The notes beneath the pieces were generated by a model, which ran no database searches, was not told the DNA's origin, and was given only the letters and a program-made list of their open reading frames with translations. 64,000 nt of DNA from Halalkalicoccus sp. CG83 (GTDB taxonomy: Archaea > Halobacteriota > Halobacteria > Halobacteriales > Halalkalicoccaceae). Numbering within the stretch: the stretch's first letter is position 1; each line of letters begins with the position of its first letter. Location: assembly GCF_037081715.1 (NCBI RefSeq), contig NZ_JAZDDH010000001.1:1798001-1862000 (forward strand). The letters run 5' to 3'. The position numbers and the translations under genes were made by a program. Of the stretch, positions 1 to 64,000 are shown in pieces.

Positions 1-620
1 CCGTGGACGCAGAAGCCGTAGTCGTGGTCGCGAAGCGCCGTCGCCGCCCGCTCGTGCCAGGCCTCCGCGCGCTCGCCGGGTTCGGGCTGGAGCTTCTCGA
101 TCGCCCGCCGGGCGTTCTCGGCCTGTCGTTCGCCGACCTCCGGACGAGCCGCGGGGATCTCGTAACGGTCGTCCGCGCCGACGTTCACGACGACGTGGAC
201 GCCGGGATCGAGGTTCTCGACCCGGAGTCGGCCGTCCCACTCGAGGAGGAGTGCGGCGTTCTCGTCGAGCACAACGAGGTTGAACCCGTCGTACTCGTAT
301 CGATCGGTCGACCGTTCGATGAACCTCGCGGCCTCCTCGGCGGACTCGCGTTCGAGGACGTCGGCTACGAGCAGCCCGCGCGAGCGTTCGGCGGCGAGGT
401 CGGCGTCGATCCAGCGGTTGGTAACCGCGGCGACCACGCCGTGGTCGTTGTAGCCGATCCAGGTGCCGCCGGCCTCCTCGTCCCACGGGGCGACGATCCG
501 TGGGTTCTCCGCGTACACTCCCGGCGGATGGGCGGGCCGATCCAGCGCTTCGTCACGGTTCGCCGCGACGACGACCGGCGCGTCGGGGAAGACCTGCCAG
601 GCGACGATGAACGTACACAC
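1..620 (-). CDS. NRDE/TANGO2 family protein (3' end outside the window)
   Basis: The reading frame begins with GTG and reads (M)CTFIVAW, followed by the family-defining Asn-Arg-Asp-Glu motif at residues 21-24 (AANRDEALDRPA). Later conserved stretches include GGTWIG around residues 51-56 and VTNRW in the next 20 residues. Cys2 directly after the start is typical of TANGO2-like proteins. About 206 codons are visible and the frame runs off the left edge, so the C-terminal part is missing. The family is widespread but its biochemical role is poorly defined; eukaryotic TANGO2 has been linked to haem or lipid handling. The GTG start was chosen because the Cys2 and NRDE spacing then fits the family. 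It is followed upstream on the same strand by a SUI1 gene 62 bases away. Confidence 0.9.
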   Translation of the reverse strand, partial: MCTFIVAWQVFPDAPVVVAANRDEALDRPAHPPGVYAENPRIVAPWDEEAGGTWIGYNDHGVVAAVTNRWIDADLAAERSRGLLVADVLERESAEEAARFIERSTDRYEYDGFNLVVLDENAALLLEWDGRLRVENLDPGVHVVVNVGADDRYEIPAARPEVGERQAENARRAIEKLQPEPGERAEAWHERAATALRDHDYGFCVH

Positions 621-682
621 GGCAGTGGGTAGATGCGCGAGCGCCATAAACGCACGATCCCACGGGACGACCGGCGTTCAGC

Positions 683-1012
683 TCACTCGAGGAGGAACCC
701 CTCCTCGCGGAGCCGATCGGGCAGGCGTTTTCGGTGGTCGCCCTGGAGCTCGATCCGGCCGTCCTCGACGGTGCCGCCGGTTCCCAGCCGGCGTTTCAGC
801 CGTGAAGCCAATTCGGCCAGATCGACGTCGCGGGGATCGAGTCCCTCGACGATCGTGACCGGCTTCCCGTAGCGGCGTTTCTCCATGCGGATGCTCGCGC
901 GCTGTTGTGCCCGCGCGAGGTCATCGTCGATCCCGAGCTCCGGCGGGAGCCCGGCGATGTCGCCGAGCCCCTTCTTTCGTGCCACGGGATACCGTACGCG
1001 TTCCGAGACCAT
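683..1012 (-). CDS. SUI1/eIF1-family translation initiation factor
   Basis: This 109-residue protein has the SUI1 fold signature in its C-terminal two thirds: a basic strand (MEKRRYGKPVTIVEGL, about 43-58), then LKRRLGTGGTVEDG and QGDHRKRL near the end. In archaea such proteins are aIF1, which acts on the small ribosomal subunit to enforce correct start-codon choice. The length fits the archaeal family. It is divergent from the DUF255 gene, with 86 bases between the two starts. Automatic annotation may call it YciH, the bacterial relative. The GTGGT core and overall layout leave little doubt about the family. Confidence 0.93.
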   Translation of the reverse strand: MVSERVRYPVARKKGLGDIAGLPPELGIDDDLARAQQRASIRMEKRRYGKPVTIVEGLDPRDVDLAELASRLKRRLGTGGTVEDGRIELQGDHRKRLPDRLREEGFLLE

Positions 1013-1098
1013 AGCTTCGCGCCGGTCGGGCCCGTCTCGACGGTAGCCTTGGGGGGCCGACCCCGACTTTACCCGTCGTCGTCCCGTAGCCCGGGACC

Positions 1099-3240
1099 AT
1101 GAGCGTCACCGATCGCAACCGCCTCGACGAGGAGGAGAGCCCGTACCTCCGCCAGCACGCGGACAACCCGGTCAACTGGCAGCCCTGGGACGACGCCGCG
1201 CTCGAGGAAGCCCGCGAGCGTGACGTCCCGATCTTCCTCTCGGTCGGCTACTCCGCGTGTCACTGGTGTCACGTGATGGAGGACGAGAGCTTCGAGGACG
1301 AGGGGATCGCCGAGAAGCTGAACGAGGGGTTCGTTCCGATCAAGGTCGATCGAGAGGAACGGCCCGACCTCGACAGCATCTATCAGACGATCTGTCAGCT
1401 GGTCACTCGCAGGGGCGGTTGGCCGCTGTCGGTCTGGCTCACGCCCGACGGCCGGCCGTTCTACGTGGGTACCTACTTCCCGAAGGAGTCGCGCCAGGGG
1501 ATGCCCGGCTTCGGCGACCTCCTCGGGAGCATCCGCGACTCCTGGGAGACCGACCGCGAGGAGATCGAGCGCCGGGCGGACCAGTGGACCGCCGCGCTCG
1601 ACGACGAGCTCGAGGACGTCCCCGAGGGAGGCGAGCGCCCCGAGGGCGTGCTCACGAACGCCGCCCAGGCGGCGCTCCGCGCCGCCGACCGCGAGCACGG
1701 CGGGTTCGGTCAGGGCGGCCCGAAGTTCCCCCAGACCACGCGGCTCGACCTGCTGGGACGCGCGTTCGATCGCACGGGTCGGAAGGCGTACCTCGAGGTC
1801 GTCCGTGAGACGCTCGACGCGATGGCCGACCGCGGGATGTACGACCACCTCGGCGGCGGTTTTCACCGGTACGCCACCGACCGCGAGTGGATCGTCCCCC
1901 ACTTCGAGAAGATGCTCTACGACAACGCCGAACTCCCGAGGGCGTACCTCGCGGGCTACCAGCTCACGGGCGAGGAGCGCTACGCCCGGGTCGTCCGCGA
2001 GACGTTCGGGTTCGTCGACCGGGAGATGAGCCACCCCGAAGGGGGCTTCTACAGCACGCTCGACGCACAGAGCGAGGTCCCCGCCTCGCGCCGCGAGGAC
2101 GACGAGCCCGGCGAGCACGAGGAGGGTGCCTTTTTCGTCTGGACGCCCGAGGAGGTCCGCGACGTCCTCGACGAGGAGCGAGCCGACCTGTTCTGCGATC
2201 GCTACGGCGTCACCGAGTCGGGCAACTTCGAGGGTAGGACGGTACTGACGCTCTCGCGGAGCGTCGAGTCGCTGGCAGAGGAGTACGGGCTCTCGGAGGA
2301 GGAGACCCGCGAACGGCTCGAGGACGCGCGCGGGGAGCTGTTCGAGGCGCGCGAGTCCCGGCCGCGGCCCCGACGCGACGAGAAGGTGCTCGCGGGCTGG
2401 AACGGGCTGATGATCTCCGCGTTCGCGGAGGGCGGCCTGGTCCTCGACGAGGCGTACGCCGATCGGGCCGTCTCCGCGCTCGACTTCGTCCGCGAGCGGC
2501 TGTGGGACGAGGAGGAGGGGCTGCTCTCGCGGCGATTCAAGGACGGACAGGTGAAGGTCGAGGGCTATCTCGAGGACTACGCCTTTCTCGCGCGCGGTGC
2601 GTTCGACTGCTACCAGGCGACCGGCGACGTGCGACACCTCGGCTTCGCGCTGGATCTCGCGCGTGCCATCGAGCGGGAGTTCTGGGACGCCGATCGGGGA
2701 ACCCTCTACTTCACGCCCTCGACGGGCGAGGAGCTCGTCACCCGGCCCCAGGAGCTTCACGATCAGTCGACGCCCTCGAGCCTCGGAGTCGCGGCGGACG
2801 TGCTGCTCTCGCTCTCACATTTCGCCGGCGAGGACGCGCGTTTCGAGGAGATAGTCGAGACCGTTCTAGAGCGCCAGGGCGATCGGATCGAGGGAAGCCC
2901 GCTCGAGCACACGACGCTCGCGCTCGTGGCGGATCGCTTCGAGACCGGCGCGGTCGAACTGACCGTCGCGGCCGACCGCCTGCCCGAGGCCTGGCGAGAC
3001 CGCCTCGCGGAGGCGTACCTCCCCGGAAGCGTGCTCGCGCGGCGCCCGCCGACCGAGGAGGGGCTAAACGAATGGCTCGACGTTCTCGATCTGGAGGAGG
3101 TGCCACCGATCTGGGCCGAACGGACGGCCCGCGACGGGGAGGCGACGATCTACGTCTGTCGGTCGTTCACCTGTTCACCGCCAGTGAACGATATCGAGGA
3201 GGCGCTCTCCTGGGTCGACGATCTCGATCCCTCGAGCTAG
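1099..3240 (+). CDS. DUF255 thioredoxin-domain protein (YyaL/SSP411-like)
   Basis: This 713-residue protein opens with the conserved DUF255 start (NRLDEEESPYLRQHADNPVNW) and has a thioredoxin-like CHWC motif at Cys54 and Cys57 (SACHWCHVMEDESF). The rest, from about residue 190 on, is the (alpha/alpha)6-barrel-like region typical of the YyaL/spermatogenesis-associated protein 20 family, including FPQTTRL, GGFHRYATD, PHFEKMLYDNA and EKVLAGWNGLM. Length matches the family. The function is unproven; a redox or sugar-epimerase-like role has been suggested from fold only. Its 3' end overlaps by four bases the end of a convergent small thioredoxin gene. Confidence 0.95.
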   Translation: MSVTDRNRLDEEESPYLRQHADNPVNWQPWDDAALEEARERDVPIFLSVGYSACHWCHVMEDESFEDEGIAEKLNEGFVPIKVDREERPDLDSIYQTICQLVTRRGGWPLSVWLTPDGRPFYVGTYFPKESRQGMPGFGDLLGSIRDSWETDREEIERRADQWTAALDDELEDVPEGGERPEGVLTNAAQAALRAADREHGGFGQGGPKFPQTTRLDLLGRAFDRTGRKAYLEVVRETLDAMADRGMYDHLGGGFHRYATDREWIVPHFEKMLYDNAELPRAYLAGYQLTGEERYARVVRETFGFVDREMSHPEGGFYSTLDAQSEVPASRREDDEPGEHEEGAFFVWTPEEVRDVLDEERADLFCDRYGVTESGNFEGRTVLTLSRSVESLAEEYGLSEEETRERLEDARGELFEARESRPRPRRDEKVLAGWNGLMISAFAEGGLVLDEAYADRAVSALDFVRERLWDEEEGLLSRRFKDGQVKVEGYLEDYAFLARGAFDCYQATGDVRHLGFALDLARAIEREFWDADRGTLYFTPSTGEELVTRPQELHDQSTPSSLGVAADVLLSLSHFAGEDARFEEIVETVLERQGDRIEGSPLEHTTLALVADRFETGAVELTVAADRLPEAWRDRLAEAYLPGSVLARRPPTEEGLNEWLDVLDLEEVPPIWAERTARDGEATIYVCRSFTCSPPVNDIEEALSWVDDLDPSS

Positions 3241-3644
3241 ACCGAGGCCCCGGTCTCCGGTCCCGCCTCGATCTCGTTGAGCTGTTCGGCGAGGAACTCG
3301 GCGACGGGGATCGGCTCCTTCTCGACGAACCGGGCGACCTTCTCGCCGTTCCGTTCGACGACGATCGTCGGGATGTACTCGACGCCGTACTCCTCGACCT
3401 TCGGGCCCTCCTTCGAGCCGTCCTCGAGCTTCTCGACTTCGTACTGGTGGATCGATTCCTCGGGAACGCCCGCGGCATCGAGCGCCGCGGCGAAGTCGGG
3501 CAGGACGGATCGGCAGTCGCCACACCAGTCGGCCCCCCAGACGTGGATCGTGAGTTCGTCGGCGCGTTCCTCGAACGGCTCGAGTGTCGCCTCGTGGGCA
3601 ACGGGGTCCCAGGTCGGGTTCGGCTCCATCGTTTCGAGCGTCAT
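3237..3644 (-). CDS. Thioredoxin family protein
   Basis: This 135-residue thioredoxin-fold protein carries a WCGDC active-site motif (Cys41 and Cys44, HVWGADWCGDCRSV) and the cis-proline loop in EYIPTIVV. It is likely a cytoplasmic dithiol oxidoreductase. The CGDC sequence differs from the classical CGPC and should alter redox potential. Met6 is an alternative start. It is convergent with the DUF255 gene, itself thioredoxin-like, and lies 46 bases upstream (in its own direction) of the MFS gene end, which it could be transcribed with only by readthrough. Confidence 0.92.
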   Translation of the reverse strand: MTLETMEPNPTWDPVAHEATLEPFEERADELTIHVWGADWCGDCRSVLPDFAAALDAAGVPEESIHQYEVEKLEDGSKEGPKVEEYGVEYIPTIVVERNGEKVARFVEKEPIPVAEFLAEQLNEIEAGPETGASV

Positions 3645-3690
3645 GAGCGGGGGTTGGTCGTCCGGACCCTTAACGGCCGCGCCGACGCCG

Positions 3691-4953
3691 CTAGTCGTCG
3701 GGAACGAACAGACAGAGCACGATTCCGGCGACCGAGATCGCGGCGAGGCCCAGGAAGGCGCCGTCGAAGTAGCCGAGATCCGCGACCGCCCCGACGACCA
3801 GCGGGCCGGTTGCGCCGAGGGCGATCTGGCCGGTCCGCAGCAGGCCGAGGCCGCTTCCCTTCATGTCGTCGGGCAACGCGTTGACGAGGAACGTCTGGGT
3901 GAGCGGCGTCACGCCCACCAGCGCGCTCGCGACCGCCGTGACGATGGCGATCCCCGCAAAGCCGTCGATGAACGGCAGCGCCGCCAGCGCGAGCGTCGAG
4001 ACGGCGATCACGACCAGCAGCGTGGGGCGGGTGCCGAAGCGGTCGCCGCCCGCCCCCGCGACCGGCTGGACGAGCACGCCGACGGCGAAGAAGGCGCCGA
4101 ACAGCCCCGCCGCGACGCTCGGCGCGAGCCCCTTCACCTCGACGAGGTAGGTGGGGTAGAACCCCGTGAAGCCCTGATAGACGAAGAAGAGGAAGACGTG
4201 GACGCCCGTGACGATCAGGATCGTTCGCTCGGCGATCCCGTGGACGACGTAGCGAAGCGTCTCCACCGAGAGCGTGTCGACCGCGCTCGTCGTGCCGGTC
4301 GGCCGTCCGGGAACGACCCGCCAGATCACCAGCGCCATGCAGAAGAACAGCGGCACCGTGACGCCGAAGCCCAGCCGCCAGGAGACGGCGGCCGCGAGCA
4401 CGCCCGCGACGACCGGCAGCAGCGTGTTGCCCGCCTCGCCGGCCGCGAGCGTCAGGCCGACCGCGGTGCCGTCGCGTCGGTCGTAGACGCTCGAGAGGAT
4501 GGTGAAGCGTGCGGGGCCGAACAGCGCGGTCGAGAAGCCGAACACCGCAGTCGCGGCGAACAGCGCGAGCGCGGAGCCCGAGAGCGCGAGCGCGGCGATC
4601 GCCCCCCCTGAGACGACGGTGCTGAGGACGAGCGCGTTGCCCTCGCCCAGCCGGTCGCCGATGATCCCGCCCGGGAACTGTCCGAGGGCGTACGCGAACC
4701 AGAGGACGGTCAACAGCAGCCCCGCGATGGTCAGATCGAGCGTGAACGCCTCGCGGACGTACGGCAACAGCGCGGGAAAGACGAGGCGGACGCCGAGCGA
4801 GAGGAACCAACCGCCCGCCACCCCGACGAGGATCCACCCGCGTCCGTCCCGCCAGAGGTCGTGAGCGATCGCACGGAGGCCATCGGTTCCGGGAAGACGC
4901 ACGTATCGACTCGACGGCGACGGATCGCTTCCCCCTGTCGATTCCGGCAGCAT
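3691..4953 (-). CDS. MFS transporter
   Basis: This is a hydrophobic protein with about 12 predicted membrane spans, starting near GWILVGVAGGWFLSLGVRLVFPALL and including the loop motif GGIIGDRLGEGNAL between spans 2 and 3, characteristic of the major facilitator superfamily. The substrate cannot be read from sequence. I place the start at MLPES (420 residues) because a reverse-strand TATA-like element (GGATATTA, 4988-4995) lies suitably upstream. A start 23 codons further up at 5022 is open but has no visible promoter and would crowd the divergent cysteine synthase promoter. Confidence 0.9.
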   Translation of the reverse strand: MLPESTGGSDPSPSSRYVRLPGTDGLRAIAHDLWRDGRGWILVGVAGGWFLSLGVRLVFPALLPYVREAFTLDLTIAGLLLTVLWFAYALGQFPGGIIGDRLGEGNALVLSTVVSGGAIAALALSGSALALFAATAVFGFSTALFGPARFTILSSVYDRRDGTAVGLTLAAGEAGNTLLPVVAGVLAAAVSWRLGFGVTVPLFFCMALVIWRVVPGRPTGTTSAVDTLSVETLRYVVHGIAERTILIVTGVHVFLFFVYQGFTGFYPTYLVEVKGLAPSVAAGLFGAFFAVGVLVQPVAGAGGDRFGTRPTLLVVIAVSTLALAALPFIDGFAGIAIVTAVASALVGVTPLTQTFLVNALPDDMKGSGLGLLRTGQIALGATGPLVVGAVADLGYFDGAFLGLAAISVAGIVLCLFVPDD

Positions 4954-5026
4954 CGACGGGATTCGACCCGGTCGTGCGTCGGACCCGTAATATCCGTTCG
5001 TCGGGGTATTACCCGCATCCATTAGG

Positions 5027-5036
5027 GGTTTATACC
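5027..5036 (+). promoter_or_regulatory. TATA-like promoter of the cysteine synthase gene
   Basis: The element GGTTTATACC is centred about 27 bases before the ATG at 5058. This is the expected geometry for a haloarchaeal promoter that produces a leaderless transcript. No Shine-Dalgarno sequence is seen before the start codon. Confidence 0.55.
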
Positions 5037-5057
5037 TCTGTCCCGTACTCGCACGCC

Positions 5058-6038
5058 ATGAAGGGGAGCATCCTCGAGACCGTCGGGTCGCCGCTGGTCC
5101 GGGTCTCCTCGCCCGAGGGCGCCACGATCGCGGCGAAGCTCGAGGCGTTCAACCCGGGCGGGTCGGCGAAGGATCGAGCCGCGATGACGATGATCGAGGC
5201 CGCGGAACGCGACGGGCTGCTCTCGCCCGGCGACGCGGTGGTCGAGCCCACGAGCGGCAACACGGGGATCGGGCTGGCGATCGTCTGTGCCGCCCGGGAC
5301 TACGACCTCACCATCGTCATGCCCGCCTCGAAGTCCGAGGAGCGCCGCCGCCTCCTCAGGGCCTACGGCGCGGAGATCGAACTGGTCGAGGGCGAGATGG
5401 AGGACGCCCGCGCGCGCGCCGACCGGATCGCGGAGGAGACCGGCGCCGTCCAGCTGGGCCAGTTCGAGAACCCCGCCAACGCCGAGGCGCACTACCGAAC
5501 GACGGCCCCCGAGATCCTGGAGGAGGTCGAGGGTCGAACGGTCGACGCGCTCGTCGTCTCGGTGGGCACCGGCGGGACGATCACTGGCACGGCGACCCGC
5601 CTGCGCGAGGAGTTCCCCGAGGTGGAGGTGATCGCGGTCGAGCCGGCGGAGAACGCGGTGCTCTCGACGGGCACGCCGGGAAAGGACGAGTACCAGGGGA
5701 TGGGCCCGGGGTTCGTCAGCGACCTGCTCGACGTCGACCTGCTCGACGACGTCGAGACCGTCGAGCTCGCCGATGCGGAAGGGGAGTGTCGCCGACTCGC
5801 CCGCGAGGAGGGGATCCTCGTCGGTCAGTCGAGCGGCGCGGCCTCGGTCGCGGCCCACCGTGTCGCCGAACGACTCGCACAGCCCGAGCTCAACTGTCCC
5901 GAGATGCCCGACCTATCCGACGTGAGCTCGCTCAGCGCCGACGGCGGCCTCGAGGACGGCTACGACGACTGCCCGCTCGTGGTGACGGTCTTCCCCGACA
6001 GCGGCGAGCGCTACCTCTCGACCGGCCTGTTCGGCTGA
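5058..6038 (+). CDS. cysK: PLP-dependent cysteine synthase family protein
   Basis: This 326-residue fold-type II PLP enzyme would make cysteine from O-acetylserine (or a related activated serine) and sulfide. The PLP lysine is Lys38 in GGSAKDRAAM. The phosphate/substrate loop follows as PTSGNTGIGLA, the glycine-rich loop as VGTGGTITGTA, and the C-terminal part includes GQSSGAAS. The start at 5058 is chosen over in-frame upstream codons because homologues begin at this point and a TATA-like box lies 27 bases before it. The subfamily (CysK, CysM or cystathionine beta-synthase-like) is not certain. It is divergent from the MFS gene. Confidence 0.93.
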   Translation: MKGSILETVGSPLVRVSSPEGATIAAKLEAFNPGGSAKDRAAMTMIEAAERDGLLSPGDAVVEPTSGNTGIGLAIVCAARDYDLTIVMPASKSEERRRLLRAYGAEIELVEGEMEDARARADRIAEETGAVQLGQFENPANAEAHYRTTAPEILEEVEGRTVDALVVSVGTGGTITGTATRLREEFPEVEVIAVEPAENAVLSTGTPGKDEYQGMGPGFVSDLLDVDLLDDVETVELADAEGECRRLAREEGILVGQSSGAASVAAHRVAERLAQPELNCPEMPDLSDVSSLSADGGLEDGYDDCPLVVTVFPDSGERYLSTGLFG

Positions 6039-6259
6039 TCGCCGTCGTCCTCGGCGAGCAGCGACACCTGCTCGAACCGTCGGAGTCGCCTCACCCGCTG
6101 GAACGAACGGCAACTCCTCCGCCGGGACGACCCTAATCACGTAGGCACAGCGTTCTCGTCGTTCGGACTGCTCGATACGGACGAGCGCCACGGAGCCCGA
6201 GTGGATGAGTTCACTGCCCGCGTTGGCGGTCACGAGACGACGGGCGAGGCGCTCGCTTC

Positions 6260-6290
6260 GGAGGGTGTCCCCGACACCCTCCTTCTCGTT
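6260..6290 (+). terminator. Hairpin with T-rich tail downstream of cysteine synthase
   Basis: A perfect 10-base inverted repeat, GGAGGGTGTC / GACACCCTCC with a CCC loop (6260-6282), is followed by TTCTCGTTT on the plus strand. It lies about 220 bases after the cysK stop in the 306-base gap 6039-6344, which otherwise shows no convincing gene. It could end the cysK transcript or stabilise its 3' end. Haloarchaeal terminators are usually T-runs, so the role is inferred. Confidence 0.35.
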
Positions 6291-6344
6291 TCCCACGACT
6301 CGAGAGCGACGCCGAGCGCGATCCGGTCGTCGTGCGCGTCGCCG

Positions 6345-6797
6345 TCATCCGCCGAACTCCCCCTCGGTCACGCGCACGACGACCGTCTCCTCGACCTCCC
6401 GGAGGTCGTACTCCGGTACCTCGTCGTCGCGGCGGGTGACGTACATCGGTTCGACCAACCGCCCGTCGGCGACGCCGTAGACCGCGAGACGTCGACCGGT
6501 CTCGCCGGGTTCGACCTCGTCGTCCCGTACCGCCGCCGCCAGCCTTCGCGAGAGCCACTCGTCCTCGTCGATCGAGGGTTCGCGAACGAACACTCGCCGT
6601 GCGAACCGGACGAGATACCAGTTGAGGTCGTTACACAGCGACACCGCGGCGCCAAGACTCACGGTGTCGGCGGCGAGCGTGTTCTCCCACGGACTCGCGA
6701 GGTCGTAGGTCGCGAGCGCCTCCCGGGCGGTCTCGCGGCTCAGAAGCTCGAAACGGACGTCGACGTCGTCGTCACCGACGATACAGACGGTCGTCAC
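6345..6797 (-). CDS. Haloarchaeal conserved protein, DUF5804-like
   Basis: This 150-residue acidic protein begins MTTVCIVGDDDVDVRFELLSR and contains the conserved-looking block TVSLGAAVSLCNDLNWYLVRFARR, which I associate with the haloarchaeal DUF5804 family. There are no membrane spans, signal peptide or obvious catalytic motif. It lies directly downstream of thiI on the same strand, with a 50-base gap, so the two may be co-transcribed. No function is assigned. Confidence 0.78.
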   Translation of the reverse strand: MTTVCIVGDDDVDVRFELLSRETAREALATYDLASPWENTLAADTVSLGAAVSLCNDLNWYLVRFARRVFVREPSIDEDEWLSRRLAAAVRDDEVEPGETGRRLAVYGVADGRLVEPMYVTRRDDEVPEYDLREVEETVVVRVTEGEFGG

Positions 6798-6847
6798 GCT
6801 CGGGCGAACGGGGGGCCGGGGAAAATCGGTTTCGGCTCTACAGAGCG

Positions 6848-8020
6848 CTAGAGCGCGACGGTCTCGAGCGCGGAGAGCGTCTCCTCCACCAGCGGCGTGA
6901 GATCGGGTTCGGCCGCTTCGACCGTCTCGAGCGTAGCGTTCGTCTCGGGGTAGTCGGGAGCGATCCGGTTACAGCCCGCCTCGATGGTGGCGGCCTCGTA
7001 GGTCCCGATCTCGCGGGCCTGTCGGATGATCTCCTGTTTGTCGCGGGTCACCAGCGGCCGATGAACGGGCAGCCCCGTCGCGGGGTCGGTCGTCGCGAGG
7101 TTCACGCTCGTCTGGCTCGACTTCTGGCCGATCGCCTCGCCGGTGACGATCCCGACGGCGCCGACCTCGCGGGCGAGTCCCTCCGCGACGCGGAGCATGA
7201 ACCGTCGCAGCGAGAGCATCCGGGTCTCGCGGGTCGTCTCGACGAGTCGATCCGCGGCCGCACCCGCCGGCGCCACCCGTAGGTCGAACCCGTGGTTCGG
7301 CGCGTACTCGGCGAGGGTACGCGCCGACTCGACCGTGCGGGCGACGTGATCGACGCCACCGTAGGCCTCGAAGTCGAAGTAGAGCGGGACGATCGGCGCG
7401 CCGCGTCTCATCACCTCCCAGGCCGCCACCGGCGAGTCGATCCCGCCGCTCAGGAGCGCGACCAGCGGGCGCTGGGTCCCGAGGGGCAGGCCGCCGGGAC
7501 CGGGGCGCTTCTCCGTGAAGACGAACGCCTCCTCGGACCGACACTCGACGTAGTAGGTATGATCGGGGTTCTCGAGGTCGACCTCGGGGTTCGGAACCGC
7601 GTCCCACACCGCCTGTCCACCCTCGCGTTCGAGGTCCTCGCTCGTGAAGGGGTGGTCGTCGCGCTCGCCGGCGCGGCGGGCACGCACCGCGAAGCTCCCC
7701 TCTTCGTAGTCGACGCGCGCGCTCGCCGCGAGCGCCTCGCTGATCGCGTTTATCGTCGGCTCGACGACGCTACAGGGACTCGCGGAGACGATTCCGAAGA
7801 CGTCAGCGGCGGCGTCGGTCGCACGCCCCAGTTCCTCCGGATCGACGCGAACCCGGGGACGCGTGCGTTCGCCGGTCACGTCGGCGTCGATCCCCCGTCT
7901 CGCGAGCATCGCTCCGAGGTTCTCCCGTAGAGCGCGTTCCATGTCTCGTTGGACCTTCGAGCTCTTGACGCCGACGTCCCCGTAGCGAACGAGAACGGTG
8001 TCGGCTCCGGGAGGATGCAT
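6848..8020 (-). CDS. thiI: tRNA 4-thiouridine synthetase ThiI
   Basis: This 390-residue protein adenylates U8 of tRNA and directs sulfur transfer to form 4-thiouridine; the family can also serve thiazole synthesis. The N-terminal ferredoxin-like region and THUMP domain (about residues 1-165) precede a PP-loop ATP-binding domain with SGGIDS at residues 191-196. A conserved Cys lies near the C-terminus in EAGCNRIAPDYPET. No rhodanese domain is present, so sulfur must come from another donor, as in most archaea. The start (MHPPGADTVLVRYGDVGVKS) matches the family N-terminus. It lies 104 bases downstream of the SAM synthetase on the same strand. Confidence 0.96.
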   Translation of the reverse strand: MHPPGADTVLVRYGDVGVKSSKVQRDMERALRENLGAMLARRGIDADVTGERTRPRVRVDPEELGRATDAAADVFGIVSASPCSVVEPTINAISEALAASARVDYEEGSFAVRARRAGERDDHPFTSEDLEREGGQAVWDAVPNPEVDLENPDHTYYVECRSEEAFVFTEKRPGPGGLPLGTQRPLVALLSGGIDSPVAAWEVMRRGAPIVPLYFDFEAYGGVDHVARTVESARTLAEYAPNHGFDLRVAPAGAAADRLVETTRETRMLSLRRFMLRVAEGLAREVGAVGIVTGEAIGQKSSQTSVNLATTDPATGLPVHRPLVTRDKQEIIRQAREIGTYEAATIEAGCNRIAPDYPETNATLETVEAAEPDLTPLVEETLSALETVAL

Positions 8021-8124
8021 ACGATCGGTAGCCGGTCGTCGTTATAAACCGTCTTCGGGGTGACGGTCGACGGCCGAGCGACCGCCGAGAGAACGGTCCG
8101 GGCCCATCGGTGGCGAAGCCGCGT

Positions 8125-9330
8125 TCAGAACGTCGTGAGCTTCCCGTCGATCACGCGCTGGGTGATGTCGGTGACGTTCGAGAGATCCTCGTCGATGATC
8201 TCGCTGATCTCGTCCTCGATATCGGCGAGTTCGACGCCCTCCTCGGTAACGACGTTGGCGTCGGCGACGTGGGGCTGGTCGATCGGCCGGCCGATCTGGC
8301 TGAGCAACCGGATCCGCAGGTCGCGGATCCCGTCGACCTCGCTCACGACCGATTCGGCGATCTCGGTCGAGAGGAGGTTGTAGATCTTCCCGATGTGGTT
8401 GACGGGGTTCTTCCCCGAGGTGGCCTCCATCGACATCGAGCGGTTGGGCGTGATCAGCCCGTTCGCGCGATTGCCCCGCCCCACCGAGCCGTCGTCGCCC
8501 TGCTCGGCGCTCGTGCCGGTCGTCGTGAGGTAGATCGATCCCTCCTCGTAGTCGTCGGCGGTGTTGACGTGGACGGAGACGTCGCGGTCGGTGTACTGCT
8601 CGGAGAGCTCGGCGACGTGTTCGCGGACGTCCGTCACGGCGTCGTCGTACTCGTCGAGGTCGGCGACGTAAGCGTCGACCATCGCGACGGCGACGGTGAT
8701 GTCGATCCGGTCGTCCTCGCGCTTGCCCATGATCTTGACGTCGGGACCGATCACGGGGTTGGCCTCGCTGTAGCCGCCGTTGAGGCTTCGCTCGGTCTCG
8801 AGGACGATCTGCTCGGTCTCGGTGAGCGGGGCGTGGCCGACGCCGAAGCTCGTGTCGTTGGCCATCGGTACCGTCGCGCCCTCCTCGCCGAAGACCTCCT
8901 GGAGGTCGCCCGACCCCTCGCCGAGCTTCACGTCGATGATGACGTCGGTCCCGAACTCGAGTTCGGGCACCGTCGCGGCGAGGTGGTCGCGGGCGGCCTC
9001 GAGCGCGATCTTCCCCGTCGGGATCCGCGTCCCCTCGTACTCCTTGGTCGCGCGACCCACGATCAGCAGGTAGATCGGATCGACCATCTCGCCGCCGCCG
9101 AACGCGGGGGCGGCGTTGCCGGCGACGAGTTGGGTCTCGTCGGTGTTGTAGTGGAGCACCTTCCCGACGCGCTCGATGTACTCCTGGGAGAGCGCCCGCG
9201 AGACGCTCTCGGAGATGCCGTCACAGATGGAGTCGGGGTGGCCGAGCCCCTTTCGCTCGACGATCTCGACTTCCTGGTCCTCCACCGCGCGACGATCGAT
9301 CGGCTCGACACGGATGTTCCGTTCGGTCAT
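8125..9330 (-). CDS. mat: Archaeal S-adenosylmethionine synthetase
   Basis: This 401-residue enzyme is of the archaeal MAT type, which makes S-adenosylmethionine from methionine and ATP. The N-terminal signature [17 protein letters not shown], the block [14 protein letters not shown] and the C-terminal [14 protein letters not shown] are typical. Length matches the archaeal family and differs from bacterial MetK in sequence. It lies between thiI and the CYTH gene, all on the minus strand. Nearly every residue block is recognisable, so confidence is high. Confidence 0.97.
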
Positions 9331-9391
9331 GCCGGCCGTACACGGTCGGATGTGCTATACCTTGCGATAAGTTCTGCGCCGCGTTCGATAA

Positions 9392-9961
9392 CTACGACGC
9401 ATCATCGAGCAGCAGTTCCAGATACGACGTCCGGATCCCCGTCGCGGGATCGAGTCCCAGCGACTCCAGGACGGCGACGGCTCCCTCCCTCGCCTCGTCG
9501 ATTTCCTCCTCCTCGGCCTCGGTCTCCACCTCGACGAACTCGCCGAGGTCGGTGACGGTGTCGAGGGTGACCGTGTAGCCGTCGAGGGCGAAGCGCTCGC
9601 GGCGCTTCTCGACGGTGGCGACCGGCTCGAACCCCAGCGCGGAGAGCGTCGCCTCGAGCGCCGCGCCGTCCTCGACGACGGTCTCGTGCTCCTCGCGGGT
9701 CTTCGAGCGCTCGTCGACGAGCGGTCCCTTGTAGGTGAGCTTCGTCGTCTCGGCGTCCCGGTTCGACGAACGCCCGTCGCCGCTGTCGGCGCGCTCGTGG
9801 CGCACCCGGAGCGCCTCGTCCGTCTCGGCGAACTCGCGCATCGGTGCGTCGTAGTAGGTGTCGGCCTGGGTCCCCGTGTTCAGGGCGCCCGCCTCGCGTT
9901 CCTCGAGGGCACCCCTGACGTCGTCGTGGTCCGCCCGGACCTTGATCTCGACTTCGTACAC
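9392..9961 (-). CDS. CYTH-domain protein (class IV adenylate cyclase-like)
   Basis: This 189-residue protein starts at a GTG, giving VYEVEIKV, so that the CYTH hallmark ExExK lies at residues 3-7. Acidic and basic residues lining the expected triphosphate tunnel recur along the chain (for example RVRHER, KLTYKGP, VEKRRERF and FVEVETEAEEEE). CYTH proteins bind triphosphates; members act as adenylate cyclases, thiamine triphosphatases or polyphosphatases, so the actual substrate is open. The GTG is supported by a minus-strand T-rich TATA-like stretch (about 9986-9993) one promoter distance upstream, and no family motif precedes it although the frame is open further. Confidence 0.88.
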   Translation of the reverse strand: MYEVEIKVRADHDDVRGALEEREAGALNTGTQADTYYDAPMREFAETDEALRVRHERADSGDGRSSNRDAETTKLTYKGPLVDERSKTREEHETVVEDGAALEATLSALGFEPVATVEKRRERFALDGYTVTLDTVTDLGEFVEVETEAEEEEIDEAREGAVAVLESLGLDPATGIRTSYLELLLDDAS

Positions 9962-10212
9962 GACCGTTCGGTGGCGATCGGGGCGAAAAAACCGTCCGCT
10001 TCGCGTCCCGACCGCTCGACCGATTCGACGTGGAGGGGCCGACTCCACGCCTCCTTGGAAGGACGCCGATGGCGACGTGTGACGGTTGCAGGACCGGACG
10101 TCGGCGGTGTCACGCCGTCGATCGTTCCGTCCGTGGCCGGTCGAGTTACCGACCTGCTAGAGCCGGGTTTTGTCATGGATAAGTAAGTACCAAGTGATTT
10201 ATTTCTTAGGTG

Positions 10213-10797
10213 ATGCGCGACACAACCCGTCGACGTATGTTACAGCTGTCCGGTGGCATCGCACTCGCAGGCATGGCCGGCTGCATCGGCCGTGGCGACG
10301 AGGAAGACGAGAAGGGCTCCGGTGATCCGAAGAAGGACGACGACTCCTCGAAGAAGGACGATGGCGCGAAGAAACGTGCGAAGACCGGCGACGACGCGCC
10401 GGACTTCGAACTGGAGACGCCGGACGGCGAGACGGTGAAACTGAAACCGATCGAGAAACCCACCGTCGTCCTGTTCGTCGACGTCGAGCACGAGGCCGGA
10501 AAGAGCCACTCGAAGAAGCTCGTCGACTTCCACGAGGAACATGCGGACCACGCGCGTGTGATCACCGTCAACTCCGACCTCGACGCCTCGAAGGACGACG
10601 TCCGCGCGTTCCACGAGGCGTACGGCGGCGACTGGGAGTGTGCGATGGGCAACGCGGACGTGCTCGAGAGCTACGACGTCGACGCCGCGGTGATGATGGC
10701 GGTGGTCGACGAGCACGGTGACCTCGCCGCCAGACTCGAGGCCGAGGTGACCGCCTCGGGGATCCAGATGTTCCTCGACGCGTACGCCGAGAGCTGA
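10213..10797 (+). CDS. Tat-exported lipoprotein with a redoxin-like domain
   Basis: The protein (194 residues from the ATG; a GTG lies one codon earlier) has a twin-arginine signal (TRRRMLQLSGGIALAG) and a lipobox ending at Cys24 (GMAGC), so it should be a membrane-anchored extracellular lipoprotein. A Lys/Asp-rich linker (about residues 30-55) leads into a thioredoxin/peroxiredoxin-like domain (DAPDFELETPDGETVKL, then VVLFVDVEHEAGKSHSKKLVDF). The position where peroxiredoxins and TlpA-type proteins carry the active Cys is HEAGKS here, and the only cysteine in the mature domain is in WECAMG. It is therefore probably not a standard thiol oxidoreductase. The linker's lysines are unusual for a halophile. 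Confidence 0.85.
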   Translation: MRDTTRRRMLQLSGGIALAGMAGCIGRGDEEDEKGSGDPKKDDDSSKKDDGAKKRAKTGDDAPDFELETPDGETVKLKPIEKPTVVLFVDVEHEAGKSHSKKLVDFHEEHADHARVITVNSDLDASKDDVRAFHEAYGGDWECAMGNADVLESYDVDAAVMMAVVDEHGDLAARLEAEVTASGIQMFLDAYAES

Positions 10798-10874
10798 AGT
10801 CCGCGGTTCTCGACGCAGCCCGTTTTCGGACAGGAAACGTTGTTCTTAAGGCCCGAACGACTGTCGGGTGTTGT

Positions 10875-11870
10875 ATGAGTAACGACGAAGAGGCTGAGAT
10901 GGCCGATGAAACCGAGACCGAAGACGAACCCGAGGCCGAGGAGTCCCCGGAGACGGACGACGCCGAGAGCACCGAGGACGAATCGGAGCCCGAGGGGCTC
11001 CAGGACGGCGACTTCGTCCGGCTCGCGTACACCGCGAAGACGGTCGGGGACGAACAGCTCGTCGACACCACCGACGCCACGGTCGCGGAGGCCGAGGGCG
11101 TCGATACCGAGGAGCACGACTTCGAGCCGCGCGTGATCGCGCTCGGCGCGGGCCACCTGTTCGAGGCCGTCGAGGAGGACATCAAGGGCAAGGAGCCCGG
11201 CGAGACCGGCAGCGTGGTCGTCCCCGCCGCGGAGGCGTTCGGCGAGTACGACTCCGACGAACTGCGGACGGTGAGCGCCGAGAAGATCCCCGAGGACGAC
11301 CGCTACCCCGGCGCCCACGTCGACCTCGACGGCCAGCACGGTCACGTCGAAACCGTCGTCGGCGGGCGCGCGCGCGTCGACTTCAACCACCCGCTGGCGG
11401 GCGAGGACATCGAATACGACTACGAGATCGTCGAGGAGATCGAGGACCGTACCGAGCGTGCCCAGGGCATGCTCTCGATGTTCATCGACGCCGATCTCGA
11501 GATGTGGATCGAGACCGACGAGGTCGAGGAGGAGACCGTCGTCGAGAGCGACGAAGACGAGGACGCGGAGCCCGAGACCGAGACGGTCGAGAAGGAGACG
11601 CTCTACATCGAGGCGACGCCCCAGCTGACGATGAACCAGCAGTGGATGTTCCAGAAACAGCAGATCGCGCAGGACCTGATGGACCGCCTGGACCTCGATC
11701 GCGTGATCATCCAGGAGACCATCGAGGGCGGCGGCATGATGGGCGGACTCGGCGGCATGATGGGCGGCATGGGCGCCGGCGGCGGTGACGTCGAGGAGGC
11801 GCTCGAGGACACCGACGTCGACGCCGACGAGATCGTCGAGGAGCTCGAGGGCGACCTCGACGTCGAGTAA
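10875..11870 (+). CDS. FKBP-type peptidyl-prolyl isomerase (SlyD-like)
   Basis: This 331-residue protein has an acidic N-terminal extension (about 1-45), then an FKBP domain split by an insert-in-flap chaperone domain: DGDFVRLAYTAKTVG, VIALGAGHLFEAVEEDIKG, and GGRARVDFNHPLAGEDIEYDYEI. It should isomerise Xaa-Pro bonds and hold unfolded proteins. A Gly/Met-rich segment at residues 285-304 contains repeated GGMMGG and GGM units, followed by an acidic tail. That segment recalls the GGM tails of group I chaperonins. The start is supported by a TATA-like TTCTTAAGG about 27 bases upstream. Confidence 0.93.
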   Translation: MSNDEEAEMADETETEDEPEAEESPETDDAESTEDESEPEGLQDGDFVRLAYTAKTVGDEQLVDTTDATVAEAEGVDTEEHDFEPRVIALGAGHLFEAVEEDIKGKEPGETGSVVVPAAEAFGEYDSDELRTVSAEKIPEDDRYPGAHVDLDGQHGHVETVVGGRARVDFNHPLAGEDIEYDYEIVEEIEDRTERAQGMLSMFIDADLEMWIETDEVEEETVVESDEDEDAEPETETVEKETLYIEATPQLTMNQQWMFQKQQIAQDLMDRLDLDRVIIQETIEGGGMMGGLGGMMGGMGAGGGDVEEALEDTDVDADEIVEELEGDLDVE

Positions 11871-12009
11871 CGCCGATCACGGGGGTAGAATACCGACGAC
11901 GGACCGTTTCGGGTCGGTTCGGACCTCTCCTCGGTCATCGACCCGCGTCGGCCCGCTCCCGCCGTATTCCGGTCGAACGACCGTTCTCACGCGCTCGCAA
12001 CCACGTCGG

Positions 12010-12636
12010 TTACGCGATGTCGCGGCTCGTATCGATCTGCACCCGTTCTGCGAGTTCGAGCTTGATCGTTTCGTCGAGAGCACGTCCGCCGCGGAACTTC
12101 GGGACGGCCAGGCGGTTCTCGACGCTCTCGCCGCTGATCCGTGTATCGAGCGAGAAGACGACGTCGGCCATGTAGACCGTGTTGTCGCGTCCGGGGGGCG
12201 GGGTGAGCCCGTCGAGGCAGTGCAGTACCGCGAGACCGCCCGTATTGACCATCGCCGTCTGGAGCGCGTTCAGGAACCGCCGATACCGCGGGAGGTCCTG
12301 AGATTCGAGCGTATCGACGGGATCGACGATCAGCGTTGAGTCCTCGGGGAGCGCCTCGACGAGGCGGTGCGCCGCGTCCACCGGAGCTTCGCCGTCCAGA
12401 CGCCGGACTTCCGGCGATCCGGTGGGGGCGTTCGTCCGATCGAAGGCATCGCGGACTGCCTCTGCCGACCGTTCGGTGGTGAGATAGAGCGTCCGACGAG
12501 GAACGGTGAGTTCGTACAACAGTAGCTCCGCCTGGCTCGCCGGCGGCGCGACCAGGGCGACGACGCTACCCGGGGGGATGCCGCCGCTCAGCTTCCGATC
12601 GAGTACGTCGATCCCCGTCCGGAGCCGGCGAGGCAT
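12010..12636 (-). CDS. RecA/KaiC-like protein with degenerate Walker A
   Basis: This 208-residue protein resembles the RAD55/KaiC-like ATPases common in haloarchaea: it opens with RTGIDVLDRKLSGGIPPGSVVALVAPP, where a Walker A would follow, and has a Walker B-like strand (STLIVDPVD) and a second hydrophobic strand (GGLAVLHCLD). The expected GxGKT/S is replaced by APPASQAE, so ATP hydrolysis is doubtful. Such proteins often serve as regulators or sensors. It is divergent from pyrB, and an AT-rich inverted repeat lies in front of its start. Its partner and process are unknown. Confidence 0.8.
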   Translation of the reverse strand: MPRRLRTGIDVLDRKLSGGIPPGSVVALVAPPASQAELLLYELTVPRRTLYLTTERSAEAVRDAFDRTNAPTGSPEVRRLDGEAPVDAAHRLVEALPEDSTLIVDPVDTLESQDLPRYRRFLNALQTAMVNTGGLAVLHCLDGLTPPPGRDNTVYMADVVFSLDTRISGESVENRLAVPKFRGGRALDETIKLELAERVQIDTSRDIA

Positions 12637-12642
12637 TGGTAC

Positions 12643-12660
12643 GTATAATTCTTTTTATAC
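12643..12660. promoter_or_regulatory. AT-rich inverted repeat in the divergent promoter region
   Basis: GTATAA and TTATAC form perfect 6-base arms around TTCTTT. The repeat lies 6 bases before the RecA-like start and 62 bases before the pyrB start. It contains TATA-like sequence, so it may be a core promoter element, a regulator site, or both. Confidence 0.35.
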
Positions 12661-12722
12661 GACATAAGCGCTTTGGGCGGGGTTGGCAATCTTCAAGAGG
12701 TCCCGCGCGTCCGATGTAGACG

Positions 12723-13673
12723 ATGCAGCACGACCACGTGCTCACCGCAAAGCAGTTCTCGCGCGCCGACATCGAGACGGTACTCGATCGTGCGGCCGCG
12801 TTCGACGCCCGCCGAGAGGGGGTGCCGCCTGACGGATCGGAGCACGATGGCTCCGACGCCGAAGCGGGGGTGAGCGACCGACACGCCGAGACGCTGCTCG
12901 GACTGCTCTTCTTCGAACCGAGCACGCGCACGCGGATGAGCTTCGAGACGGCGATCAAGCGACTGGGCGGCGACGTCGTCGACATGGGATCGGTCGAGTC
13001 CTCATCGGTGAAGAAGGGCGAGACCCTCGCCGATACGGTGCGGGTGATCGAGGGGTACGCGGACGCGCTCGTGCTCCGCCACCCCAGTCAGGGCGCGGCG
13101 AAGATGGCCAGCGAGTACGTCGACGTGCCGGTGATCAACGCCGGCGACGGGGCGGGCCACCACCCGACTCAGACGTTGCTCGACCTCTACACGATCCGCG
13201 AACACGCCGGCCTCGATGACCTCACGATCGGAATCATGGGTGATCTGAAGTACGGTCGGACGGTCCACTCGCTCGCGCAGGCGCTCACCCGCTTCGACGC
13301 CACCCAGCACTTCGTCAGCCCCGAGAGCCTCGCGTTACCACCCGACGTTCGCTACGACCTCGACGAGGCCGGTACGTCGGTCCACTCACACACCGACCTC
13401 GAGTCGGTGCTCCCCGACCTCGACGTGCTCTACGTCACCCGCATCCAGCGCGAGCGATTTCCCGACGAGAACGAGTACCGAGCGATCGCCGACGCCTACG
13501 GGATCGACCTCGAAACGCTCGAACGCGCCAAGGACGAGCTCTCGATCATGCACCCACTTCCGCGGGTCGACGAGATCGATCCCGCGATCGACGACACCGA
13601 CCACGCGGCGTACTTCGACCAGGCCCACAGCGGCATCCCCGTGCGGATGGCCCTCCTGGATCTCCTGCTATGA
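12723..13673 (+). CDS. pyrB: Aspartate carbamoyltransferase catalytic chain
   Basis: This 316-residue enzyme condenses carbamoyl phosphate with aspartate in the second step of pyrimidine synthesis. The carbamoyl phosphate site STRTRMSFE appears at about residues 66-74, with HPTQTLLD and HPLPRVDEI further on. Length matches the family, apart from a short acidic insertion near residues 35-55 ([17 protein letters not shown]) that looks like a halophilic loop. The stop overlaps the pyrI start by four bases (ATGA), so the catalytic and regulatory chains should be translated together from one message. Confidence 0.97.
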
Positions 13674-14137
13674 GCGACGACAGCCACCAACTGCGTGTCA
13701 GCAAGATCAAGAACGGCACCGTGATCGACCACGTCCGGGGCGGACAGGCGCTGAACGTGCTCGCCATCCTCGGCATCGACGGTTCCGGCGACGAGGCCGT
13801 CAGCGTCGGAATGAACGTCCCATCCGATCGGATGGGTCGGAAGGACATCGTGAAGGTCGAGGGCCGCGAGCTCAGCCAGGACGAGGTGGACGTGCTCTCG
13901 TTGATCGCGCCCGACGCGACGATCAACATCGTCCGCGCGTATGACGTGATCGGGAAACACCGCGTCGAGCGTCCCACAGAGGTCGTCGGCGTGCTCTCGT
14001 GTCCGAACGCCAACTGCATCACGACGGGCGACGAGCCCGTGGCCTCGCGCTTTGCCGTCCTCGGCGACGGCGTACGCTGTGCGTACTGCGAGACGCTGAT
14101 CCGCGAGGGGTTCGCCGACCACATCGACGTCGAGTGA
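13670..14137 (+). CDS. pyrI: Aspartate carbamoyltransferase regulatory chain
   Basis: This 155-residue protein is the zinc-binding regulatory subunit that carries nucleotide effector control of PyrB. The N-terminal allosteric domain starts with [16 protein letters not shown] and contains the LNVLAILGI strand; the C-terminal zinc domain has four cysteines in CPNANC and CAYC. It is translationally coupled to pyrB through an ATGA overlap. Nothing unusual was seen. Confidence 0.97.
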
Positions 14138-14291
14138 CTCACGGGAAATCGACGCCGACCGCAGGAGCTGTACGGTGGACGACCATCGAAGCCGTCCCAC
14201 GCCACGGCCGACCCGCCGAGCGGACTAGCTCGAGATATTAGCCGATGATACGACCATCATATACTTGTGGCGGCGCGGCGGTCCCTCCGAC

Positions 14292-14957
14292 ATGGGATTC
14301 ACCGAGGCGCTCGAGCCCGAGGCCGAGCCGATCTGGGAGGCCATCCACGAGCACCCGATGGTGCAGGGGATCGGCGACGGATCGCTCGACGAGGCGCCGT
14401 TTCGCCACTGGGTAAAGCAGGACTACGTCTACCTGATCGAGTACAACCGCGTCTTCGCCTACGGTGCGGCCAGAGCGTCGTCGCTGGATCGGATCGGAAC
14501 CTTCGCCGAACTGCTCTCGGAGACGGTCTCGACCGAGATGGATCTCCACCGCTCGTACGCCGCGGAGTTCGGAATCAGCGAGACGGAACTCGAGGAAACC
14601 GAGCCGTCGCCGACGACGCGGGCCTACACCGACTTCCTCGTCCGGACGGCGGCGACCGAGGAGTTCGGCGAACTGGTCGCCGCGCTGCTGCCGTGCATGT
14701 GGGGGTTCAACGAGACCGGAAAGCGGCTCGCGAGCGAGGGCCTGCCCGACCACGAGGGCTACGCCGAGTGGATCGAGATGTACTCGAGCGCGGAGTTCAC
14801 CGAACTCGCGGACTGGTGTAAGGGGCTGATGGACGAGGTCGCCGCCGACGCGAGCGAGGCTCGAAGGGAGCGCTACCGCGAGACGTTCGTGACCTCCGCG
14901 CGCTACGAGTACCTCTTCTGGGACGCCGCCTGGAACGAGGAGGGGTGGCCGGTATGA
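14292..14957 (+). CDS. tenA: TenA family protein, Cys type (aminopyrimidine aminohydrolase/thiaminase II)
   Basis: This 221-residue helical protein matches TenA, which salvages thiamine breakdown products by hydrolysing aminopyrimidines. Expected active-site residues are present: Asp44 and tyrosines in KQDYVYLIEYN, Cys135 in LLPCMWGF, and Glu206 in RYEYLFWD. A TATA-like element (CATATACTTG, about 14254-14263) lies about one promoter length before the ATG, so the transcript is nearly leaderless. Its stop overlaps the next gene's start by four bases. An in-frame TTG further upstream would lie inside the promoter and was rejected. Confidence 0.93.
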   Translation: MGFTEALEPEAEPIWEAIHEHPMVQGIGDGSLDEAPFRHWVKQDYVYLIEYNRVFAYGAARASSLDRIGTFAELLSETVSTEMDLHRSYAAEFGISETELEETEPSPTTRAYTDFLVRTAATEEFGELVAALLPCMWGFNETGKRLASEGLPDHEGYAEWIEMYSSAEFTELADWCKGLMDEVAADASEARRERYRETFVTSARYEYLFWDAAWNEEGWPV

Positions 14958-15655
14958 GCGGCAACGATAACGACGCCCCCGCGTCGTTCGACGCGTACGC
15001 GGCCGGGCGCGAGGAGCCGCGTTTCACCGACTGGCTTTGCGAGCGCGCGGAGCCCGACTGGACGGACGCGACGACCCACGCGTTCGTCGAGGAGCTCGGC
15101 GCTGGCACGCTCGCCGACGAGGCGTTCGCTCGATATCTCGTCCAGGACTACGCGTTCGTCGAGACGCTGGTCTCGCTCGTCGGCTACGGCGTCGGTCAGG
15201 CACCGACGATGGAGGCGAAGGCCGAACTCGCGGCGTTCCTCGGCGCGATCACCACCGACGAGGACGACTACTTCCGTCGATCGTTCGAGGCGCTCTCGGT
15301 TCCGGAGTCCGTCTGGGTCGACCCCGAGATGAACGAGACGACCGCCGCGTTTCGCGACCTGCTCTTGCGTGCGGCTCACGAGGGCGGCTACACCGAGACG
15401 CTCGCGGTGCTCGTCCCCGTCGAGTGGATCTACCTCGAGTGGGCGACGGCGACCGACGACCATCCCGAGGCGTTCTACCTCGCCGAGTGGATCGAACTTC
15501 ACGCGACGCCGGCGTTCGAATCGACCGTCGGCTGGCTGCGCTCCGAACTCGACGAGCGTGGTCCCGCGCTTTCCGAGGATCGTCAGAGGGGAATCGAACG
15601 GCTGTTTCGACGCGCGGTGGCGCTCGAGGTCGCGTTCTTCGACGCGGTCTACTGA
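14954..15655 (+). CDS. TenA family protein, Glu type
   Basis: This 233-residue TenA paralogue overlaps the preceding tenA by ATGA. The helix layout is retained (RYLVQDYAFVETLVSLVGYG and RRAVALEVAFFDAVY), but the catalytic cysteine is missing: the equivalent segment reads LVPVEWIYLEW, with Glu157 near the Cys position. That places it with the TenA_E class, whose members in other organisms act on thiamine-related formylamino- or aminopyrimidines. The pair may act in sequence on one salvage route. The alternative, a regulatory or inactive paralogue, cannot be excluded by sequence. Confidence 0.9.
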   Translation: MSGNDNDAPASFDAYAAGREEPRFTDWLCERAEPDWTDATTHAFVEELGAGTLADEAFARYLVQDYAFVETLVSLVGYGVGQAPTMEAKAELAAFLGAITTDEDDYFRRSFEALSVPESVWVDPEMNETTAAFRDLLLRAAHEGGYTETLAVLVPVEWIYLEWATATDDHPEAFYLAEWIELHATPAFESTVGWLRSELDERGPALSEDRQRGIERLFRRAVALEVAFFDAVY

Positions 15656-15665
15656 TCCGATCGAG

Positions 15666-15890
15666 CTACTCGATCAGGGGGAGCACGACCGCGAAGACGA
15701 TCGGCGAACACAACGCGAGGAGGATGCCGCCGCCCTCCATGAGGGCGAACAGCGTCTGCTCCCAGGCGGGGAGGGGACCGATCACCGAAGGGCCGACCAC
15801 GTGGCCGAGGATGCCGAGTACGAAGATCGCCACTCCGGCAACGAAGCCGCCGCGGGCGTACCGGGTGTTGTCGATCCGGGACCGTTCCAT
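15666..15890 (-). CDS. Small two-span membrane protein
   Basis: This 74-residue protein has a basic N-terminus (MERSRIDNTRYARG) and two clear hydrophobic spans (about 14-33 and 45-72), joined by a short loop containing GPLPAWEQ. No known domain was recognised. It is convergent with the Glu-type tenA, ten bases apart. It has coding-like composition and a clean start, but its function is unknown. Confidence 0.75.
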   Translation of the reverse strand: MERSRIDNTRYARGGFVAGVAIFVLGILGHVVGPSVIGPLPAWEQTLFALMEGGGILLALCSPIVFAVVLPLIE

Positions 15891-16042
15891 GTCGAACGGT
15901 GGTCCAGTCGTGATAAAAAGTCCTGTGGCCTGACGTCGACGTTACTCCGGGCCTTCGATCGGCGGAACGACACCGCGGTTCCTGGGACGCGCTCGCCGCG
16001 TGACGTAGCAACGCACTTACGCGCGCCGCAGCTACTCCACCC

Positions 16043-16873
16043 ATGTTCGGGGTCGTCACGCGCAACGCCGAGGAGTGCTCCTGGCCCGAGTTCGATCTGG
16101 CGTTCTACGAGTACAAGCAGGTCAGCGGTCGGGCGACCGAGCCGATCCCCGACGCGATCAACATGATCTCGTGTTTCGGCGACAACGCCGCCGCGGAGTC
16201 CTCGCCCGAGCTCGTCCCCGTCAACGAGGCGGGCGAGCGTGCCACCCGCGAGCGTCCCTACTTCGACTGGGCGTACGTCTGTCCGACCCACGAGGGCTAC
16301 CGCGAGGGGCTGCTGGAGATGGTGAGCGAGGCCGCCGAGGCCAACGAGGACGTCCGTCTCGACGACGTCGGCTTCCCCCGCCAGGGCTACTGTTTCTGTG
16401 AGCGCTGCAACCGGCTGTTCGACGAGAGCGAGTTCGAGGATCGCCTCGAGTGGCGCGCCTCGGTGATCACCGAGTTCGTCGCCGAGGCCGCCGATCGGAT
16501 CCCCGGTCGGACGTATCTCACGCTGTATCCCGACCCGTACCCGGGTCACCTCTACGAGCGCGCCGGTCTCTCGATCGACGAACTCGAGGAGCACGTCGAC
16601 GAGTTCGTGATCCCGCTGTACGACATGGCCTACTCCACGACCTACTGGCTCGAGACCATCGCGAGCGGCTTCGAGAGCGCGCTCTCTCGACCCTTCAGTA
16701 TCGAGCTCTACACGGTCGACGTCGACGTGGACAAGCTGATCCACGCGACGGAGGTCGCAGACGCTTACGCGAAGGACGTGCTGTTCGGTTACGACGCGGC
16801 CCAGGCACAGGCGATGCTCAGACGGATGCGCGCCGACACCCGCGAGGGGAGGAGCTACGGTCCCGACTCGTGA
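16043..16873 (+). CDS. Conserved protein, possible glycosidase-like TIM barrel with Cys cluster
   Basis: This 276-residue acidic protein shows regularly spaced strand-helix units. The segment RLDDVGFPRQGYCFCERCNRLF (about 105-126) resembles the strand and Cys-containing loop seen in putative glycosidase-like TIM barrels, in which an Asp or Glu at a strand end is catalytic. Cys117, Cys119 and Cys122 could bind a metal. Other marked blocks are EYKQVSG, YFDWAYVCPTHEGYREG and FVIPLYDMAYSTTYW. There is no signal peptide or membrane span, so it should be cytoplasmic. It converges on a NUDIX gene with stops abutting. The fold is an inference by eye and the substrate is unknown. Confidence 0.8.
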   Translation: MFGVVTRNAEECSWPEFDLAFYEYKQVSGRATEPIPDAINMISCFGDNAAAESSPELVPVNEAGERATRERPYFDWAYVCPTHEGYREGLLEMVSEAAEANEDVRLDDVGFPRQGYCFCERCNRLFDESEFEDRLEWRASVITEFVAEAADRIPGRTYLTLYPDPYPGHLYERAGLSIDELEEHVDEFVIPLYDMAYSTTYWLETIASGFESALSRPFSIELYTVDVDVDKLIHATEVADAYAKDVLFGYDAAQAQAMLRRMRADTREGRSYGPDS

Positions 16874-17431
16874 TCAGAGCGTTCGATCCCGCCACGCGAG
16901 TAGCTGGTCGCGGTCGCGGGTGTCCGGCGGTAGCTCCGCGAACCAGCGCGCCGCCGAGATCTCCCCGTCGGGGTCGTTGACGACGGGATCGGTCGTCTCC
17001 GCGCGCGCGGCGAAGACCGGCAGCACGCCCCAGGTCTCGTGTTCGTCGCAGACGATCGTGACCCGCGTGAGAACGGCGAGCCCCTCGTAGCTCGCCTCGA
17101 CGCCCGCCTCCTCGTGGAGTTCGCGCTCGGCGGCCTCGCGGAACCCCTCTCCCGACTGAAGCCCCCCGCCGGGGAGCACCCACATGTCGACGCCCTCGTG
17201 GCGCGCCAACAGGAGCTCGCCGTTCGGTCGGTAGACGATCGTGTGCGCACCGTACGGCGCGCCGAACCGACGGATTCGATCCGAGAGGGTTCGAAACCGG
17301 GGCCGGGAGACGCCGCGGCGGCGTTCGAACTCGAGCGGCGTCTCGTACCGTTGGTCGAGCCGGTGATACGCCTGTTCGGCGCGCTGGCTCGCCTCGGTCG
17401 CCTGGTACCAGAGGTCGTCGAACGTGGTCAT
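16874..17431 (-). CDS. NUDIX hydrolase
   Basis: This 185-residue protein contains a complete NUDIX box (about residues 89-111, with the REL-HEEAGV core), which binds Mg2+ and cleaves a nucleoside diphosphate linked to another moiety. The 60-residue N-terminal extension (rich in Arg, Gln and Glu) is of the type found in haloarchaeal NUDIX proteins related to ADP-ribose pyrophosphatases. The substrate is not predictable. The stop codon directly abuts that of the convergent upstream gene. Confidence 0.93.
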   Translation of the reverse strand: MTTFDDLWYQATEASQRAEQAYHRLDQRYETPLEFERRRGVSRPRFRTLSDRIRRFGAPYGAHTIVYRPNGELLLARHEGVDMWVLPGGGLQSGEGFREAAERELHEEAGVEASYEGLAVLTRVTIVCDEHETWGVLPVFAARAETTDPVVNDPDGEISAARWFAELPPDTRDRDQLLAWRDRTL

Positions 17432-17562
17432 TCAACCACTCACCGGGATCGTCGCGAGGGCGGAGTCGTGCATATCGGAACCAGCGTTCACGGCGTCAAT
17501 AACGCTTCGCCAGCATCCGCCGAACCACGGGGCTTTTAACCGATCGCGGGTTACGTCCCGCC

Positions 17563-17754
17563 ATGAGCTACGAGGAGGACGACCGCGTCGTGCTGTCGGA
17601 CGCACACAGCGACTACGACGGCCAGGAGGGACGAGTTACGCAGGTGATGGAGACGATGTTCGGCGACGCCACCTACACCGTCAGCTTCGAGGACGGCCAG
17701 GAGACCGGCATCCCGGAGGACGACCTCCAGCCTGCGGACGACGAAGAAGAGTAG
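17563..17754 (+). CDS. Small acidic haloarchaeal protein, SH3/KOW-like
   Basis: This 63-residue protein (MSYEEDDRVVLSDAHSDYDGQEGRVTQ, continuing to YTVSFEDGQETGIPEDDL) has alternating short beta strands with Gly-containing turns, as in small SH3-like or KOW-like barrels, and an acidic tail. It begins five bases before the next ORF's neighbourhood and is probably co-transcribed with the downstream RNA-binding protein gene. Its role is unknown; a nucleic-acid-associated function is only suggested by the fold guess and the neighbour. Confidence 0.82.
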   Translation: MSYEEDDRVVLSDAHSDYDGQEGRVTQVMETMFGDATYTVSFEDGQETGIPEDDLQPADDEEE

Positions 17755-17759
17755 CGCCG

Positions 17760-18176
17760 ATGGCGAGCGTCCCGTTTCACTACGTCGACTTGCGCGCCTT
17801 CTGCTACGCGACGGAGGACGAGAAACGGGTCGAGGACGCGCTGCGAACCTACCTCCCGGAGGAGTTCCCGATCGAGCGAGCCGAGACCGAGGGGTACCAC
17901 GGCGACCGCATCCTCGTCCTCTCGGCGCGGGTCGAGAACGCCGACGACGTCCGCCACGTGCTCTCGCGGCTCCGCGAGTCGGCGGACCTCGAACGGGTCG
18001 AGGCCGAACTCGACGACCGGGTGACCGAGAACTGCGAGCTGTTTCTCACGCTCGATAAGCAGGCGGCGTTCCACGGCGATGTCTCGCTGGGCGAGGGGAT
18101 CACCCTCCGAGCGAAGGTCGAGGCCTACCCCGCGAAGAAGGCGGCGGCGCTCGAGAACGTCCGCGAGGCGCTGTAG
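17760..18176 (+). CDS. RNA-binding protein, COG1325-like (exosome-associated family)
   Basis: This 138-residue protein (PFHYVDLRAFCYATEDEKRVEDALRTYLP, then LFLTLDKQAAFHGDVSL and LRAKVEAYPAKK) matches the archaeal COG1325 family, with an L5-like fold annotated as an RNA-binding protein associated with the exosome. It starts with ATG five bases after the preceding small gene's stop, which indicates an operon. Length is as expected. The molecular role has not been established experimentally as far as I know. Confidence 0.85.
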   Translation: MASVPFHYVDLRAFCYATEDEKRVEDALRTYLPEEFPIERAETEGYHGDRILVLSARVENADDVRHVLSRLRESADLERVEAELDDRVTENCELFLTLDKQAAFHGDVSLGEGITLRAKVEAYPAKKAAALENVREAL

Positions 18177-18242
18177 TTCCCCGGACCGATCACCGTCCGA
18201 CGAACGTATACGTATATCAGACCCCCGCGTGAGGAGTCGCGT

Positions 18243-19619
18243 ATGTCGAACTCTGATACGACCGAACGCGGGCTGGTGAAGGCGCTCTCGCAACGCGATC
18301 TGCTCGTGCTCGCGTTCGGCGCGATGATCGGTTGGGGGTGGATCGTCCTCTCGGGCCAGTGGATCGACGACGGCGGACCGCTCGGCGCGATCGCGGCGTT
18401 CGTCGTCGGCGGCGTGCTCGTGGTCTTCGTCGCCGTCCTCTACGGCGAACTCGCCTCGGCGATGCCGTTCGTCGGCGGCGAACACGTCTACAGTCACCGG
18501 GCGCTCGGCGTGGCGGGGTCGTTCGTCTGTACGTGGGCGATCGCCTTCGGCTACGTCAGCGTCGCCGCCTTCGAGGCCGTGGCGCTGCCCTCCGCGCTCG
18601 CGTACGTGATCCCGGGGTTCAACGCAGTCGAACTCTGGTCGATCGCCGGCGACCCGGTCTACGCGACGTGGGTCGCCGTCGGCGTGCTCGGCGCCGCCGT
18701 GATGACGTATGTCAACTACATCGGCATCCGGCCGGCCGCCCAGCTACAGGCGATCGTCACCGTCGTCATCGCGCTGGCGGGCGTGGTGCTCGTGATCGGC
18801 GCGATCACCGGCGGCCAGCCCTCGTCCGACCCGCCGGTGGTCGCCGGGACGGCGGGGATCTTCGGGGTCGTCCTCGCGACGCCGTTCATGTTCGTCGGCT
18901 TCGACGTGATCCCCCAGGCCGCCGAGGAGGCCGACGTTCCCACGCGCGCGCTGGGAACGATCATCGTCGTCTCCGTCGTGCTCGCGACGCTCTTCTACAT
19001 CACCGTCATCTGGGGATCGAGCCGTGCGCTTCCGGGCGCTCAGCTGGTCGAGAGCCCGTTGCCCGCGGCGGCGGCGATGGAGGCGCTCTACGACAGCGTG
19101 GCGATCGGCCGACTGATGGCGATCGCCGGGATCGCCGGCATCCTCACCAGCTGGAACGCCTTCGTCATCGGCGGCAGCCGAGCGATCTTCGCGATGGCGG
19201 ACTCGGGAATGTTGCCCGCCTTCCTCGCGAGGACCCACCCCGAGTACAACACGCCTCACAACGCCATCGCCCTGATCGGCGTCTCATCGGCGCTCGCGCC
19301 GTTGTTCGGCGAGGGGATGCTCGGCTGGATCGTCAACGCCGGAGGACTGGGAATCGTCGTCGCGTGGCTGCTCGTCTGCGTCTCGTTTCTCGTCCTGCGC
19401 TACCGCGAGCCCGAAATGGAACGTCCCTTCCGGGTCCCCGCCGGCTACGCGACCGGCGCGATCGCGCTCGTGCTCTCGGCCCTCTTCGTCCTGCTCTATC
19501 TCCCCGGCGGTCCCTCCGCGCTCCTCTGGCCCTACGAGTGGCTCATGGTGCTGCTGTGGTCGCTTCTGGGGATCGGCCTCTTCGCCGTCTCGCGACGCGG
19601 ACGCGCGCTCGTCGGCTGA
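18243..19619 (+). CDS. APC family amino acid permease
   Basis: This 458-residue membrane protein has about 12 spans and the APC superfamily N-terminal pattern (SQRDLLVLAFGAMIGWGWIVLSG), where the broken first helix normally binds substrate, plus the block PFMFVGFDVIPQAAEE in span 6 and NTPHNAI after span 8. It probably imports an amino acid or amine; the substrate is not readable. The TATA-like CGTATATCAG (18210-18219) lies 27-30 bases before the start. The decayed region 19620-20291 follows. Confidence 0.93.
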   Translation: MSNSDTTERGLVKALSQRDLLVLAFGAMIGWGWIVLSGQWIDDGGPLGAIAAFVVGGVLVVFVAVLYGELASAMPFVGGEHVYSHRALGVAGSFVCTWAIAFGYVSVAAFEAVALPSALAYVIPGFNAVELWSIAGDPVYATWVAVGVLGAAVMTYVNYIGIRPAAQLQAIVTVVIALAGVVLVIGAITGGQPSSDPPVVAGTAGIFGVVLATPFMFVGFDVIPQAAEEADVPTRALGTIIVVSVVLATLFYITVIWGSSRALPGAQLVESPLPAAAAMEALYDSVAIGRLMAIAGIAGILTSWNAFVIGGSRAIFAMADSGMLPAFLARTHPEYNTPHNAIALIGVSSALAPLFGEGMLGWIVNAGGLGIVVAWLLVCVSFLVLRYREPEMERPFRVPAGYATGAIALVLSALFVLLYLPGGPSALLWPYEWLMVLLWSLLGIGLFAVSRRGRALVG

Positions 19620-19807
19620 CGTGAATGCGAACGTTCGATCGAGCGGTCGCTGGTAGTGGCGACGCTCGTCCTCCACCTGATCTACGAGACGGTCCTCGGC
19701 GCAACGCTCGATAGCGACGTCGGAGTACCGCTCGTTACACCCGAAGTTAGCTCGAACTAACCGACGCGCGATGCTCGAGCCGTATCGAGCGAGCGCTCAC
19801 CCCCGGA
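19620..19807. other. Decayed sequence between permease and ACR3-like remnant
   Basis: No intact gene is seen. One plus-strand frame (about 19625-19760) reads SLVVATLVLHLIYETVLGATL before a stop, which looks like the end of a small membrane protein without a usable start. It may be a gene fragment. Nothing else could be supported here. Confidence 0.4.
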
Positions 19808-20175
19808 GTGGTCGTTCCCCTGTCGTCATCGCCTCACAGCTCCCCCGCGTACGGGATTCGATCGATCAGATCGCAGCCGTCGTCCCGGTGTACGTCGCGT
19901 TCCTCGTCGTGATGCCGCTGCTCGGGTGACTCGCGGCTGGACTCCTCCGGATGAACGTCGAGGAGAGCCGTGCACTCGTGTTCACGTCGGTCACCCGGAA
20001 CTCGCTGGTCGTCCTGCCGCTGGCGCTCGCGCTGCCGGCAGGCTATCGGCTGGCACCGGCCGTCGTCGTGACACAGACGCTCGTCGAACTGACGGGGATG
20101 GTCGTTCTCACGCGGCTGGTACCGGCGTGGCTCCTTCCAGAGCCCCGAAACCGATCCCGATTCCCGACGTGGTAA
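19808..20175 (+). pseudogene. Remnant of an ACR3-type arsenite permease
   Basis: Only the C-terminal part is visible. One frame gives VVVPL at 19808-19822, then the next frame continues VVIASQLPRVRDSIDQIAAVV, VYVAFLVVMPLLG, an in-frame TGA at 19927-19929, and onward LAAGLLRMNVEESRALVFTSV, TRNSLVVLPLALALP and VVVTQTLVELTGMVVLTRLVP. The block SRALVFTSVTRNSLV and the terminal VVTQTLVEL are characteristic of ACR3/bile-acid-symporter family arsenite transporters. At least one frameshift (about 19822), one stop and a missing N-terminal half are present. The rest of the gap up to 20291 shows nothing. Confidence 0.68.
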
Positions 20176-20291
20176 CGGACGATTGAGGCTCCATCCTCGT
20201 CGTTACGCCCGCTATACGCTAGCGACGAAGCTCGCATTCGCCGGGGACGTTTGAAGAAGGTGGCCTCACGAGCGCCGGGAGAGCGAAACGG

Positions 20292-21902
20292 TCACTCCAG
20301 GAGGACCTCCACCAGCGCCATCTCGTCGGAGGGGACCGCCTCCTCGAGCGTCGATCGTAGCTCCTCCCACGACTCGGGCCGGTAGCCCTCGATCCCGAAG
20401 CTCTCGGCGAGGGTGACGAAGTCGGGGTTCTGGAGCGTGGTCCCGAAGTGCTCGCTGAGGTGTTGCTCCTGTTTCTCGCTTATCAGCCCGTAGTCGTTGT
20501 CGTTGAACAGCAGGATCGTATAGCCCAGCCCGAGGCGCGTGGCCGTCTCGATCTCGGCGCCGTTCATCAGGAAGCCGCCGTCGCCGGTCGCCGCGACGAC
20601 GTTCGACTCGCAGGCCAGATCCGCGGCCAGGCCACCCGGAACCGAGATCCCCATGCTCGCGAGCCCGTTCGAGATGATGCAGGTGTTGGGCTCGTAGGTC
20701 GGGAACGCCTGGGCGATCGCCATCTTGTGGCTGCCGACGTCCGAGAGCAGGACGTCCTCGTCGGCCATCACCTCGCGCAGGATCGGCAGCGTCCGGCGAA
20801 CCGAGAACGGCTCGTCGGGCTCGGGCCGTGCGGTGACGTGGTCGATCACCCGGTCGTGGATCTCGGTACACCAGGTCTTCCCCGCACCCGGACTTACGGC
20901 CTCCTCGATCGCCTGCAGGCTCGCGGGAATGTCCGCGACGATCTCCTCCTCTGGGTTGTAGTGGCGATAGACCTCCGCGGGCTCGTGGTCGACGTGGATG
21001 ATCGTCGTATCGAGGTCGGGGTTCCAGCCCGCGGGGTCGTGTTCGGCGATGTCGTAGCCCACGGCGAGCACGCAGTCGGCGCTCTCGATGGCCTCGCCCC
21101 CCTCGCCGTCGAGGCCCGAATCGAGCGTCAGAAGCGAGTAGGGCTCCCGGTCGGAGATCGCTCCCTTCCCCATGTAGGTTGCGACGACCGGGAGGCCCAT
21201 TCGGTGGACGAGTTCGCGGAGCCGGTTCGCGCTCTCGGAGTCCCGACCCGGCCCGTCCTGGGCGCGCGTCCGGACCGCGCCGTTTCCCGCCAGCACGATC
21301 GGGCGCTCGGCGCGTTCGAGCAGGGTCGCCGCGCGCTCTACGGTGTCCGGGTCCGGATCCGGCCGACGAACCCGATCGCGCGTGGGCAGCGGGGTGTCGC
21401 TCGTCTCCTCGCTCGCGACGTCCTCGGGGAACTCAAGGTGGGTCGCGCCCGGCTTCTCGTGTTCGGCGAGCTTGAACGCCTTTCTGACCGACTCGGCGAC
21501 GATCTCGGGCTCTCCGAGCTGGGTGTTCCACTTCACCACGGGTTCGAACATGTGGACGATGTCCAGCGCCTGGTGGCTCTCCTTGTGGAGCCGTTCGCGC
21601 CCCCCCTGACCGGTGATCGCCACCAGCGGGCTCTTATCGAGGTGTGCGTCGGCGACTCCGGTGAGGAGGTTCGTCGCGCCCGGACCCAGCGTACTGAGAC
21701 AGACGCCCGCCTCGCCGGTCAGGCGGCCGTGGACGTCGGCCATGAACGCCGCGCCCTGTTCGTGGCGGGTCGGGACGAACTCGACGTTCGAGTCACGGAT
21801 CGAGAAGAGCAGGTCCTCGAGCTCCTCGCCCGGTACGCCGAAGACGTACTCTACCCCTTCGGCCTCGAGACACTCGACCAGCAGGTCGGACGCTTTGGTC
21901 AT
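20292..21902 (-). CDS. Acetolactate synthase-like thiamine diphosphate enzyme (AlsS-like)
   Basis: This 536-residue ThDP enzyme has the catalytic Glu48 (PTRHEQGAAFMAD), the N-terminal pyrimidine domain GVPGEELEDLLFS, a central domain, and the ThDP/Mg motif GDGGFLMNGAEIETA about 25 residues before NDNDYG. The central block ADCVLAVGYDIAEHDPAGWN resembles catabolic acetolactate synthases (AlsS) rather than the FAD-containing biosynthetic type. It could make acetolactate from pyruvate; another 2-oxoacid reaction is possible. No small subunit gene is nearby. The start at MTKASDLLVE fits the family; the frame stays open 125 codons further upstream without family sequence. Confidence 0.9.
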   Translation of the reverse strand: MTKASDLLVECLEAEGVEYVFGVPGEELEDLLFSIRDSNVEFVPTRHEQGAAFMADVHGRLTGEAGVCLSTLGPGATNLLTGVADAHLDKSPLVAITGQGGRERLHKESHQALDIVHMFEPVVKWNTQLGEPEIVAESVRKAFKLAEHEKPGATHLEFPEDVASEETSDTPLPTRDRVRRPDPDPDTVERAATLLERAERPIVLAGNGAVRTRAQDGPGRDSESANRLRELVHRMGLPVVATYMGKGAISDREPYSLLTLDSGLDGEGGEAIESADCVLAVGYDIAEHDPAGWNPDLDTTIIHVDHEPAEVYRHYNPEEEIVADIPASLQAIEEAVSPGAGKTWCTEIHDRVIDHVTARPEPDEPFSVRRTLPILREVMADEDVLLSDVGSHKMAIAQAFPTYEPNTCIISNGLASMGISVPGGLAADLACESNVVAATGDGGFLMNGAEIETATRLGLGYTILLFNDNDYGLISEKQEQHLSEHFGTTLQNPDFVTLAESFGIEGYRPESWEELRSTLEEAVPSDEMALVEVLLE

Positions 21903-22002
21903 GGAGGGTCGACGGCCGCGAGCACCATCACTGCACTGCCGGCGAGGAACGTCGGGCGTCCATCGAATAGATAGAAGTGCGGGCCCCGCGAACCGACGGC
22001 GT

Positions 22003-22437
22003 ATGTACGATCGAGTGCTGGTTCCGACGGACGGAAGCGAGACGGTCGAGACGACGCTCGAACACGGGTTGCGGATCGCACGCGACAACGACGCCACCGT
22101 ACACGCGCTGTACGTCATCGACGGTCGCGTCGTTCGCTCCGCCGACGGCGACGCCCGCGAGGAACTCGAGCAAACGCTCGAGTCCGAGGGTCGCGAAGCC
22201 GTCGACGCGGTCGAATCCCGTGCGCTGGAGGCCGACCTCGAGGTGGTCTCCGAGATCCGATACGGGACGCCACACAAGGAGATCCTCGACTACGCCGAGG
22301 AGTCCGGGATCGACCTGATCGCGATCGGCACCCACGGCAAGAGCCCGCGCGAGAAGCTGCTCACGATGGGGAGCGTCTCCGAACGCGTCGTCGACAACGC
22401 CCCCGTCCCGGTGCTCGTCGTCAGGGACGAGAACTGA
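22003..22437 (+). CDS. Universal stress protein UspA family
   Basis: This 144-residue protein begins YDRVLVPTDGSE and ends with the nucleotide-binding pattern GTHGKSPREKLLTMGSVSERVVDNAPVPVLVV, where GxxG-(9)-G(S/T) indicates ATP-binding capacity. Single-domain Usp proteins act in stress adaptation, with targets generally unknown. It is divergent from the acetolactate synthase-like gene, about 100 bases apart, and convergent with the lipoprotein gene downstream (4-base gap). Confidence 0.93.
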   Translation: MYDRVLVPTDGSETVETTLEHGLRIARDNDATVHALYVIDGRVVRSADGDAREELEQTLESEGREAVDAVESRALEADLEVVSEIRYGTPHKEILDYAEESGIDLIAIGTHGKSPREKLLTMGSVSERVVDNAPVPVLVVRDEN

Positions 22438-22441
22438 CCGG

Positions 22442-22867
22442 TCACTCGTAGCCGCGCTCAAGGGTGACCGTTATCTCGACGTCCTCGCCATCGACCGTGA
22501 CCGGCTCCTCGACGTTCGTGTACTCCTGGCTCTCGACTTCGACGAGGTAGTCGCCGTTCTCGAGGTCGAAGCTGACGACCCCCTCGCGGTCGGGCACCGT
22601 CGCCTCCGCCCGCTGGATGAGCCCCTCCTCGGTCACGACCGACACCGACGCCTCGTGGGCCGGTTCGCCGTTGGTCTGCTCGAGATGGACGGTCAGCGTG
22701 TAGGTCTCGGGTTCCCCCTCGTCGACCTGGGCGGGCCCGCTCGGGACCACGCCCGAACAGCCCGCGAGCGAGAGCGCCGCGAGCGTCCCGGTCGCACGGA
22801 GCAGCCGCCGTCTGGACCCTCCGGATTCGCGTCCTTGCACGGTGGTCTCTCGGGGGGCGTCCCTCAT
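22442..22867 (-). CDS. Tat lipoprotein with carboxypeptidase-regulatory-like domain
   Basis: This 141-residue protein has a twin-arginine signal (SRRRLLRATGTLAALSLAGC), so it should be lipid-anchored outside the cell. The mature part is a beta-rich domain (TYTLTVHLEQTNGEPAHEASVSVV, GVVSFDLENGDYLVEVES) like the PEGA/CarboxypepD_reg folds. Its start codon overlaps the stop of the aldehyde dehydrogenase gene by one base (TAATG), so it is probably translated from the same message. Its role is unknown; surface adhesion or structural roles are typical for such domains. Confidence 0.82.
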   Translation of the reverse strand: MRDAPRETTVQGRESGGSRRRLLRATGTLAALSLAGCSGVVPSGPAQVDEGEPETYTLTVHLEQTNGEPAHEASVSVVTEEGLIQRAEATVPDREGVVSFDLENGDYLVEVESQEYTNVEEPVTVDGEDVEITVTLERGYE

Positions 22868-24261
22868 TACTCCGTCGCGACCGAGTCGCGCTCGCCGGCC
22901 GCCTGCACCCACACCGTCTTCTGATTGACGAACTCCCGGATGCCGTGTCGGGAGAGCTCGCGGCCGTAGCCCGAGTTCTTCACGCCGCCGAAGGGCAGAC
23001 GCGGGTCGGACTTGACCATCTCGTTGACGAAGACACAGCCCGCCTCGACCCGACGGGCGAGCCGGTCGCCACGGTCGAGGTCGTCGGTCCAGAGCGACGC
23101 GCCGAGCCCGTAGCGGGCGTCGTTCGCGAGCTCGATCGCCTCGTCCTCGTCCTCGACGCTGAAGACGGCTGCGACGGGACCGAACACCTCCTCTGCGGCC
23201 GCCGGCGAGTCGAGCGGCGGCTCGGCGAGCACGGTCGGCTGGTAGAAGGATCCCTCGCGGTCGGCCGGCTCGCCGCCGAGCTCCAACTGTGCACCCATCT
23301 CGACGCTCTCCTCGACCTGTTCGTGGAGATCCTCGACGAGGTCCTCGCGGGCCTGCGGGCCGACGTTCGTCTCCTCGTCCGCGGGGTCGCCCATCTGGAG
23401 GGCGTCCATCTCCTCCGTGAACTTCTCGAGGAACTCGTCGTAGACGCCCTCGTGGACGATGAACCGCTTCGCGGCGATGCAGGACTGCCCGGAGTTGATC
23501 GTCCGGGCCTGCACGCCGGTTTCGGCCGCGGCGTCGAGGTCGGCGTCGTCGAGGACGACGAACGGGTCGCTCCCGCCGAGTTCGAGCACGCTCTTCTTCA
23601 CGTTGCTCCCGGCGGCCTCGCCGACGGCCCGTCCGGCACCCTCGCTCCCGGTCAGCGTGACCGCGGCGACGCGGTCGTCCGCGATGATCTCCTCGATGGC
23701 GTCCGAGCCCACCAGAAGCGAGGTGAACACGTCCTCGGGGTAGCCCGCCTCCTCGAACACCTCCTCGATGGCCTTCGCACAGCCCGGGACGTTCGAGGCG
23801 TGTTTGAGGACGCCCACGTTGCCCGCCGTCAGGTGGGGGGCGGCGAAGCGGAACACCTGCCAGAACGGGAAGTTCCACGGCATCACCGCGAGCACCGTCC
23901 CCATCGGCTCGTAGGAGACGAACGTCTCGGCCTCCGGCTCGCTCCCGAGGTGTTCGTCGGCGAGGAACTCGCCCGCGCGCTCGGCGTAGTACTCACAGAC
24001 CCACGCACACTTCTGGATCTCCGCGTGGGACTGGCTGATGGGTTTGCCCATCTCGCGGGTCATCAGCTCGGCGTACTCGTCCTCGTTCTCGTACAGCACC
24101 TCCGCGGCGTTCGCGAGCAGCTCCTGGCGCTCGCTCATCGGCCGCTCGCTCCAGGACTCGAAGCGCTGGTCGGCGCGGTCGAGCGCGGCGTCGACCGCCT
24201 CGTCGCCGTGGTCGTCGTACGTTTCGATCGTCTCGCCGGTCGCAGGATTGATGCTTTCCAT
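22867..24261 (-). CDS. NAD(P)-dependent aldehyde dehydrogenase (succinate-semialdehyde type)
   Basis: This 464-residue enzyme has the family motifs in order: PWNFPFWQVFR (about 128-138), TGSEGAGRAVG (204-214), catalytic general base Glu227 in LELGGSDPF and nucleophile Cys261 in NSGQSCIAAKRF. Overall it looks most like short bacterial succinate-semialdehyde dehydrogenases (Sad/YneI type). The reaction would be aldehyde to carboxylate with NAD(P)+. The exact aldehyde is uncertain. The lipoprotein gene overlaps its 3' end. Confidence 0.93.
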   Translation of the reverse strand: MESINPATGETIETYDDHGDEAVDAALDRADQRFESWSERPMSERQELLANAAEVLYENEDEYAELMTREMGKPISQSHAEIQKCAWVCEYYAERAGEFLADEHLGSEPEAETFVSYEPMGTVLAVMPWNFPFWQVFRFAAPHLTAGNVGVLKHASNVPGCAKAIEEVFEEAGYPEDVFTSLLVGSDAIEEIIADDRVAAVTLTGSEGAGRAVGEAAGSNVKKSVLELGGSDPFVVLDDADLDAAAETGVQARTINSGQSCIAAKRFIVHEGVYDEFLEKFTEEMDALQMGDPADEETNVGPQAREDLVEDLHEQVEESVEMGAQLELGGEPADREGSFYQPTVLAEPPLDSPAAAEEVFGPVAAVFSVEDEDEAIELANDARYGLGASLWTDDLDRGDRLARRVEAGCVFVNEMVKSDPRLPFGGVKNSGYGRELSRHGIREFVNQKTVWVQAAGERDSVATE

Positions 24262-24339
24262 GGTTGCTCCGGTCGTCGTACGGCGCTCGGTGCTCGGGCT
24301 ACGCGGGACACGTCCATAGTGGTTGGTGCTTGCACCCGC

Positions 24340-24477
24340 TCATCCGCGTCCGTGGTCGTGGTACTCGCCGAGAAACGTCCCGCAGTCCGGACAGTGGACG
24401 AGGACGAGCCGCGGTCGCTCGTGGCGGATCAGCTCCTCCGGTTCGAACTCGCCGTCACAGCGCTGGCAGGTAGTCAC
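24340..24477 (-). CDS. Tiny putative zinc-binding protein
   Basis: A GTG-started frame encodes 45 residues: TTCQRCDGEFEPEELIRHE, then LVLVHCPDCGTFLGEYHDH. The paired CxxC motifs (Cys4/Cys7 and Cys29/Cys32) form a typical zinc ribbon, with additional histidines at the end. It sits between the Hsp20 gene (61 bases upstream in its own direction) and the aldehyde dehydrogenase gene, all on the minus strand. Many haloarchaea have such micro-proteins. No ATG alternative exists. The function is unknown; a regulatory or scaffold role is possible. Confidence 0.65.
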   Translation of the reverse strand: MTTCQRCDGEFEPEELIRHERPRLVLVHCPDCGTFLGEYHDHGRG

Positions 24478-24538
24478 GCGTCGACGTTCGACGGCCGTCG
24501 TCGTAGTCGTTACTGGGGCCCTGCCACGATCCGTCGAC

Positions 24539-24976
24539 CTACTCGATGTCGATGGTACGCCCGCCGGAGGCGGCGTCGCGCTTGGGGAGCGTGATCGTCA
24601 GCACGCCGTTTCTGTACGTCGCGGAGACCGACTCCTCCTCGACCGGTTCGGGCAGCCGGATCGATCGACGCATCGACTCGCTGCGGCGCTCGCTTCGGAT
24701 GTAGGTCTCGTCCTCCTGCTCGGTCGACTCCTCGCGGTCGGCCTCGATGCTGAGGGTGTCGTCCGTGACGCGGACGCTGATCTCCTCCCGTTCGAAGCCG
24801 GGGGTGTCGGCCGTGACGACGTACTCGTCGTCCCGGTCGGCCAGGTCGATGCTCATGCGGCTCCCGCCCGCCATGCCGAAGACGTCCTGGTTGAGGCCGG
24901 ACTGGTTCTCGAACTGCTGGCTGAACCGGTTGAACAGCTCCTCGATGTCGTCGAACGGGTTTCTACGTCCAGACAT
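24539..24976 (-). CDS. Hsp20/alpha-crystallin family small heat shock protein
   Basis: This 145-residue protein has a disordered, Gln-rich N-terminus (RRNPFDDIEELFNRFSQQFENQ) and an alpha-crystallin domain (about 45-135: YVVTADTPGFEREEISVRV, and the A-x-x-x-N-G-V-L motif in ATYRNGVLTITLP). It should form oligomers that hold unfolded proteins in the cytoplasm. The minus-strand sequence GGTTAAGGGG about 25-35 bases upstream may be its TATA region. It is divergent from rnp3. Confidence 0.94.
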   Translation of the reverse strand: MSGRRNPFDDIEELFNRFSQQFENQSGLNQDVFGMAGGSRMSIDLADRDDEYVVTADTPGFEREEISVRVTDDTLSIEADREESTEQEDETYIRSERRSESMRRSIRLPEPVEEESVSATYRNGVLTITLPKRDAASGGRTIDIE

Positions 24977-25059
24977 ACGTGTCGGGGTACGAGCGCCCGA
25001 CCCCTTAACCTTGGCCCGGAAACCGCCACGGGTATGGCGGGCCCGGCGGTACGGAGGGT

Positions 25060-25764
25060 ATGTACGAGGCGGTCCACGCCCACCCTGATGGCCGATCGAC
25101 CGTCGCCCGCTTCGCCCACGCCGCCCGCGAGTACGGCTTCGAGGGGATCGTCGTCCGCAACCACGGCGACGCCCGCGCCGAGTACGATCCCGAGCGGATC
25201 ACGGAGCGCTACGGGATCGACGTCGTTCCGGGCATCGAGATCCGTGCGGAGGACCCCGAGCGGGCCAGCGGTTACCTCGGGAGCTACCGCGAGGAGCTCC
25301 CCGTGCTGGCGGTCCACGGCGGGACGAACGCGCTGAACCGCTTCGCGGTCGAACAGGAGCGCGTCGACGTGCTCGCCCACCCCACCCGCGGCGAGGGTGA
25401 CTTCAACCACGTGCTCGCGAAGGCCGCCACGCGAAACGGCGTCCGCGTGGAGTTCGACCTCGATCCCGTCCTCCGTGCGGAGGGTGGACGCCGAGTGCAG
25501 GCGCTCTCGGACCTGCGGAAGCTTCGCGAGCTCGTCGGGAAGTACGACGTACCGTACGTCGTGAGCGCGGAGCCGACGAGCCACCTCCAGCTTCGAGCGC
25601 CACGCGAGCTGGTCGCAGTCGGGGAGCGGATCGGGTTCTCGGAGGTGCAGATCCGGAGCGGGCTCCGCGAGTGGGACCGGCTCGCCGAACGGAACCGCGA
25701 ACGCCTCTCCGAGTCCTTCATTGAGCCGGGCGTCCGTAGGGGACGGTATGAAACGGACCGTTGA
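25060..25764 (+). CDS. rnp3: RNase P protein component 3 (Rpp30)
   Basis: This 234-residue protein is the TIM-barrel p30 subunit of archaeal RNase P, which removes 5' leaders from pre-tRNA. Recognisable elements include YEAVHAHPDG, EGIVVRNHGD, PGIEIRA, HGGTNALNRFAVE, RVDVLAHPTRGEGDFNHVLAK and the SAEPTSHLQLR block near the end. It is the first gene of the run rnp3, methyltransferase, rnp2, psmA, sdo1. The next gene starts 17 bases before its stop. The length agrees with the family. Confidence 0.94.
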   Translation: MYEAVHAHPDGRSTVARFAHAAREYGFEGIVVRNHGDARAEYDPERITERYGIDVVPGIEIRAEDPERASGYLGSYREELPVLAVHGGTNALNRFAVEQERVDVLAHPTRGEGDFNHVLAKAATRNGVRVEFDLDPVLRAEGGRRVQALSDLRKLRELVGKYDVPYVVSAEPTSHLQLRAPRELVAVGERIGFSEVQIRSGLREWDRLAERNRERLSESFIEPGVRRGRYETDR

Positions 25765-26410
25765 GGAACACGCGAGCCGGTTCGACGCACAAGCCGCGGA
25801 GTACGACGACAGCCAGGACAGCGAGGCCTACAGGGCGTGTGCGAACCTCGTGATCGAGCTCGCGGATCCGGGCCCCGACGACGTCGTGCTCGACATCGGT
25901 ACGGGAACCGGTGCCATCGCGCTGGCGCTCGCGGACGACGCCAAGCGAGTCGTCGGCCGCGACATCAGCGAGGGGATGCTCGAAAAGGCGCGCGAGAAGG
26001 CCGCCACCGCGGGGATCGAGAACGGCGCCGAATCGACCGCCGATTCGGCTGGCTCCCGGACTGGCGGGTCCGGGACCGTCGAGTTCGGCGAGGGACGGTT
26101 TCGCGAGCCGAACTACGACGGCGAGGTAGATATCGTCGTCTCGAACTTCGCGATGCACCACCTCTCGGACGAGGAGAAGCGCGAGGCGATCGAGACCATT
26201 GCCGCCCTCGATCCTCGGAAGTTCGTCCTCGGGGACGTCATGTTCTTCGGTAAGCCGGACCCCGACGAACCGTTCTACAGCCCCGAGGTCGACGATCCCG
26301 CCACCGTCGGCACGCTAGTCGAGGCGTTCACCGAGGCGGGCTTGGCCGTCACCGGCGCGCGGCGCGTCCACGACCAGGTCGGCGTGCTGGTCGGCGAACG
26401 CCTCGAGTGA
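25748..26410 (+). CDS. Class I SAM-dependent methyltransferase
   Basis: This 220-residue protein has a Rossmann-type methyltransferase domain: VLDIGTGTGAIALALA (SAM motif I, about 44-59), then VGRDISEGMLEKAREKA and the motif IVVSNFAMHHLSDEEKREAI. A low-complexity insertion rich in Ala/Ser/Gly (about 93-113) is halophile-like. The start ATG lies inside the end of rnp3, which argues for translational coupling. Its target is not known. Its placement between two RNase P subunit genes suggests, but does not show, a role in RNA metabolism. Confidence 0.9.
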   Translation: MKRTVEEHASRFDAQAAEYDDSQDSEAYRACANLVIELADPGPDDVVLDIGTGTGAIALALADDAKRVVGRDISEGMLEKAREKAATAGIENGAESTADSAGSRTGGSGTVEFGEGRFREPNYDGEVDIVVSNFAMHHLSDEEKREAIETIAALDPRKFVLGDVMFFGKPDPDEPFYSPEVDDPATVGTLVEAFTEAGLAVTGARRVHDQVGVLVGERLE

Positions 26411-26482
26411 GGCGGGCTTGTGGAACCCCCATAGCTCGCCGACAACGGCGAACCTATCCGTCCCGGGGCCCGTTGCTTAGGC

Positions 26483-26968
26483 GTGAGGCATCTCCCGAAA
26501 CACCTGCGTCCGAAGTGGCGCTACCTCGCGGTCGGGATCGAGAGCTGGCCCGACGCTCACCTCTCGCGTCGCGACTTCCAGCGCGAGCTCTGGTACGCGG
26601 GCCAGAACCTGCTCGGCGATCCCGGAAGCGCGGACGCCGACCTGCGGCTGTTCTCCTTCGACCACGAAGACGGCGTCGGCGAGGCGGTGGTCCGCACCCG
26701 CCGCGACACCGTCGAGGAGACGCGGGCGGTGCTCGCCTGCATCGACGAGGTCGACGGCCAGCCCGCCGGCGTGTTCGTTCGCGGCGTAGCCGGGACGGTA
26801 CGCGCCTGTGAAGAAAACTATTTAGGACGCCGACCGGAAGTTTCGGGCGAGAATCGAGTCGTGTTCGAGAACGCAGAGCGGCCCGCCGTCGTCCGTGACG
26901 GCGCCGTCGACGTGCGGACCGACGATGCGTACACCGGCGCGACGGACCTCGATGTAACTACAGTGTGA
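26483..26968 (+). CDS. rnp2: RNase P protein component 2 (Pop5)
   Basis: This 161-residue protein starts at GTG, reading MRHLPKHLRPKWRYLAVGI, the typical Pop5 N-terminus. It has a ferredoxin-like RNA-binding fold (RLFSFDHEDGVGEAVVRTRRDTVEETRAVLACI) and pairs with Rpp30 to form the catalytic-domain activating dimer of RNase P. The C-terminal 40 residues after AGTVRACEENYLG are an acidic extension of weak conservation. psmA begins four bases after the stop, so the genes are likely co-transcribed. Confidence 0.93.
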   Translation: MRHLPKHLRPKWRYLAVGIESWPDAHLSRRDFQRELWYAGQNLLGDPGSADADLRLFSFDHEDGVGEAVVRTRRDTVEETRAVLACIDEVDGQPAGVFVRGVAGTVRACEENYLGRRPEVSGENRVVFENAERPAVVRDGAVDVRTDDAYTGATDLDVTTV

Positions 26969-26972
26969 TATC

Positions 26973-27740
26973 ATGCAGGGACAACAACAGCAGGCGTACG
27001 ACCGCGGGATCACCATCTTCTCCCCGGACGGACGTCTCTATCAGGTCGAGTACGCCCGTGAAGCGGTAAAACGCGGCACGGCGAGCATCGGAATCCGGAC
27101 CGCCGGCGGCGTCGTCCTGGCGGTCGACAAACGCATCCGATCGTCGCTGATGGAGCGCACCAGCGTCGAGAAGATCCACAAGGCCGACGACCACATCGGC
27201 ATCGCGAGCGCGGGCCACGTCGCCGACGCCCGCCAGCTGATCGACTTCGCCCGCCGGAACGCCCAGGTCAACCGGCTTCGCTACGGCGAGCCGATCGGCA
27301 TCGAGACGCTCACGAAGGACGTCACCGACCACATCCAGCAGTACACCCAGGTCGGCGGCGCACGACCCTTCGGGGTGGCGCTGATCATCGGCGGCATCGA
27401 GAACGGCGAACCCCGCCTCTACGAGACCGACCCCTCCGGCACGCCCTACGAGTGGAAGGCGCTCGCGGTCGGCGCCGACCGGAAGGAGATCGAGGACTAC
27501 CTCGAGGACAACTACGACGAGGGAATGGACCTCGAAGGCGGCGTCGAGCTCGCGCTGCGCGCGCTTGCGGAGGCGAACGAGGGCGAGCTCCGACCCGAGA
27601 GCATCGGCATGGCGACGATCCCCACCGAGAGCGCGGAGTTCACCCCGATCGAGGACGACCAGCTCGACAGCTACCTCGCGGAGTTCGAACTGCTGGCCGA
27701 CGAGGACGAGGACGAGGACGAGGACGCGGGAGACGAGTAG
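26973..27740 (+). CDS. psmA: Proteasome subunit alpha
   Basis: This 255-residue protein forms the outer rings of the archaeal 20S proteasome. The N-terminal gate region [23 protein letters not shown] is diagnostic, and the RGTASIGI-type strand ([22 protein letters not shown]) follows. There is no N-terminal catalytic Thr, as expected for alpha subunits. The C-terminal tail is strongly acidic ([13 protein letters not shown]). It follows rnp2 closely and precedes sdo1, a linkage conserved in many archaea. Confidence 0.97.
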
Positions 27741-27750
27741 CGCCAGAAGC

Positions 27751-27779
27751 CCTTTTATCGCCCGACCGATATGGTCGGG
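27751..27779 (+). promoter_or_regulatory. TATA-like box and palindrome before sdo1
   Basis: CCTTTTATCG (27751-27760) is a TATA-like element one promoter length before the ATG at 27781. Directly between it and the start is a perfect palindrome with 7-base arms, CCCGACC-gatat-GGTCGGG (27761-27779). It would overlap the transcription start region, a classic operator position, or form a hairpin at the 5' edge or the end of the psmA message. Confidence 0.5.
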
Positions 27780-27780
27780 T

Positions 27781-28506
27781 ATGATTTCGCTTGACGAGGC
27801 GGTGACGGCGCGCCTGGAGTCACACGGCGCGCGGTTCGAGGTGCTCGTCGATCCCGACGCGGCACTCGCGATCAAACGCGACGAGTTCGACGGCGACCTT
27901 GAGGAGGTGATCGCCGCCGAGGACGTCTTCGAGGACGCCTCCCGCGGGGACCGTCCCGCCGAGAACGACCTCGAGAAGGTCTTCGACACGACGGACCCGA
28001 TGGAGATCATCCCCGAGGTGATCAAGCGCGGGGAGATCCAGATCACCGCCGACCAGCGCCGCGAGATGCAGGAGCAGAAGCGCCGCCGGCTGATCAACCG
28101 GATCGCGCGCAACGCGGTCAACCCCCAGATGGACAACGCGCCCCACCCGCCGGATCGCATCGAGAACGCCCTCGAGGAGGCCGGCTTCCGAGTCGATCCG
28201 ATGGAGCCGGTCGAGGCGCAGGTCGACGACGCGCTCGACGCCCTCAGACCGGTGATCCCCATCCGTTTCGACGAAGTGGTGGTCGCGGTGCAGCTACCCG
28301 CGGAGTACGCGGGCAGCGCACAGGCACAGATCCGTCAGTTCGGCGACCTGCAGGACGAGGAGTGGCAGAACGACGGCTCGTGGGTGGGCGTACTCGAGTT
28401 CCCCGCGGGGATGCAGAACGAGTTCTACGACCTGGTGAACGAGCACACCAGCGGCACCGGCGAGATCCGCATCGTCGAGGACGAGGACGACCTCGGCACG
28501 CGCTAG
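27781..28506 (+). CDS. sdo1: Ribosome maturation factor SBDS/SDO1
   Basis: This 241-residue protein matches the three-domain SBDS family, which helps release aIF6/eIF6 from new large ribosomal subunits. It starts [29 protein letters not shown] and has the conserved blocks [40 protein letters not shown] and [15 protein letters not shown]. The domain III end is acidic. It has its own TATA-like box in addition to possible readthrough from psmA. Confidence 0.95.
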
Positions 28507-28702
28507 CCGCGCCGGCCAGCCCGCCGTTTCCGAGTACGGAGCCGGCCCGCCGGTCGGCTCGAAGGCCCGGACGGCGTCCCCGTCGACGACGTTACCCTCC
28601 GGCCGGGCGCGGGATTGAAGTCGACCGGGTGCGTATTCGCGCGTATGCGACAGCGAGGCGGCGAAACCGGACGAACCGAGGTGGAGCGCCGGCGCGGCTG
28701 AC

Positions 28703-29068
28703 GTGGTCGGCATCGACATCAGCGGTCGCCACGAGGAGGCCGACGAGTACCTCATGGTAGCCGCCGCGGTCGCGGCGACGATCGACTCGAACCGGCTTCG
28801 GGACGTCGGAGGGATGGGCTTTGCGACGGCTCACGGCCAGCCCACCCTCGAGAACACGCTGTCGGTCTCGGTCGACGCGGTCTCGGCGCTGCCGATCGTG
28901 CCGCCCGGCCCGGTCGTCGCCGAGCGCGGCGAGTTCTACGAGGAGCCCGCGATCGGAATCGATCCCGCCTTCGAGTCCGGCTTCAAGTACGTCGAGAGCA
29001 TCGCCGAGCGAAAGACCGTCGAGGTCGCCCACCACGCCGCCTACGCAGCCAGAGAACTCCTGTTATGA
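28703..29068 (+). CDS. DUF2209 family protein
   Basis: This 121-residue protein begins with GTG, VGIDISGRHEEADEYLMVAAAV, and matches DUF2209, a family found in archaea near hflX. The ISGRHEE segment near the start and a GIDPAFESGFKYVESIAE block near the end are distinctive. Its stop overlaps the hflX start by four bases. Function is unknown. The sequence upstream (28507-28702) has no other convincing gene, only a possible 18-codon ATG frame ending one base before this start. Confidence 0.85.
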   Translation: MVGIDISGRHEEADEYLMVAAAVAATIDSNRLRDVGGMGFATAHGQPTLENTLSVSVDAVSALPIVPPGPVVAERGEFYEEPAIGIDPAFESGFKYVESIAERKTVEVAHHAAYAARELLL

Positions 29069-30357
29069 GAACGATCATCGCGAAACGAGTGGACGACGGG
29101 GTCGCCGACACGGAGGAGATCCGTGATCTGGTCCGTGCGGCCGGCTACACCGTCGTCGACGAGGTCACACAGACACGAACCGAGGACGCCGCCTACCACT
29201 TCGGAGAGGGGAAGGTGGAGGAGTTGGCGGACCGCGTCGCCCGAACCGACGCCGAGGCGGTCGTCTTCGACAACCGCCTGGGCCCCTACCAGATCTACAA
29301 CATCGGAACCAAACTCCCCGAGGACGTCGAGGTGATCGACCGATTCACGCTGATCCTCGACATCTTCGGCCAGCGCGCCCAGACAAAGAAGGCACAGCTC
29401 CAGGTCGAGCTCGCCGAGCTTCGCTACGAGTTGCCACGAGTCGACGCGAAGGTGAGCCTCGCGAAGCGCGAGGAGCACCCGGGATTCATGGGGCTCGGCG
29501 AGTACGACGAGTCGCGCGAGCGCGACATCAAGGCCCAGATCAGCCGTATCAAGGACGAGCTCGAGAGCATCGCCAAGACCGAGGAACACCGACGGGAGGA
29601 ACGCCGCCAGTCGGGGTTCGATCTCGTCGCGCTCGCGGGCTACACCAACGCCGGCAAGTCGACGCTGCTCAGACAGCTGGCCGCCGATCTCGCGGTCGAC
29701 GAGAACGAGGAACTCCACCCCGACCTCGACACCACCGCGGAGTCGCGCGACCGGCTGTTCACGACGCTCGGCACGACGACCCGCCGGGCCGACATGGAGC
29801 GCGACGTCCTGCTCACCGACACGGTGGGGTTCATCAGCGATCTTCCCCACTGGCTCGTCGAGTCGTTCCGCTCGACGCTCGACGAGGTCTATCGTGCGGA
29901 TCTCGTCCTCCTCGTGGTGGACGCGAGCGAGCCGATCGAGCAGATCCGGGAGAAGCTCGTCACCTGTCACGATACGCTCTACGAGCGAAACGAGGCGCCG
30001 ATCGTCACCGTCCTGAACAAGATCGACGCGATCGACGACGAGGAACTCGAGGAGAAGCGCGAGGCACTCTCGGCGCTCGCGCCGAACCCCGTCGCGGTCA
30101 GCGGTAAGGAGGGGCTGAACGTCGAGGCGCTGTTGGAACGGATCGCACGGGAGCTCCCGCCGCTCGAACGCGAGCGGCTGATGCTCCCGATGGTTGACGA
30201 GACGATGAGCCTCGTCTCGTGGCTCCACGACAACACCCGCGTCGACGAGGTGACCTACGACGAGGACCACGTGCTCGTCGAGTTCGCCGCCCGGCCGGAC
30301 GTAGTCGAGCAGTCACGAGCGAAGGCGAGCGACCTGTCGGTGCCCGAATCCGCCTGA
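29065..30357 (+). CDS. hflX: GTPase HflX
   Basis: This 430-residue protein has the HflX N-terminal region (GYTVVDEVTQTRTEDAAYHFGEGKVEEL, FDNRLGPYQIYNI), a coiled helical linker (about 105-180) and a G domain with GYTNAGKS at residues 192-199, DTVGF, and NKID. HflX binds ribosomes, splitting stalled ones after stress. The archaeal protein is smaller than bacterial HflX at the C-terminus. Its start overlaps DUF2209 (ATGA). It converges on moaC about 190 bases away. Confidence 0.96.
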   Translation: MRTIIAKRVDDGVADTEEIRDLVRAAGYTVVDEVTQTRTEDAAYHFGEGKVEELADRVARTDAEAVVFDNRLGPYQIYNIGTKLPEDVEVIDRFTLILDIFGQRAQTKKAQLQVELAELRYELPRVDAKVSLAKREEHPGFMGLGEYDESRERDIKAQISRIKDELESIAKTEEHRREERRQSGFDLVALAGYTNAGKSTLLRQLAADLAVDENEELHPDLDTTAESRDRLFTTLGTTTRRADMERDVLLTDTVGFISDLPHWLVESFRSTLDEVYRADLVLLVVDASEPIEQIREKLVTCHDTLYERNEAPIVTVLNKIDAIDDEELEEKREALSALAPNPVAVSGKEGLNVEALLERIARELPPLERERLMLPMVDETMSLVSWLHDNTRVDEVTYDEDHVLVEFAARPDVVEQSRAKASDLSVPESA

Positions 30358-30549
30358 ATCCGCTCCCCACGCATCGGGCCGTCGATTCGATCGTTCGGGC
30401 TGCAGGGGACCCCACAAGTACCGATCGTCGGCCCGTGATGGAAGCCATCTCCGACAACGGCGTGAGGCCCTCTCGACCCCACCTCGTACGTTCGTTCACC
30501 GTCTCGCGCATGCCGTTCGGCGGTTCCGACGACGATGGCCCCGGGTGTG

Positions 30550-31035
30550 CTATTCCAGTGGTCGCTTTCGTTTCTCGAGCACCCGGACGCCGTCGATGTG
30601 CGTTCCGGGATACTGACCTTCCCCGTCCTTCTCCGCCGCCTTCACCATGTCCCAGACGACGTTCAGCCCCGTCGTCACGCCCTCCAGGGCCTCCATCTCG
30701 CAGCCGGTCTTGCCGGTCGTCTCGACGGCCACCTCGAGGCGGACCCGATCATCGCTTACCTCGAACTCGGTGTCGACGTTCGTGATCGGAATCTGGTGAC
30801 ACATCGGGATCGTCTCCCAGGTGTGTTTCACGGCCTGAATCGCGCCCACGCGGGCGGTCGCGAGCACGTCACCCTTCTCGACGTCGTTCTCGCGGATCGC
30901 GGCGATCGTCCCCTCACTCAGGTGAAGCTCGCCGGCAGCGACCGCCCGACGGGCCGTATCGGGTTTGTCGCCCACGTCGACCATGCGGGCCTCGCCCGAC
31001 TCGTCGACATGGGTGAGGTCGCGCTCGTCGCTCAT
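30550..31035 (-). CDS. moaC: Cyclic pyranopterin monophosphate synthase MoaC
   Basis: This 161-residue enzyme makes cyclic pyranopterin monophosphate in molybdenum cofactor synthesis. The motifs KHTWETIPMCHQIPIT and KTGCEMEALEGVT are diagnostic, and Lys/Asp residues in VVWDMVKAAEKD belong to the active site. Its start overlaps the nnr stop by four bases (ATGA), so it is translated together with nnr. No other moa gene lies in this window. Confidence 0.96.
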   Translation of the reverse strand: MSDERDLTHVDESGEARMVDVGDKPDTARRAVAAGELHLSEGTIAAIRENDVEKGDVLATARVGAIQAVKHTWETIPMCHQIPITNVDTEFEVSDDRVRLEVAVETTGKTGCEMEALEGVTTGLNVVWDMVKAAEKDGEGQYPGTHIDGVRVLEKRKRPLE

Positions 31036-32456
31036 CGTTCCCCCCAGATCGCCCGCGGGAGGACGTCGAGCAGGTCAGACGCCAGCAGTCCGCCCTCGCG
31101 GTCGTCGATCAGCTCGGCCGCCCGCCCGTTGGCGTAGGAGGCCGCTACGGCGGCGTCGAACGGGTCGTTCTCCTTCGCGAACGCGGCGGTGATCCCCGCG
31201 AGGGTGTCGCCGGTGCCGCCGACGGCCATCCCGGGGGTGCCCGCCGTCGAGATCCGGGTGCGCTCGCCGTCGGAGACGACGTCCGCCTCCGCCTTCGCCA
31301 TCACGACGTGGCCGAGATCGGCGGCGAACTCGCGAATCTCCTCCGCGCCTTCCTCCAGATCGTCGAGCTCGGGCCCGCCCATCCCCGCCAGTTCCCGCTT
31401 GTTGGGCGTACAGACCAGCGTCGCGTCGGTCTCGACCTCGGGGACCACCGAGAGGGCGTCGGCGTCGACCACCATCGGCCCCTCGAACTCCTCGAGGAAG
31501 ACCCGTGCGGCCTCGAGGGTCTCGTCGGCAGTACCCAGACCGGGGCCGAGGACGACGACGTCCTCGTAGTCGGTCGCCGTCTCGATCAGGTCGTCGACCT
31601 CGTCGACGGTGAGCCGATCGCTCTCGTAGTCCTGGACGATGAGGTCCTCGGCGTAGCCCGCGAGCACGTCCTTGATCGAGGCCGGACAGGCGACGAACGA
31701 GAGCTCCGCACCCGAGCGCAGCGCCGCCTGCGCGGAGAGCGCCGGCGCGCCGGTGTAGGGTCCGCCGCCGACGACGAACACGCGGATCTCGTCGGCGTCG
31801 GGTTCGGACGCGCCCAGCGCGAGGTCGCCCGGCCCGGCGTAGCGTTCCGCAGCGGCGGGAATGCCGATGTCCGCGACCGTCACTTCGAGGTCGAGGTCGG
31901 CGAGTCCCGGTTTGGTGTCGTGGAAGGTGACGACGCGGTCGGCCTCGACGGCGCTCTCCGGGACGTCGCCGGTGTCGGCATCCACCCCGGAGGGGACGTC
32001 CACCGAGACGACGGTCGCCTCGCTGTCGTTGATCGCGCCCGCGGCGGTCGCCTCGGGCTCGCGAAGCTCGCCGCTGATGCCGGTGCCGAGCATCCCGTCG
32101 ACGATCACGTCGGGATCGGAGAGCGAGAACGCGGTCGAATCGGCCACCGTCTCGGGCTCGTAGCCTCCCTCGAGGAGCGCCTCCCAGTTCTCGCGGGCGA
32201 TCTCGGTCGAGATCGATTCGGGCCTGCCCAGCAGGTGGACGGAGAGGTCGTACTCGTCGAGAAAGCGCGCGGCGACGAACGCGTCGCCGCCGTTGTTCCC
32301 CCGCCCGGCGACGATCGCCACCCGATCGCCCTCGTCCGCTTCCTCGCACACCGCGCGGGCGACGGCGTTGCCGCTCGACTCCATCAGCTGCTTTCGGGGG
32401 ACGCCGAGCGCCTCGGCGTTTCGGTCGACCGCTCCCATCCGCTCGGTGGTGATCAT
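31032..32456 (-). CDS. nnr: Bifunctional NAD(P)H-hydrate repair enzyme
   Basis: This 474-residue protein fuses an N-terminal NAD(P)HX epimerase (YjeF_N; MESSGNAVARAV, GRGNNGGDAFVAARFL, DGMLGTGISGELREP, SVDVPSGVDADTG) with a C-terminal ADP-dependent dehydratase (GPGLGTADETLEAA, VVDADALSVVP, TPNKRELA, and GTPGMAVGGTGDTLAG). It repairs damaged hydrated nicotinamide cofactors. I chose the start MITTERMGAVDRNAEALG because family members begin there; an in-frame ATG 17 codons upstream (32507) is possible. It precedes moaC in an operon. Confidence 0.94.
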   Translation of the reverse strand: MITTERMGAVDRNAEALGVPRKQLMESSGNAVARAVCEEADEGDRVAIVAGRGNNGGDAFVAARFLDEYDLSVHLLGRPESISTEIARENWEALLEGGYEPETVADSTAFSLSDPDVIVDGMLGTGISGELREPEATAAGAINDSEATVVSVDVPSGVDADTGDVPESAVEADRVVTFHDTKPGLADLDLEVTVADIGIPAAAERYAGPGDLALGASEPDADEIRVFVVGGGPYTGAPALSAQAALRSGAELSFVACPASIKDVLAGYAEDLIVQDYESDRLTVDEVDDLIETATDYEDVVVLGPGLGTADETLEAARVFLEEFEGPMVVDADALSVVPEVETDATLVCTPNKRELAGMGGPELDDLEEGAEEIREFAADLGHVVMAKAEADVVSDGERTRISTAGTPGMAVGGTGDTLAGITAAFAKENDPFDAAVAASYANGRAAELIDDREGGLLASDLLDVLPRAIWGER

Positions 32457-32531
32457 GGGAGGCGGTTCGACCGGGCGGCCGTTGAAGATTGCGGACGACG
32501 TTTTCATTCCGCCACGGCCCATAGATCCCGC

Positions 32532-33020
32532 GTGAACGTCTTCTGGCTCGACGAGGACCCTCGTCTCGCCGCCCGGTATCACTGCGACCAGCACGTGAAC
32601 AAGATGCTGCTCGAGGCGGCCCAGGTGCTCTGTACGGCGGCCCGCGAGAACGGCTACGAGGCGGACTTCCTCTACCGGGCGACCCACGTCGATCACCCGG
32701 TGACACGGTGGGCTACGGAGTCGCGGGCGAACTGGCTCCGGCTCCGCGAGCACGCGAAGGCGCTCAACGCGGAGTTCGTCGAACGCTACGGGAAGGACGC
32801 GGATCACGCGAGCTGGACGGTGATCGAGCGAATCGACCCCGATCGGATCGCGTTCCCCGCGGCGGAGCCGACGCCCCGCCCGCAGGCGATGCCCGAGCGC
32901 TACCGGCGATCCGACGATCCGGTGGCCGCCTACCGGGCGTACTACGCGGGCGAGAAGGCCGAGTGGGCCGAGTGGAAGTACACCGACGAGCCGCCGTGGC
33001 TCGACGGGTTCCTCGAGTGA
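32532..33020 (+). CDS. Conserved protein of a phage-like family
   Basis: This 162-residue protein begins NVFWLDEDPRLAARYHCDQHVNKMLLEAAQVL, which resembles a family of uncharacterised proteins common in phage genomes (a YHCDKHVVKMILE-like start). Conserved His, Cys and Asp residues in YHCDQHVNK could form a metal or catalytic site. The C-terminal motif YRAYYAGEKAEWAEWKY is also family-like. The start is GTG, with a T-rich TATA-like stretch (32501-32508) 25-30 bases before it. Function is unknown; I do not assign nuclease or glycosylase activity. Confidence 0.78.
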   Translation: MNVFWLDEDPRLAARYHCDQHVNKMLLEAAQVLCTAARENGYEADFLYRATHVDHPVTRWATESRANWLRLREHAKALNAEFVERYGKDADHASWTVIERIDPDRIAFPAAEPTPRPQAMPERYRRSDDPVAAYRAYYAGEKAEWAEWKYTDEPPWLDGFLE

Positions 33021-33035
33021 CGTCGTCGCCCTCGA

Positions 33036-33323
33036 TCAGCGCCTGATCTCGAAGCCGTCCTCGTCCTGGGGGTCGCCGAACTCGGCCTCGACGTCCTCGA
33101 CCTCGGCCGCCGGCGAGCCCTCGTGACACCACTCTACCATCGATTCGACTGCCTCTCGAGGCCCTTCGAAGACGGCCTCGACGCGGCCGTCCTCGAGGTT
33201 GCGAACCCAGCCGTCGACGCCGCGTTCGCGGGCGGCGTCGCGGGTGCTCGCGCGGTAGTAGACACCCTGTACCCGTCCGGTCACGAACGCGTGTGCGCGG
33301 GTTCGATCGCCAGCGTCGCTCAT
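33036..33323 (-). CDS. acyP: Acylphosphatase
   Basis: This 95-residue protein has the acylphosphatase signature GRVQGVYYRASTRDAA, with the catalytic arginine in YYRAS, and GVDGWVRNLEDGRVEAVFEG, with the conserved Asn. It hydrolyses acyl phosphates such as carbamoyl phosphate. The length is typical. It sits convergent with the phage-like gene, 15 bases apart. Confidence 0.95.
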   Translation of the reverse strand: MSDAGDRTRAHAFVTGRVQGVYYRASTRDAARERGVDGWVRNLEDGRVEAVFEGPREAVESMVEWCHEGSPAAEVEDVEAEFGDPQDEDGFEIRR

Positions 33324-33384
33324 AGGCGGACGTTCTCGGGCCGGATCAAAAAACGCTGGTGCCGCCGTGCTCGGCGTCCGAAAT

Positions 33385-33966
33385 TCAGGACCCCAACGCG
33401 CTGATCCGGCGCTTGATGCCGCTCATCCACTTCGTCAGATCCTCGGAGAGGCTGTCGGCGACCGTGAGATACCACGGCGTCCGCCAGTAGAACGACTCGA
33501 TCTCGAAGGGAATTCCGTCGGGGTACCGCTCGCTCTCGTAGTTTCGCAGCAGTCGGCGGGTCATCCGCACGCCCTCCTCCGGATCGCACGCGACCGCCCG
33601 GTAGTGTTTGATCGGATGGGTGAGCCAGGAGTACTCCCAGTGGGCGTACACCTCGACGCTCTCGTCGACGTTGTGGAGGATCACGTGAAGCTGCCAGTCG
33701 GCGAGCGGCGACTCCCGGAGCGCCCACGAGCCGTTCGAAACGTTGCCGTCGACGCGCACCTTCAACGAGGAGACCAGGTTGCGCTGAAACCCCGCCGCCG
33801 CGAGGACGTCCTCGAACTCGTCCTCGGTCAGGTGGACCGTTCCGACGTACTCCTCCTCGGTGTTGCTGGTCATCGCGTAGCCGCCGAACGCCCAGCCGAA
33901 CAGCCGATGGATCGGTGGCTTGACCCTCCGACGGGACGCGTTGTAGATGTCCTGTGACTGGCCCAT
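33385..33966 (-). CDS. Haloarchaeal conserved hypothetical protein
   Basis: This protein of about 193 residues contains blocks typical of a haloarchaeal family: EEYVGTVHLTEDEFEDVLAAAGFQRNLVSSLKVR, GSWALRESPLADWQLHVIL and YAHWEYSWLTHPIKHYRAV. The layout looks like a soluble alpha/beta domain. I use the start MGQSQDIYN because a minus-strand TATA-like GATATAC (about 33990-33997) lies 26 bases before it; the conserved part begins only at MTSNTEEEY (33873), a possible alternative start. No function is known. Confidence 0.72.
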   Translation of the reverse strand: MGQSQDIYNASRRRVKPPIHRLFGWAFGGYAMTSNTEEEYVGTVHLTEDEFEDVLAAAGFQRNLVSSLKVRVDGNVSNGSWALRESPLADWQLHVILHNVDESVEVYAHWEYSWLTHPIKHYRAVACDPEEGVRMTRRLLRNYESERYPDGIPFEIESFYWRTPWYLTVADSLSEDLTKWMSGIKRRISALGS

Positions 33967-34134
33967 TGGGGGCTTCAGGCATCCCACGCGTATATCAGTT
34001 GTAGTCCGCTGATTTGGTTCGGCTCAGGCCGAGGCCGCGCCCGCCCGCAGGTGGTGTAAGACATATTCTGGTAGTTCGTAATCAACGGCGTCTCGTAGAA
34101 CGCCCGGAATACGGTACGTCGGGCAAAACGTCCA

Positions 34135-34858
34135 ATGGGTGAGAGATGGTACGTCCACGTCGGAGAGAACGTTAGCTCGGTACTCACGCGATTCGCCGCG
34201 GTGATGGCGAACCTACTGGTGGTATCGCTGATGTGGGACGAGCACTACGCGATTCCCTGTACGCTCGGTTCGGCCCTCGTCGTCTTCGGGGTCGGAGAGG
34301 CGTTGATGTGGCGGTGTAACACCGCCGGGGAGCTCTCTCGAGCGGGGGTCTTCACGTCCGCAGCGGTCGTCTGGTTCGTGACCGCGCTGGCGGGCATGCT
34401 TCCGTTTCTCACCATCGCCTGGACCGTCGCCATCGATCCCGCGGTCCTCACGATCCCGCCATCGGTCCGTGATGCGACGCTTCGCGCGTTTCGCTCGCCG
34501 GTCAACGCCTGGTTCGAGTCGATGAGCGCCATCACCGGCAGCGGCCTTGACCATGACCCGCTACGAAAGTGACCTTCCGGCGACGCTGCAGTGGTGGCGT
34601 TCGCTCATGCAGTGGCTCGGCGGGATCGGCGTGATCGTCCCGGTGATCACGTTCATCAACAAGTCCGGCGACAACACCCTCCAGCGCTACTACGACGAAC
34701 GGACCCCGCTCGGGCAGTTCCAATCGGATACCGTCTCAAACTCTCCCCGACTGATGGTGTCGGTCTTCACCGGCGTTACCCTGCTGGCCATCGGCCTGCT
34801 GTGGATCGCGGGCATGCCACGGTTCGATACGCGATGCGAGAACCGCCGTCCGCGTTAG
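34135..34858 (+). pseudogene. Frameshifted and truncated TrkH-type potassium transporter
   Basis: The first frame (34135 on) encodes the N-terminal half of a TrkH protein, with membrane spans and the pore-loop block WFESMSAITGSGL. An extra base at about 34546 then breaks the frame; skipping it restores the family sequence GSGLTMTRYESDLPATLQWWR followed by SLMQWLGGIGVIVPVITF. This second frame ends at 34858, where homologues continue for several more spans (after AGMPRFD). Both a frameshift and loss of the C-terminal half make the gene non-functional. It normally imports K+ with a TrkA partner, none of which is visible here. The following 170 bases hold nothing. Confidence 0.78.
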
Positions 34859-35028
34859 ATCGTCGATCGGTCACCCATCCTGATCCGACCTCGGGGGGTT
34901 CTGACACCAGTAATACTCTTCAGGCGTTGGAGAGTGGTACTCATCATGGTCGGGCGTTCGACACCGATCTCAGGACGCCGTCCGTGGGCCGTCAAAATCG
35001 CTGATACGGAGCGAAGCGAGGTGGGACG

Positions 35029-35469
35029 ATGAAGCGACGACCCCTCCTCACGACCGGACTGCTCGCCGTTTCGGGCGCCGGCTGCGTCGGGCGGTTCACC
35101 GGCGGTGACAGCGAACCGGGAGCGGGCTCGCGGGAGGGGGAAAACGGATCGGCGGACGCGACCGAGACCATCGACGACGGCGAATCGGCGAACTCAGAGC
35201 GCGACGTCCAGGTCATCAGGATGGACCGCACCACCGACACGATCGGGACGACCGCAACGATCACCGCGCGAAACCTCGCCTCGGAGACGCTCGATGCCGT
35301 CGACGTCACGGTGATCTTCTACGACGAGATCGATAGCGAAATCGGCCCCGGGTTGGGGGGCATTACGGACGTATCTGCGGGCGAGGGGTTCGAGATCACG
35401 ATCCGTGCCGAAGGGCCACAGTATACCGACGCGGCGGCCTTCGAGATCACCGACTTGACCGTCGAATGA
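35029..35469 (+). CDS. Lipoprotein with FxLYD-like domain
   Basis: This 146-residue protein has a short basic N-terminus and a lipobox (LAVSGAGC, Cys19), so it is probably exported and lipid-anchored. A Gly/Ser/Glu-rich linker of about 40 residues leads to a beta-sandwich domain (TTATITARNLASETLDAVDVTVIFYDE) like the FxLYD domains found in archaeal and bacterial lipoproteins. It lies between two transporter pseudogenes. Its role is unknown. Confidence 0.75.
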   Translation: MKRRPLLTTGLLAVSGAGCVGRFTGGDSEPGAGSREGENGSADATETIDDGESANSERDVQVIRMDRTTDTIGTTATITARNLASETLDAVDVTVIFYDEIDSEIGPGLGGITDVSAGEGFEITIRAEGPQYTDAAAFEITDLTVE

Positions 35470-35477
35470 GGACGCCC

Positions 35478-36705
35478 TCAGTCGGCGAATCGATCGTACA
35501 GGAACGTCGCGGGGAACGCCGTCATCCCGTGTGCGAGGATCGATCCGGCGACGACGAGGCTCCCGACGATCCATCCCGTCTGCATGCCGGTATGGCGCAC
35601 TGACAGCGCCCCGTAGAAGATCGCCGCGACCCCGATCGGGCCGAACCAGCCGACGAACAGCGTCGCTCCGCGGCCGTCGATCGGGGGGATGGCTCACCGA
35701 AGCGCGAACAGCATCGGCAGGCGGCGCAGCAACAGAACGGCGACCACGACGGCGACGCCTCGCCAGCCCAAGCCGACCCACGCTGACCACGGGATCATCA
35801 TACCGAAGAGGACGAACGCCGGAAACGTGAACAGTCGGTTGACCACCTCCTGGATCTGCTGTTCCTCGGCTTCGTCGCTGGAGACGGCGACGTAGTTGTA
35901 CGCGAGGCCGGCGACGAACACGCCCAGGATTCCGTCACTGCCGAGCAGCTTGATAAACCCGAGGGCGGCGAACGTGAGCGCGACGGTGACGGTCAGTACG
36001 GACGTCTTCTCGAGAAAGCGCTCGGAGCTCGCGAACCGTTCGGCCCGTCCGATGGCCACGCCGACCACGAGCCCGAGGGCGATCGCGGCGCCGACCTCCC
36101 AGAGTAGCGTCCGCGTGAGCCACTCGACCAGCGCGGTCTCGGTCGATCTGGTGAGCATGAGGATCGCCAGGAAGACGAGGGGATACGCGCCGCCGTCGTT
36201 GGCCCCGGATTCGCCCGAGAGGACGTTCCTGAGTCGCTCGGGGATGTTCTCCTCCGCGGCTTCGCCGGTCACGATCGTGTTCGCGAGCACCGGATCCGTC
36301 GGGGTGACGATGGCGCCGACCAGCAGCGCGACCCAGACGGGAAACCCCAAGATCACGTACACCACGAGTCCGCTCACGAGCCACATCGCGATCATGCCGG
36401 GTCCGAGGATCGTCGCCATCGCCTTCGCCCGCTTGCGGAAGTAGTTCTGGGGGAGCCGAAGCGCGATCGAAGTGACTGCGATCGCGATGGTCAGTCGGGC
36501 GACCTGCTCGATGATCGAGAGCGGATCCCCCCACTGGGAGAGATCTACCAGACCGAGTCCGAGCGGACCGATCAGTACGCCGAACCCAACTGCAACCATC
36601 GGTTCGGAGACGACGGTATACGTCCCGACGCAACACCCCCGCGCTGAGACTCAACAGGAGAATCAGTCCCCCGATGAGCGCGAGCGAGAGGTTCAGTTGG
36701 TCCAC
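35478..36705 (-). pseudogene. Broken CPA1-family Na+/H+ antiporter (NhaP-like)
   Basis: The coding sequence starts with GTG at 36705 (MDQLNLSLALIGGLILLLSLSAGVL) and breaks at a run of G near 36624-36626. One frame over it continues TYTVVSEPMVAVGFGVLIGP through the antiporter core (IVTPTDPVLA, GESGANDGGAYPL, LLGSDGILGVFVAGL). After RRLPMLFALR there is an in-frame TGA (35694-35696), beyond which the same frame reads AIPPIDGRGATLFVGWFGPIGV and ends at 35478 with the normal C-terminus FPATFLYDRFAD. A single-base change TGG to TGA would explain the stop. The promoter (ACAATTATG near 36733) appears intact. Confidence 0.82.
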
Positions 36706-36873
36706 ATCGCCGGTTCGATAGTTATCCGCATAATTGTTGGGCCGGTGGCCTGAGCGGGGCCAGCCGCTCGTCCTCCGTGCGATTCTGGACTCGGTTATCG
36801 GACTAGACGACTGACCAGGATCATCCCCACCCCGTTTCGAGCGGAGTGGCAGCGCGATATCGGATACCGTTGA

Positions 36874-37869
36874 TCAGGTGTCCTCGAGGGCTTCGGACTC
36901 TCGGCCCCCCGTTCTGAGAAAATGGAAGACGTAGGTCTGGGCGTAGCCCGCGTGCTCGCCGAACCGTTCGCGGATCGCCCGCGAGGTCTCCCGGTAGGAG
37001 CCACGATCGCAGTCGGGGTAGTGCTCCTCGATCGCCGACCGGATCCAGGTGTCCAGCGGGACGGCCTCCAGGTAGCCAAGCGAGAACAGCAGCACGCAGT
37101 CGGCGACCTTCTCGCCGACGCCGACGAACCGCGTGAGCCGGTCGCGAGCGTCCTCGTAGGCGCTCCCCAGCGCGTCCTCGGGTCGTTCGCCGCTCGCGAC
37201 CATCTCTGCCGTCTCCCTGACGTAGGGCGCGCGATAGCCGAGCGAACACTCGCGGAGCTCCTCGACGCTCGCGGCCGCGAGTTGTTCCGGCGTCGGGAAG
37301 GCGTGGTAGGTCTCGTCGTCGATCTCGAGCGTGTCGCCGAACTCCCGCGAGAGCGTCACCTGCATTCCGTGGATTCGCCCGACGCGCATCTGGGCCGAAC
37401 AGATGAACGAGATCAGACACGGAAACGGCGGGTCTCGGACGAGGCGCAGTCCCCGGTGGGTGGCATAGGCCTCCTCGATCAGCGGGTCGTCGGGCGTTTC
37501 CTCGATTATCGCATCGAGGTCGTCGTCGAGCCGTAGCAGTCGGCGGAGATGCGGGACGGCGTCCGTCGTCGACTCCCACTCGAGGGAGCCATCGTGCTGG
37601 CGCACCCGGATCAACTCGCCGCTCCCGGCGGGGGCGGCCGATCGGGGGTCAGTCCCGTCGACGACCGTGTGATACCAGCCCCCGTCGTCGCCGTCGTACA
37701 TCAGCCCGTCATCGCGCCGCCAGCAGTACGACTGGCCGCTCTCGAGCGTTAGTCGGAGATCCATCCCGCCGGGGCACTCCTCGATCGGGATCGCGCCGCG
37801 TTCCATCGTCCACTGATCGGGAGGGAACGCGCTTGCGAGTTTCGATCTCGGGACCGAGGTAACATTCAT
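36874..37869 (-). CDS. OGG-type 8-oxoguanine DNA glycosylase/AP lyase
   Basis: This protein of up to 331 residues has the N-terminal OGG domain (LESGQSYCWRR, like the GQAFRW motif) and a helix-hairpin-helix GPD domain (RFVGVGEKVADCVLLFSLGYLEAVPLDTWIR) with catalytic Lys254 and Asp273. It should excise 8-oxoguanine and cleave the abasic site. The family is often auto-annotated as 3-methyladenine glycosylase. The Met at residue 22 (37806, MERGAIPIEE) is an equally plausible start, since the first residues lie within the divergent DUF555 promoter. Confidence 0.9.
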   Translation of the reverse strand: MNVTSVPRSKLASAFPPDQWTMERGAIPIEECPGGMDLRLTLESGQSYCWRRDDGLMYDGDDGGWYHTVVDGTDPRSAAPAGSGELIRVRQHDGSLEWESTTDAVPHLRRLLRLDDDLDAIIEETPDDPLIEEAYATHRGLRLVRDPPFPCLISFICSAQMRVGRIHGMQVTLSREFGDTLEIDDETYHAFPTPEQLAAASVEELRECSLGYRAPYVRETAEMVASGERPEDALGSAYEDARDRLTRFVGVGEKVADCVLLFSLGYLEAVPLDTWIRSAIEEHYPDCDRGSYRETSRAIRERFGEHAGYAQTYVFHFLRTGGRESEALEDT

Positions 37870-37895
37870 ACCGCTGGCTGGTGATGTATGACACC

Positions 37896-38354
37896 ATGGA
37901 TTGCAGAGTCGTCGTCGAGGCCGCAGTCCCGGTGTACGACGTCTCCACGCCGGACGAGGCCGTCCGGATCGCCATCTCGAAGACCGGCGACATGCTGAAT
38001 CCGGACCTCAACTACGTCGAGATCTCGATGGGTGAGCGGACCTCTCCCAGCGGCGAACAGCTCGAACCGGCGTTCATCGTCGCCGACGAGGCGTTGGTTG
38101 CACTGGAGCTCGAGATGACCGTCTTCAACGTCGAGCGCGAGGAGCATGCCTCGCGGATCGCCCGAAAGGAGATCGGCCAGCGTCTCGAGAACATCCCGCT
38201 CGAGGTTCTCGAGGTCGAAGTCCTCGAAACCGATGACTCCGACGAGGGGAACGGAACGGACGAGTCTAACGACTCGAACGAGGGAAGCGACGAGTCCGAC
38301 GCAGGCGACGGCGAGGACGACGTCCTCCCGGAGTTCGACGACCTCCTCGAGTAA
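37896..38354 (+). CDS. DUF555/UPF0212 family protein with acidic tail
   Basis: This 152-residue protein begins MDCRVVVEAAVPVYDVSTPDEAVRIAISKTGDMLNPDLNYVEI and continues LEPAFIVADEALVALELEMTVFNVE and IARKEIGQRLENIPLEVLEVEVLE, the DUF555 core. Family members I know carry a CPxCG-like zinc motif after the MG(S/E)R segment; here that place reads RTSPSGEQ, without cysteine. A 40-residue Asp/Glu/Ser/Asn-rich tail follows. The ATG at 37896 is preferred over earlier ATG/GTG codons because the family starts with MDCRV. Function unknown. Confidence 0.88.
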   Translation: MDCRVVVEAAVPVYDVSTPDEAVRIAISKTGDMLNPDLNYVEISMGERTSPSGEQLEPAFIVADEALVALELEMTVFNVEREEHASRIARKEIGQRLENIPLEVLEVEVLETDDSDEGNGTDESNDSNEGSDESDAGDGEDDVLPEFDDLLE

Positions 38355-38474
38355 CGGAGCCGACTGGCGCTCCGCGTTCGTGATCGATCGTACGCGGTGG
38401 CTTCGAACGCGGCGTCCGCCGGTCGCCGTCGCTGCTCGATACGGAACCGTCAAAAGGACGGGAACGGGTCGGCC

Positions 38475-38717
38475 TCAGTCCGCCTGTGCTGCCGTGACCG
38501 TTCCAGTCGCCTCTTCGGTTTCGTCGATGTCGCCCGTGATCCCCTTCGCGAGCGCGAAGACGGCCGCCTTGTGGTCGGTCTTCGATTTGTGAATGGACGT
38601 CGGTCGCACGCCGAGCGACTCGTACTCGTCGAGATCGACGCCGTTCGCGTTCTGTTCGTAGTGGTTCGATACCTCTGCGAGTAGGCCGTGGAGGTGGATG
38701 AGCTCCTGCTTTTTCAT
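38475..38717 (-). CDS. UPF0058 family protein
   Basis: This 80-residue protein, MKKQELIHLHGLLAEVSNHYEQ, with ESLGVRPTSIHKSKTDHKAAVFALAKGI, is a clear member of the archaeal UPF0058 family of small helical proteins with unknown function. A minus-strand AATATAACCC (about 38744-38753) lies 27-36 bases before the ATG; a second TATA-like stretch TTTATAAGG is at 38797-38805. Both sit in an unusually AT-rich gap before the TFB gene end. Confidence 0.9.
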   Translation of the reverse strand: MKKQELIHLHGLLAEVSNHYEQNANGVDLDEYESLGVRPTSIHKSKTDHKAAVFALAKGITGDIDETEEATGTVTAAQAD

Positions 38718-38849
38718 GACCACTCGAGAGTTACAGTTGCAGGGTTATATTAGTATCTTGAGTTCCGTTATCATACGTACCAGGACTGATACAACTCCTT
38801 ATAAATGAAAGGGCTCCGGTCGTCCGTTCGTCGCTTCCGACCGTCGGTC

Positions 38850-39857
38850 TCAGTCCGCGGCTTCCGCGCTCGCGGTCCCCGCCGGCGTGTTCGTCTCGTC
38901 AGCCTGGAGCAGCTCCTTGTACCGGTTTCTGATGGTGACCTCGCTGATGTTCGCGACGTCGCTCACCTCGGCCTGGGTGACCTTCTCGTTGGTGAGCAGC
39001 GCGGCGGCGTACACCGCGGCGGCCGCCAGTCCGACTGGCGACTTCCCCGAGTGGATGCCCGACTGCTTCGCGTTGCGGAGCAGTTGGCGCGCGCGGTGTT
39101 CGGCCTCGTCCGAGAGTTCGAGGTCCGATGCGAAGCGCGGGACGTAGCTCTCGGGGTCGGCGGGCTGGACCTCGAGGCCGAGCTCCCGGACCACGTATCG
39201 GTAGGTCCGGGTCAGCTCCATCCGGTCGATCCGGGAAACCTGCTCGATCTCGTCGAGGCTACGCGGAGTGCCCGCCTGGCGGGCGGCGGCGTAGAGACTC
39301 GCGGTGGCGACGCCCTCGATCGAGCGGCCGGGCAGGAGGTCGTCCTCGAGCGCCCGGCGGTAGATCACGCTGGCGGTCTCGCGGACGTTCTTCGGGAGAC
39401 CCAGCGCCGAGGCCATGCGGTCGATCTCGCCGAGCGCCTGTTTGAGGTTTCGCTCCTTGGAGTTGCGCGTGCGGAAGCGCTCGTTCCAGGTGCGGAGGCG
39501 CTGCATCTTCTGGCGCTGGCGGTTCGACAGGGAGTTACCGTAGGCGTCCTTGTCCTGCCAGCCGATATTGGTCGAGAGTCCCTTGTCGTGCATCATCGTC
39601 GTCGTCGGGGCGCCGACGCGGGACTTCTGATCGCGCTCCGAGGACTCGAAGGCGCGCCACTCAGGACCGCGATCGATCTCGTCGGCCTCGACGACGAGCC
39701 CGCAGTCCGCACAGACGGTCTCGCCGTGTTCGCTGTCCGATTCCAGTCGACCGCCACACTCCGGGCAGGTGAGCTCCGATTCCTCGGTCTGCTCCTCGTC
39801 TACCTCGGTTTCGGTGGCCGACTCGTCAGTGTAGGTTCGCTGGTTGATTTTCGTCAT
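38850..39857 (-). CDS. tfb: Transcription initiation factor TFB
   Basis: This 335-residue protein has an acidic N-terminal segment, a zinc ribbon (TCPECGGRL and TVCADCGLVV), the B-reader region (DRGPEWRAFESSERDQKSRVG) and two cyclin repeats (about 140-220 and 235-320) ending with the helix-turn-helix block SDVANISEVTIRNRYKELL that contacts the BRE. It recruits RNA polymerase to TBP-bound promoters. Haloarchaea have several tfb genes; this one's promoter preference cannot be read. The TATA-like TTTTAAGTA (39948-39956) lies about 90 bases before the start, so this message has a leader. Confidence 0.97.
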   Translation of the reverse strand: MTKINQRTYTDESATETEVDEEQTEESELTCPECGGRLESDSEHGETVCADCGLVVEADEIDRGPEWRAFESSERDQKSRVGAPTTTMMHDKGLSTNIGWQDKDAYGNSLSNRQRQKMQRLRTWNERFRTRNSKERNLKQALGEIDRMASALGLPKNVRETASVIYRRALEDDLLPGRSIEGVATASLYAAARQAGTPRSLDEIEQVSRIDRMELTRTYRYVVRELGLEVQPADPESYVPRFASDLELSDEAEHRARQLLRNAKQSGIHSGKSPVGLAAAAVYAAALLTNEKVTQAEVSDVANISEVTIRNRYKELLQADETNTPAGTASAEAAD

Positions 39858-40032
39858 GGTGGGATGGTGAACGCGGGAGTGCGCTCCGGCGAGAGAAAAT
39901 GACCGGAGGACCCGTTGCTTCCTAACAATACGTAACACCGAAAGCTACTTAAAACTTCCGCATGCACCTGAAGTGATCGTTCGGGGAAATCGGCATAGAG
40001 AACCGTCGTGGAGGGCCGATGGCGTCGAACGG

Positions 40033-40752
40033 TTAGTCGACGATGAACTGGCCCGCCGCCTCCTCGACCGTCGCCCGGTCGAGCGCCTCATCGAAGGCGT
40101 CGGGGAACCCGATCTCGCCGCCGAGCACGCGCAGGAACGACGCGTGGCGCGCCTCGACGCTGTGGATACTGAGCGCCGGGGGGACCAGTTCGGCGTTCTG
40201 GATCGAGGGGGCCGCACCGGCGTACGCGCCGACGCCCGTGTCCTCGAGCACCGCCGCGGTGGCGAGGAACTCGTCGGGGTCCTCGACCGCCGTCCCGAAG
40301 TCGAACTCCGGCTGGTCGATCGGCTCGCCGCCAAGGTCCGTGATCACATCGCCGAGCACTTCGACGTGGGTGAACTCGTGATCACGGATGACCTCGAGGT
40401 CCTCGAAGACGCGCGCACGGATCGCGTCGCCGGTACCGAACTCGGCCAGTAGCTCCGACTCGAGCAGGCCGGAGCAGCCCAGGTTGTCCAGGCCACGCTG
40501 GTAGAACTCGGCCTCGAGGAACTCGAGGGTGCGGGCGTAGTTGAGGATGTCGACGTCGTCCTCGAACTCGCCGTCAGCGCCGTTCCCGTCCTCCATTCCA
40601 TCGTCACCGTGCTCGTCGGCCGCGACCGATCCGACCGGTCCGCCCAGTCCGAACGCACCCGCCCCGACCAGCGCCGAGGCCGCCATGAACCGTCGTCGTG
40701 AGGTGCCGCTTCGTTCCGCCATACCGTCGTTCGTCTTGGTTCTGTCGTCCAT
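40033..40752 (-). CDS. Tat-exported ferritin-like domain protein
   Basis: This 239-residue protein has a twin-arginine signal (TSRRRFMAASALVGAGAFGLGG) and no lipobox Cys. The mature part is helical and includes the ferritin-like pattern NYARTLEFLEAEFYQRGL with ExxF/Y spacing, HEFTHVEVL and SVEARHASFLRVLGG. Glu and His pairs could bind a di-metal centre. Such secreted ferritin-like proteins (family DUF4439/Ferritin_2) occur across haloarchaea; their role in iron or oxygen handling is unproven. The gene lies near another Tat protein, the DUF4397 gene. Confidence 0.85.
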   Translation of the reverse strand: MDDRTKTNDGMAERSGTSRRRFMAASALVGAGAFGLGGPVGSVAADEHGDDGMEDGNGADGEFEDDVDILNYARTLEFLEAEFYQRGLDNLGCSGLLESELLAEFGTGDAIRARVFEDLEVIRDHEFTHVEVLGDVITDLGGEPIDQPEFDFGTAVEDPDEFLATAAVLEDTGVGAYAGAAPSIQNAELVPPALSIHSVEARHASFLRVLGGEIGFPDAFDEALDRATVEEAAGQFIVD

Positions 40753-41055
40753 GATTGCTGCGCGGTTAGCGCGTATGGACGGTCGCATATCAACTAAAAG
40801 AGGTTTTTCCGGGTTCCGTCCATAATTCGACCGGAAACGAACCCGGATGGCGTCTCTCGGTCGACTGCGTCTGTAGAGCCTGAAAGGACTATCCACCGTT
40901 CCGCCGAGAGGGCGAGAACCGGCCGGGGCATCGATGCGGGTACCGACGGAATAGGATCGTGCTCGGCGATCGATGGGAGCGGTCATCGTGTGAACTGGAC
41001 GGGGAGATCCCGTGCTCGACTGCTCCCCGCTGGGTCGGCAGATCCCGCGAAAGGT
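40753..41055. other. Gap without a gene
   Basis: These 303 bases contain the ferritin-like gene's promoter region, with a minus-strand CTCTTTTAGTTG element at about 40790-40801. I see no other coding frame, repeat or RNA structure that can be supported. Confidence 0.4.
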
Positions 41056-41907
41056 CTACTCCTCGCCGGGCGCTGCGTCCTCGGTGATCGCGAGGGCGAA
41101 CGACGCGTTGTCGACCGCAGCCTCGGGCGCGTTCGTCTCGTCGACGTAGCCCACCGTGAAGACGGTGTAGACGTGGCCCGCCTCGAGGTCGATCGCGAAC
41201 CGTTCGGCGAACGCCCCGTCGTCTTCGCGCGTCTCGATGACCTCCCGATCAGCGGGCACCTCGGCCGAACCGGCCTCGCCGAACGGGAGTCCGTCCAGAA
41301 GCGTTCGTTCCCCGCCGTCGACGGTGAAGTCGACGTTCGGCGCGTCCGGCGCGGCGTTCACGCCTCGAACACGCGCGTGATCCCGACGCGTTGGGCTCGC
41401 ATCGTCCTCCAGAGTAGTGATCCGAAGCGGTTCGTCGCTCACCGTACAGACCTCACCGATGGCCGCGACGGTGTATCGCCCCTCCTCGAACGTGACGTCG
41501 TTCTCGAGGACCGCCTCGTCGGGGCCCCTGCCGGCCGGTGTGAACCGGACGGTGTAGGTGCCCGGCGCGTACTCGAGATACTCGGTCTGGGTTGCGAACG
41601 GCTCGACGTCCTCGAACCAGAGCTCGTCGTCGACGTAGACGTCGACGACCGGCGCGTCCGGTGAGAGGTGAACGATCCGGGCGCCTGCTTCGGGTTCGGG
41701 TGATCGGTCCGACCGGTCCCCGTCGGGAACGGCATCCTCGGTCCCACCATCCTCGTCCGTGGCCGCGGCCGAAGACGGGAGGCCGAGCGCACCGAGTCCC
41801 GCGAGCGCGGAACCGACCAGAAACCGTCGTCTGGAGGCCGATCCGACCGCTCGTTTCCCGATCGTCGATTCACTTCCCGCCTCGAATTCGTCGTATTTAA
41901 TCGTCAT
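41056..41907 (-). CDS. Tat-exported DUF4397 protein
   Basis: This 283-residue protein has a twin-arginine signal (ASRRRFLVGSALAGLGALGLPS) and an acidic linker followed by two DUF4397 repeats. The first has the typical start ARIVHLSPDAPVVDVYVDDELWFEDV; the second begins ARVRGVNAAPDAPNVDFTVDGG. DUF4397 repeats are beta domains of extracellular proteins in archaea and bacteria and have no known activity. The stretch 41908-42129 before it shows nothing. Confidence 0.88.
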   Translation of the reverse strand: MTIKYDEFEAGSESTIGKRAVGSASRRRFLVGSALAGLGALGLPSSAAATDEDGGTEDAVPDGDRSDRSPEPEAGARIVHLSPDAPVVDVYVDDELWFEDVEPFATQTEYLEYAPGTYTVRFTPAGRGPDEAVLENDVTFEEGRYTVAAIGEVCTVSDEPLRITTLEDDASPTRRDHARVRGVNAAPDAPNVDFTVDGGERTLLDGLPFGEAGSAEVPADREVIETREDDGAFAERFAIDLEAGHVYTVFTVGYVDETNAPEAAVDNASFALAITEDAAPGEE

Positions 41908-42129
41908 GATCGGCGAGCGTGCCGCGCCATCGCGTACACGGACTCATCGACGACGAACGGACGCAAGAGGGTTTTCCGAACTCTCTCCGGAATCTCGCCG
42001 GGATGTACGCCGTGGGTACGCACCGGCAACACGACGGACGGGGGTCGATCGGGTCGGAACGGATCGGCGTCGACGATCGACGGAACACGGCGAGAACGGA
42101 CGAATGGAACACGGGATCCGTCGAGGACG

Positions 42130-42537
42130 TCAGTCCCAGGTGACCCAGGCGAGGAACGCCAGGGCGACGGTCTCGAGGACGTGCAGCAGCATCATCGCAC
42201 GCCAGGCGATGCCGGGGACCTCGGCGGCGAACCAGGCCGACAGCGTCGGGTCGAGGAGGTAGTAGTAGAGCGCGCAGGCGTTCTCGGCGAGCAACAGCAG
42301 CGAGAAGACGAACAGTCCGAGGGTGTGTTTCGATCGGAACTGGAAGTAGTTGCGCGCCCAGACGTAACCGAGCCCGAGCAGCAACAGCACGTTGACCGCG
42401 GCGGAGATCCGAGCCACGGTCGGCCAGAGACCGACCTCGGTCTGGAGGGGAACGAGGTGGACGGCACCGCCGGCTACGACTCCAAAGAGCCCCTCCGAGA
42501 ACGAGGAGTGCTGTACGGTTCCCGTCCAGTATTCCAT
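42130..42537 (-). CDS. Small membrane protein, third gene of a DUF357/wHTH set
   Basis: This 135-residue protein has an N-terminal segment with modest hydrophobicity and three or four membrane spans (about 15-32, 40-60, 73-95 and 105-133). RSKHTLGLFVFSLLLLAENACALYYYLL is a notable block. It follows the winged-helix gene on the same strand with a 56-base gap. No function can be assigned; a membrane partner or target of the regulator is an inference. Confidence 0.8.
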   Translation of the reverse strand: MEYWTGTVQHSSFSEGLFGVVAGGAVHLVPLQTEVGLWPTVARISAAVNVLLLLGLGYVWARNYFQFRSKHTLGLFVFSLLLLAENACALYYYLLDPTLSAWFAAEVPGIAWRAMMLLHVLETVALAFLAWVTWD

Positions 42538-42593
42538 CTATGTCACCCCTTTCGTCCACGTCCGGATATACACTTTCCCAAATCTGTCCATAC

Positions 42594-42869
42594 TCACTCC
42601 ACCCGTTCCATGATCGTCTCGACGACCTTCCAGTGGTGCTGGACCTGGTCGGTCGGGAGGTAGATCGCTCCGTACTCGTCGCCGCTCTTCTCCACGATGC
42701 CGTTCTCGAGAAGGACGTCCAGGTGGTGTCGAACCGTGGTGTAGTCGACGTCGAGTTCCTCCGCGAGCTTGTTCGCGTTCCTCGGCCGTTCGTCGATCGC
42801 CTGCAGGAGACGAACCCGGTTTGGCCCACCGCGGGTCCCGGTGAGAACGTACCAGAGGACGGCCTCCAT
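42594..42869 (-). CDS. ArsR-like winged-helix regulator
   Basis: This 91-residue protein reads GGPNRVRLLQAIDERPRNANKLAEELDVDYTTVRHHLDVLLENGIVEKSGDEYGAIY, a complete winged helix with recognition helix TTVRHHLDVL. It resembles haloarchaeal ArsR/MarR-type regulators and has no extra sensor domain and no cysteine. It is second in a three-gene set with DUF357 and a membrane protein. The ligand, if any, is unknown. Confidence 0.9.
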   Translation of the reverse strand: MEAVLWYVLTGTRGGPNRVRLLQAIDERPRNANKLAEELDVDYTTVRHHLDVLLENGIVEKSGDEYGAIYLPTDQVQHHWKVVETIMERVE

Positions 42870-42915
42870 TAGGCGTCATGTTTGCGCCTCGGTACGTAAG
42901 ACCATCGACACCGGC

Positions 42916-43200
42916 TCATACTGTGAAGAGGTGACCGTCGCGAGGTACCGAGAGGACCCCGAGGCGCGCGCCGGCGTCGAGCCAGCCGTGACCGTAGGAG
43001 AACGACGCGAGGGCGTTGACGAGATCGCCCGTTTCCCGGAAATGACGGCCGTCCTCGAGGTAGGAGCGAGCCATCTCGAGGCACTCCGTTGCGCCCTCCT
43101 CGAGCGGCGTTTCCTTGGGGGCGGCGGGTTCGGCCGCGTCGAGGGCGTCGGCGAGCAGTCGTTCGTACCGGTCGGTCTTCTCCTCGAGATCGGCGGTCAT
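42916..43200 (-). CDS. DUF357 family protein
   Basis: This 94-residue helical protein (TADLEEKTDRYERLLADALDAA, then ECLEMARSYLEDGRHFRETGDLVNALASFSYGHGWLDAGARLG) matches DUF357, an archaeal family of unknown function with a four-helix or TPR-like appearance. The start at 43200 follows family length; the frame is open for 25 codons further upstream without conserved sequence. It is first in the set with the winged-helix gene, 46 bases apart. Confidence 0.9.
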   Translation of the reverse strand: MTADLEEKTDRYERLLADALDAAEPAAPKETPLEEGATECLEMARSYLEDGRHFRETGDLVNALASFSYGHGWLDAGARLGVLSVPRDGHLFTV

Positions 43201-43369
43201 ACGGATGGGAACGGTCCGTTCGCCGGTAAGGACTTCGCTCGACCGTACGGCGTGGACGCCCGAAAGACGACGCAACGTTCGGTACGGCCGATCGGGACGG
43301 ACGCCTCACCTTGGATCGCTCGAACGAGCTGACGATGCAGCTATCTACGGAGAGGCCCAACCGTTCCGA

Positions 43370-44119
43370 ATGTCACGGCAGAGACACACGCGCCGTGCCG
43401 TGATCGCAGCTACCGGAACGGCGGTCGCAGCGGGGACGATCACCGGTCGGTACGTGGGGAACCGTCCGTCCGAAACCGGATCCGATATCGAGTCCGATCC
43501 GGACGACGGGCCCGCCGATCTCGATCGCGCTATAGAACGACGAATCGCGCCCGATGCCGTCACCGACCGGGATCTCGAGACGATCTATCCGCTGGTGACG
43601 TACAACGACAGGACCGGCTGGTATGACGTCACGATGCCAGTGAACGTGCGGTTCGATCTGACCGGCTCCGAGTACGGAATCGAATCGATCGAGGAACTGC
43701 TCGGGATTCGAACCGGTTGGGCACGGATCGTCGCGGCGGCCGGCTCCTACTGGCCGGACAGCGACGCCAAGCCGCCTGACGTATGGGATCCGGCTCGAGA
43801 CCGACTCGTCGCGCCGGTTGCCAACTACCGCAAGCCGATCGGGCCGCTGACCGAGGGACTCTGTTATCACGTCTACCTCTGGCCGGTACGAGTCGAGGAG
43901 GAAGTGGTCGGCGTCGCCGCACAGACACACAAAGACGTGGGGAGCATCCGCGATCACATCGGAACCGATTTCGCCGAAGCCGCAACCCAGTTCGTCTCGC
44001 TGTACGAAGCCGAGGGATGGACGGCCATCGACGCCGATTTCGACGCCGGCGTCGACGCCGGGCTCCGGGAGTTCTGGGGGCCGACCGGCGACCGGATACT
44101 GATCCCCCCCGGAACGTGA
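43370..44119 (+). CDS. Putative exported protein, haloarchaeal
   Basis: This 249-residue protein has an N-terminus with paired arginines and a hydrophobic stretch (HTRRAVIAATGTAVAAGTI), compatible with a Tat signal but without a lipobox. After an acidic linker comes a domain with WYDVTMPVNVRFDLTGSEYG, WARIVAAAGSYWPDSDAKPPDVWDP and GLCYHVYLWPVRVEEEVVGVAAQTHKDVGS, which I do not recognise. It may be a secreted protein of unknown function. It converges with the glycosyltransferase gene, 41 bases apart. Confidence 0.75.
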   Translation: MSRQRHTRRAVIAATGTAVAAGTITGRYVGNRPSETGSDIESDPDDGPADLDRAIERRIAPDAVTDRDLETIYPLVTYNDRTGWYDVTMPVNVRFDLTGSEYGIESIEELLGIRTGWARIVAAAGSYWPDSDAKPPDVWDPARDRLVAPVANYRKPIGPLTEGLCYHVYLWPVRVEEEVVGVAAQTHKDVGSIRDHIGTDFAEAATQFVSLYEAEGWTAIDADFDAGVDAGLREFWGPTGDRILIPPGT

Positions 44120-44160
44120 GCTTCGAGTCACGTCCGTTCGTCCCTCCCGTCTCCTTAGGA

Positions 44161-45705
44161 TCACGACGTTCGGTTACGGGTATCGACGGGTTGTGTCTCC
44201 GCCTCCATCTTCGTTCCCCGTTCGGGATCGTGCGGTAGTTTCATTGGAACGGGGGTATCCGACGCTAGCGACGAGTAGCGCAGGATGAACGGCGCAGAGA
44301 GGAACGATCCTGCCCACAGCCCGATCAGGAGGATCAAGCCCGGGTTGTGACGACGCACGATGAGTGCGCCGGCCAGAAGCAGCCCGAACCCCACTTCAGG
44401 GTAGGTGTGCTGGAGGCTCTCGCTCCAATCGAACTCTCTGGACACCTTCCGCGACGGGATCCAAACGGAACGGCCGAGCAGTAGCGCGCCCGTCACCCGC
44501 AGACTCATCCCGAGTACGACCAGCGTCTCGAGCGTCGCGGTCGCAAGAAACGCCCGTAGCTCCCGCCGTGCGACGACGCCTCGATGGAAGAAGATGAAGG
44601 CGAAGACGAGGGCCGCGAACGCCGCGCTCGGGACCGCGGCGTCGCCGAACGCGGGGAGGATCGTAGCGAGAACGACCAGTCCTAACAGGATCGGCGTGAC
44701 CGTATAGAACATGATCGGCGTAAGGCAGTTCATTCGGGTACCGATCGAGACGTCGCTCGAGAACAGCAACGGGAGCATCTGTCGGTTGGCTCGTACCCAG
44801 CGTACCGTTCGAACGCGGAGTGCGTGGAGGTCGAGCGGAAAGCCCTCGTAGGATCGCTGATCCACGACGATCGTCTGCCATCCCGCCTTGTCGAGCTTCG
44901 TGGTGAGTACGAAATCCTCGCAGAGTAGGTGTTCGTCGTATCCTCCCACGTCGAGGACCGCCCGCTTTCGGATCAGCCCCGCCGATCCCCAGTAGGTGTT
45001 CTGTCCGTAGACGAGCTTCGTGACCAGCGGCGAGATACGGGTCGACCACTTCACGCCGCGGCCGATGATCCTGGCGAAGGGAGTCGTCGCGAGGTCGGGA
45101 TGGACCTCCTTGAGCGTCTGGAAGATACCGACGTCCGCGTTCTCCGGATGCTCGGCGTGCTCAACCAATCGGGTTACGTTGCCCGGCGCGAGCATCGTAT
45201 CCGCGTCCAGGGTGATGAAGTACTCGTACTCGTCGCCGTGTTCGGCGAGCCAATCGTTGATGATACCGCACTTCCCTCCCCGGCCGTTCTCGCGAGTGTA
45301 TCGCCGCCAGCGGCCGAACTTCCGTTCCGTGTCTATGGCGGTTCTATCGTCGCTGTCGGAGAGAATCCAGTAGTCGACCGGGTATTCGACGGCCCGTTCA
45401 GTTTCCTCGAGACAGCCCGGAAGGACGTCGTTGTAGGTGGTGTACAGAACCGCGACGTTGGGTCCGGCGTCCAGGAGGCGCTTTCGATCGAGCGTCTCGC
45501 CGGCGTATGCGAAGTGATAGACGAAGTTCGTTAGCAGGAGCGAGAAGGGAAGAAACGCGACCGTAGAAAGCATGAGATACGTGTAATCCAGAAACGTCCG
45601 CGGACCGATGAGGAGCCACTGAACGACCGCCAGCACGGCCCAGACGACGCCGACCGTTCCGAGATGGACGCCCCCCTGTAGGAGTCTACTCTGAAGACGA
45701 GTCAC
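44161..45705 (-). CDS. Family 2 membrane glycosyltransferase
   Basis: This 514-residue protein has two N-terminal membrane spans, a GT-A domain (PNVAVLYTTYNDVLPGCLEETERAVEYP, DADTMLAPGN as the DxD metal site, CEDFVLTTKL with the ED pair, and the (Q/R)xxRW-type RVRTVRWVRANRQ) and about five further spans. This is the processive cellulose/hyaluronan synthase-like layout. It probably makes an extracellular or membrane-attached polysaccharide from a nucleotide sugar. There are no partner export genes nearby. The promoter has CATAAATAAACC at about 45739-45750. Confidence 0.92.
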   Translation of the reverse strand: MTRLQSRLLQGGVHLGTVGVVWAVLAVVQWLLIGPRTFLDYTYLMLSTVAFLPFSLLLTNFVYHFAYAGETLDRKRLLDAGPNVAVLYTTYNDVLPGCLEETERAVEYPVDYWILSDSDDRTAIDTERKFGRWRRYTRENGRGGKCGIINDWLAEHGDEYEYFITLDADTMLAPGNVTRLVEHAEHPENADVGIFQTLKEVHPDLATTPFARIIGRGVKWSTRISPLVTKLVYGQNTYWGSAGLIRKRAVLDVGGYDEHLLCEDFVLTTKLDKAGWQTIVVDQRSYEGFPLDLHALRVRTVRWVRANRQMLPLLFSSDVSIGTRMNCLTPIMFYTVTPILLGLVVLATILPAFGDAAVPSAAFAALVFAFIFFHRGVVARRELRAFLATATLETLVVLGMSLRVTGALLLGRSVWIPSRKVSREFDWSESLQHTYPEVGFGLLLAGALIVRRHNPGLILLIGLWAGSFLSAPFILRYSSLASDTPVPMKLPHDPERGTKMEAETQPVDTRNRTS

Positions 45706-45918
45706 GAGGGATCGCTACCAGACACATCCCGTATCTGAGGTTTATTTATGTAGGTGCTTATCGCTGCTGTCGGGAGCGTTCTGTATCGACTAGACGGTCC
45801 CGCTGGGACGAGTGACGGTAGATGACGGGCTAGAGTCTGGAAACGAAGTCGTGAGAGAAGGAGGCAATCATGACGAGGAGGACGCAAGGTAAATACCACG
45901 CGCCCGTAACGACCGTAC

Positions 45919-47244
45919 ATGACTGAGTCCCGGGTGGAGATCTACACCAAGAACGACTGTCCGTACTGCGAGAAGGCGAAGGACCTCTTCGACGCGAAGG
46001 GCGTCGAGTACGAGGAGTACAACGTCTCGGAGGACGAGGCGTTGTTCGAGGAGATGGTCGACCGTGCCGAGGGCCGACAGACCGCCCCGGAGGTGTTCGT
46101 CGACGACGAACTGATCGGCGGTTGGGACGAGACGAGCGCGCTGAACGAGACCGGCGAACTCGACGACCTGCTGGGGATCGAGGCCGAGGAGAACAAGGGC
46201 GAGGAGAGCCACCGCCGGCTGATGATCGCCGGCAGCGGCATCTCCGGGCTGACCGCGGCGATCTACGCCGCGCGATCGAACAACGAACCGTTGGTCGTCG
46301 AGGGAACCGAACCGGGCGGCCAGCTCACCTTGACCACCGACGTGGCGAACTACCCCGGCTTCCCCGAGGGGATCAGCGGGCCCGACCTGATCAACAACAT
46401 GAAGGAGCAGGCGACGCAGTTCGGCGCCGACGTGATCAACGGCGTCATCGAGGAGGTCGACGACTCCTCGCGACCCTATCGCGTGCGCATGAAGAACGGC
46501 GACGTCTACACGACCGACGCGTTCATCGTCGCCAGCGGGGCGAGCGCCCGAACGCTCGGCGTCCCCGGCGAGGACGAGATGATGGGCTACGGCGTCTCGA
46601 CCTGTGCGACCTGTGACGGCGCGTTCTTCCGCGACGAGGAGATGGTCGTCGTCGGCGGGGGCGACGCCGCCATGGAGGAGGCGACCTTCCTCACGAAGTT
46701 CGCCTCCAAGGTGTATCTGGTCCACCGCCGCGAGGAGTTCCGGGCGGAGGACTACTGGATCGACCGGATCGAGGAGGAGGTCGAGGAGGGCAACGTCGAG
46801 ATCCTCCGGAACACCGAGGTGACGGAGATCCACGGTACCCCCGACCTCGGCGTCGAGAACGTCACTCTGGTCTCCCATCCCGAGGGCCACCCCACCGAGA
46901 GGCTCGACGACCCCGAAACCGAGGAGCGCGAGCTCGACGTCGGCGCGTTCTTCATCGCGATCGGCCACACCCCGAATACGGAGTACCTCGAAGACACGGG
47001 CGTGGAGATGGACGAGGAGGGCTATCTGGAGACCCGCGGCGGGACCGGCGGCGGCCAGACCCGGACCGACGTTCCGGGGATCTTCGGAGCGGGCGACGTC
47101 GTCGACTACCACTACCAGCAGGCGATCACCGCCGGCGGCATGGGCTGTAAGGCGGCGATCGATGCCGACGAGTACCTCGAGAACCTCGAGCGCGAGGAAC
47201 GGAGCACCGCGGGCGAGCCCGCGATGGCGGAATCGGACGACTGA
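45919..47244 (+). CDS. Glutaredoxin-thioredoxin reductase fusion protein
   Basis: This 441-residue protein combines an N-terminal glutaredoxin (about 1-88: VEIYTKNDCPYCEKAKDLF with Cys14/Cys17, and the TAPEVFVDDELIGG cis-Pro loop) with a flavoprotein thioredoxin reductase (from about 98: GSGISG at 105-110, redox pair Cys229/Cys232 in STCATCDGAFF, GGGDAAMEEA, and HRREEFR for the NADPH phosphate). The frame is continuous, with no internal start or stop between the domains. NADPH electrons could pass directly from the reductase to the attached Grx. A TATA-like GGTAAATACC (45888-45897) lies about 26 bases before the ATG. Confidence 0.94.
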   Translation: MTESRVEIYTKNDCPYCEKAKDLFDAKGVEYEEYNVSEDEALFEEMVDRAEGRQTAPEVFVDDELIGGWDETSALNETGELDDLLGIEAEENKGEESHRRLMIAGSGISGLTAAIYAARSNNEPLVVEGTEPGGQLTLTTDVANYPGFPEGISGPDLINNMKEQATQFGADVINGVIEEVDDSSRPYRVRMKNGDVYTTDAFIVASGASARTLGVPGEDEMMGYGVSTCATCDGAFFRDEEMVVVGGGDAAMEEATFLTKFASKVYLVHRREEFRAEDYWIDRIEEEVEEGNVEILRNTEVTEIHGTPDLGVENVTLVSHPEGHPTERLDDPETEERELDVGAFFIAIGHTPNTEYLEDTGVEMDEEGYLETRGGTGGGQTRTDVPGIFGAGDVVDYHYQQAITAGGMGCKAAIDADEYLENLEREERSTAGEPAMAESDD

Positions 47245-47604
47245 TCGGGACCTCCCCTCGTTTCTCCGTTCTCAGGAGTAACCCCATCGAACTCCTCGAT
47301 CGCCGATCCGTTCCGGATATCGTGTCGGAGAGAAGGCGTACATCGATGTCCCCCTGATTCGATTCTTCGCTTCTCGATGGCTCGGGCTGTCTCGAACCAC
47401 TTCATCCCGCCGAGCGGGCTCTCGTACGTGTCCTGTGGGCATCCGGCCGCGGGACAGGAATCGGGAGTTTCGATACAGACCTCGGTTTCCGTCCTGTGGA
47501 ACGCGTCCGATCGGAGGAACGCTTCGGTGATCGAGACGACAAGTGGACCGATCAGTCGAGATCTGCACCACCTTTTTTTCATCCGACGACCGAGACACAC
47601 CGAC
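47245..47604. other. Gap without a firm gene
   Basis: A minus-strand frame in 47330-47530 encodes a Cys-containing segment (VCIETPDSCPAAGCPQ followed by ESPLGGMKWFETARAIEKRR) that looks somewhat protein-like, but it has no good start and runs on into the reductase gene without a natural end. It may be a gene remnant. The T-rich CACCTTTTTTTCATCC (47567-47582) is a possible promoter for the next gene. Confidence 0.35.
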
Positions 47605-47949
47605 GTGACTGAGACCACCGCTTCGGAGGCTGAAAACTCGTTTCGGATGCTGCCTGTATTGACGATGCTGGTCGGGGCGATGGTCGTCGGAGCGGGGATG
47701 CTGCTCCTCGCTGAATCGAGGTTGGGTGGGGCTCACATCGTAGCTATCGGACTCTCCCTGTTCTGCTCGGGACTGGTCGTGACGAGATGGGCTGCCGACC
47801 GTTTCACCCTCCGACCGACGGACCAACGACGATGGTCGATGGCGTTTGCAGTACTGGCTGGGCTCTTGCTGGTTCTGTTCGTCTCGATCAACTGGATGAC
47901 GTTTGGAGAGGGGCAGTTCGGAAGCGACGGCTTCGAAGAGGTCGGCTGA
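47605..47949 (+). CDS. Small three-span membrane protein
   Basis: The GTG start gives 114 residues: a short acidic N-terminus (TETTASEAENSFR), three membrane spans (about 14-34, 39-58 and 71-92) and an acidic end (EGQFGSDGFEEVG). No family was recognised. A T-run about 30 bases upstream may be the promoter. The frame is open back to 47377, but the upstream part lacks hydrophobic or conserved features, so I used the GTG. The following 210 bases up to 48160 show nothing clear. Confidence 0.65.
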   Translation: MTETTASEAENSFRMLPVLTMLVGAMVVGAGMLLLAESRLGGAHIVAIGLSLFCSGLVVTRWAADRFTLRPTDQRRWSMAFAVLAGLLLVLFVSINWMTFGEGQFGSDGFEEVG

Positions 47950-48160
47950 GCGCTATCCGCATACCGTCTCCGTGCCGATCAACCCACCTCTACCGACCAT
48001 CGACTACTTCAACGAGCTACCGAACCCGTAGAGCCGGTGACGATATCGAGGCCTCACAGAGGGCGTTCCACTGAACTCGAATCCGGGCGGAAACGGCGTC
48101 GGACACCGGTATCGTAGGGCCCTGATCCGCTGGTCTTCGGGGCTCGAAGCCCGAGACGGA

Positions 48161-48706
48161 CTACCGTAGCGTTTCGTGGGTCCCCGCCCACTCGATTAGA
48201 CGTTCCCTCGCCTTCCGCTCCCGGCGCGAGATCGGATCGTTCGTTCCCAGTTCCTGGCCCGAGAAGGCGTTCATGACGACGAGTTCGGCGTCCGCACAGG
48301 CGGCGAGCAGCGCCTCCACGTCGCTCCCCTCGTGCTGAAAGGGGATCGTCGCGTCGTTGACGAAGACCGCCTCCGCCTCCGGCGCCTCCTCGATCAGCAC
48401 CCTCGCCCGCTCGGCGTTCTCGCGGGCGAGTCGTCTCGCCTCCGTGGGCGTCTCGCCCTCCGCCCGGGGTGCGTGGGCGTCGAGAGCGCCGATCCACGCT
48501 GTCTCGGGGATGTCGACGAACCGCGAGAGACGTCCACCTAGCAGGACGCCGTCGCGCTCGATCTCGGGGGCGAAGTCGAGGATCACGACCCCTTCGGCGT
48601 CGTGGGCGCCGATCCAGCGCTCGAGCGTCCGGGCGGTCAGCCGGGTCTTCCCGACGTTCGAGGGGCCGGTCAGGAGCACCCGCCCCCGGAGAGGGAGATC
48701 GCTCAC
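48161..48706 (-). CDS. P-loop ATPase/NTPase coupled to NRAMP-like transporter
   Basis: This 181-residue protein starts with GTG and has a Walker A GPSNVGKT (about 14-21), a following strand GVVILDFAPEIERDG, and a second conserved part ending AVFVNDATIPFQH and LVVMNAFSGQELG. It resembles small nucleotide-binding proteins such as mobilisation or kinase-like P-loop domains, but I cannot name a family. Its start overlaps the stop of the upstream transporter gene (GTGA), which implies coupled translation and a shared process. Confidence 0.82.
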   Translation of the reverse strand: MSDLPLRGRVLLTGPSNVGKTRLTARTLERWIGAHDAEGVVILDFAPEIERDGVLLGGRLSRFVDIPETAWIGALDAHAPRAEGETPTEARRLARENAERARVLIEEAPEAEAVFVNDATIPFQHEGSDVEALLAACADAELVVMNAFSGQELGTNDPISRRERKARERLIEWAGTHETLR

Positions 48707-50037
48707 GTCTCCGTCGGCGTGCCGATCCGCGTGGCCGCGCGGACGAACTTCACGGCGAGCAGGACGGTCGCCAACCCGATCCCGGCGGCGAAGGCGACGA
48801 CGAACGCCGAGAGGGGATCGGTGACGACGGCGGCCTGTTCGCGGACGAACGTGCTGGCGGTGACCAGCGCCACGCCGAGCAGCACGAGACCCCCGAGGTT
48901 CGCCGCAAGCGGGGCGGTCTCGTCGACGATCGCCGGATCGTTGAGTAGATAGAGGATCAGAACGATCGCGAACGGCGTCCCGACGAGGCCGAAGGCGAGC
49001 ACCAACACGAGCAGCGAGAGGAACGACCCTCCGAGAAAGGCACCGGCGGCGGAGGCGAGCGCGACGCCGGCGAGCAGCACGCGGTAGCGCGGGTCGTCGA
49101 TCGATCGCCCCCAGTCGAGCTTGTCGGCGAGGAGATACGGCGGGACGACCGTGTTGCCCCCGAGCGTCGAGACCGCGGCGCCGAGCAGTCCGAACAGGAA
49201 CAGCCACGTCGCGTACGTGCCGACCGTCGGTTCGAGCGCGCGTCCCGCCTCGACCGCGGTGATCGATGGCCCCTCGAGTACGCTCGCAGCGACGAGGAAG
49301 ATCGCGAGGCTGTAGCCCCCGAAGGCGACGAGCATCGAGCTTCCGACGTCGAACCGGGCCAGCCCCGCGTCCGCTCGGGTCCACCCTCGCGCACGCATCG
49401 TGTAGCCCTGCATCGTCAGCAGGGTGACGTGGACTGCGCCGCCGAGGACGCCCGCGGCGACGAGCGCGCCGTCGAGCCCGGCGGGGATTCGGGGGAGGAG
49501 CCCGCTCGCGGCCGCACCGGCGTCGATGGGGACGACGAGCGCGGTCGCGACGAACGCGAGCACGACCAGCGAGACGAGCAGCTTCGCGCCGAGCTCCGCG
49601 ATCCGATAGCCGCCGCTCGCGAGACCGACCGCGAGCACCACCGCCCAGACGACCCCCCAGAGTCGAGCGTCGACCCCGGTCAGGACGGCGCTCACGTCCG
49701 CGACCGTCTTCATGATCACCAGCTGGGCGAGACCCGCGGCGAGCACGACGTCGATCACCAGCACCCAGGCCCAGCCCTCACCCAGGTGGCGTTCGACGGT
49801 GGTCACGATCCCCTCCTCGGTGAGAAGCCCCAGCCGAGCGGCGAGATACTGCCCGACCGTGCCGAGCACCGCCGATCCCACCACGACCCAGAGGAGCGTA
49901 TAGCCGTAGCCTGCTCCGGCGGCGAGCAGGCTGGCCATCGTCGCCGGCCCCGCGGCGATCGCTCCCGCGATCCAGGTCGGCCCCAGCCGCGACGCGTACG
50001 ACTCGACCCGTTCCTCGTCCGTCGATTCTACGCTCAT
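48703..50037 (-). CDS. NRAMP-family-like transporter with divergent metal site
   Basis: This 444-residue protein has about 11 membrane spans and the overall NRAMP pattern: a first span GPTWIAGAIAAGPATMASLLAAGAGYGYTLLW and a sixth-span region GAVHVTLLTMQGYTMRARGW. In typical NRAMP proteins the first helix has DPGN with metal-binding Asp and Asn, and helix 6 has a metal-binding Met (MPH); here those positions read AGPAT and GAVHV. The substrate may therefore not be Mn2+ or Fe2+. It is followed by the overlapping P-loop gene. Confidence 0.82.
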   Translation of the reverse strand: MSVESTDEERVESYASRLGPTWIAGAIAAGPATMASLLAAGAGYGYTLLWVVVGSAVLGTVGQYLAARLGLLTEEGIVTTVERHLGEGWAWVLVIDVVLAAGLAQLVIMKTVADVSAVLTGVDARLWGVVWAVVLAVGLASGGYRIAELGAKLLVSLVVLAFVATALVVPIDAGAAASGLLPRIPAGLDGALVAAGVLGGAVHVTLLTMQGYTMRARGWTRADAGLARFDVGSSMLVAFGGYSLAIFLVAASVLEGPSITAVEAGRALEPTVGTYATWLFLFGLLGAAVSTLGGNTVVPPYLLADKLDWGRSIDDPRYRVLLAGVALASAAGAFLGGSFLSLLVLVLAFGLVGTPFAIVLILYLLNDPAIVDETAPLAANLGGLVLLGVALVTASTFVREQAAVVTDPLSAFVVAFAAGIGLATVLLAVKFVRAATRIGTPTET

Positions 50038-50088
50038 CGACCGGACTACACGCCCGGCGTATATAATCGCGTGGTATTACTCGAGTGT

Positions 50089-51276
50089 TCAGTCGTCGAT
50101 CTCGGGTAGCTCCGCAGTCTCGGAGAGGGGTCCGCCGATTCGAAAGCCCTCCTCGCTATCGCGCGGAGCATGCACTCGCTGGGGGTAGGGGATCGTGATC
50201 CCCTCGCGGTCGAAGGCCGCCTTGATCGCCTCGATCACGTCGGTCCGTGCCTTCCACTTCCGGCGCATGGTCGGATCGCCGATCCAGACTCGGAGCTCGA
50301 GCACGATCGAGGAGTCGTCGAAGCGTTTCGCGACTGCCTGCGGGTTCGGGGAACTCCGTATCGACTCGAGGTCGTCCACGGCCTCGACCATGACGTCGCG
50401 CGCGTGTTCGGTGTCGGCCGTGTAGTCGACCCCGACCTCGACGTCGACCCGGAGCTGGTCGTTTCGCGAGAGGTTCTTGAGCTGGCTGCTCGTGATCTCG
50501 TCGTTCGGGATCAGGACGTACTCGTCGCTGAAGGTCTGGATCTTGGTGTTGAAGATGGTCACGTCGGTGACGATGCCGCTTCGGTCCTCGTCGCCGCCCG
50601 CATCGACGGCGATCCAGTCGCCGACGCGGAACGGCCGCGAGAACAGCAGGACGAACCCCGCGATCGTGGCCGCGAACGTCTCTCGCGCCGCGAGACCGAT
50701 GATCGCGGTGATCGCGCCCGCCCCGATGAAGATGTTCGTGAGGTTGACCCCCCAAATGGTGAGGATGACCGTGGCGGCTACGGCCGCGATTCCGACGTCC
50801 GCGACGTGGTAGGCCACCTCGCTCTGGTGTTCCGTGATCGAGGATCCCTCCGCGAGCTTGTCGATCGACCGGTTGACGAACCGCATTAACAGGTAGGCGA
50901 TCAGGACCACCGAGACCGTGACGAGCTGCTGGATCGCCGTCCATCGGTCGAACGCCAGCGTCTCGAGGACTACCAGGAGCATGAACGTGACGTGCCAGAT
51001 CACGCTGAACAGGTAGACCGCGGCGACGATGACGACGAGCAGCCACGCGATACGGCCCCCCTCGGCGATCTGCCTTCCGTACCGATCCGACAGCACCGCC
51101 TCGAGACGCCGACCGAACTTCAGCCCCAGCACGACTAGCCCCACCAGCAGCACCGTCACGAACAGCTGAACTTCGACCGATGAGAGGTACGCCTGCTGGA
51201 GGTCGGGGATCGGGTCGGGTCGCAGCGGGGATTGGAGGGGGACCACCGTCCCGTCCGGTACCGGTCCGGTGTTCAT
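50089..51276 (-). CDS. MscS-family mechanosensitive channel
   Basis: This protein has about four membrane spans (first near 35-53) and the MscS core: pore-lining GAGAITAIIGLAARETFAATIAGFVLLFSRPFRVGDWI followed by the beta domain VTDVTIFNTKIQTFSDEYVLIPNDEI and the C-terminal alpha/beta domain. It opens under membrane tension to release solutes. I put the start at MNTGPV (395 residues) because the minus-strand TGTTTTTTAT element (51300-51309) is 26-30 bases upstream of it. Two further in-frame ATGs (51294, 51327) lie at or beyond that promoter. Confidence 0.92.
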   Translation of the reverse strand: MNTGPVPDGTVVPLQSPLRPDPIPDLQQAYLSSVEVQLFVTVLLVGLVVLGLKFGRRLEAVLSDRYGRQIAEGGRIAWLLVVIVAAVYLFSVIWHVTFMLLVVLETLAFDRWTAIQQLVTVSVVLIAYLLMRFVNRSIDKLAEGSSITEHQSEVAYHVADVGIAAVAATVILTIWGVNLTNIFIGAGAITAIIGLAARETFAATIAGFVLLFSRPFRVGDWIAVDAGGDEDRSGIVTDVTIFNTKIQTFSDEYVLIPNDEITSSQLKNLSRNDQLRVDVEVGVDYTADTEHARDVMVEAVDDLESIRSSPNPQAVAKRFDDSSIVLELRVWIGDPTMRRKWKARTDVIEAIKAAFDREGITIPYPQRVHAPRDSEEGFRIGGPLSETAELPEIDD

Positions 51277-51503
51277 CTGGCTCCCGTTCGTCATGCGCGG
51301 ATAAAAAACATGTGTCTCTTCAGTCACGACGTCTCGCTAGCGAGGTCTCGTAGATCGATCCAGTCAACGCGACGTCCCCCTCGACCGGCGTTCTAGAGGC
51401 CGTTCAATCCGGAGGTGCGAACGGCCCCTACCCGTAGGTCACGGGCCGACCGATCGGAACGACCAGAACGTTTATCATTTCATACACTAACCTGAGTCAC
51501 GTA

Positions 51504-51518
51504 GAGGGGCCGCCCCTC
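51504..51518. promoter_or_regulatory. Palindrome in promoter of DUF7504-like gene
   Basis: GAGGGGC-c-GCCCCTC is a perfect 7-base palindrome with one central base. It lies 14 bases before the ATG at 51533 and about 20-25 bases after a TATA-like stretch (CATACACTAA, 51481-51490), so it would overlap the start of transcription. It could be an operator. Confidence 0.4.
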
Positions 51519-51532
51519 CTCGCTCCCCTCCG

Positions 51533-52420
51533 ATGTCCCAACTGACGGTCGACCGATCGAGCACGCTCGTACTCTCCCCGGCGAGCACGACGCTCGACGG
51601 CCTCTGGGAGGGCACTCGACGACTGGAGGACCTCGGGTCGTCGAACGTCCTGCTGGTGGTCTACGGGGAGAGTCCCGGTGCGATCCGGGACGCCTGGCGC
51701 GACCGGATCGACGAGATACCGACGCGCCTCGGCGTCATCGGCGTCGGCGTCGCCGACCGGGATGACGCCGGCGACTCGGTCTCGTCCGAGGGATCCGACG
51801 TCCTATCGGCCGTTCGCGATCCGGCGGACGCGTCCGATCTGGGGATCACGATCAGCCTCTATCTCCAGGACTGGGCGACCGACGACGCGCCGACGGTGTT
51901 CGGCTTCCACTCGCTGACCGCCATGCTCGATCACGTCGATGTCGAGACGACGTTTCGATTTCTCCACGTCCTAGGCCGTCGACTGGCGGACACCGAGACG
52001 GGCAGTCGGTTCTATCTCGATCCGAGGGCGGTCAGTGAACGGACGGTGAGGACTCTCCGGCCGGTGTTCAACGACGTCGTCGAGTGGGATCCACCCGCCA
52101 CCGGTTCGCTGACGCCGGACGCCGCCTACGACGCGATCGGAGCGAGGCGGCGACGCTATGCGTTGTACCACCTGTTCGAGAATCGGGGAGGAGAACGCGT
52201 CGAGACGCTAGCCGCGGCGGTCGCCCGCCGTGAAGGTGTTCTCGATTCCGAGCGCGTCGAGAAGTCGCTCCGGCACGCCCACCTGCCGAAACTGGAGGAC
52301 GTCGGTCTCGTGTCTCTCGATTCCGAGCGCGTCGTGCCGCAAGGCGCGTTCGCGGAGATCGAGCCGTATCTCGTCCCCGCGGTCGAACACGATCTCCCCG
52401 GCGAGGAGCCACCGTTCTAA
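51533..52420 (+). CDS. RecA-like/winged-helix regulator (DUF7504 + DUF7344-like)
   Basis: This 295-residue protein has an N-terminal RecA-fold-like domain without a Walker A (STLVLSPASTTLDGLWEGTRRLEDLGSSNVLLVVYG, and a Walker B-like strand GITISLYLQDWATD) and a C-terminal winged helix of the DUF7344 kind (GARRRRYALYHLFENRGGERVETLAAAVARRE, then RHAHLPKLEDVGLVSLD). Such two-domain proteins are common regulators in haloarchaea, including relatives of the bacterio-opsin activator. The ligand and targets are unknown. A palindrome sits in its promoter. Confidence 0.85.
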   Translation: MSQLTVDRSSTLVLSPASTTLDGLWEGTRRLEDLGSSNVLLVVYGESPGAIRDAWRDRIDEIPTRLGVIGVGVADRDDAGDSVSSEGSDVLSAVRDPADASDLGITISLYLQDWATDDAPTVFGFHSLTAMLDHVDVETTFRFLHVLGRRLADTETGSRFYLDPRAVSERTVRTLRPVFNDVVEWDPPATGSLTPDAAYDAIGARRRRYALYHLFENRGGERVETLAAAVARREGVLDSERVEKSLRHAHLPKLEDVGLVSLDSERVVPQGAFAEIEPYLVPAVEHDLPGEEPPF

Positions 52421-52464
52421 TTAGCCTCCCCATAGTATTGTCACCGAACCGTGTAGTCACGACC

Positions 52465-52758
52465 ATGTCGGAGCGCACCACGTCCGACACGACCGACGAC
52501 AGACGGGAGAGCGAACCGGCCGCCGAACGGAGCGCGGGTGCCCTGCTGACCCGGACGATCCTCCGGATCGGGCTCGCGGTTCTCGGACTCGCCCTGTTGT
52601 TGTTCGCGCTGGGCCAGGCGTTCGGCGTCGACCTCCTCGGTCCGGCGGTCGAACTCCTCACCACCGAGACGGGACGCTGGATCGGGGTCGCACTCCTCGC
52701 GCTCGTGTTGATCAGCGTCGCGGCGAGCGGCTGGCGACGTCGCCGCCCGCCCGCGTAG
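52465..52758 (+). CDS. Small two-span membrane protein
   Basis: This 97-residue protein has a charged N-terminus (ERTTSDTTDDRRESEPAAERS), two spans (about 28-47 and 66-88) and a basic end (WRRRRPPA). It follows the regulator gene by 44 bases on the same strand and may be co-transcribed with it. No family was recognised. Confidence 0.72.
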   Translation: MSERTTSDTTDDRRESEPAAERSAGALLTRTILRIGLAVLGLALLLFALGQAFGVDLLGPAVELLTTETGRWIGVALLALVLISVAASGWRRRRPPA

Positions 52759-52939
52759 GACCGTCGTTCCGGCATACACGCCCTTTATGGCGTATGCGTC
52801 TCCGACCGCCGCTTCGAGACCTCGTTCGTCAGTTCGTAGCCGCGCCGAACGCTCTCCCCGCGGAGGAGCAGCGAACCCCGTTCGCCTTCGTCCTCCCACG
52901 GTCGGCAGGGACTAGTACCGTAGCTCCCCTACTCCGCGT

Positions 52940-53764
52940 ATGGAGTACGTCCGCGTGCAGGACGTGGAGATCCCCGCGCTCGGGCTCGGCACCTGGAACC
53001 TGACCGACGACCAGTGCGTTCGGACGGTCGGCCGGGCGCTCGAATTGGGGTATCGACACGTCGACACCGCCCAGGACTACGGCAACGAACGCGAGGTCGG
53101 CCGCGCGATCGCCACCGCCGACGTCCCGCGCGAGGAGTGTTTCGTGACGACGAAGCTCTGGCCGAGCAACTACCGCTACGATGACGCCGTCGAATCGACT
53201 CGAGAGAGCCTCGACCGGCTCGGCCTGGAATACGTCGACCTGCTGTTGATGCACTGGCCGAGCCTTCACGTTCCGACCGAGGAGACCCTGGGCGCGATGG
53301 CGGATCTCGTCGACGAAGGGCTGGTTCGACACGTCGGCGTGAGCAACTTCTCGCGCTCGCGCCTCGAGGAGGCTCGTGAGCTCTCACGTGTACCGATCCT
53401 CGCCGATCAGGTGCAGTACCACCCCTACCGCGACCGGAGCGATCTGCTCGAGTACTGCCGGCAGGAGGGGATCGTGCTCACGGCGTACAGCCCGCTCGTC
53501 CACGGCGGGCTGGTCGACGACGAGCGTCTCGCGGCGATCGGCGAGCGCTACGGAAAGACGGCCGCGCAGGTCGCGCTGCGCTGGCTCGTCCAGCAGGAAC
53601 CGGTCGCGGCGATCCCGAAGGCCTCCAGTCGAGAGCACCTCGCGGCGAACATCGCCGTTTTCGACTTCTCGCTCACCGACGAGGAGATGGCGGAGGTCGC
53701 CGACCCGTCGGCGCTGCGGACCGGTCTGGGCTGGATGCGCGGCCGTTTCGGTCGCCGAGTGTGA
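52940..53764 (+). CDS. Aldo/keto reductase
   Basis: This 274-residue TIM-barrel oxidoreductase has the catalytic tetrad: Asp and Tyr in DTAQDYGNE, Lys in TTKLWPSNY and His in LLLMHWPSL. The NADPH-binding part includes IPKASSREHL. It reduces aldehydes or ketones; family members act on 2,5-diketo-gluconate or methylglyoxal-type compounds. Its substrate is unknown. The following gene is DNA polymerase IV on the same strand, 88 bases away. Confidence 0.93.
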   Translation: MEYVRVQDVEIPALGLGTWNLTDDQCVRTVGRALELGYRHVDTAQDYGNEREVGRAIATADVPREECFVTTKLWPSNYRYDDAVESTRESLDRLGLEYVDLLLMHWPSLHVPTEETLGAMADLVDEGLVRHVGVSNFSRSRLEEARELSRVPILADQVQYHPYRDRSDLLEYCRQEGIVLTAYSPLVHGGLVDDERLAAIGERYGKTAAQVALRWLVQQEPVAAIPKASSREHLAANIAVFDFSLTDEEMAEVADPSALRTGLGWMRGRFGRRV

Positions 53765-53852
53765 TCGTGATTCGCCCGGCGTTCGGGCCGGTTCGGGGAC
53801 GATCGGCACCGGGTCCGCGAGGGTTAACACGACGGCACTCCCACCACCGTTC

Positions 53853-55100
53853 ATGACGGGCGGAGCGCGGTTACCGGGGATCGCCGAGGAGGCGAGCGAC
53901 CGGATCGTCGCCCACGCGGACATGGACTGCTTCTACGCCGCCTGCGAACGCCTGCGCGAACCCGCGCTCGAGGACGAGCCCCTCGTCGTGGGGATGGGCT
54001 ACGAGCCCGGGGAGGGCGTCGGCGCGGTCGCGACCGCGAGCTACGAGGCGCGCGCTCACGGCGTCGAGAGCGCACAGCCGATCTCGAAGGCCCTCGAACG
54101 CCTGCCGCGAAAGCGCGAGGCCGCGACCGATCCCGCCCTCGACGTCGAGGCCGCGGGGTTCTACCGACCCGTGGACATGTCGTTCTACGAGTCGGTGAGC
54201 GAGGAGGTACGCGCGATCCTCCACGAACACGCCGAGACGGTTCGGGAGGTGAGCATCGACGAGGCGTATCTCGACGTGACCGAGCGAACGGATTGGGAGG
54301 GTGTCGAGGCGTTCGCCTGGGCGCTGAAGGAACGCATCGAACGCGAGGTGGGCGTGACCGCGAGCATCGGCGTCGCGCCGAACATGAGCACGGCCAAGAT
54401 CGCGAGCGACGCCGAGAAGCCCGACGGGCTGGTGGTCGTGCGCCCCGACGCGGTCCGGGACTTTCTCGCGCCCGTCCCCGTCGAGGAGCTCCACGGCGTC
54501 GGCCCCGTCACCGCCCGCGAGCTCCGGAGCCGAGGGATCGAGGTCGCGGCGGATCTCGCGAACGGGGACCGCCGAGCGTTGGTCGAGGCGTTCGGCGAAC
54601 GCGGCGACGAGCTCTACCGACGGGCTCGCGGGGAGGACGAGAGACCGGTGACCCCGAAGGGACGTCCCAAGAGCCTCTCGCGGGAGTCGGCGTTCGCCGA
54701 TCCGACCGACGCCTTCGACGAGATCGAGACGCGGGTGCGGACGCTCGCGGAGGCGGTCGCCGGGCGCGCCCACAGGAAGGACGCGCTCTACCGGACCATC
54801 GGAATCAAGGTCGTCACGCCTCCCTTCGAGGTACACACCCGCGAGCGATCGCTTCCGGGCCCGATCGAGGAGCCCGACCTGGTCGAGGAGGTGGCGCTCG
54901 ACCTGCTCGCGGAGTTCGACGGCGAGCGCGTTCGAAAGGTGGGCGTGCGCGTCTCGAACCTCGAGTTCGCGAGCGTCCAGCAGTCGAGCCTCGATGGGTG
55001 GAGCGGGACGGACGACCGGGAAAGTCGCTCGAACGCGATCACGGACGTCGAGTCCGGAGACCGGCTTCGCGATCAGGCGTCGCTCACCGACTTCGAGTGA
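53853..55100 (+). CDS. dinB: DNA polymerase IV (Y family)
   Basis: This 415-residue polymerase copies damaged DNA. The palm has the metal ligands in HADMDCFYAACERL and SIDEAYLDVTE, followed by the thumb HhH motif VEELHGVGPVTARELRSRGI and the little-finger domain (SLSRESAFADPTDAF, HTRERSLPGP). It ends QASLTDFE, a PIP-box-like QxxLxxF that should bind PCNA. Family members begin close to this ATG (53853), and no family sequence precedes it. Confidence 0.95.
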   Translation: MTGGARLPGIAEEASDRIVAHADMDCFYAACERLREPALEDEPLVVGMGYEPGEGVGAVATASYEARAHGVESAQPISKALERLPRKREAATDPALDVEAAGFYRPVDMSFYESVSEEVRAILHEHAETVREVSIDEAYLDVTERTDWEGVEAFAWALKERIEREVGVTASIGVAPNMSTAKIASDAEKPDGLVVVRPDAVRDFLAPVPVEELHGVGPVTARELRSRGIEVAADLANGDRRALVEAFGERGDELYRRARGEDERPVTPKGRPKSLSRESAFADPTDAFDEIETRVRTLAEAVAGRAHRKDALYRTIGIKVVTPPFEVHTRERSLPGPIEEPDLVEEVALDLLAEFDGERVRKVGVRVSNLEFASVQQSSLDGWSGTDDRESRSNAITDVESGDRLRDQASLTDFE

Positions 55101-55454
55101 GACGTGTCCCTCGGTCCTCGTACGGCTGAAGAACGCGGCGATACGCCGTCGTTCGCTTCCGGAAACGAGAGGAGAGCGGCCGTCCGAGCGGTGAGAACTC
55201 TCGGACGGGACGCGGGCTAGACCGGATCGGGAGCGGTGCGATCCACGCGTCCGGGCGCCGTACGGTCGATGGGGGTTGGGCCGCGCTCCCGTACAGCGTG
55301 GTATGCCACGCCGTCATGGTGATTAACCGTTCTGCAGGCGATCGCAACCGCTTGAGACGACTAGGGGCAGGGCCGAACCGGACACGACCCCGTTCGACCG
55401 AGGAGGTCTCGAGTGCACGTGAGGTTTATCGGGGGAGCGGTCGTACCGTCGCTC
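55101..55454. other. Gap without a gene
   Basis: No tRNA, repeat or supported coding frame was found in these 354 bases. A minus-strand frame is open through most of it but is Arg/Pro-rich, with a composition typical of antisense high-GC sequence. The promoter of the next gene is probably near GAGGTTTATCGGG (55430 region), about 25 bases before its start. Confidence 0.4.
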
Positions 55455-55685
55455 ATGACCACAGTCGAGATCGAGTACTGCCACCCGTGTGGATTCCTCG
55501 ACCGCGCCGAGGCCGTCCAGCACGCGCTGCTCTCACAGTTCGGCGAGCGGATCGACGAGCTCACCCTCGTCACCGGCGACCACGGCATCTTCGAGGTGCG
55601 CGTCGACGGCGAGGTGGTCTTCGAGAAGTCCGAGGAGGAGTACGACGTCGACGGGATCACCCGGGCCGTCCGGGCACACGTCTAG
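55455..55685 (+). CDS. SelW/Rdx family protein
   Basis: This 76-residue protein has an N-terminal CxxC-type redox motif (VEIEYCHPCGFLDRAEAV, Cys9 and Cys12) and the thioredoxin-like continuation (VTGDHGIFEVRVDGEVVFEKSEE). It matches the Rdx/SelT-SelW-SelH family with Cys in place of selenocysteine. It may take part in thiol redox control. The start is the ATG of MTTVEIEY, supported by a TTTATCG element about 25-30 bases upstream. Confidence 0.9.
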   Translation: MTTVEIEYCHPCGFLDRAEAVQHALLSQFGERIDELTLVTGDHGIFEVRVDGEVVFEKSEEEYDVDGITRAVRAHV

Positions 55686-55771
55686 GAGAGCCCCCGGCCC
55701 GCTCACGTAGCGACGATGGCCGTCCGCGTTCGTATCGGCCGTCACTACCGTCACCGAACGGAAACCGTGGT

Positions 55772-56416
55772 CTACAGCGGCTCGACCAGGTCCTCGAGCG
55801 CCGCCCGCGGGTCGTCGGCCTTCGCGACGCCGCTCGCGAGCAGCACGCCCTCGGCGCCGAGGTCCGCGGCGGCGGTCAGGTCCTCGCCGGTGCTGATTCC
55901 GGCGCCACAGAGCACCTCGACGCCCTCGTCGACCGCCTCGGCGGCCGCAACCGCGTCGCTGACGACGTCGGGGTCGGCCTGGCTCACTGGCGTGCCGGTG
56001 CCGATGAGTTCGGGCGGCTCGACCGCGACCGCGTCGGGACCGAGCGCGGCGACCGCGCCCACCTGGTCGGGATTGTTCGCGCAGACGACCGTCTCGAGAC
56101 CGACGCGCTCCGCCGCCTCGAGTCCGCTGTCGATGTCCGCGAGCTTCAGACGCTTCTCCGAGTGGTTGATCATGGTGCCGGCCGCGCCGGCCGCCGCGAG
56201 CGACTCGGCGAGCGCGCTGCCGGTGTGGCTGCCGTGTTCGACGCCGTCGACGTGCTGAGCCCACGTCTCCACGCCCGTCTCGGCGACCGCTGACAGCCGG
56301 GCGGTCTGGGGGGCGACGGCGATCCGTACTCCGGAGTCGTCCGCCACGTCGCCCGCAGCCTCGGCGATCTCGACCGGGTCACACGGGTACGCCTTGCAGT
56401 TTACGAGAACGAACAT
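55772..56416 (-). CDS. tpiA: Triosephosphate isomerase (archaeal type)
   Basis: This 214-residue enzyme interconverts dihydroxyacetone phosphate and glyceraldehyde 3-phosphate. The N-terminal [10 protein letters not shown] supplies the Asn and Lys catalytic residues (Asn6, Lys8), MINHSEKRL the histidine, and [12 protein letters not shown] the catalytic Glu; the phosphate loop appears as LCGAGIS. It is shorter than bacterial TIM (about 250 residues), as usual for archaea. It is downstream of mbf1 on the same strand, 48 bases apart. Confidence 0.96.
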
Positions 56417-56464
56417 ACCTCGGAACGCGGCTCCCGGATAGAAATACCTTCTCGATCGTTCCGC

Positions 56465-57001
56465 TCAGGAGTCCTTGCGGGTGACGACGTCGCCGAGCGT
56501 GTAGCTGCCCGTCGAGGAGCCTCCCTCCCACTCGGCGTCCTCGGCGTCGACGCCCTCCGAGAGGGTGATCCCGAGCTTTCGCTCGAGCTTCTTCTGGACG
56601 GCGTCGCTCGGCAGCGTGTCACCGCGCTCGAGCTTGCGGATGAGGCTCGCCTTCTCGTTGAGGTCGTTCGCGAGCTCCTCCTGGCTCTGTCCGGCCGACT
56701 CGCGGGCGTTGCGGATGCGCTGGTCGTAGTCCTGCGCGATCTCCTCCATCTCGTCGAACATGTCCTTGCGCCGGTGTCGCCCGCCGCCGCCGGATCCGGA
56801 CGAGGCCGAGGACGACCCGTCGGAGGAACCCGAGCCCGACGAGGAACTCGTCGAGTACTTCGTCGAGCCCCCCGAGGACTCCTGGGTCCTGACCTCGGTG
56901 CCGAACTCGGAACAGGAGTCGCAGACGTCGAGTTCAGCGCCCTCGATCTTGACGGTCTTCGGTGTGGAGGTCTCCGTGCCACACATCTCACACTGAACCA
57001 T
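56465..57001 (-). CDS. Multiprotein bridging factor MBF1 family regulator
   Basis: This 178-residue protein has an N-terminal zinc ribbon (QCEMCGTE and CDSCSEFG), a Ser/Gly-rich linker (about 42-75) and a helix-turn-helix XRE domain (ESAGQSQEELANDLNEKASLIRKLERGDTLPSDAVQKKLERKLGI). This is the archaeal MBF1 arrangement, a transcription co-factor. The linker is longer than usual. It precedes tpiA on the minus strand. Confidence 0.93.
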   Translation of the reverse strand: MVQCEMCGTETSTPKTVKIEGAELDVCDSCSEFGTEVRTQESSGGSTKYSTSSSSGSGSSDGSSSASSGSGGGGRHRRKDMFDEMEEIAQDYDQRIRNARESAGQSQEELANDLNEKASLIRKLERGDTLPSDAVQKKLERKLGITLSEGVDAEDAEWEGGSSTGSYTLGDVVTRKDS

Positions 57002-57043
57002 ATCCCCCGTTGCGGACGACGGTGCTTAAATGGTGCGACAGGC

Positions 57044-57652
57044 TCACCCAAGGGCGCCCATCGCCCCGTAGAACCGCTGGAGGGCGGTGAAGTGACCCAC
57101 GACGGCGAAGAACACGAGCAGCCACCCCACGAGCGTCAGCCCGACGATCGGGAGCGGGATCATCGCGGTGATCGCGGCGACGACGCCCACCAGGACCAGG
57201 CGATCCGCCCGACCGAGCAGCCCGCCGTAGACCCGATCGAGCCCCACCGCCTGGGCCTGCGTCCCCAGATACGACGTCATCAGCACGCCCGTGACGGCGA
57301 CGAAGCCGAGCGCGTACGCGTCGATGCCGGCGGCCAGTCCGCCGATGATGATGATGTCAGCGTACCGGTCGAGGACGTGATCGAGCAGGTCGCCCCCCGT
57401 CGAGGCGATCTGCTGTCTGCGCGCGAGCGCGCCATCGAGCAGGTCGAGCCAGCCGCTCGCGAGCACGAGCAGCGCCCCGCCGAGGTACCACAGCGCCGTC
57501 TCGCCCGCGAGGTAGAACGCGCCGGCCGCACAGACGGCGATGGCGAACGCGATCACGCTGATCGCGTTGGGAGTCAGGCCGATTCGGTCGGCCACATCGA
57601 CGAACGGCGCGAGCATTCGGTTCGCGAGCGGGCGGAACTGATCGAGCGTCAT
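57044..57652 (-). CDS. CDP-alcohol phosphatidyltransferase family protein
   Basis: This 202-residue membrane protein has the class motif D-x2-D-G-x2-A-R-x8-G-x3-D-x3-D (WLDLLDGALARRQ, then TGGDLLDHVLDRYAD) and about six spans. It should transfer a phosphoalcohol from CDP-archaeol or CDP-alcohol to an acceptor in archaeal lipid synthesis; the acceptor is uncertain. Its start overlaps the stop of the adenylate kinase gene (ATGA). Confidence 0.93.
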   Translation of the reverse strand: MTLDQFRPLANRMLAPFVDVADRIGLTPNAISVIAFAIAVCAAGAFYLAGETALWYLGGALLVLASGWLDLLDGALARRQQIASTGGDLLDHVLDRYADIIIIGGLAAGIDAYALGFVAVTGVLMTSYLGTQAQAVGLDRVYGGLLGRADRLVLVGVVAAITAMIPLPIVGLTLVGWLLVFFAVVGHFTALQRFYGAMGALG

Positions 57653-58149
57653 CGGTCGAGAAAGTCCACCTCCCCGGCGCTGGGATCGCGCTCGCCCGCG
57701 ATGGCCCGCTCGATCTCGCGGGCGACGCCCTCGGGCGTCCGGTCGGTCGTGTCGATCTCGTAGACCCGCTCGCGGCCGTGTTCGGAGACGGCCTCCGAGA
57801 GGATCAGGTCGAGCGCCTCGCTCTCGGCGTTCTCGCTCGCCTTCGCCTCGCTCTCGCCGCGCTCTCGCAGCCGCCGTTCGAGTTCGTTCGGATGACAGCG
57901 GAGGACGACCACGCGATCCGCGGGGAATCGGTGGGCGAGGTGTGACTCGACGATCCCCTCGCGGTCGCCGAGCCACGCCTCGATCGCGTCGAGATCGACG
58001 ACGAGGCTGTCGCGTTCCTCGTCGCGCTCGGTATAGAGCCCCTCGCGCTCGATGGCCTCGTTGAGATGCGTGATCTCGAAGTCGCCCTCGAGACGTGCCG
58101 TCGCGGCGGTCTTTCCGGTTCCCGGAGTACCGGTGACGGCGACCCTCAT
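57649..58149 (-). CDS. AK6/Fap7-type adenylate kinase
   Basis: This 166-residue protein has a Walker A GTPGTGKT close to the N-terminus (residues 7-14), LNEAIEREGLYTERDEERDSLVVDLDAIEAWL, a DxxHLAHRFPADRVVVLRCHP block and the conserved RTPEGVAREIERAI end. It matches archaeal adenylate kinase-like AK6 (Fap7), a factor in small ribosomal subunit maturation. It lies between hisC and the CDP-alcohol gene with ATGA overlaps on both sides. Confidence 0.93.
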   Translation of the reverse strand: MRVAVTGTPGTGKTAATARLEGDFEITHLNEAIEREGLYTERDEERDSLVVDLDAIEAWLGDREGIVESHLAHRFPADRVVVLRCHPNELERRLRERGESEAKASENAESEALDLILSEAVSEHGRERVYEIDTTDRTPEGVAREIERAIAGERDPSAGEVDFLDR

Positions 58150-59228
58150 CCGGCGGCCTCCCGCAGGATCTCGTTGCACTCGGCGACCGCCCGGCGGGTC
58201 TCCTCGTCGGTGCCACAGGTGATACGGATGCAGTCGGGGAGGCCGAAGCTCGTACAGTCGCGGACGATCACCCCGCGTCGCTGGAGTTCGTCGGCGACCG
58301 CCGTCGCGTCGCCGACCTCCGCGAGCACGAAGTTCCCCTCACTCTCCCAGGTCGGCGCGTCGAGTCGTTCGTAGACGTACTCGCGGGCCTCCCGGGCGGT
58401 CTCGACCGACTCGCGGACGTGGTCGTCGTCGTCGAGCGCGGCCAGCCCCGCCCGACAGGCGATCTCGCTCGCGGCGAACGGGGTGTTCACCCGGGCGTAG
58501 GCGTCGGCCCACGCCTCGGGAACGAGCGCGTAGCCCAGTCGAAGCCCCGCGAGCCCGTAGGCCTTCGAGAAGGTTCGGAGGACGGCGACGTCGTCGCGGC
58601 CCTCGACCAACTCCACTGCGCTCGGACGGTCCGCGAACTCGCCGTAGGCCTCGTCGACGACGACGAGCGTCTCCTCGGCCGTTCGATCGGCGAGCGCCTC
58701 AACGTCGCCGAGCTCGATCGTCGACCCCGTCGGGTTGTGCGGGCTGGTGAGGTAGACCAGCCGCTCGCCGTCGTAGTGCTCGAGAACGCCCTCGGCGGTC
58801 TGGGCGAACGACTCGTCCTTCGAGATCCGATAGGTGCTCACCTCGCCGTGGTGGTAGCGTGCGCTCATCCCGTAGTAGGCGAATCCGGGCTCGGGCACCA
58901 GCACCCGGTCGCCCGGCTCGAGGGTCGCCCGCGAGAGGTAGTCGAGCGCGCCGTCGCCGCCGTTCGCGAGCCAGACCTGCTCCGGGGTGACCTTCCACCG
59001 CTCGGCGAGCGCGGCGATGAGATCCGCGTGCGAGGCCTTCGGATACGTGTTGACGCGCCCGGCGTGCTCGCGGATCGCCTCGACGGCCGCGGGACTCGGC
59101 CCCAGCGGGTTCTCGTTGGAGGCGAGCTTCACGAGCGAGTCTGGGTCGAGCCCCAGCTCACGGGCGACCTCCTCGATCCCCCGCCCGGCCTCGTAGGCGG
59201 CGTGCGAGGAGAGATCGCGTGGCTGCAT
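58146..59228 (-). CDS. hisC: Histidinol-phosphate aminotransferase
   Basis: This 360-residue PLP enzyme of fold type I converts imidazole acetol phosphate to histidinol phosphate. Characteristic blocks are LVKLASNENPLGPSPAAVEAI, LTSPHNPTGS, VDEAYGEFAD and TFSKAYGLAGLRLGYAL, with the PLP Lys in TFSKAYG. The start (MQPRDLSSHAAYEAG) fits the family. It is the first gene of a three-gene operon with AK6 and the CDP-alcohol gene, all joined by ATGA overlaps. No other his genes are nearby. Confidence 0.94.
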   Translation of the reverse strand: MQPRDLSSHAAYEAGRGIEEVARELGLDPDSLVKLASNENPLGPSPAAVEAIREHAGRVNTYPKASHADLIAALAERWKVTPEQVWLANGGDGALDYLSRATLEPGDRVLVPEPGFAYYGMSARYHHGEVSTYRISKDESFAQTAEGVLEHYDGERLVYLTSPHNPTGSTIELGDVEALADRTAEETLVVVDEAYGEFADRPSAVELVEGRDDVAVLRTFSKAYGLAGLRLGYALVPEAWADAYARVNTPFAASEIACRAGLAALDDDDHVRESVETAREAREYVYERLDAPTWESEGNFVLAEVGDATAVADELQRRGVIVRDCTSFGLPDCIRITCGTDEETRRAVAECNEILREAAG

Positions 59229-59302
59229 GGTCGCGTGGAGTGGACGGGATGTATTAAGCGTGATCACACGCGTCTCGATCGAGGGATCGCTACCGGCGTC
59301 GG

Positions 59303-60031
59303 TCAGGGCCGGCGCACGTCGTGTTCGAGCGTTCCGACGCCCTCGATCTCGACCTCCACCGTGCTTCCGTCGTCGACGGGGCCGACGCCCTCCGGCGTTC
59401 CGGTGGCGATCACGTCGCCGGGCTCGAGGGTCATGTAGCGGGTGATCTCCGCGACCAGCTCGGGGATCGAGAAGATGAGGTGCTCGAGCGAGGAGTCCTG
59501 GCGCGTCTCGCCGTCCACCCGCAATCGGATGCGGGCGTCGTCGGGCACCTCGTCGGGCGTCGCCAGGACGGGCCCCATCGGCGCGGCGTTGTCGAACGCC
59601 TTCCCGCGGATCCAGTTCTGCTCCTCGTCCTGATCGTCGCGGTTCGAGAGGTCGTCGAAGCAGGTGTAGCCCGCGATGACCGCCTCGGCGTCGTCCTCGC
59701 TCACGTTCCGACACTGCTCGCCGATCACGACGCCGAGTTCTGCCTCGTGTTCGACGTACCGATCGGCGGGGAGCGTCACGGTGTCGCCGTGGCCCGCGAC
59801 GGCGTTCGGCGGTTTCAGAAAGAGGAGGGGTCGGTCGGGCAGCTCCTCGTCGCGCTCCTCGGCGTGGGCGGCGTAGTTGCGCCCGATACAGACGATCTTG
59901 GTCGGCTCTGACGGCGCGAGCACGTCGACCTCCTCGGGGTCGTAGCGCCGGTCGGCGAACGTGATCGCGCCGTCCATCCACTCGCCCCGTCGGACGGAGC
60001 CGGCGGGGTCGCGAAAGCGAACGCGGTGCAT
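59303..60031 (-). CDS. Fumarylacetoacetate hydrolase family protein
   Basis: This 242-residue protein has the FAH domain signature: KIVCIGRNYAAHAEE, PLLFLKPPNAV, YVEHEAELGVVIG with metal-binding Glu residues, the CFDDLSNRD block, and GDVIATGTPEGVGPV. Members hydrolyse or decarboxylate beta-keto acid-like compounds, often acylpyruvates or oxaloacetate. The substrate is not predictable. It lies 74 bases upstream of hisC on the same strand. Confidence 0.92.
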   Translation of the reverse strand: MHRVRFRDPAGSVRRGEWMDGAITFADRRYDPEEVDVLAPSEPTKIVCIGRNYAAHAEERDEELPDRPLLFLKPPNAVAGHGDTVTLPADRYVEHEAELGVVIGEQCRNVSEDDAEAVIAGYTCFDDLSNRDDQDEEQNWIRGKAFDNAAPMGPVLATPDEVPDDARIRLRVDGETRQDSSLEHLIFSIPELVAEITRYMTLEPGDVIATGTPEGVGPVDDGSTVEVEIEGVGTLEHDVRRP

Positions 60032-60135
60032 ACCGGCCTCTCCGAGCGAGGGGCCAAAAGCGTTGAGTCCGCGGCAGTCGTCTCGAACGCGTCGGCATGT
60101 TTTATGGCGCAGTCGAGTCACGGTCTAGCCGCATT

Positions 60136-60861
60136 ATGGAACTCACCTGGCACGGCCACTCGACGTGGCACGTCACCGTCGGCGACACCGACCTGTTGAT
60201 CGACCCGTTCTTCGACAACCCGAAGACCGACCTGGATCCGAGCGACGTCGAGACGCCCGACTACGTGCTACTCACCCACGGCCACGCCGACCACATCGGT
60301 CACGCCGGCGAGTTCTCCGACGCGACCGTGGTCGCGGTGCCCGAGCTCGCTGCCTACGCACAGGAGGAGCTCGGCTTCGAGGACGCCGTCGGCGGCATGG
60401 GGATGAACCTCGGCGGCACCGTCGAGTGTAGCGACGCCTACGTAACGATGCACCGTGCCGACCACACCAACGGCATCGAGACCGACTACGAGTACTCCGC
60501 GGGGATGCCCGCGGGCTTCGTCGTCGGCGACGCTGCCCCCTCCCAGTCAGATGGGGACGCCACCAGCTTCTATCACGCCGGCGACACCGGGTTGATGACC
60601 GAGATGCGCGAGGTGATCGGCGCCTATCTCGAACCGGACGCCGCGGCGCTGCCGGTCGGTGATCACTTCACCATGGGTCCGTGGCAGGCCGCGATCGCCG
60701 TCGACTGGCTCGACGTCGATCACGCGTTCCCGATGCACTACGACACGTTCCCGCCGATCGAGATCGACACCGAGGAGTTCGTAAGCGAGGTCGAGGACAC
60801 CGGCAGCGACGCCGAGGTCCACGTCCTTGAGGGCGACGAGAGCTTCACGCTCGGCGACTAG
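60136..60861 (+). CDS. Metallo-beta-lactamase fold hydrolase (UPF0173)
   Basis: This 241-residue protein has [26 protein letters not shown] and the metal-binding [10 protein letters not shown], followed by [10 protein letters not shown] and [15 protein letters not shown]. It belongs to the UPF0173 group of metal-dependent hydrolases, with unknown substrate. It has no signal and should be cytoplasmic. It is followed by a pair of OsmC genes, about 140 bases away. Confidence 0.95.
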
Positions 60862-60999
60862 TCCCGAACGGGACCCGGAATCGGAGCATCGCGATCCGCC
60901 CGCCGGGAGGGTTCCTGATAGTCGCTCACACGGCAATACCCGGCCCCTTCGGCTGCTAACACCACCTTTACCACGCTCGCGGCCGACCGTTCGAACGCA

Positions 61000-61398
61000 A
61001 TGACCGACATCACCACCACCACCGTCAGCGAGGAAGGCTTCGCCAGCAGCAGCCAGATCGGTGACTTCGAGCTCACCATCGACGCCACCAACGAGGATGG
61101 CCCCGACCCGAACCAGGTACTCGTCGCGAACTACGCCTCCTGTTTCCTGCCCGCGTTCCGCGTCGCCGCGGACCAGCAGGGCTACGAGGACCTCGGCCAG
61201 GTCGAGATCGAGTCCGAGGCCACGCTCGACGACGACGACGACGTCGAGTCGATCAGCTTCACGATCTACGTCGAGGAGGAGATCGACGACGGCGACGTCG
61301 ACGAGATCGTCGACCAGGCCGAGGAGGTCTGTCACGTCCACTCGGCGCTCGAGTCCGGCCTCCACGCCGACGTCACCGTCGAGAGCGGCGCGTTCTAA
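61000..61398 (+). CDS. OsmC family protein (first paralogue)
   Basis: This 132-residue protein has the OsmC layout with the two conserved cysteines: one in VANYASCFLPAFRV (about residue 48) and one in AEEVCHVHSALESGLHADV near the end. Members reduce organic hydroperoxides through these cysteines. The N-terminus is acidic/Ser-rich. A TATA-like CCTTTACC (60965-60972) lies about 30 bases upstream. Confidence 0.92.
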   Translation: MTDITTTTVSEEGFASSSQIGDFELTIDATNEDGPDPNQVLVANYASCFLPAFRVAADQQGYEDLGQVEIESEATLDDDDDVESISFTIYVEEEIDDGDVDEIVDQAEEVCHVHSALESGLHADVTVESGAF

Positions 61399-61631
61399 CG
61401 GTCTTCGACGCCGATTTTCCCGTTTTCGACGTAGATACCGGTCGATCACCGTCGCCGATGGTGATCGTATGAGCGGTGTCGCATCGGGCCCTGCGTTCTG
61501 CTTCACACGGAGCTCCCGCTACTGAGACGAGAGTCCGGCGTCTCGTGGAGATCGAGACGAGCGTGACCAGGAGAGACGATAGGCGTTCGTGAAAAACACT
61601 TACAGCCCGTGCATCCGTCTACTGATACGCA

Positions 61632-62027
61632 ATGGCAAAAGAAGTAGTCACCACCAGTGAGGAGGGGTCTAGCTCCGTCAGCTCGGTTCGCGATTTCGAA
61701 CTCGAGATCGACGCCGGCGGGGAGGAGACGCCCGACACCGTCGAGACGCTGCTCGCGGACTACGCCGCGTGTTACGTGCCTGCGCTCCGCGTCGGCGGCC
61801 GGCAGCGCGGCGCCGACGACCTCGGCACGATCGAGAACACCGTCACCGGTGAGGTGAACGACGACGGGAAGCTCACGTCCGTCGAGTTCGACGTCGAGGT
61901 CGAAGCCGACGTCGACGACGAGACCGCTCAACAGGTAGTCGAGCGGGCCAACGAACTCTGTAAGGTCCACGACGCGCTGAAGGAGAGCCTCCACGCCGAC
62001 GTCACTCTCGAGGGCGGCGCGGTCTAA
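61632..62027 (+). CDS. OsmC family protein (second paralogue)
   Basis: This 131-residue protein is a relative of the previous gene: LLADYAACYVPALRVGGRQRGADDLG and ANELCKVHDALKESLHADVTLEGGAV. Both redox cysteines are kept. The moderate divergence argues for an old tandem duplication. The gap between the two (61399-61631) contains a TATA-like CACTTACAG element (about 61598-61606), so the second gene probably has its own promoter. Confidence 0.92.
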   Translation: MAKEVVTTSEEGSSSVSSVRDFELEIDAGGEETPDTVETLLADYAACYVPALRVGGRQRGADDLGTIENTVTGEVNDDGKLTSVEFDVEVEADVDDETAQQVVERANELCKVHDALKESLHADVTLEGGAV

Positions 62028-62105
62028 CTCCCGACGGCGCCGACCCCCTCGACTAGTCGTACTCTCTCGTAGACGTCTCTCGGTCGTTCGCTTCGCTACG
62101 AGCCG

Positions 62106-62556
62106 CCATCGGGGTAGCCCGATCGCGCCGATCTGTTCGAACAGGCCGAGCATGTCGAACTGCGCCCAGGTCTCCGCGACCGTCCCGTCTCCGAGACGGT
62201 GGATCACGTTCCCCTCCATCCGGACCTCCCGTCCGGTGGGCTCGATCCCCGTGAACTCGCCCTCGTGAGTGCCGGTCTCGGTCGCCCGAAAGGCGACGTA
62301 CTCGCCGTCACGGAGCACCTCGTGCAGCGTCATCTCGCCGCCCGGGAACGCGGTCCGGAACGTCTCGAGCGTCCCCTTGAACCCCTCGGATCCGCGCTTC
62401 TCCTCGCGGACCGTCGGGTCGTATCGAACGTGGTCCTCGGCGAAGATCTCCTCCGTGAGGTCGTCGTTGCACCGTTCACGATCTCGCGAACGAACCGTCG
62501 CACGATCTCCTCGTTTCGCTCCTCTACCGTCAGTTCCGTCCGGGCTATCGCTCCAC
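62106..62556 (-). pseudogene. Frameshifted SnoaL-like ester cyclase
   Basis: One frame gives LTVEERNEEIVRRFVREIVNG, and the next frame, after a missing base near 62469-62470, gives NDDLTEEIFAEDHVRYDP followed by EMTLHEVLRDGEYVAFRATETGTHEGEFTGIEPTGREV and RLGDGTVAETWAQFDMLGLFEQIGA. These blocks are characteristic of SnoaL-like (ester cyclase) proteins. I see no usable start codon for the first frame, and the last frame has no stop in the expected place. Either a real pseudogene or a sequencing error in a single-domain gene. Confidence 0.72.
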
Positions 62557-62652
62557 ACCTCCGTGATGTAGTAGATCCCCGGAGAGCAGAGTCGTGTCGT
62601 CGACGTCCACCGGTGGGAAACCCTGATGCCACCGCCGGCCGAAGCGCGTGCC

Positions 62653-63096
62653 ATGAGCAGAGAGCCCTGGATGGATCGGGTGGTCGCCGACCGGATGGCC
62701 GTCGATCGGGAGTTCACCGAGCGGGTCAACGAGTCGCGCTTCTCGAGCCAACAGTGGGGACTGATCATGACCGCAACCGAGTTCGAGATCCGCGACCCCG
62801 AGAGCGAGGAGGCGCGACTCGTCGCCGACACGAGCAAGCTTCCCCAGATCATGCCCGAACTCGAGAAGATCGACGCGCAGGTACGGGCCGCCGGCGGTGC
62901 AGGTGGGGTCTCCGGATCGGGCGGCGGGGGCGGCGTCCTCGACTCGATCAGGAGCGCGCTCGGACTCGGCGGTGGCGGGAGCGACGAGGAGCTACTGGCG
63001 GCCGAATCGCTGGTCGAGGAGTACGCGAACAGGCTCCAGGAACGCCTCGAGAACCAGGGGAAGTGGGCGTCGGTTCGCGAGCAGGCGGCCGGCTAG
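62653..63096 (+). CDS. Haloarchaeal conserved protein, DUF5799-like
   Basis: This 147-residue acidic protein begins MSREPWMDRVVADRMAVDREF and contains SRFSSQQWGLIMTATEFEIRDPESEEARLVADTSKLPQIMPEL, a Gly-rich linker (about 86-115) and a helical end (ESLVEEYANRLQERLENQGKW). It matches a haloarchaeal family I know as DUF5799. No function is known. Its stop overlaps the end of the minus-strand 49-residue gene. Confidence 0.82.
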   Translation: MSREPWMDRVVADRMAVDREFTERVNESRFSSQQWGLIMTATEFEIRDPESEEARLVADTSKLPQIMPELEKIDAQVRAAGGAGGVSGSGGGGGVLDSIRSALGLGGGGSDEELLAAESLVEEYANRLQERLENQGKWASVREQAAG

Positions 63097-63242
63097 ATCT
63101 CGTCACCGGTCGTCTGGAGGCTCATCTCGCCCGCCTCGTAGATGTTGATCAGCTCGTTGACCAGTTCGTCGTACGATTCGTCGTCGATCCGAAGCGCGTC
63201 GAGTCGCTCGATCGTTTCTTCGTCCAGGTCTACCTTGGGCAT
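63093..63242 (-). CDS. Small haloarchaeal protein, DUF7557-like
   Basis: This frame encodes 49 residues: MPKVDLDEETIERLDALRID, then DESYDELVNELINIYEAGEMSL. The pattern of short strand plus two helices is like ribbon-helix-helix DNA-binding or antitoxin proteins, and resembles DUF7557. It ends four bases inside the end of the DUF5799-like gene on the opposite strand. The ATG is unambiguous. No toxin partner is adjacent, so an antitoxin role is not supported. Confidence 0.75.
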   Translation of the reverse strand: MPKVDLDEETIERLDALRIDDESYDELVNELINIYEAGEMSLQTTGDEI

Positions 63243-63345
63243 CACACGACGCTTCCGTCGCCGGCGTTGTAAGTGTTGGCGCGAACGGGCGCGGCGAGAT
63301 CAGCAGGTCTTTGAGCGCCCACGGGCGAGAGGGAGCCAGTTTGCC

Positions 63346-64000
63346 ATGAGCGATTCCCGGGGCGACGGCGGTCGGGCCGCGTTCGTCGAGTACGGCATCG
63401 AGGACAGACCGCCGCTGGCCGAGTCGATCCTGCTCGGCCTCCAGCACTACCTCACGATGGTGGGCGCGAACATCGCGGTCCCGCTGATCCTCGCGGGCGC
63501 GATGGGGATGCCCGCGGACGTCACCGCCCGCTTCGTCGGCACCTTCTTCGTCGTCAGCGGTGTGGCGACGCTCGCCCAGACCACGCTCGGCAACCGCTAT
63601 CCGATCGTCCAGGGCGCGCCCTTCTCGATGCTCGCGCCCGCGCTCGCCATCATCGCGGTCGTCGGCTCGCTGCCGGGTCAGCCCGACTGGCAGACCGCGC
63701 TCGTCCACCTCCAGGGGGCGATCATCGCCGCCGCGCTCGTCCAGGTCGCCATCGGCTATCTCGGACTGATCGGCCGGCTTCGGCGGTTCCTCTCGCCGGT
63801 GGTGATCGCACCCACGATCGCGCTGATCGGCCTCGCGCTGTTCGACGCCCCCCAGATCACCGCCGCCGACCAGGACTGGTGGCTGCTGGGGCTCACCGTC
63901 GGGCTGATCGTGTTGTTCTCACAGTACCTCAACGCCCGCAGCCGCGCGTTTCAGCTCTTTCCGGTGATCCTCGGGATGGCGACCGTCTGGCTGCTCGCGG
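63346..64000 (+). CDS. Uracil/xanthine permease, NCS2 family (3' end outside the window)
   Basis: The first 218 codons are seen: an N-terminal YGIEDRPPLAESILLGLQHYLTMVGANIAVPLILAGAMG, the NCS2 start with the QH motif, then QTTLGNRYPIVQGAPFSM and several membrane spans up to the right edge. Members import uracil, xanthine or uric acid with protons or sodium. The substrate-determining later part is missing. Confidence 0.93.
   Translation, partial: MSDSRGDGGRAAFVEYGIEDRPPLAESILLGLQHYLTMVGANIAVPLILAGAMGMPADVTARFVGTFFVVSGVATLAQTTLGNRYPIVQGAPFSMLAPALAIIAVVGSLPGQPDWQTALVHLQGAIIAAALVQVAIGYLGLIGRLRRFLSPVVIAPTIALIGLALFDAPQITAADQDWWLLGLTVGLIVLFSQYLNARSRAFQLFPVILGMATVWLLA

Follow-up and report, generated by a model that had tools for sequence, protein, structure and literature searches.

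In bacteria, ThiW-ThiM unites a thiazole transporter with a hydroxyethylthiazole kinase. The archaeal gene pair described here would follow a similar logic, with a thiazole importer adjoining a thiazole kinase in a thiamine regulon, but with an Nramp fold instead of ThiW and a P-loop protein instead of ThiM. Another closely related group comprises the Slc11/NRAMP metal carriers (MntH, DMT1) and the outgroups of PF01566, which have the Pfam family and the LeuT-type fold in common with the carrier of our window. In contrast to these, our carrier has GPA[T/S] in place of DPGN, no MPH in TM6, a thiamine-type operator and a P-loop partner. The importance of DPGN in TM1 and of MPH in TM6 for Nramp is described in an excerpt of PMC8041893, and according to an excerpt of PMC10606218, 'orphan' and NRMT outgroups with a diverged metal site belong to PF01566.

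The window is a stretch of 64,000 nucleotides from the haloarchaeon Halalkalicoccus sp. CG83. On its minus strand lie the gene of an Nramp-superfamily carrier of 444 amino acids (48703..50037), predicted to import thiazole as a thiamine precursor, and the gene of a small P-loop protein of 181 amino acids with a GTG start (48161..48706), predicted to replace the thiazole kinase ThiM. When searched against Pfam, the carrier matched Nramp (PF01566) with 225.2 bits (E = 1.7e-66; cut-off 29.8), and no other Pfam family was found at E values up to 1. The best match of its AlphaFold2 model (pLDDT 84.7) in the PDB was DraNramp (6d91; Z 41.6, rmsd 2.5, 381 residues), followed by further structures of the Nramp family, among them EleNRMT (Z 38.2), while amino-acid carriers reached Z 28 and lower. 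The profile search thus places the transporter inside NRAMP, as the initial annotation had supposed, and the model is closest to Nramp structures.

The initial annotation had further proposed that AGPAT replaces DPGN in the first helix and that helix 6 lacks the usual Met, and both observations were borne out. In a phmmer alignment with DraNramp (8e5s), GPAT of the carrier (residues 30-33; codons at 49939..49950, minus strand) lies opposite the DPGN of TM1, at the canonical Nramp place, and the TM6 stretch 'GAVHVTLLTMQ' lies opposite 'ATVMPHVIYLH' of DraNramp with HVT facing MPH; D, G and N of TM1 and the Met of TM6 are therefore replaced. GPAT or GPAS was found in 97 of 99 distinct rows of carrier orthologues, the remaining two being truncated at the start, and TM6 reads AVH[VI][TA]L in 97 of the 99, with two rows unreadable. 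Since PF01566 and the Nramp fold were matched and DPGN/MPH were not, the carrier is an Nramp by family and fold, yet it does not have the defining motif of the metal-binding position. The genome of the window also encodes a second Nramp paralogue (locus L002, G000:C2:649207-650346), which is 30 percent identical to the carrier and has GPGT in TM1; it is another Nramp without DPGN.

The P-loop protein carries the Walker A motif GPSNVGKT (residues 14-21; codons at 48644..48667, minus strand). G14, G19, K20 and T21 are invariant in 28 sequences, and these homologues show little or no variation in the blocks GxxxxGKT, FAPExxRDGxLLGG, APR and FVND.T.P.Q. Searches of the protein against Pfam, NCBIfam, PHROGs and PDB sequences gave nothing above cut-off, with only weak AAA matches; PF02110, the ThiM family, did not match the protein at E values up to 1 or any of 28 family members at 0.1. 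Its AlphaFold2 model is confident (pLDDT 93.1, pTM 0.91), and the closest solved folds are the small-molecule transferases and kinases CobA (Z 13.0), CobU (Z 12.3) and thymidine kinase (Z 12.2), which superpose with an rmsd of about 3 Å over 132-143 residues. In sequence, however, the protein is only 12-17 percent identical to CobA, CobU and type II thymidine kinase, with no sequence-level match, and its conserved blocks FAPE..RDG.LLGG and FVND.T.P.Q differ from theirs. Because Rho, KaiC and RecA types score almost as high as these three (Z 13.0 to 10.7 across the six), the fold does not identify a kinase. As modelled, the P-loop protein is a RecA-like nucleotide-binding core, and this fold is silent on the reaction. 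On the plus strand, at a distance of about 0.9 kb beyond the end of the P-loop gene, lies a gene encoding a glutaredoxin domain fused to a thioredoxin reductase-type domain (PF00462 + PF07992; 45919-47244).

The stop codon of the carrier and the start of the P-loop gene overlap by 4 bp (GTGA). The P-loop gene was located directly downstream of the transporter and on the same strand in 47 of 47 named loci, in 30 of 30 further loci taken from the best-scoring matches, and, by coordinates, in 12 of 12 plasmid records with a P-loop match; the three sets are not independent, because some organisms are common to them. The gap between the genes was 28 and 97 nt in two of the named loci and lay between -8 and +9 nt in the remaining 45. 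It is nearly certain that the gene pair is conserved and that its adjacency lies far beyond chance. The initial annotation had noted the overlap of the transporter stop with the start of a small P-loop gene of no known family, which agrees with the GTGA and with the absence of a Pfam or NCBIfam match, and had asked about conservation of the pair across haloarchaea, where a transporter adjoined every P-loop gene that we examined. Its proposal of a transporter with altered substrate paired with a dedicated NTPase is likewise supported by the position inside PF01566 and the conserved adjacency.

Among 391 genomes of the class, 95 had a match to the P-loop gene, of which one with a weak match (G301, E = 6.5e-4) was dropped to give 94 pair genomes. 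In a sample of 392 genomes of the phylum, whose share from outside the class is not stated, 17 genomes had P-loop matches, all in the order of the window; one of the 17 (G037) was a weak partial match (E = 7e-4). Many haloarchaea have a related solo transporter (about 63-73 percent identical) and no P-loop gene (L039-L041, L045 and others). In annotated plasmid records the pair is named 'divalent metal cation transporter' and 'hypothetical protein'.

It was in such annotated plasmids that TenA genes were first noticed beside the pair, and also beside a solo carrier, as in Haloferax larsenii. Neighbour representatives were typed above cut-off as TenA by TIGR04306, as ThiDN by the domains PF08543 + PF10120 and as ThiB by TIGR01254. 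Within about 6 kb of the pair, TenA was found in 18 of the 47 named loci, ThiDN in 10, ThiB in 7 (all Haloarcula) and an SSS symporter in 11; at least one of TenA, ThiDN or ThiB was present in 27 loci and none in 20. Across the 94 pair genomes, TenA lay no more than 10 kb from the pair at 25 of 96 sites and in 12 of 26 genera, compared with 0.53 sites expected for 3.6-Mb genomes. TenA was present anywhere in 80 of the 94 pair genomes and in 181 of 297 others. No TenA, ThiDN or ThiB was found near 18 solo loci (L134-L151), and three solo carriers (L132, L152, L153) had TenA close by. The clusters of three loci (L067, L076, L091) contain genes with PF10120 and an HTH stretch, the HTH of L076 being below cut-off. 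We take this HTH-ThiN architecture to be ThiR, a name that occurs in an excerpt of PMC12029414.

Two further gene types recur in these surroundings. Of the 47 named loci, 8 have a PhyH-like dioxygenase gene (PF05721) immediately before the carrier (e.g. L105:3835-4611 and L083:3844-4617), and in L087 this gene is divergent from the carrier; it is possible that it encodes an enzyme of the thiamine pathway. SSS-family symporters lie near TenA genes in 11 named loci and at L129:3889-5451, where the gene is annotated as a sodium:proline symporter, and are probably carriers of a thiamine precursor.

We then considered the upstream regions. A de novo motif search in 53 non-redundant regions upstream of transporters yielded the palindrome GGTnnTAnnACC, with a log-likelihood gain of 139.6 compared with 20.2 for one shuffled set. 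At 9 bits, the resulting matrix matched 17 of 21 upstream regions of tenA genes that are first in their operon, against 2.1 percent of random 135-bp segments, as well as thiDN (5 of 9, some sharing their intergenic region with TenA) and PdhA (3 of 5); no match was obtained upstream of ThiB (0 of 2) or SSS (0 of 1). At the same threshold, the matrix matched thiC in 19 of 19 and thi4 in 23 of 29 cases versus 19 of 292 other genes, all in equal windows of 210 bp. A first comparison had used a longer window for thiC and thi4 than for the controls and was repeated with equal windows (controls at 135 bp: 17 of 292); one weak Thi4 locus (L203) had been dropped, leaving the 29 thi4 regions. The reverse test, in which circularity is avoided by deriving the matrix from thiC and thi4 alone, gave matches upstream of 42 of 71 transporters (32 of 49 in pairs, 10 of 22 solo) versus 15 of 293 controls. 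Among these 15 are several genes that diverge from the transporter or are PhyH genes at the head of its operon; all remain included in the 15. Both motif discovery and the reverse test were run after removal of near-identical upstream regions; in the latter, 19 were removed and 6 were too short.

In the window, the operator AGTAATACCACG (50070..50081, minus strand; 13.3 bits with the matrix from thiC and thi4 upstream regions only) is located 44 nt before the transporter ATG and just past the stop of an upstream MscS gene. A second operator, GATGATACGACC (14244..14255, plus strand; 10.5 bits with the matrix from transporter upstream regions), precedes a TenA (thiaminase II) gene of the same predicted regulon (14292..14954, plus strand; TIGR04306, 199.8 bits, cut-off 130). 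Downstream of it follows a second TenA-family gene (14981..15643, plus strand; PF03070, 74.4 bits), and these tandem genes, operator included (14244-15643), lie about 33 kb from the pair. A plain search of the window for the operator pattern gave 5 matches against 4.5 expected, which is not significant alone; it is the comparative tests that carry the case for the operator. If a transporter is not the first gene of its operon, the site can precede the gene that is, for example PhyH in L083 and L105. The upstream region of the GPGT paralogue L002 scored 2.5 bits with the thiC and thi4 matrix and is without the operator, and no Rfam match such as a riboswitch was found in the window at gathering scores. 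ThiM operons were also considered as members of the regulon, but they are weak candidates, with an operator before only 5 of 29 ThiE-ThiM operons. The operator common to thiC and thi4, together with the clustering with TenA, ThiDN and ThiB, argues for a thiamine regulon rather than metal uptake, and the pair very probably belongs to the predicted ThiR-type regulon.

The gene for hydroxyethylthiazole kinase, ThiM, showed a reciprocal distribution to the P-loop gene. It was present in 3 of 40 pair genomes versus 39 of 40 genomes with a solo transporter (Fisher p = 8e-18). These 80 transporter-bearing genomes were hand-picked across genera before the ThiM result was seen, 40 being drawn from the 94 pair genomes and 40 from the solo genomes, a larger group without an exact count. 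ThiM was counted at more than 200 bits, with the next matches appearing only from 37 bits down; the weaker PF02110 matches, some above the Pfam cut-off of 27 (66 of the 80 genomes in all), were assumed to be other ribokinase-like proteins. The contrast between pair and solo genomes recurs within families f1, f2, f3, f4, f5 and f9. On a transporter tree of 73 of the 80 genomes, the two traits, the P-loop gene and ThiM, both changed 13 times. Among eight independent contrasts on supported branches, an average of 7.4 had ThiM moving against the P-loop gene, and none had it moving along with it (median p = 0.016). Seven solo genomes whose transporter coordinates were unlisted (G002, G014, G068, G221, G237, G260 and G313) were left out of the tree, and its table is cleaner than the full one because G002 is the sole solo genome without ThiM. 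The exceptions in the full sample are thus G002, which has neither of the two genes, and three pair genomes with both. In one of the latter (G322), the transporter (L272) looks frameshifted, which could mean that a redundant pair is decaying or that the sequence contains an error.

The simplest reading of this reciprocal distribution is that the P-loop protein does the job of ThiM, and in that case the carrier common to both groups of genomes would import the ThiM substrate, hydroxyethylthiazole. From these comparisons we infer the substrate, direction and energy source of transport and the kinase activity of the pair. That the carrier transports some thiamine-related compound appears very likely from the genomic evidence. 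The more specific proposal, that it imports thiazole and that the P-loop protein is a non-homologous thiazole kinase replacing ThiM, is probably correct.

According to this proposal, the two genes would form a thiamine-salvage module under the haloarchaeal thiamine regulator of the ThiR type. The Nramp-fold carrier, its metal site lost, would import 4-methyl-5-hydroxyethylthiazole, the thiazole part of vitamin B1, with an ion gradient as the probable driving force, as for other LeuT-fold carriers. The P-loop protein would phosphorylate the thiazole with ATP, taking the role of ThiM without kinship to it, and ThiE/ThiN would then join the thiazole phosphate to HMP-PP, with the HMP coming from ThiC or from TenA salvage. 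In a sample of 30 genomes, ThiC was not found in 11 and Thi4 was strongly matched in 29; from such gene content, many haloarchaea look like pyrimidine auxotrophs. Carrier and P-loop kinase might even act as one complex in which the thiazole is phosphorylated on arrival (vectorial phosphorylation), but we regard this extension as distinctly unlikely. If true, the complex would amount to a group translocator for a vitamin precursor, combining an Nramp fold with a P-loop kinase of a new family.

The main rival explanation is that the carrier imports thiamine itself, with the P-loop protein serving as the thiamine kinase (or pyrophosphokinase) that is otherwise missing in haloarchaea, because TPK (PF04263) was above cut-off in none of the 80 transporter-bearing genomes, with a single match below cut-off in G021. 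For the same reason, no complementarity between the P-loop gene and TPK was seen. Membership in the thiamine regulon and the thiamine-ABC genes (ThiB) near the pair in the seven Haloarcula loci would also fit such a role. However, it leaves the mutual replacement of the P-loop gene and ThiM unexplained, and the genomes with solo transporters would equally be without a thiamine kinase by the same search. We consider it unlikely, if still conceivable.

Alternatively, the carrier could import HMP or aminopyrimidine for salvage by TenA and ThiD, with the P-loop protein acting elsewhere in the pathway. TenA is the commonest thiamine gene near the pair, and the 11 genomes without ThiC would need pyrimidine or thiamine from outside. 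Against this, 14 of the 94 pair genomes have no TenA, ThiDN-type proteins (PF08543) should already provide HMP kinase activity, and the gene that complements the P-loop gene is ThiM, a thiazole enzyme. Moreover, each of the 11 loci with a separate SSS symporter near the pair also has TenA. Import of the pyrimidine by our carrier appears quite improbable.

Tight gene coupling and the adjacency at every P-loop locus examined would also be expected if the P-loop NTPase energised or gated the carrier. We set this aside as very improbable, since many genomes have a related carrier but no P-loop gene, and 39 of the 40 solo-carrier genomes have ThiM instead; a salvage kinase standing in for ThiM is the more likely role suggested by the gene distribution. 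Finally, the carrier may have kept its import of divalent metals and be part of the thiamine regulon because Thi4 or ThiC need iron. This reading accords with its PF01566 membership and Nramp fold but is barely plausible given the clade-wide replacement of D, G and N in TM1 and of the TM6 Met, and it does not explain the exchange of the P-loop gene and ThiM.

Titles and abstract openings of the literature on Nramp with thiamine or TenA, or with P-loop proteins in haloarchaea, made no mention of the pair, and the excerpts of PMC8305020 and PMC4215014 contained nothing on a transporter/P-loop pair. Judged from annotations and from literature at the level of titles and abstracts, the pair may so far be unrecognised, and it may be partly known already. 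An excerpt of PMC12029414 reports thiM in all Natrinema and in only two Haloarcula species and suggests dependence on thiamine from outside or on de novo synthesis. This reported gap of thiM in Haloarcula is one that the P-loop gene would fill. Taken together, the evidence points to transport of an organic fragment of a vitamin by an Nramp fold, despite its annotation as a metal transporter, and the pair offers a functional handle on the Nramp relatives that lack the metal site.
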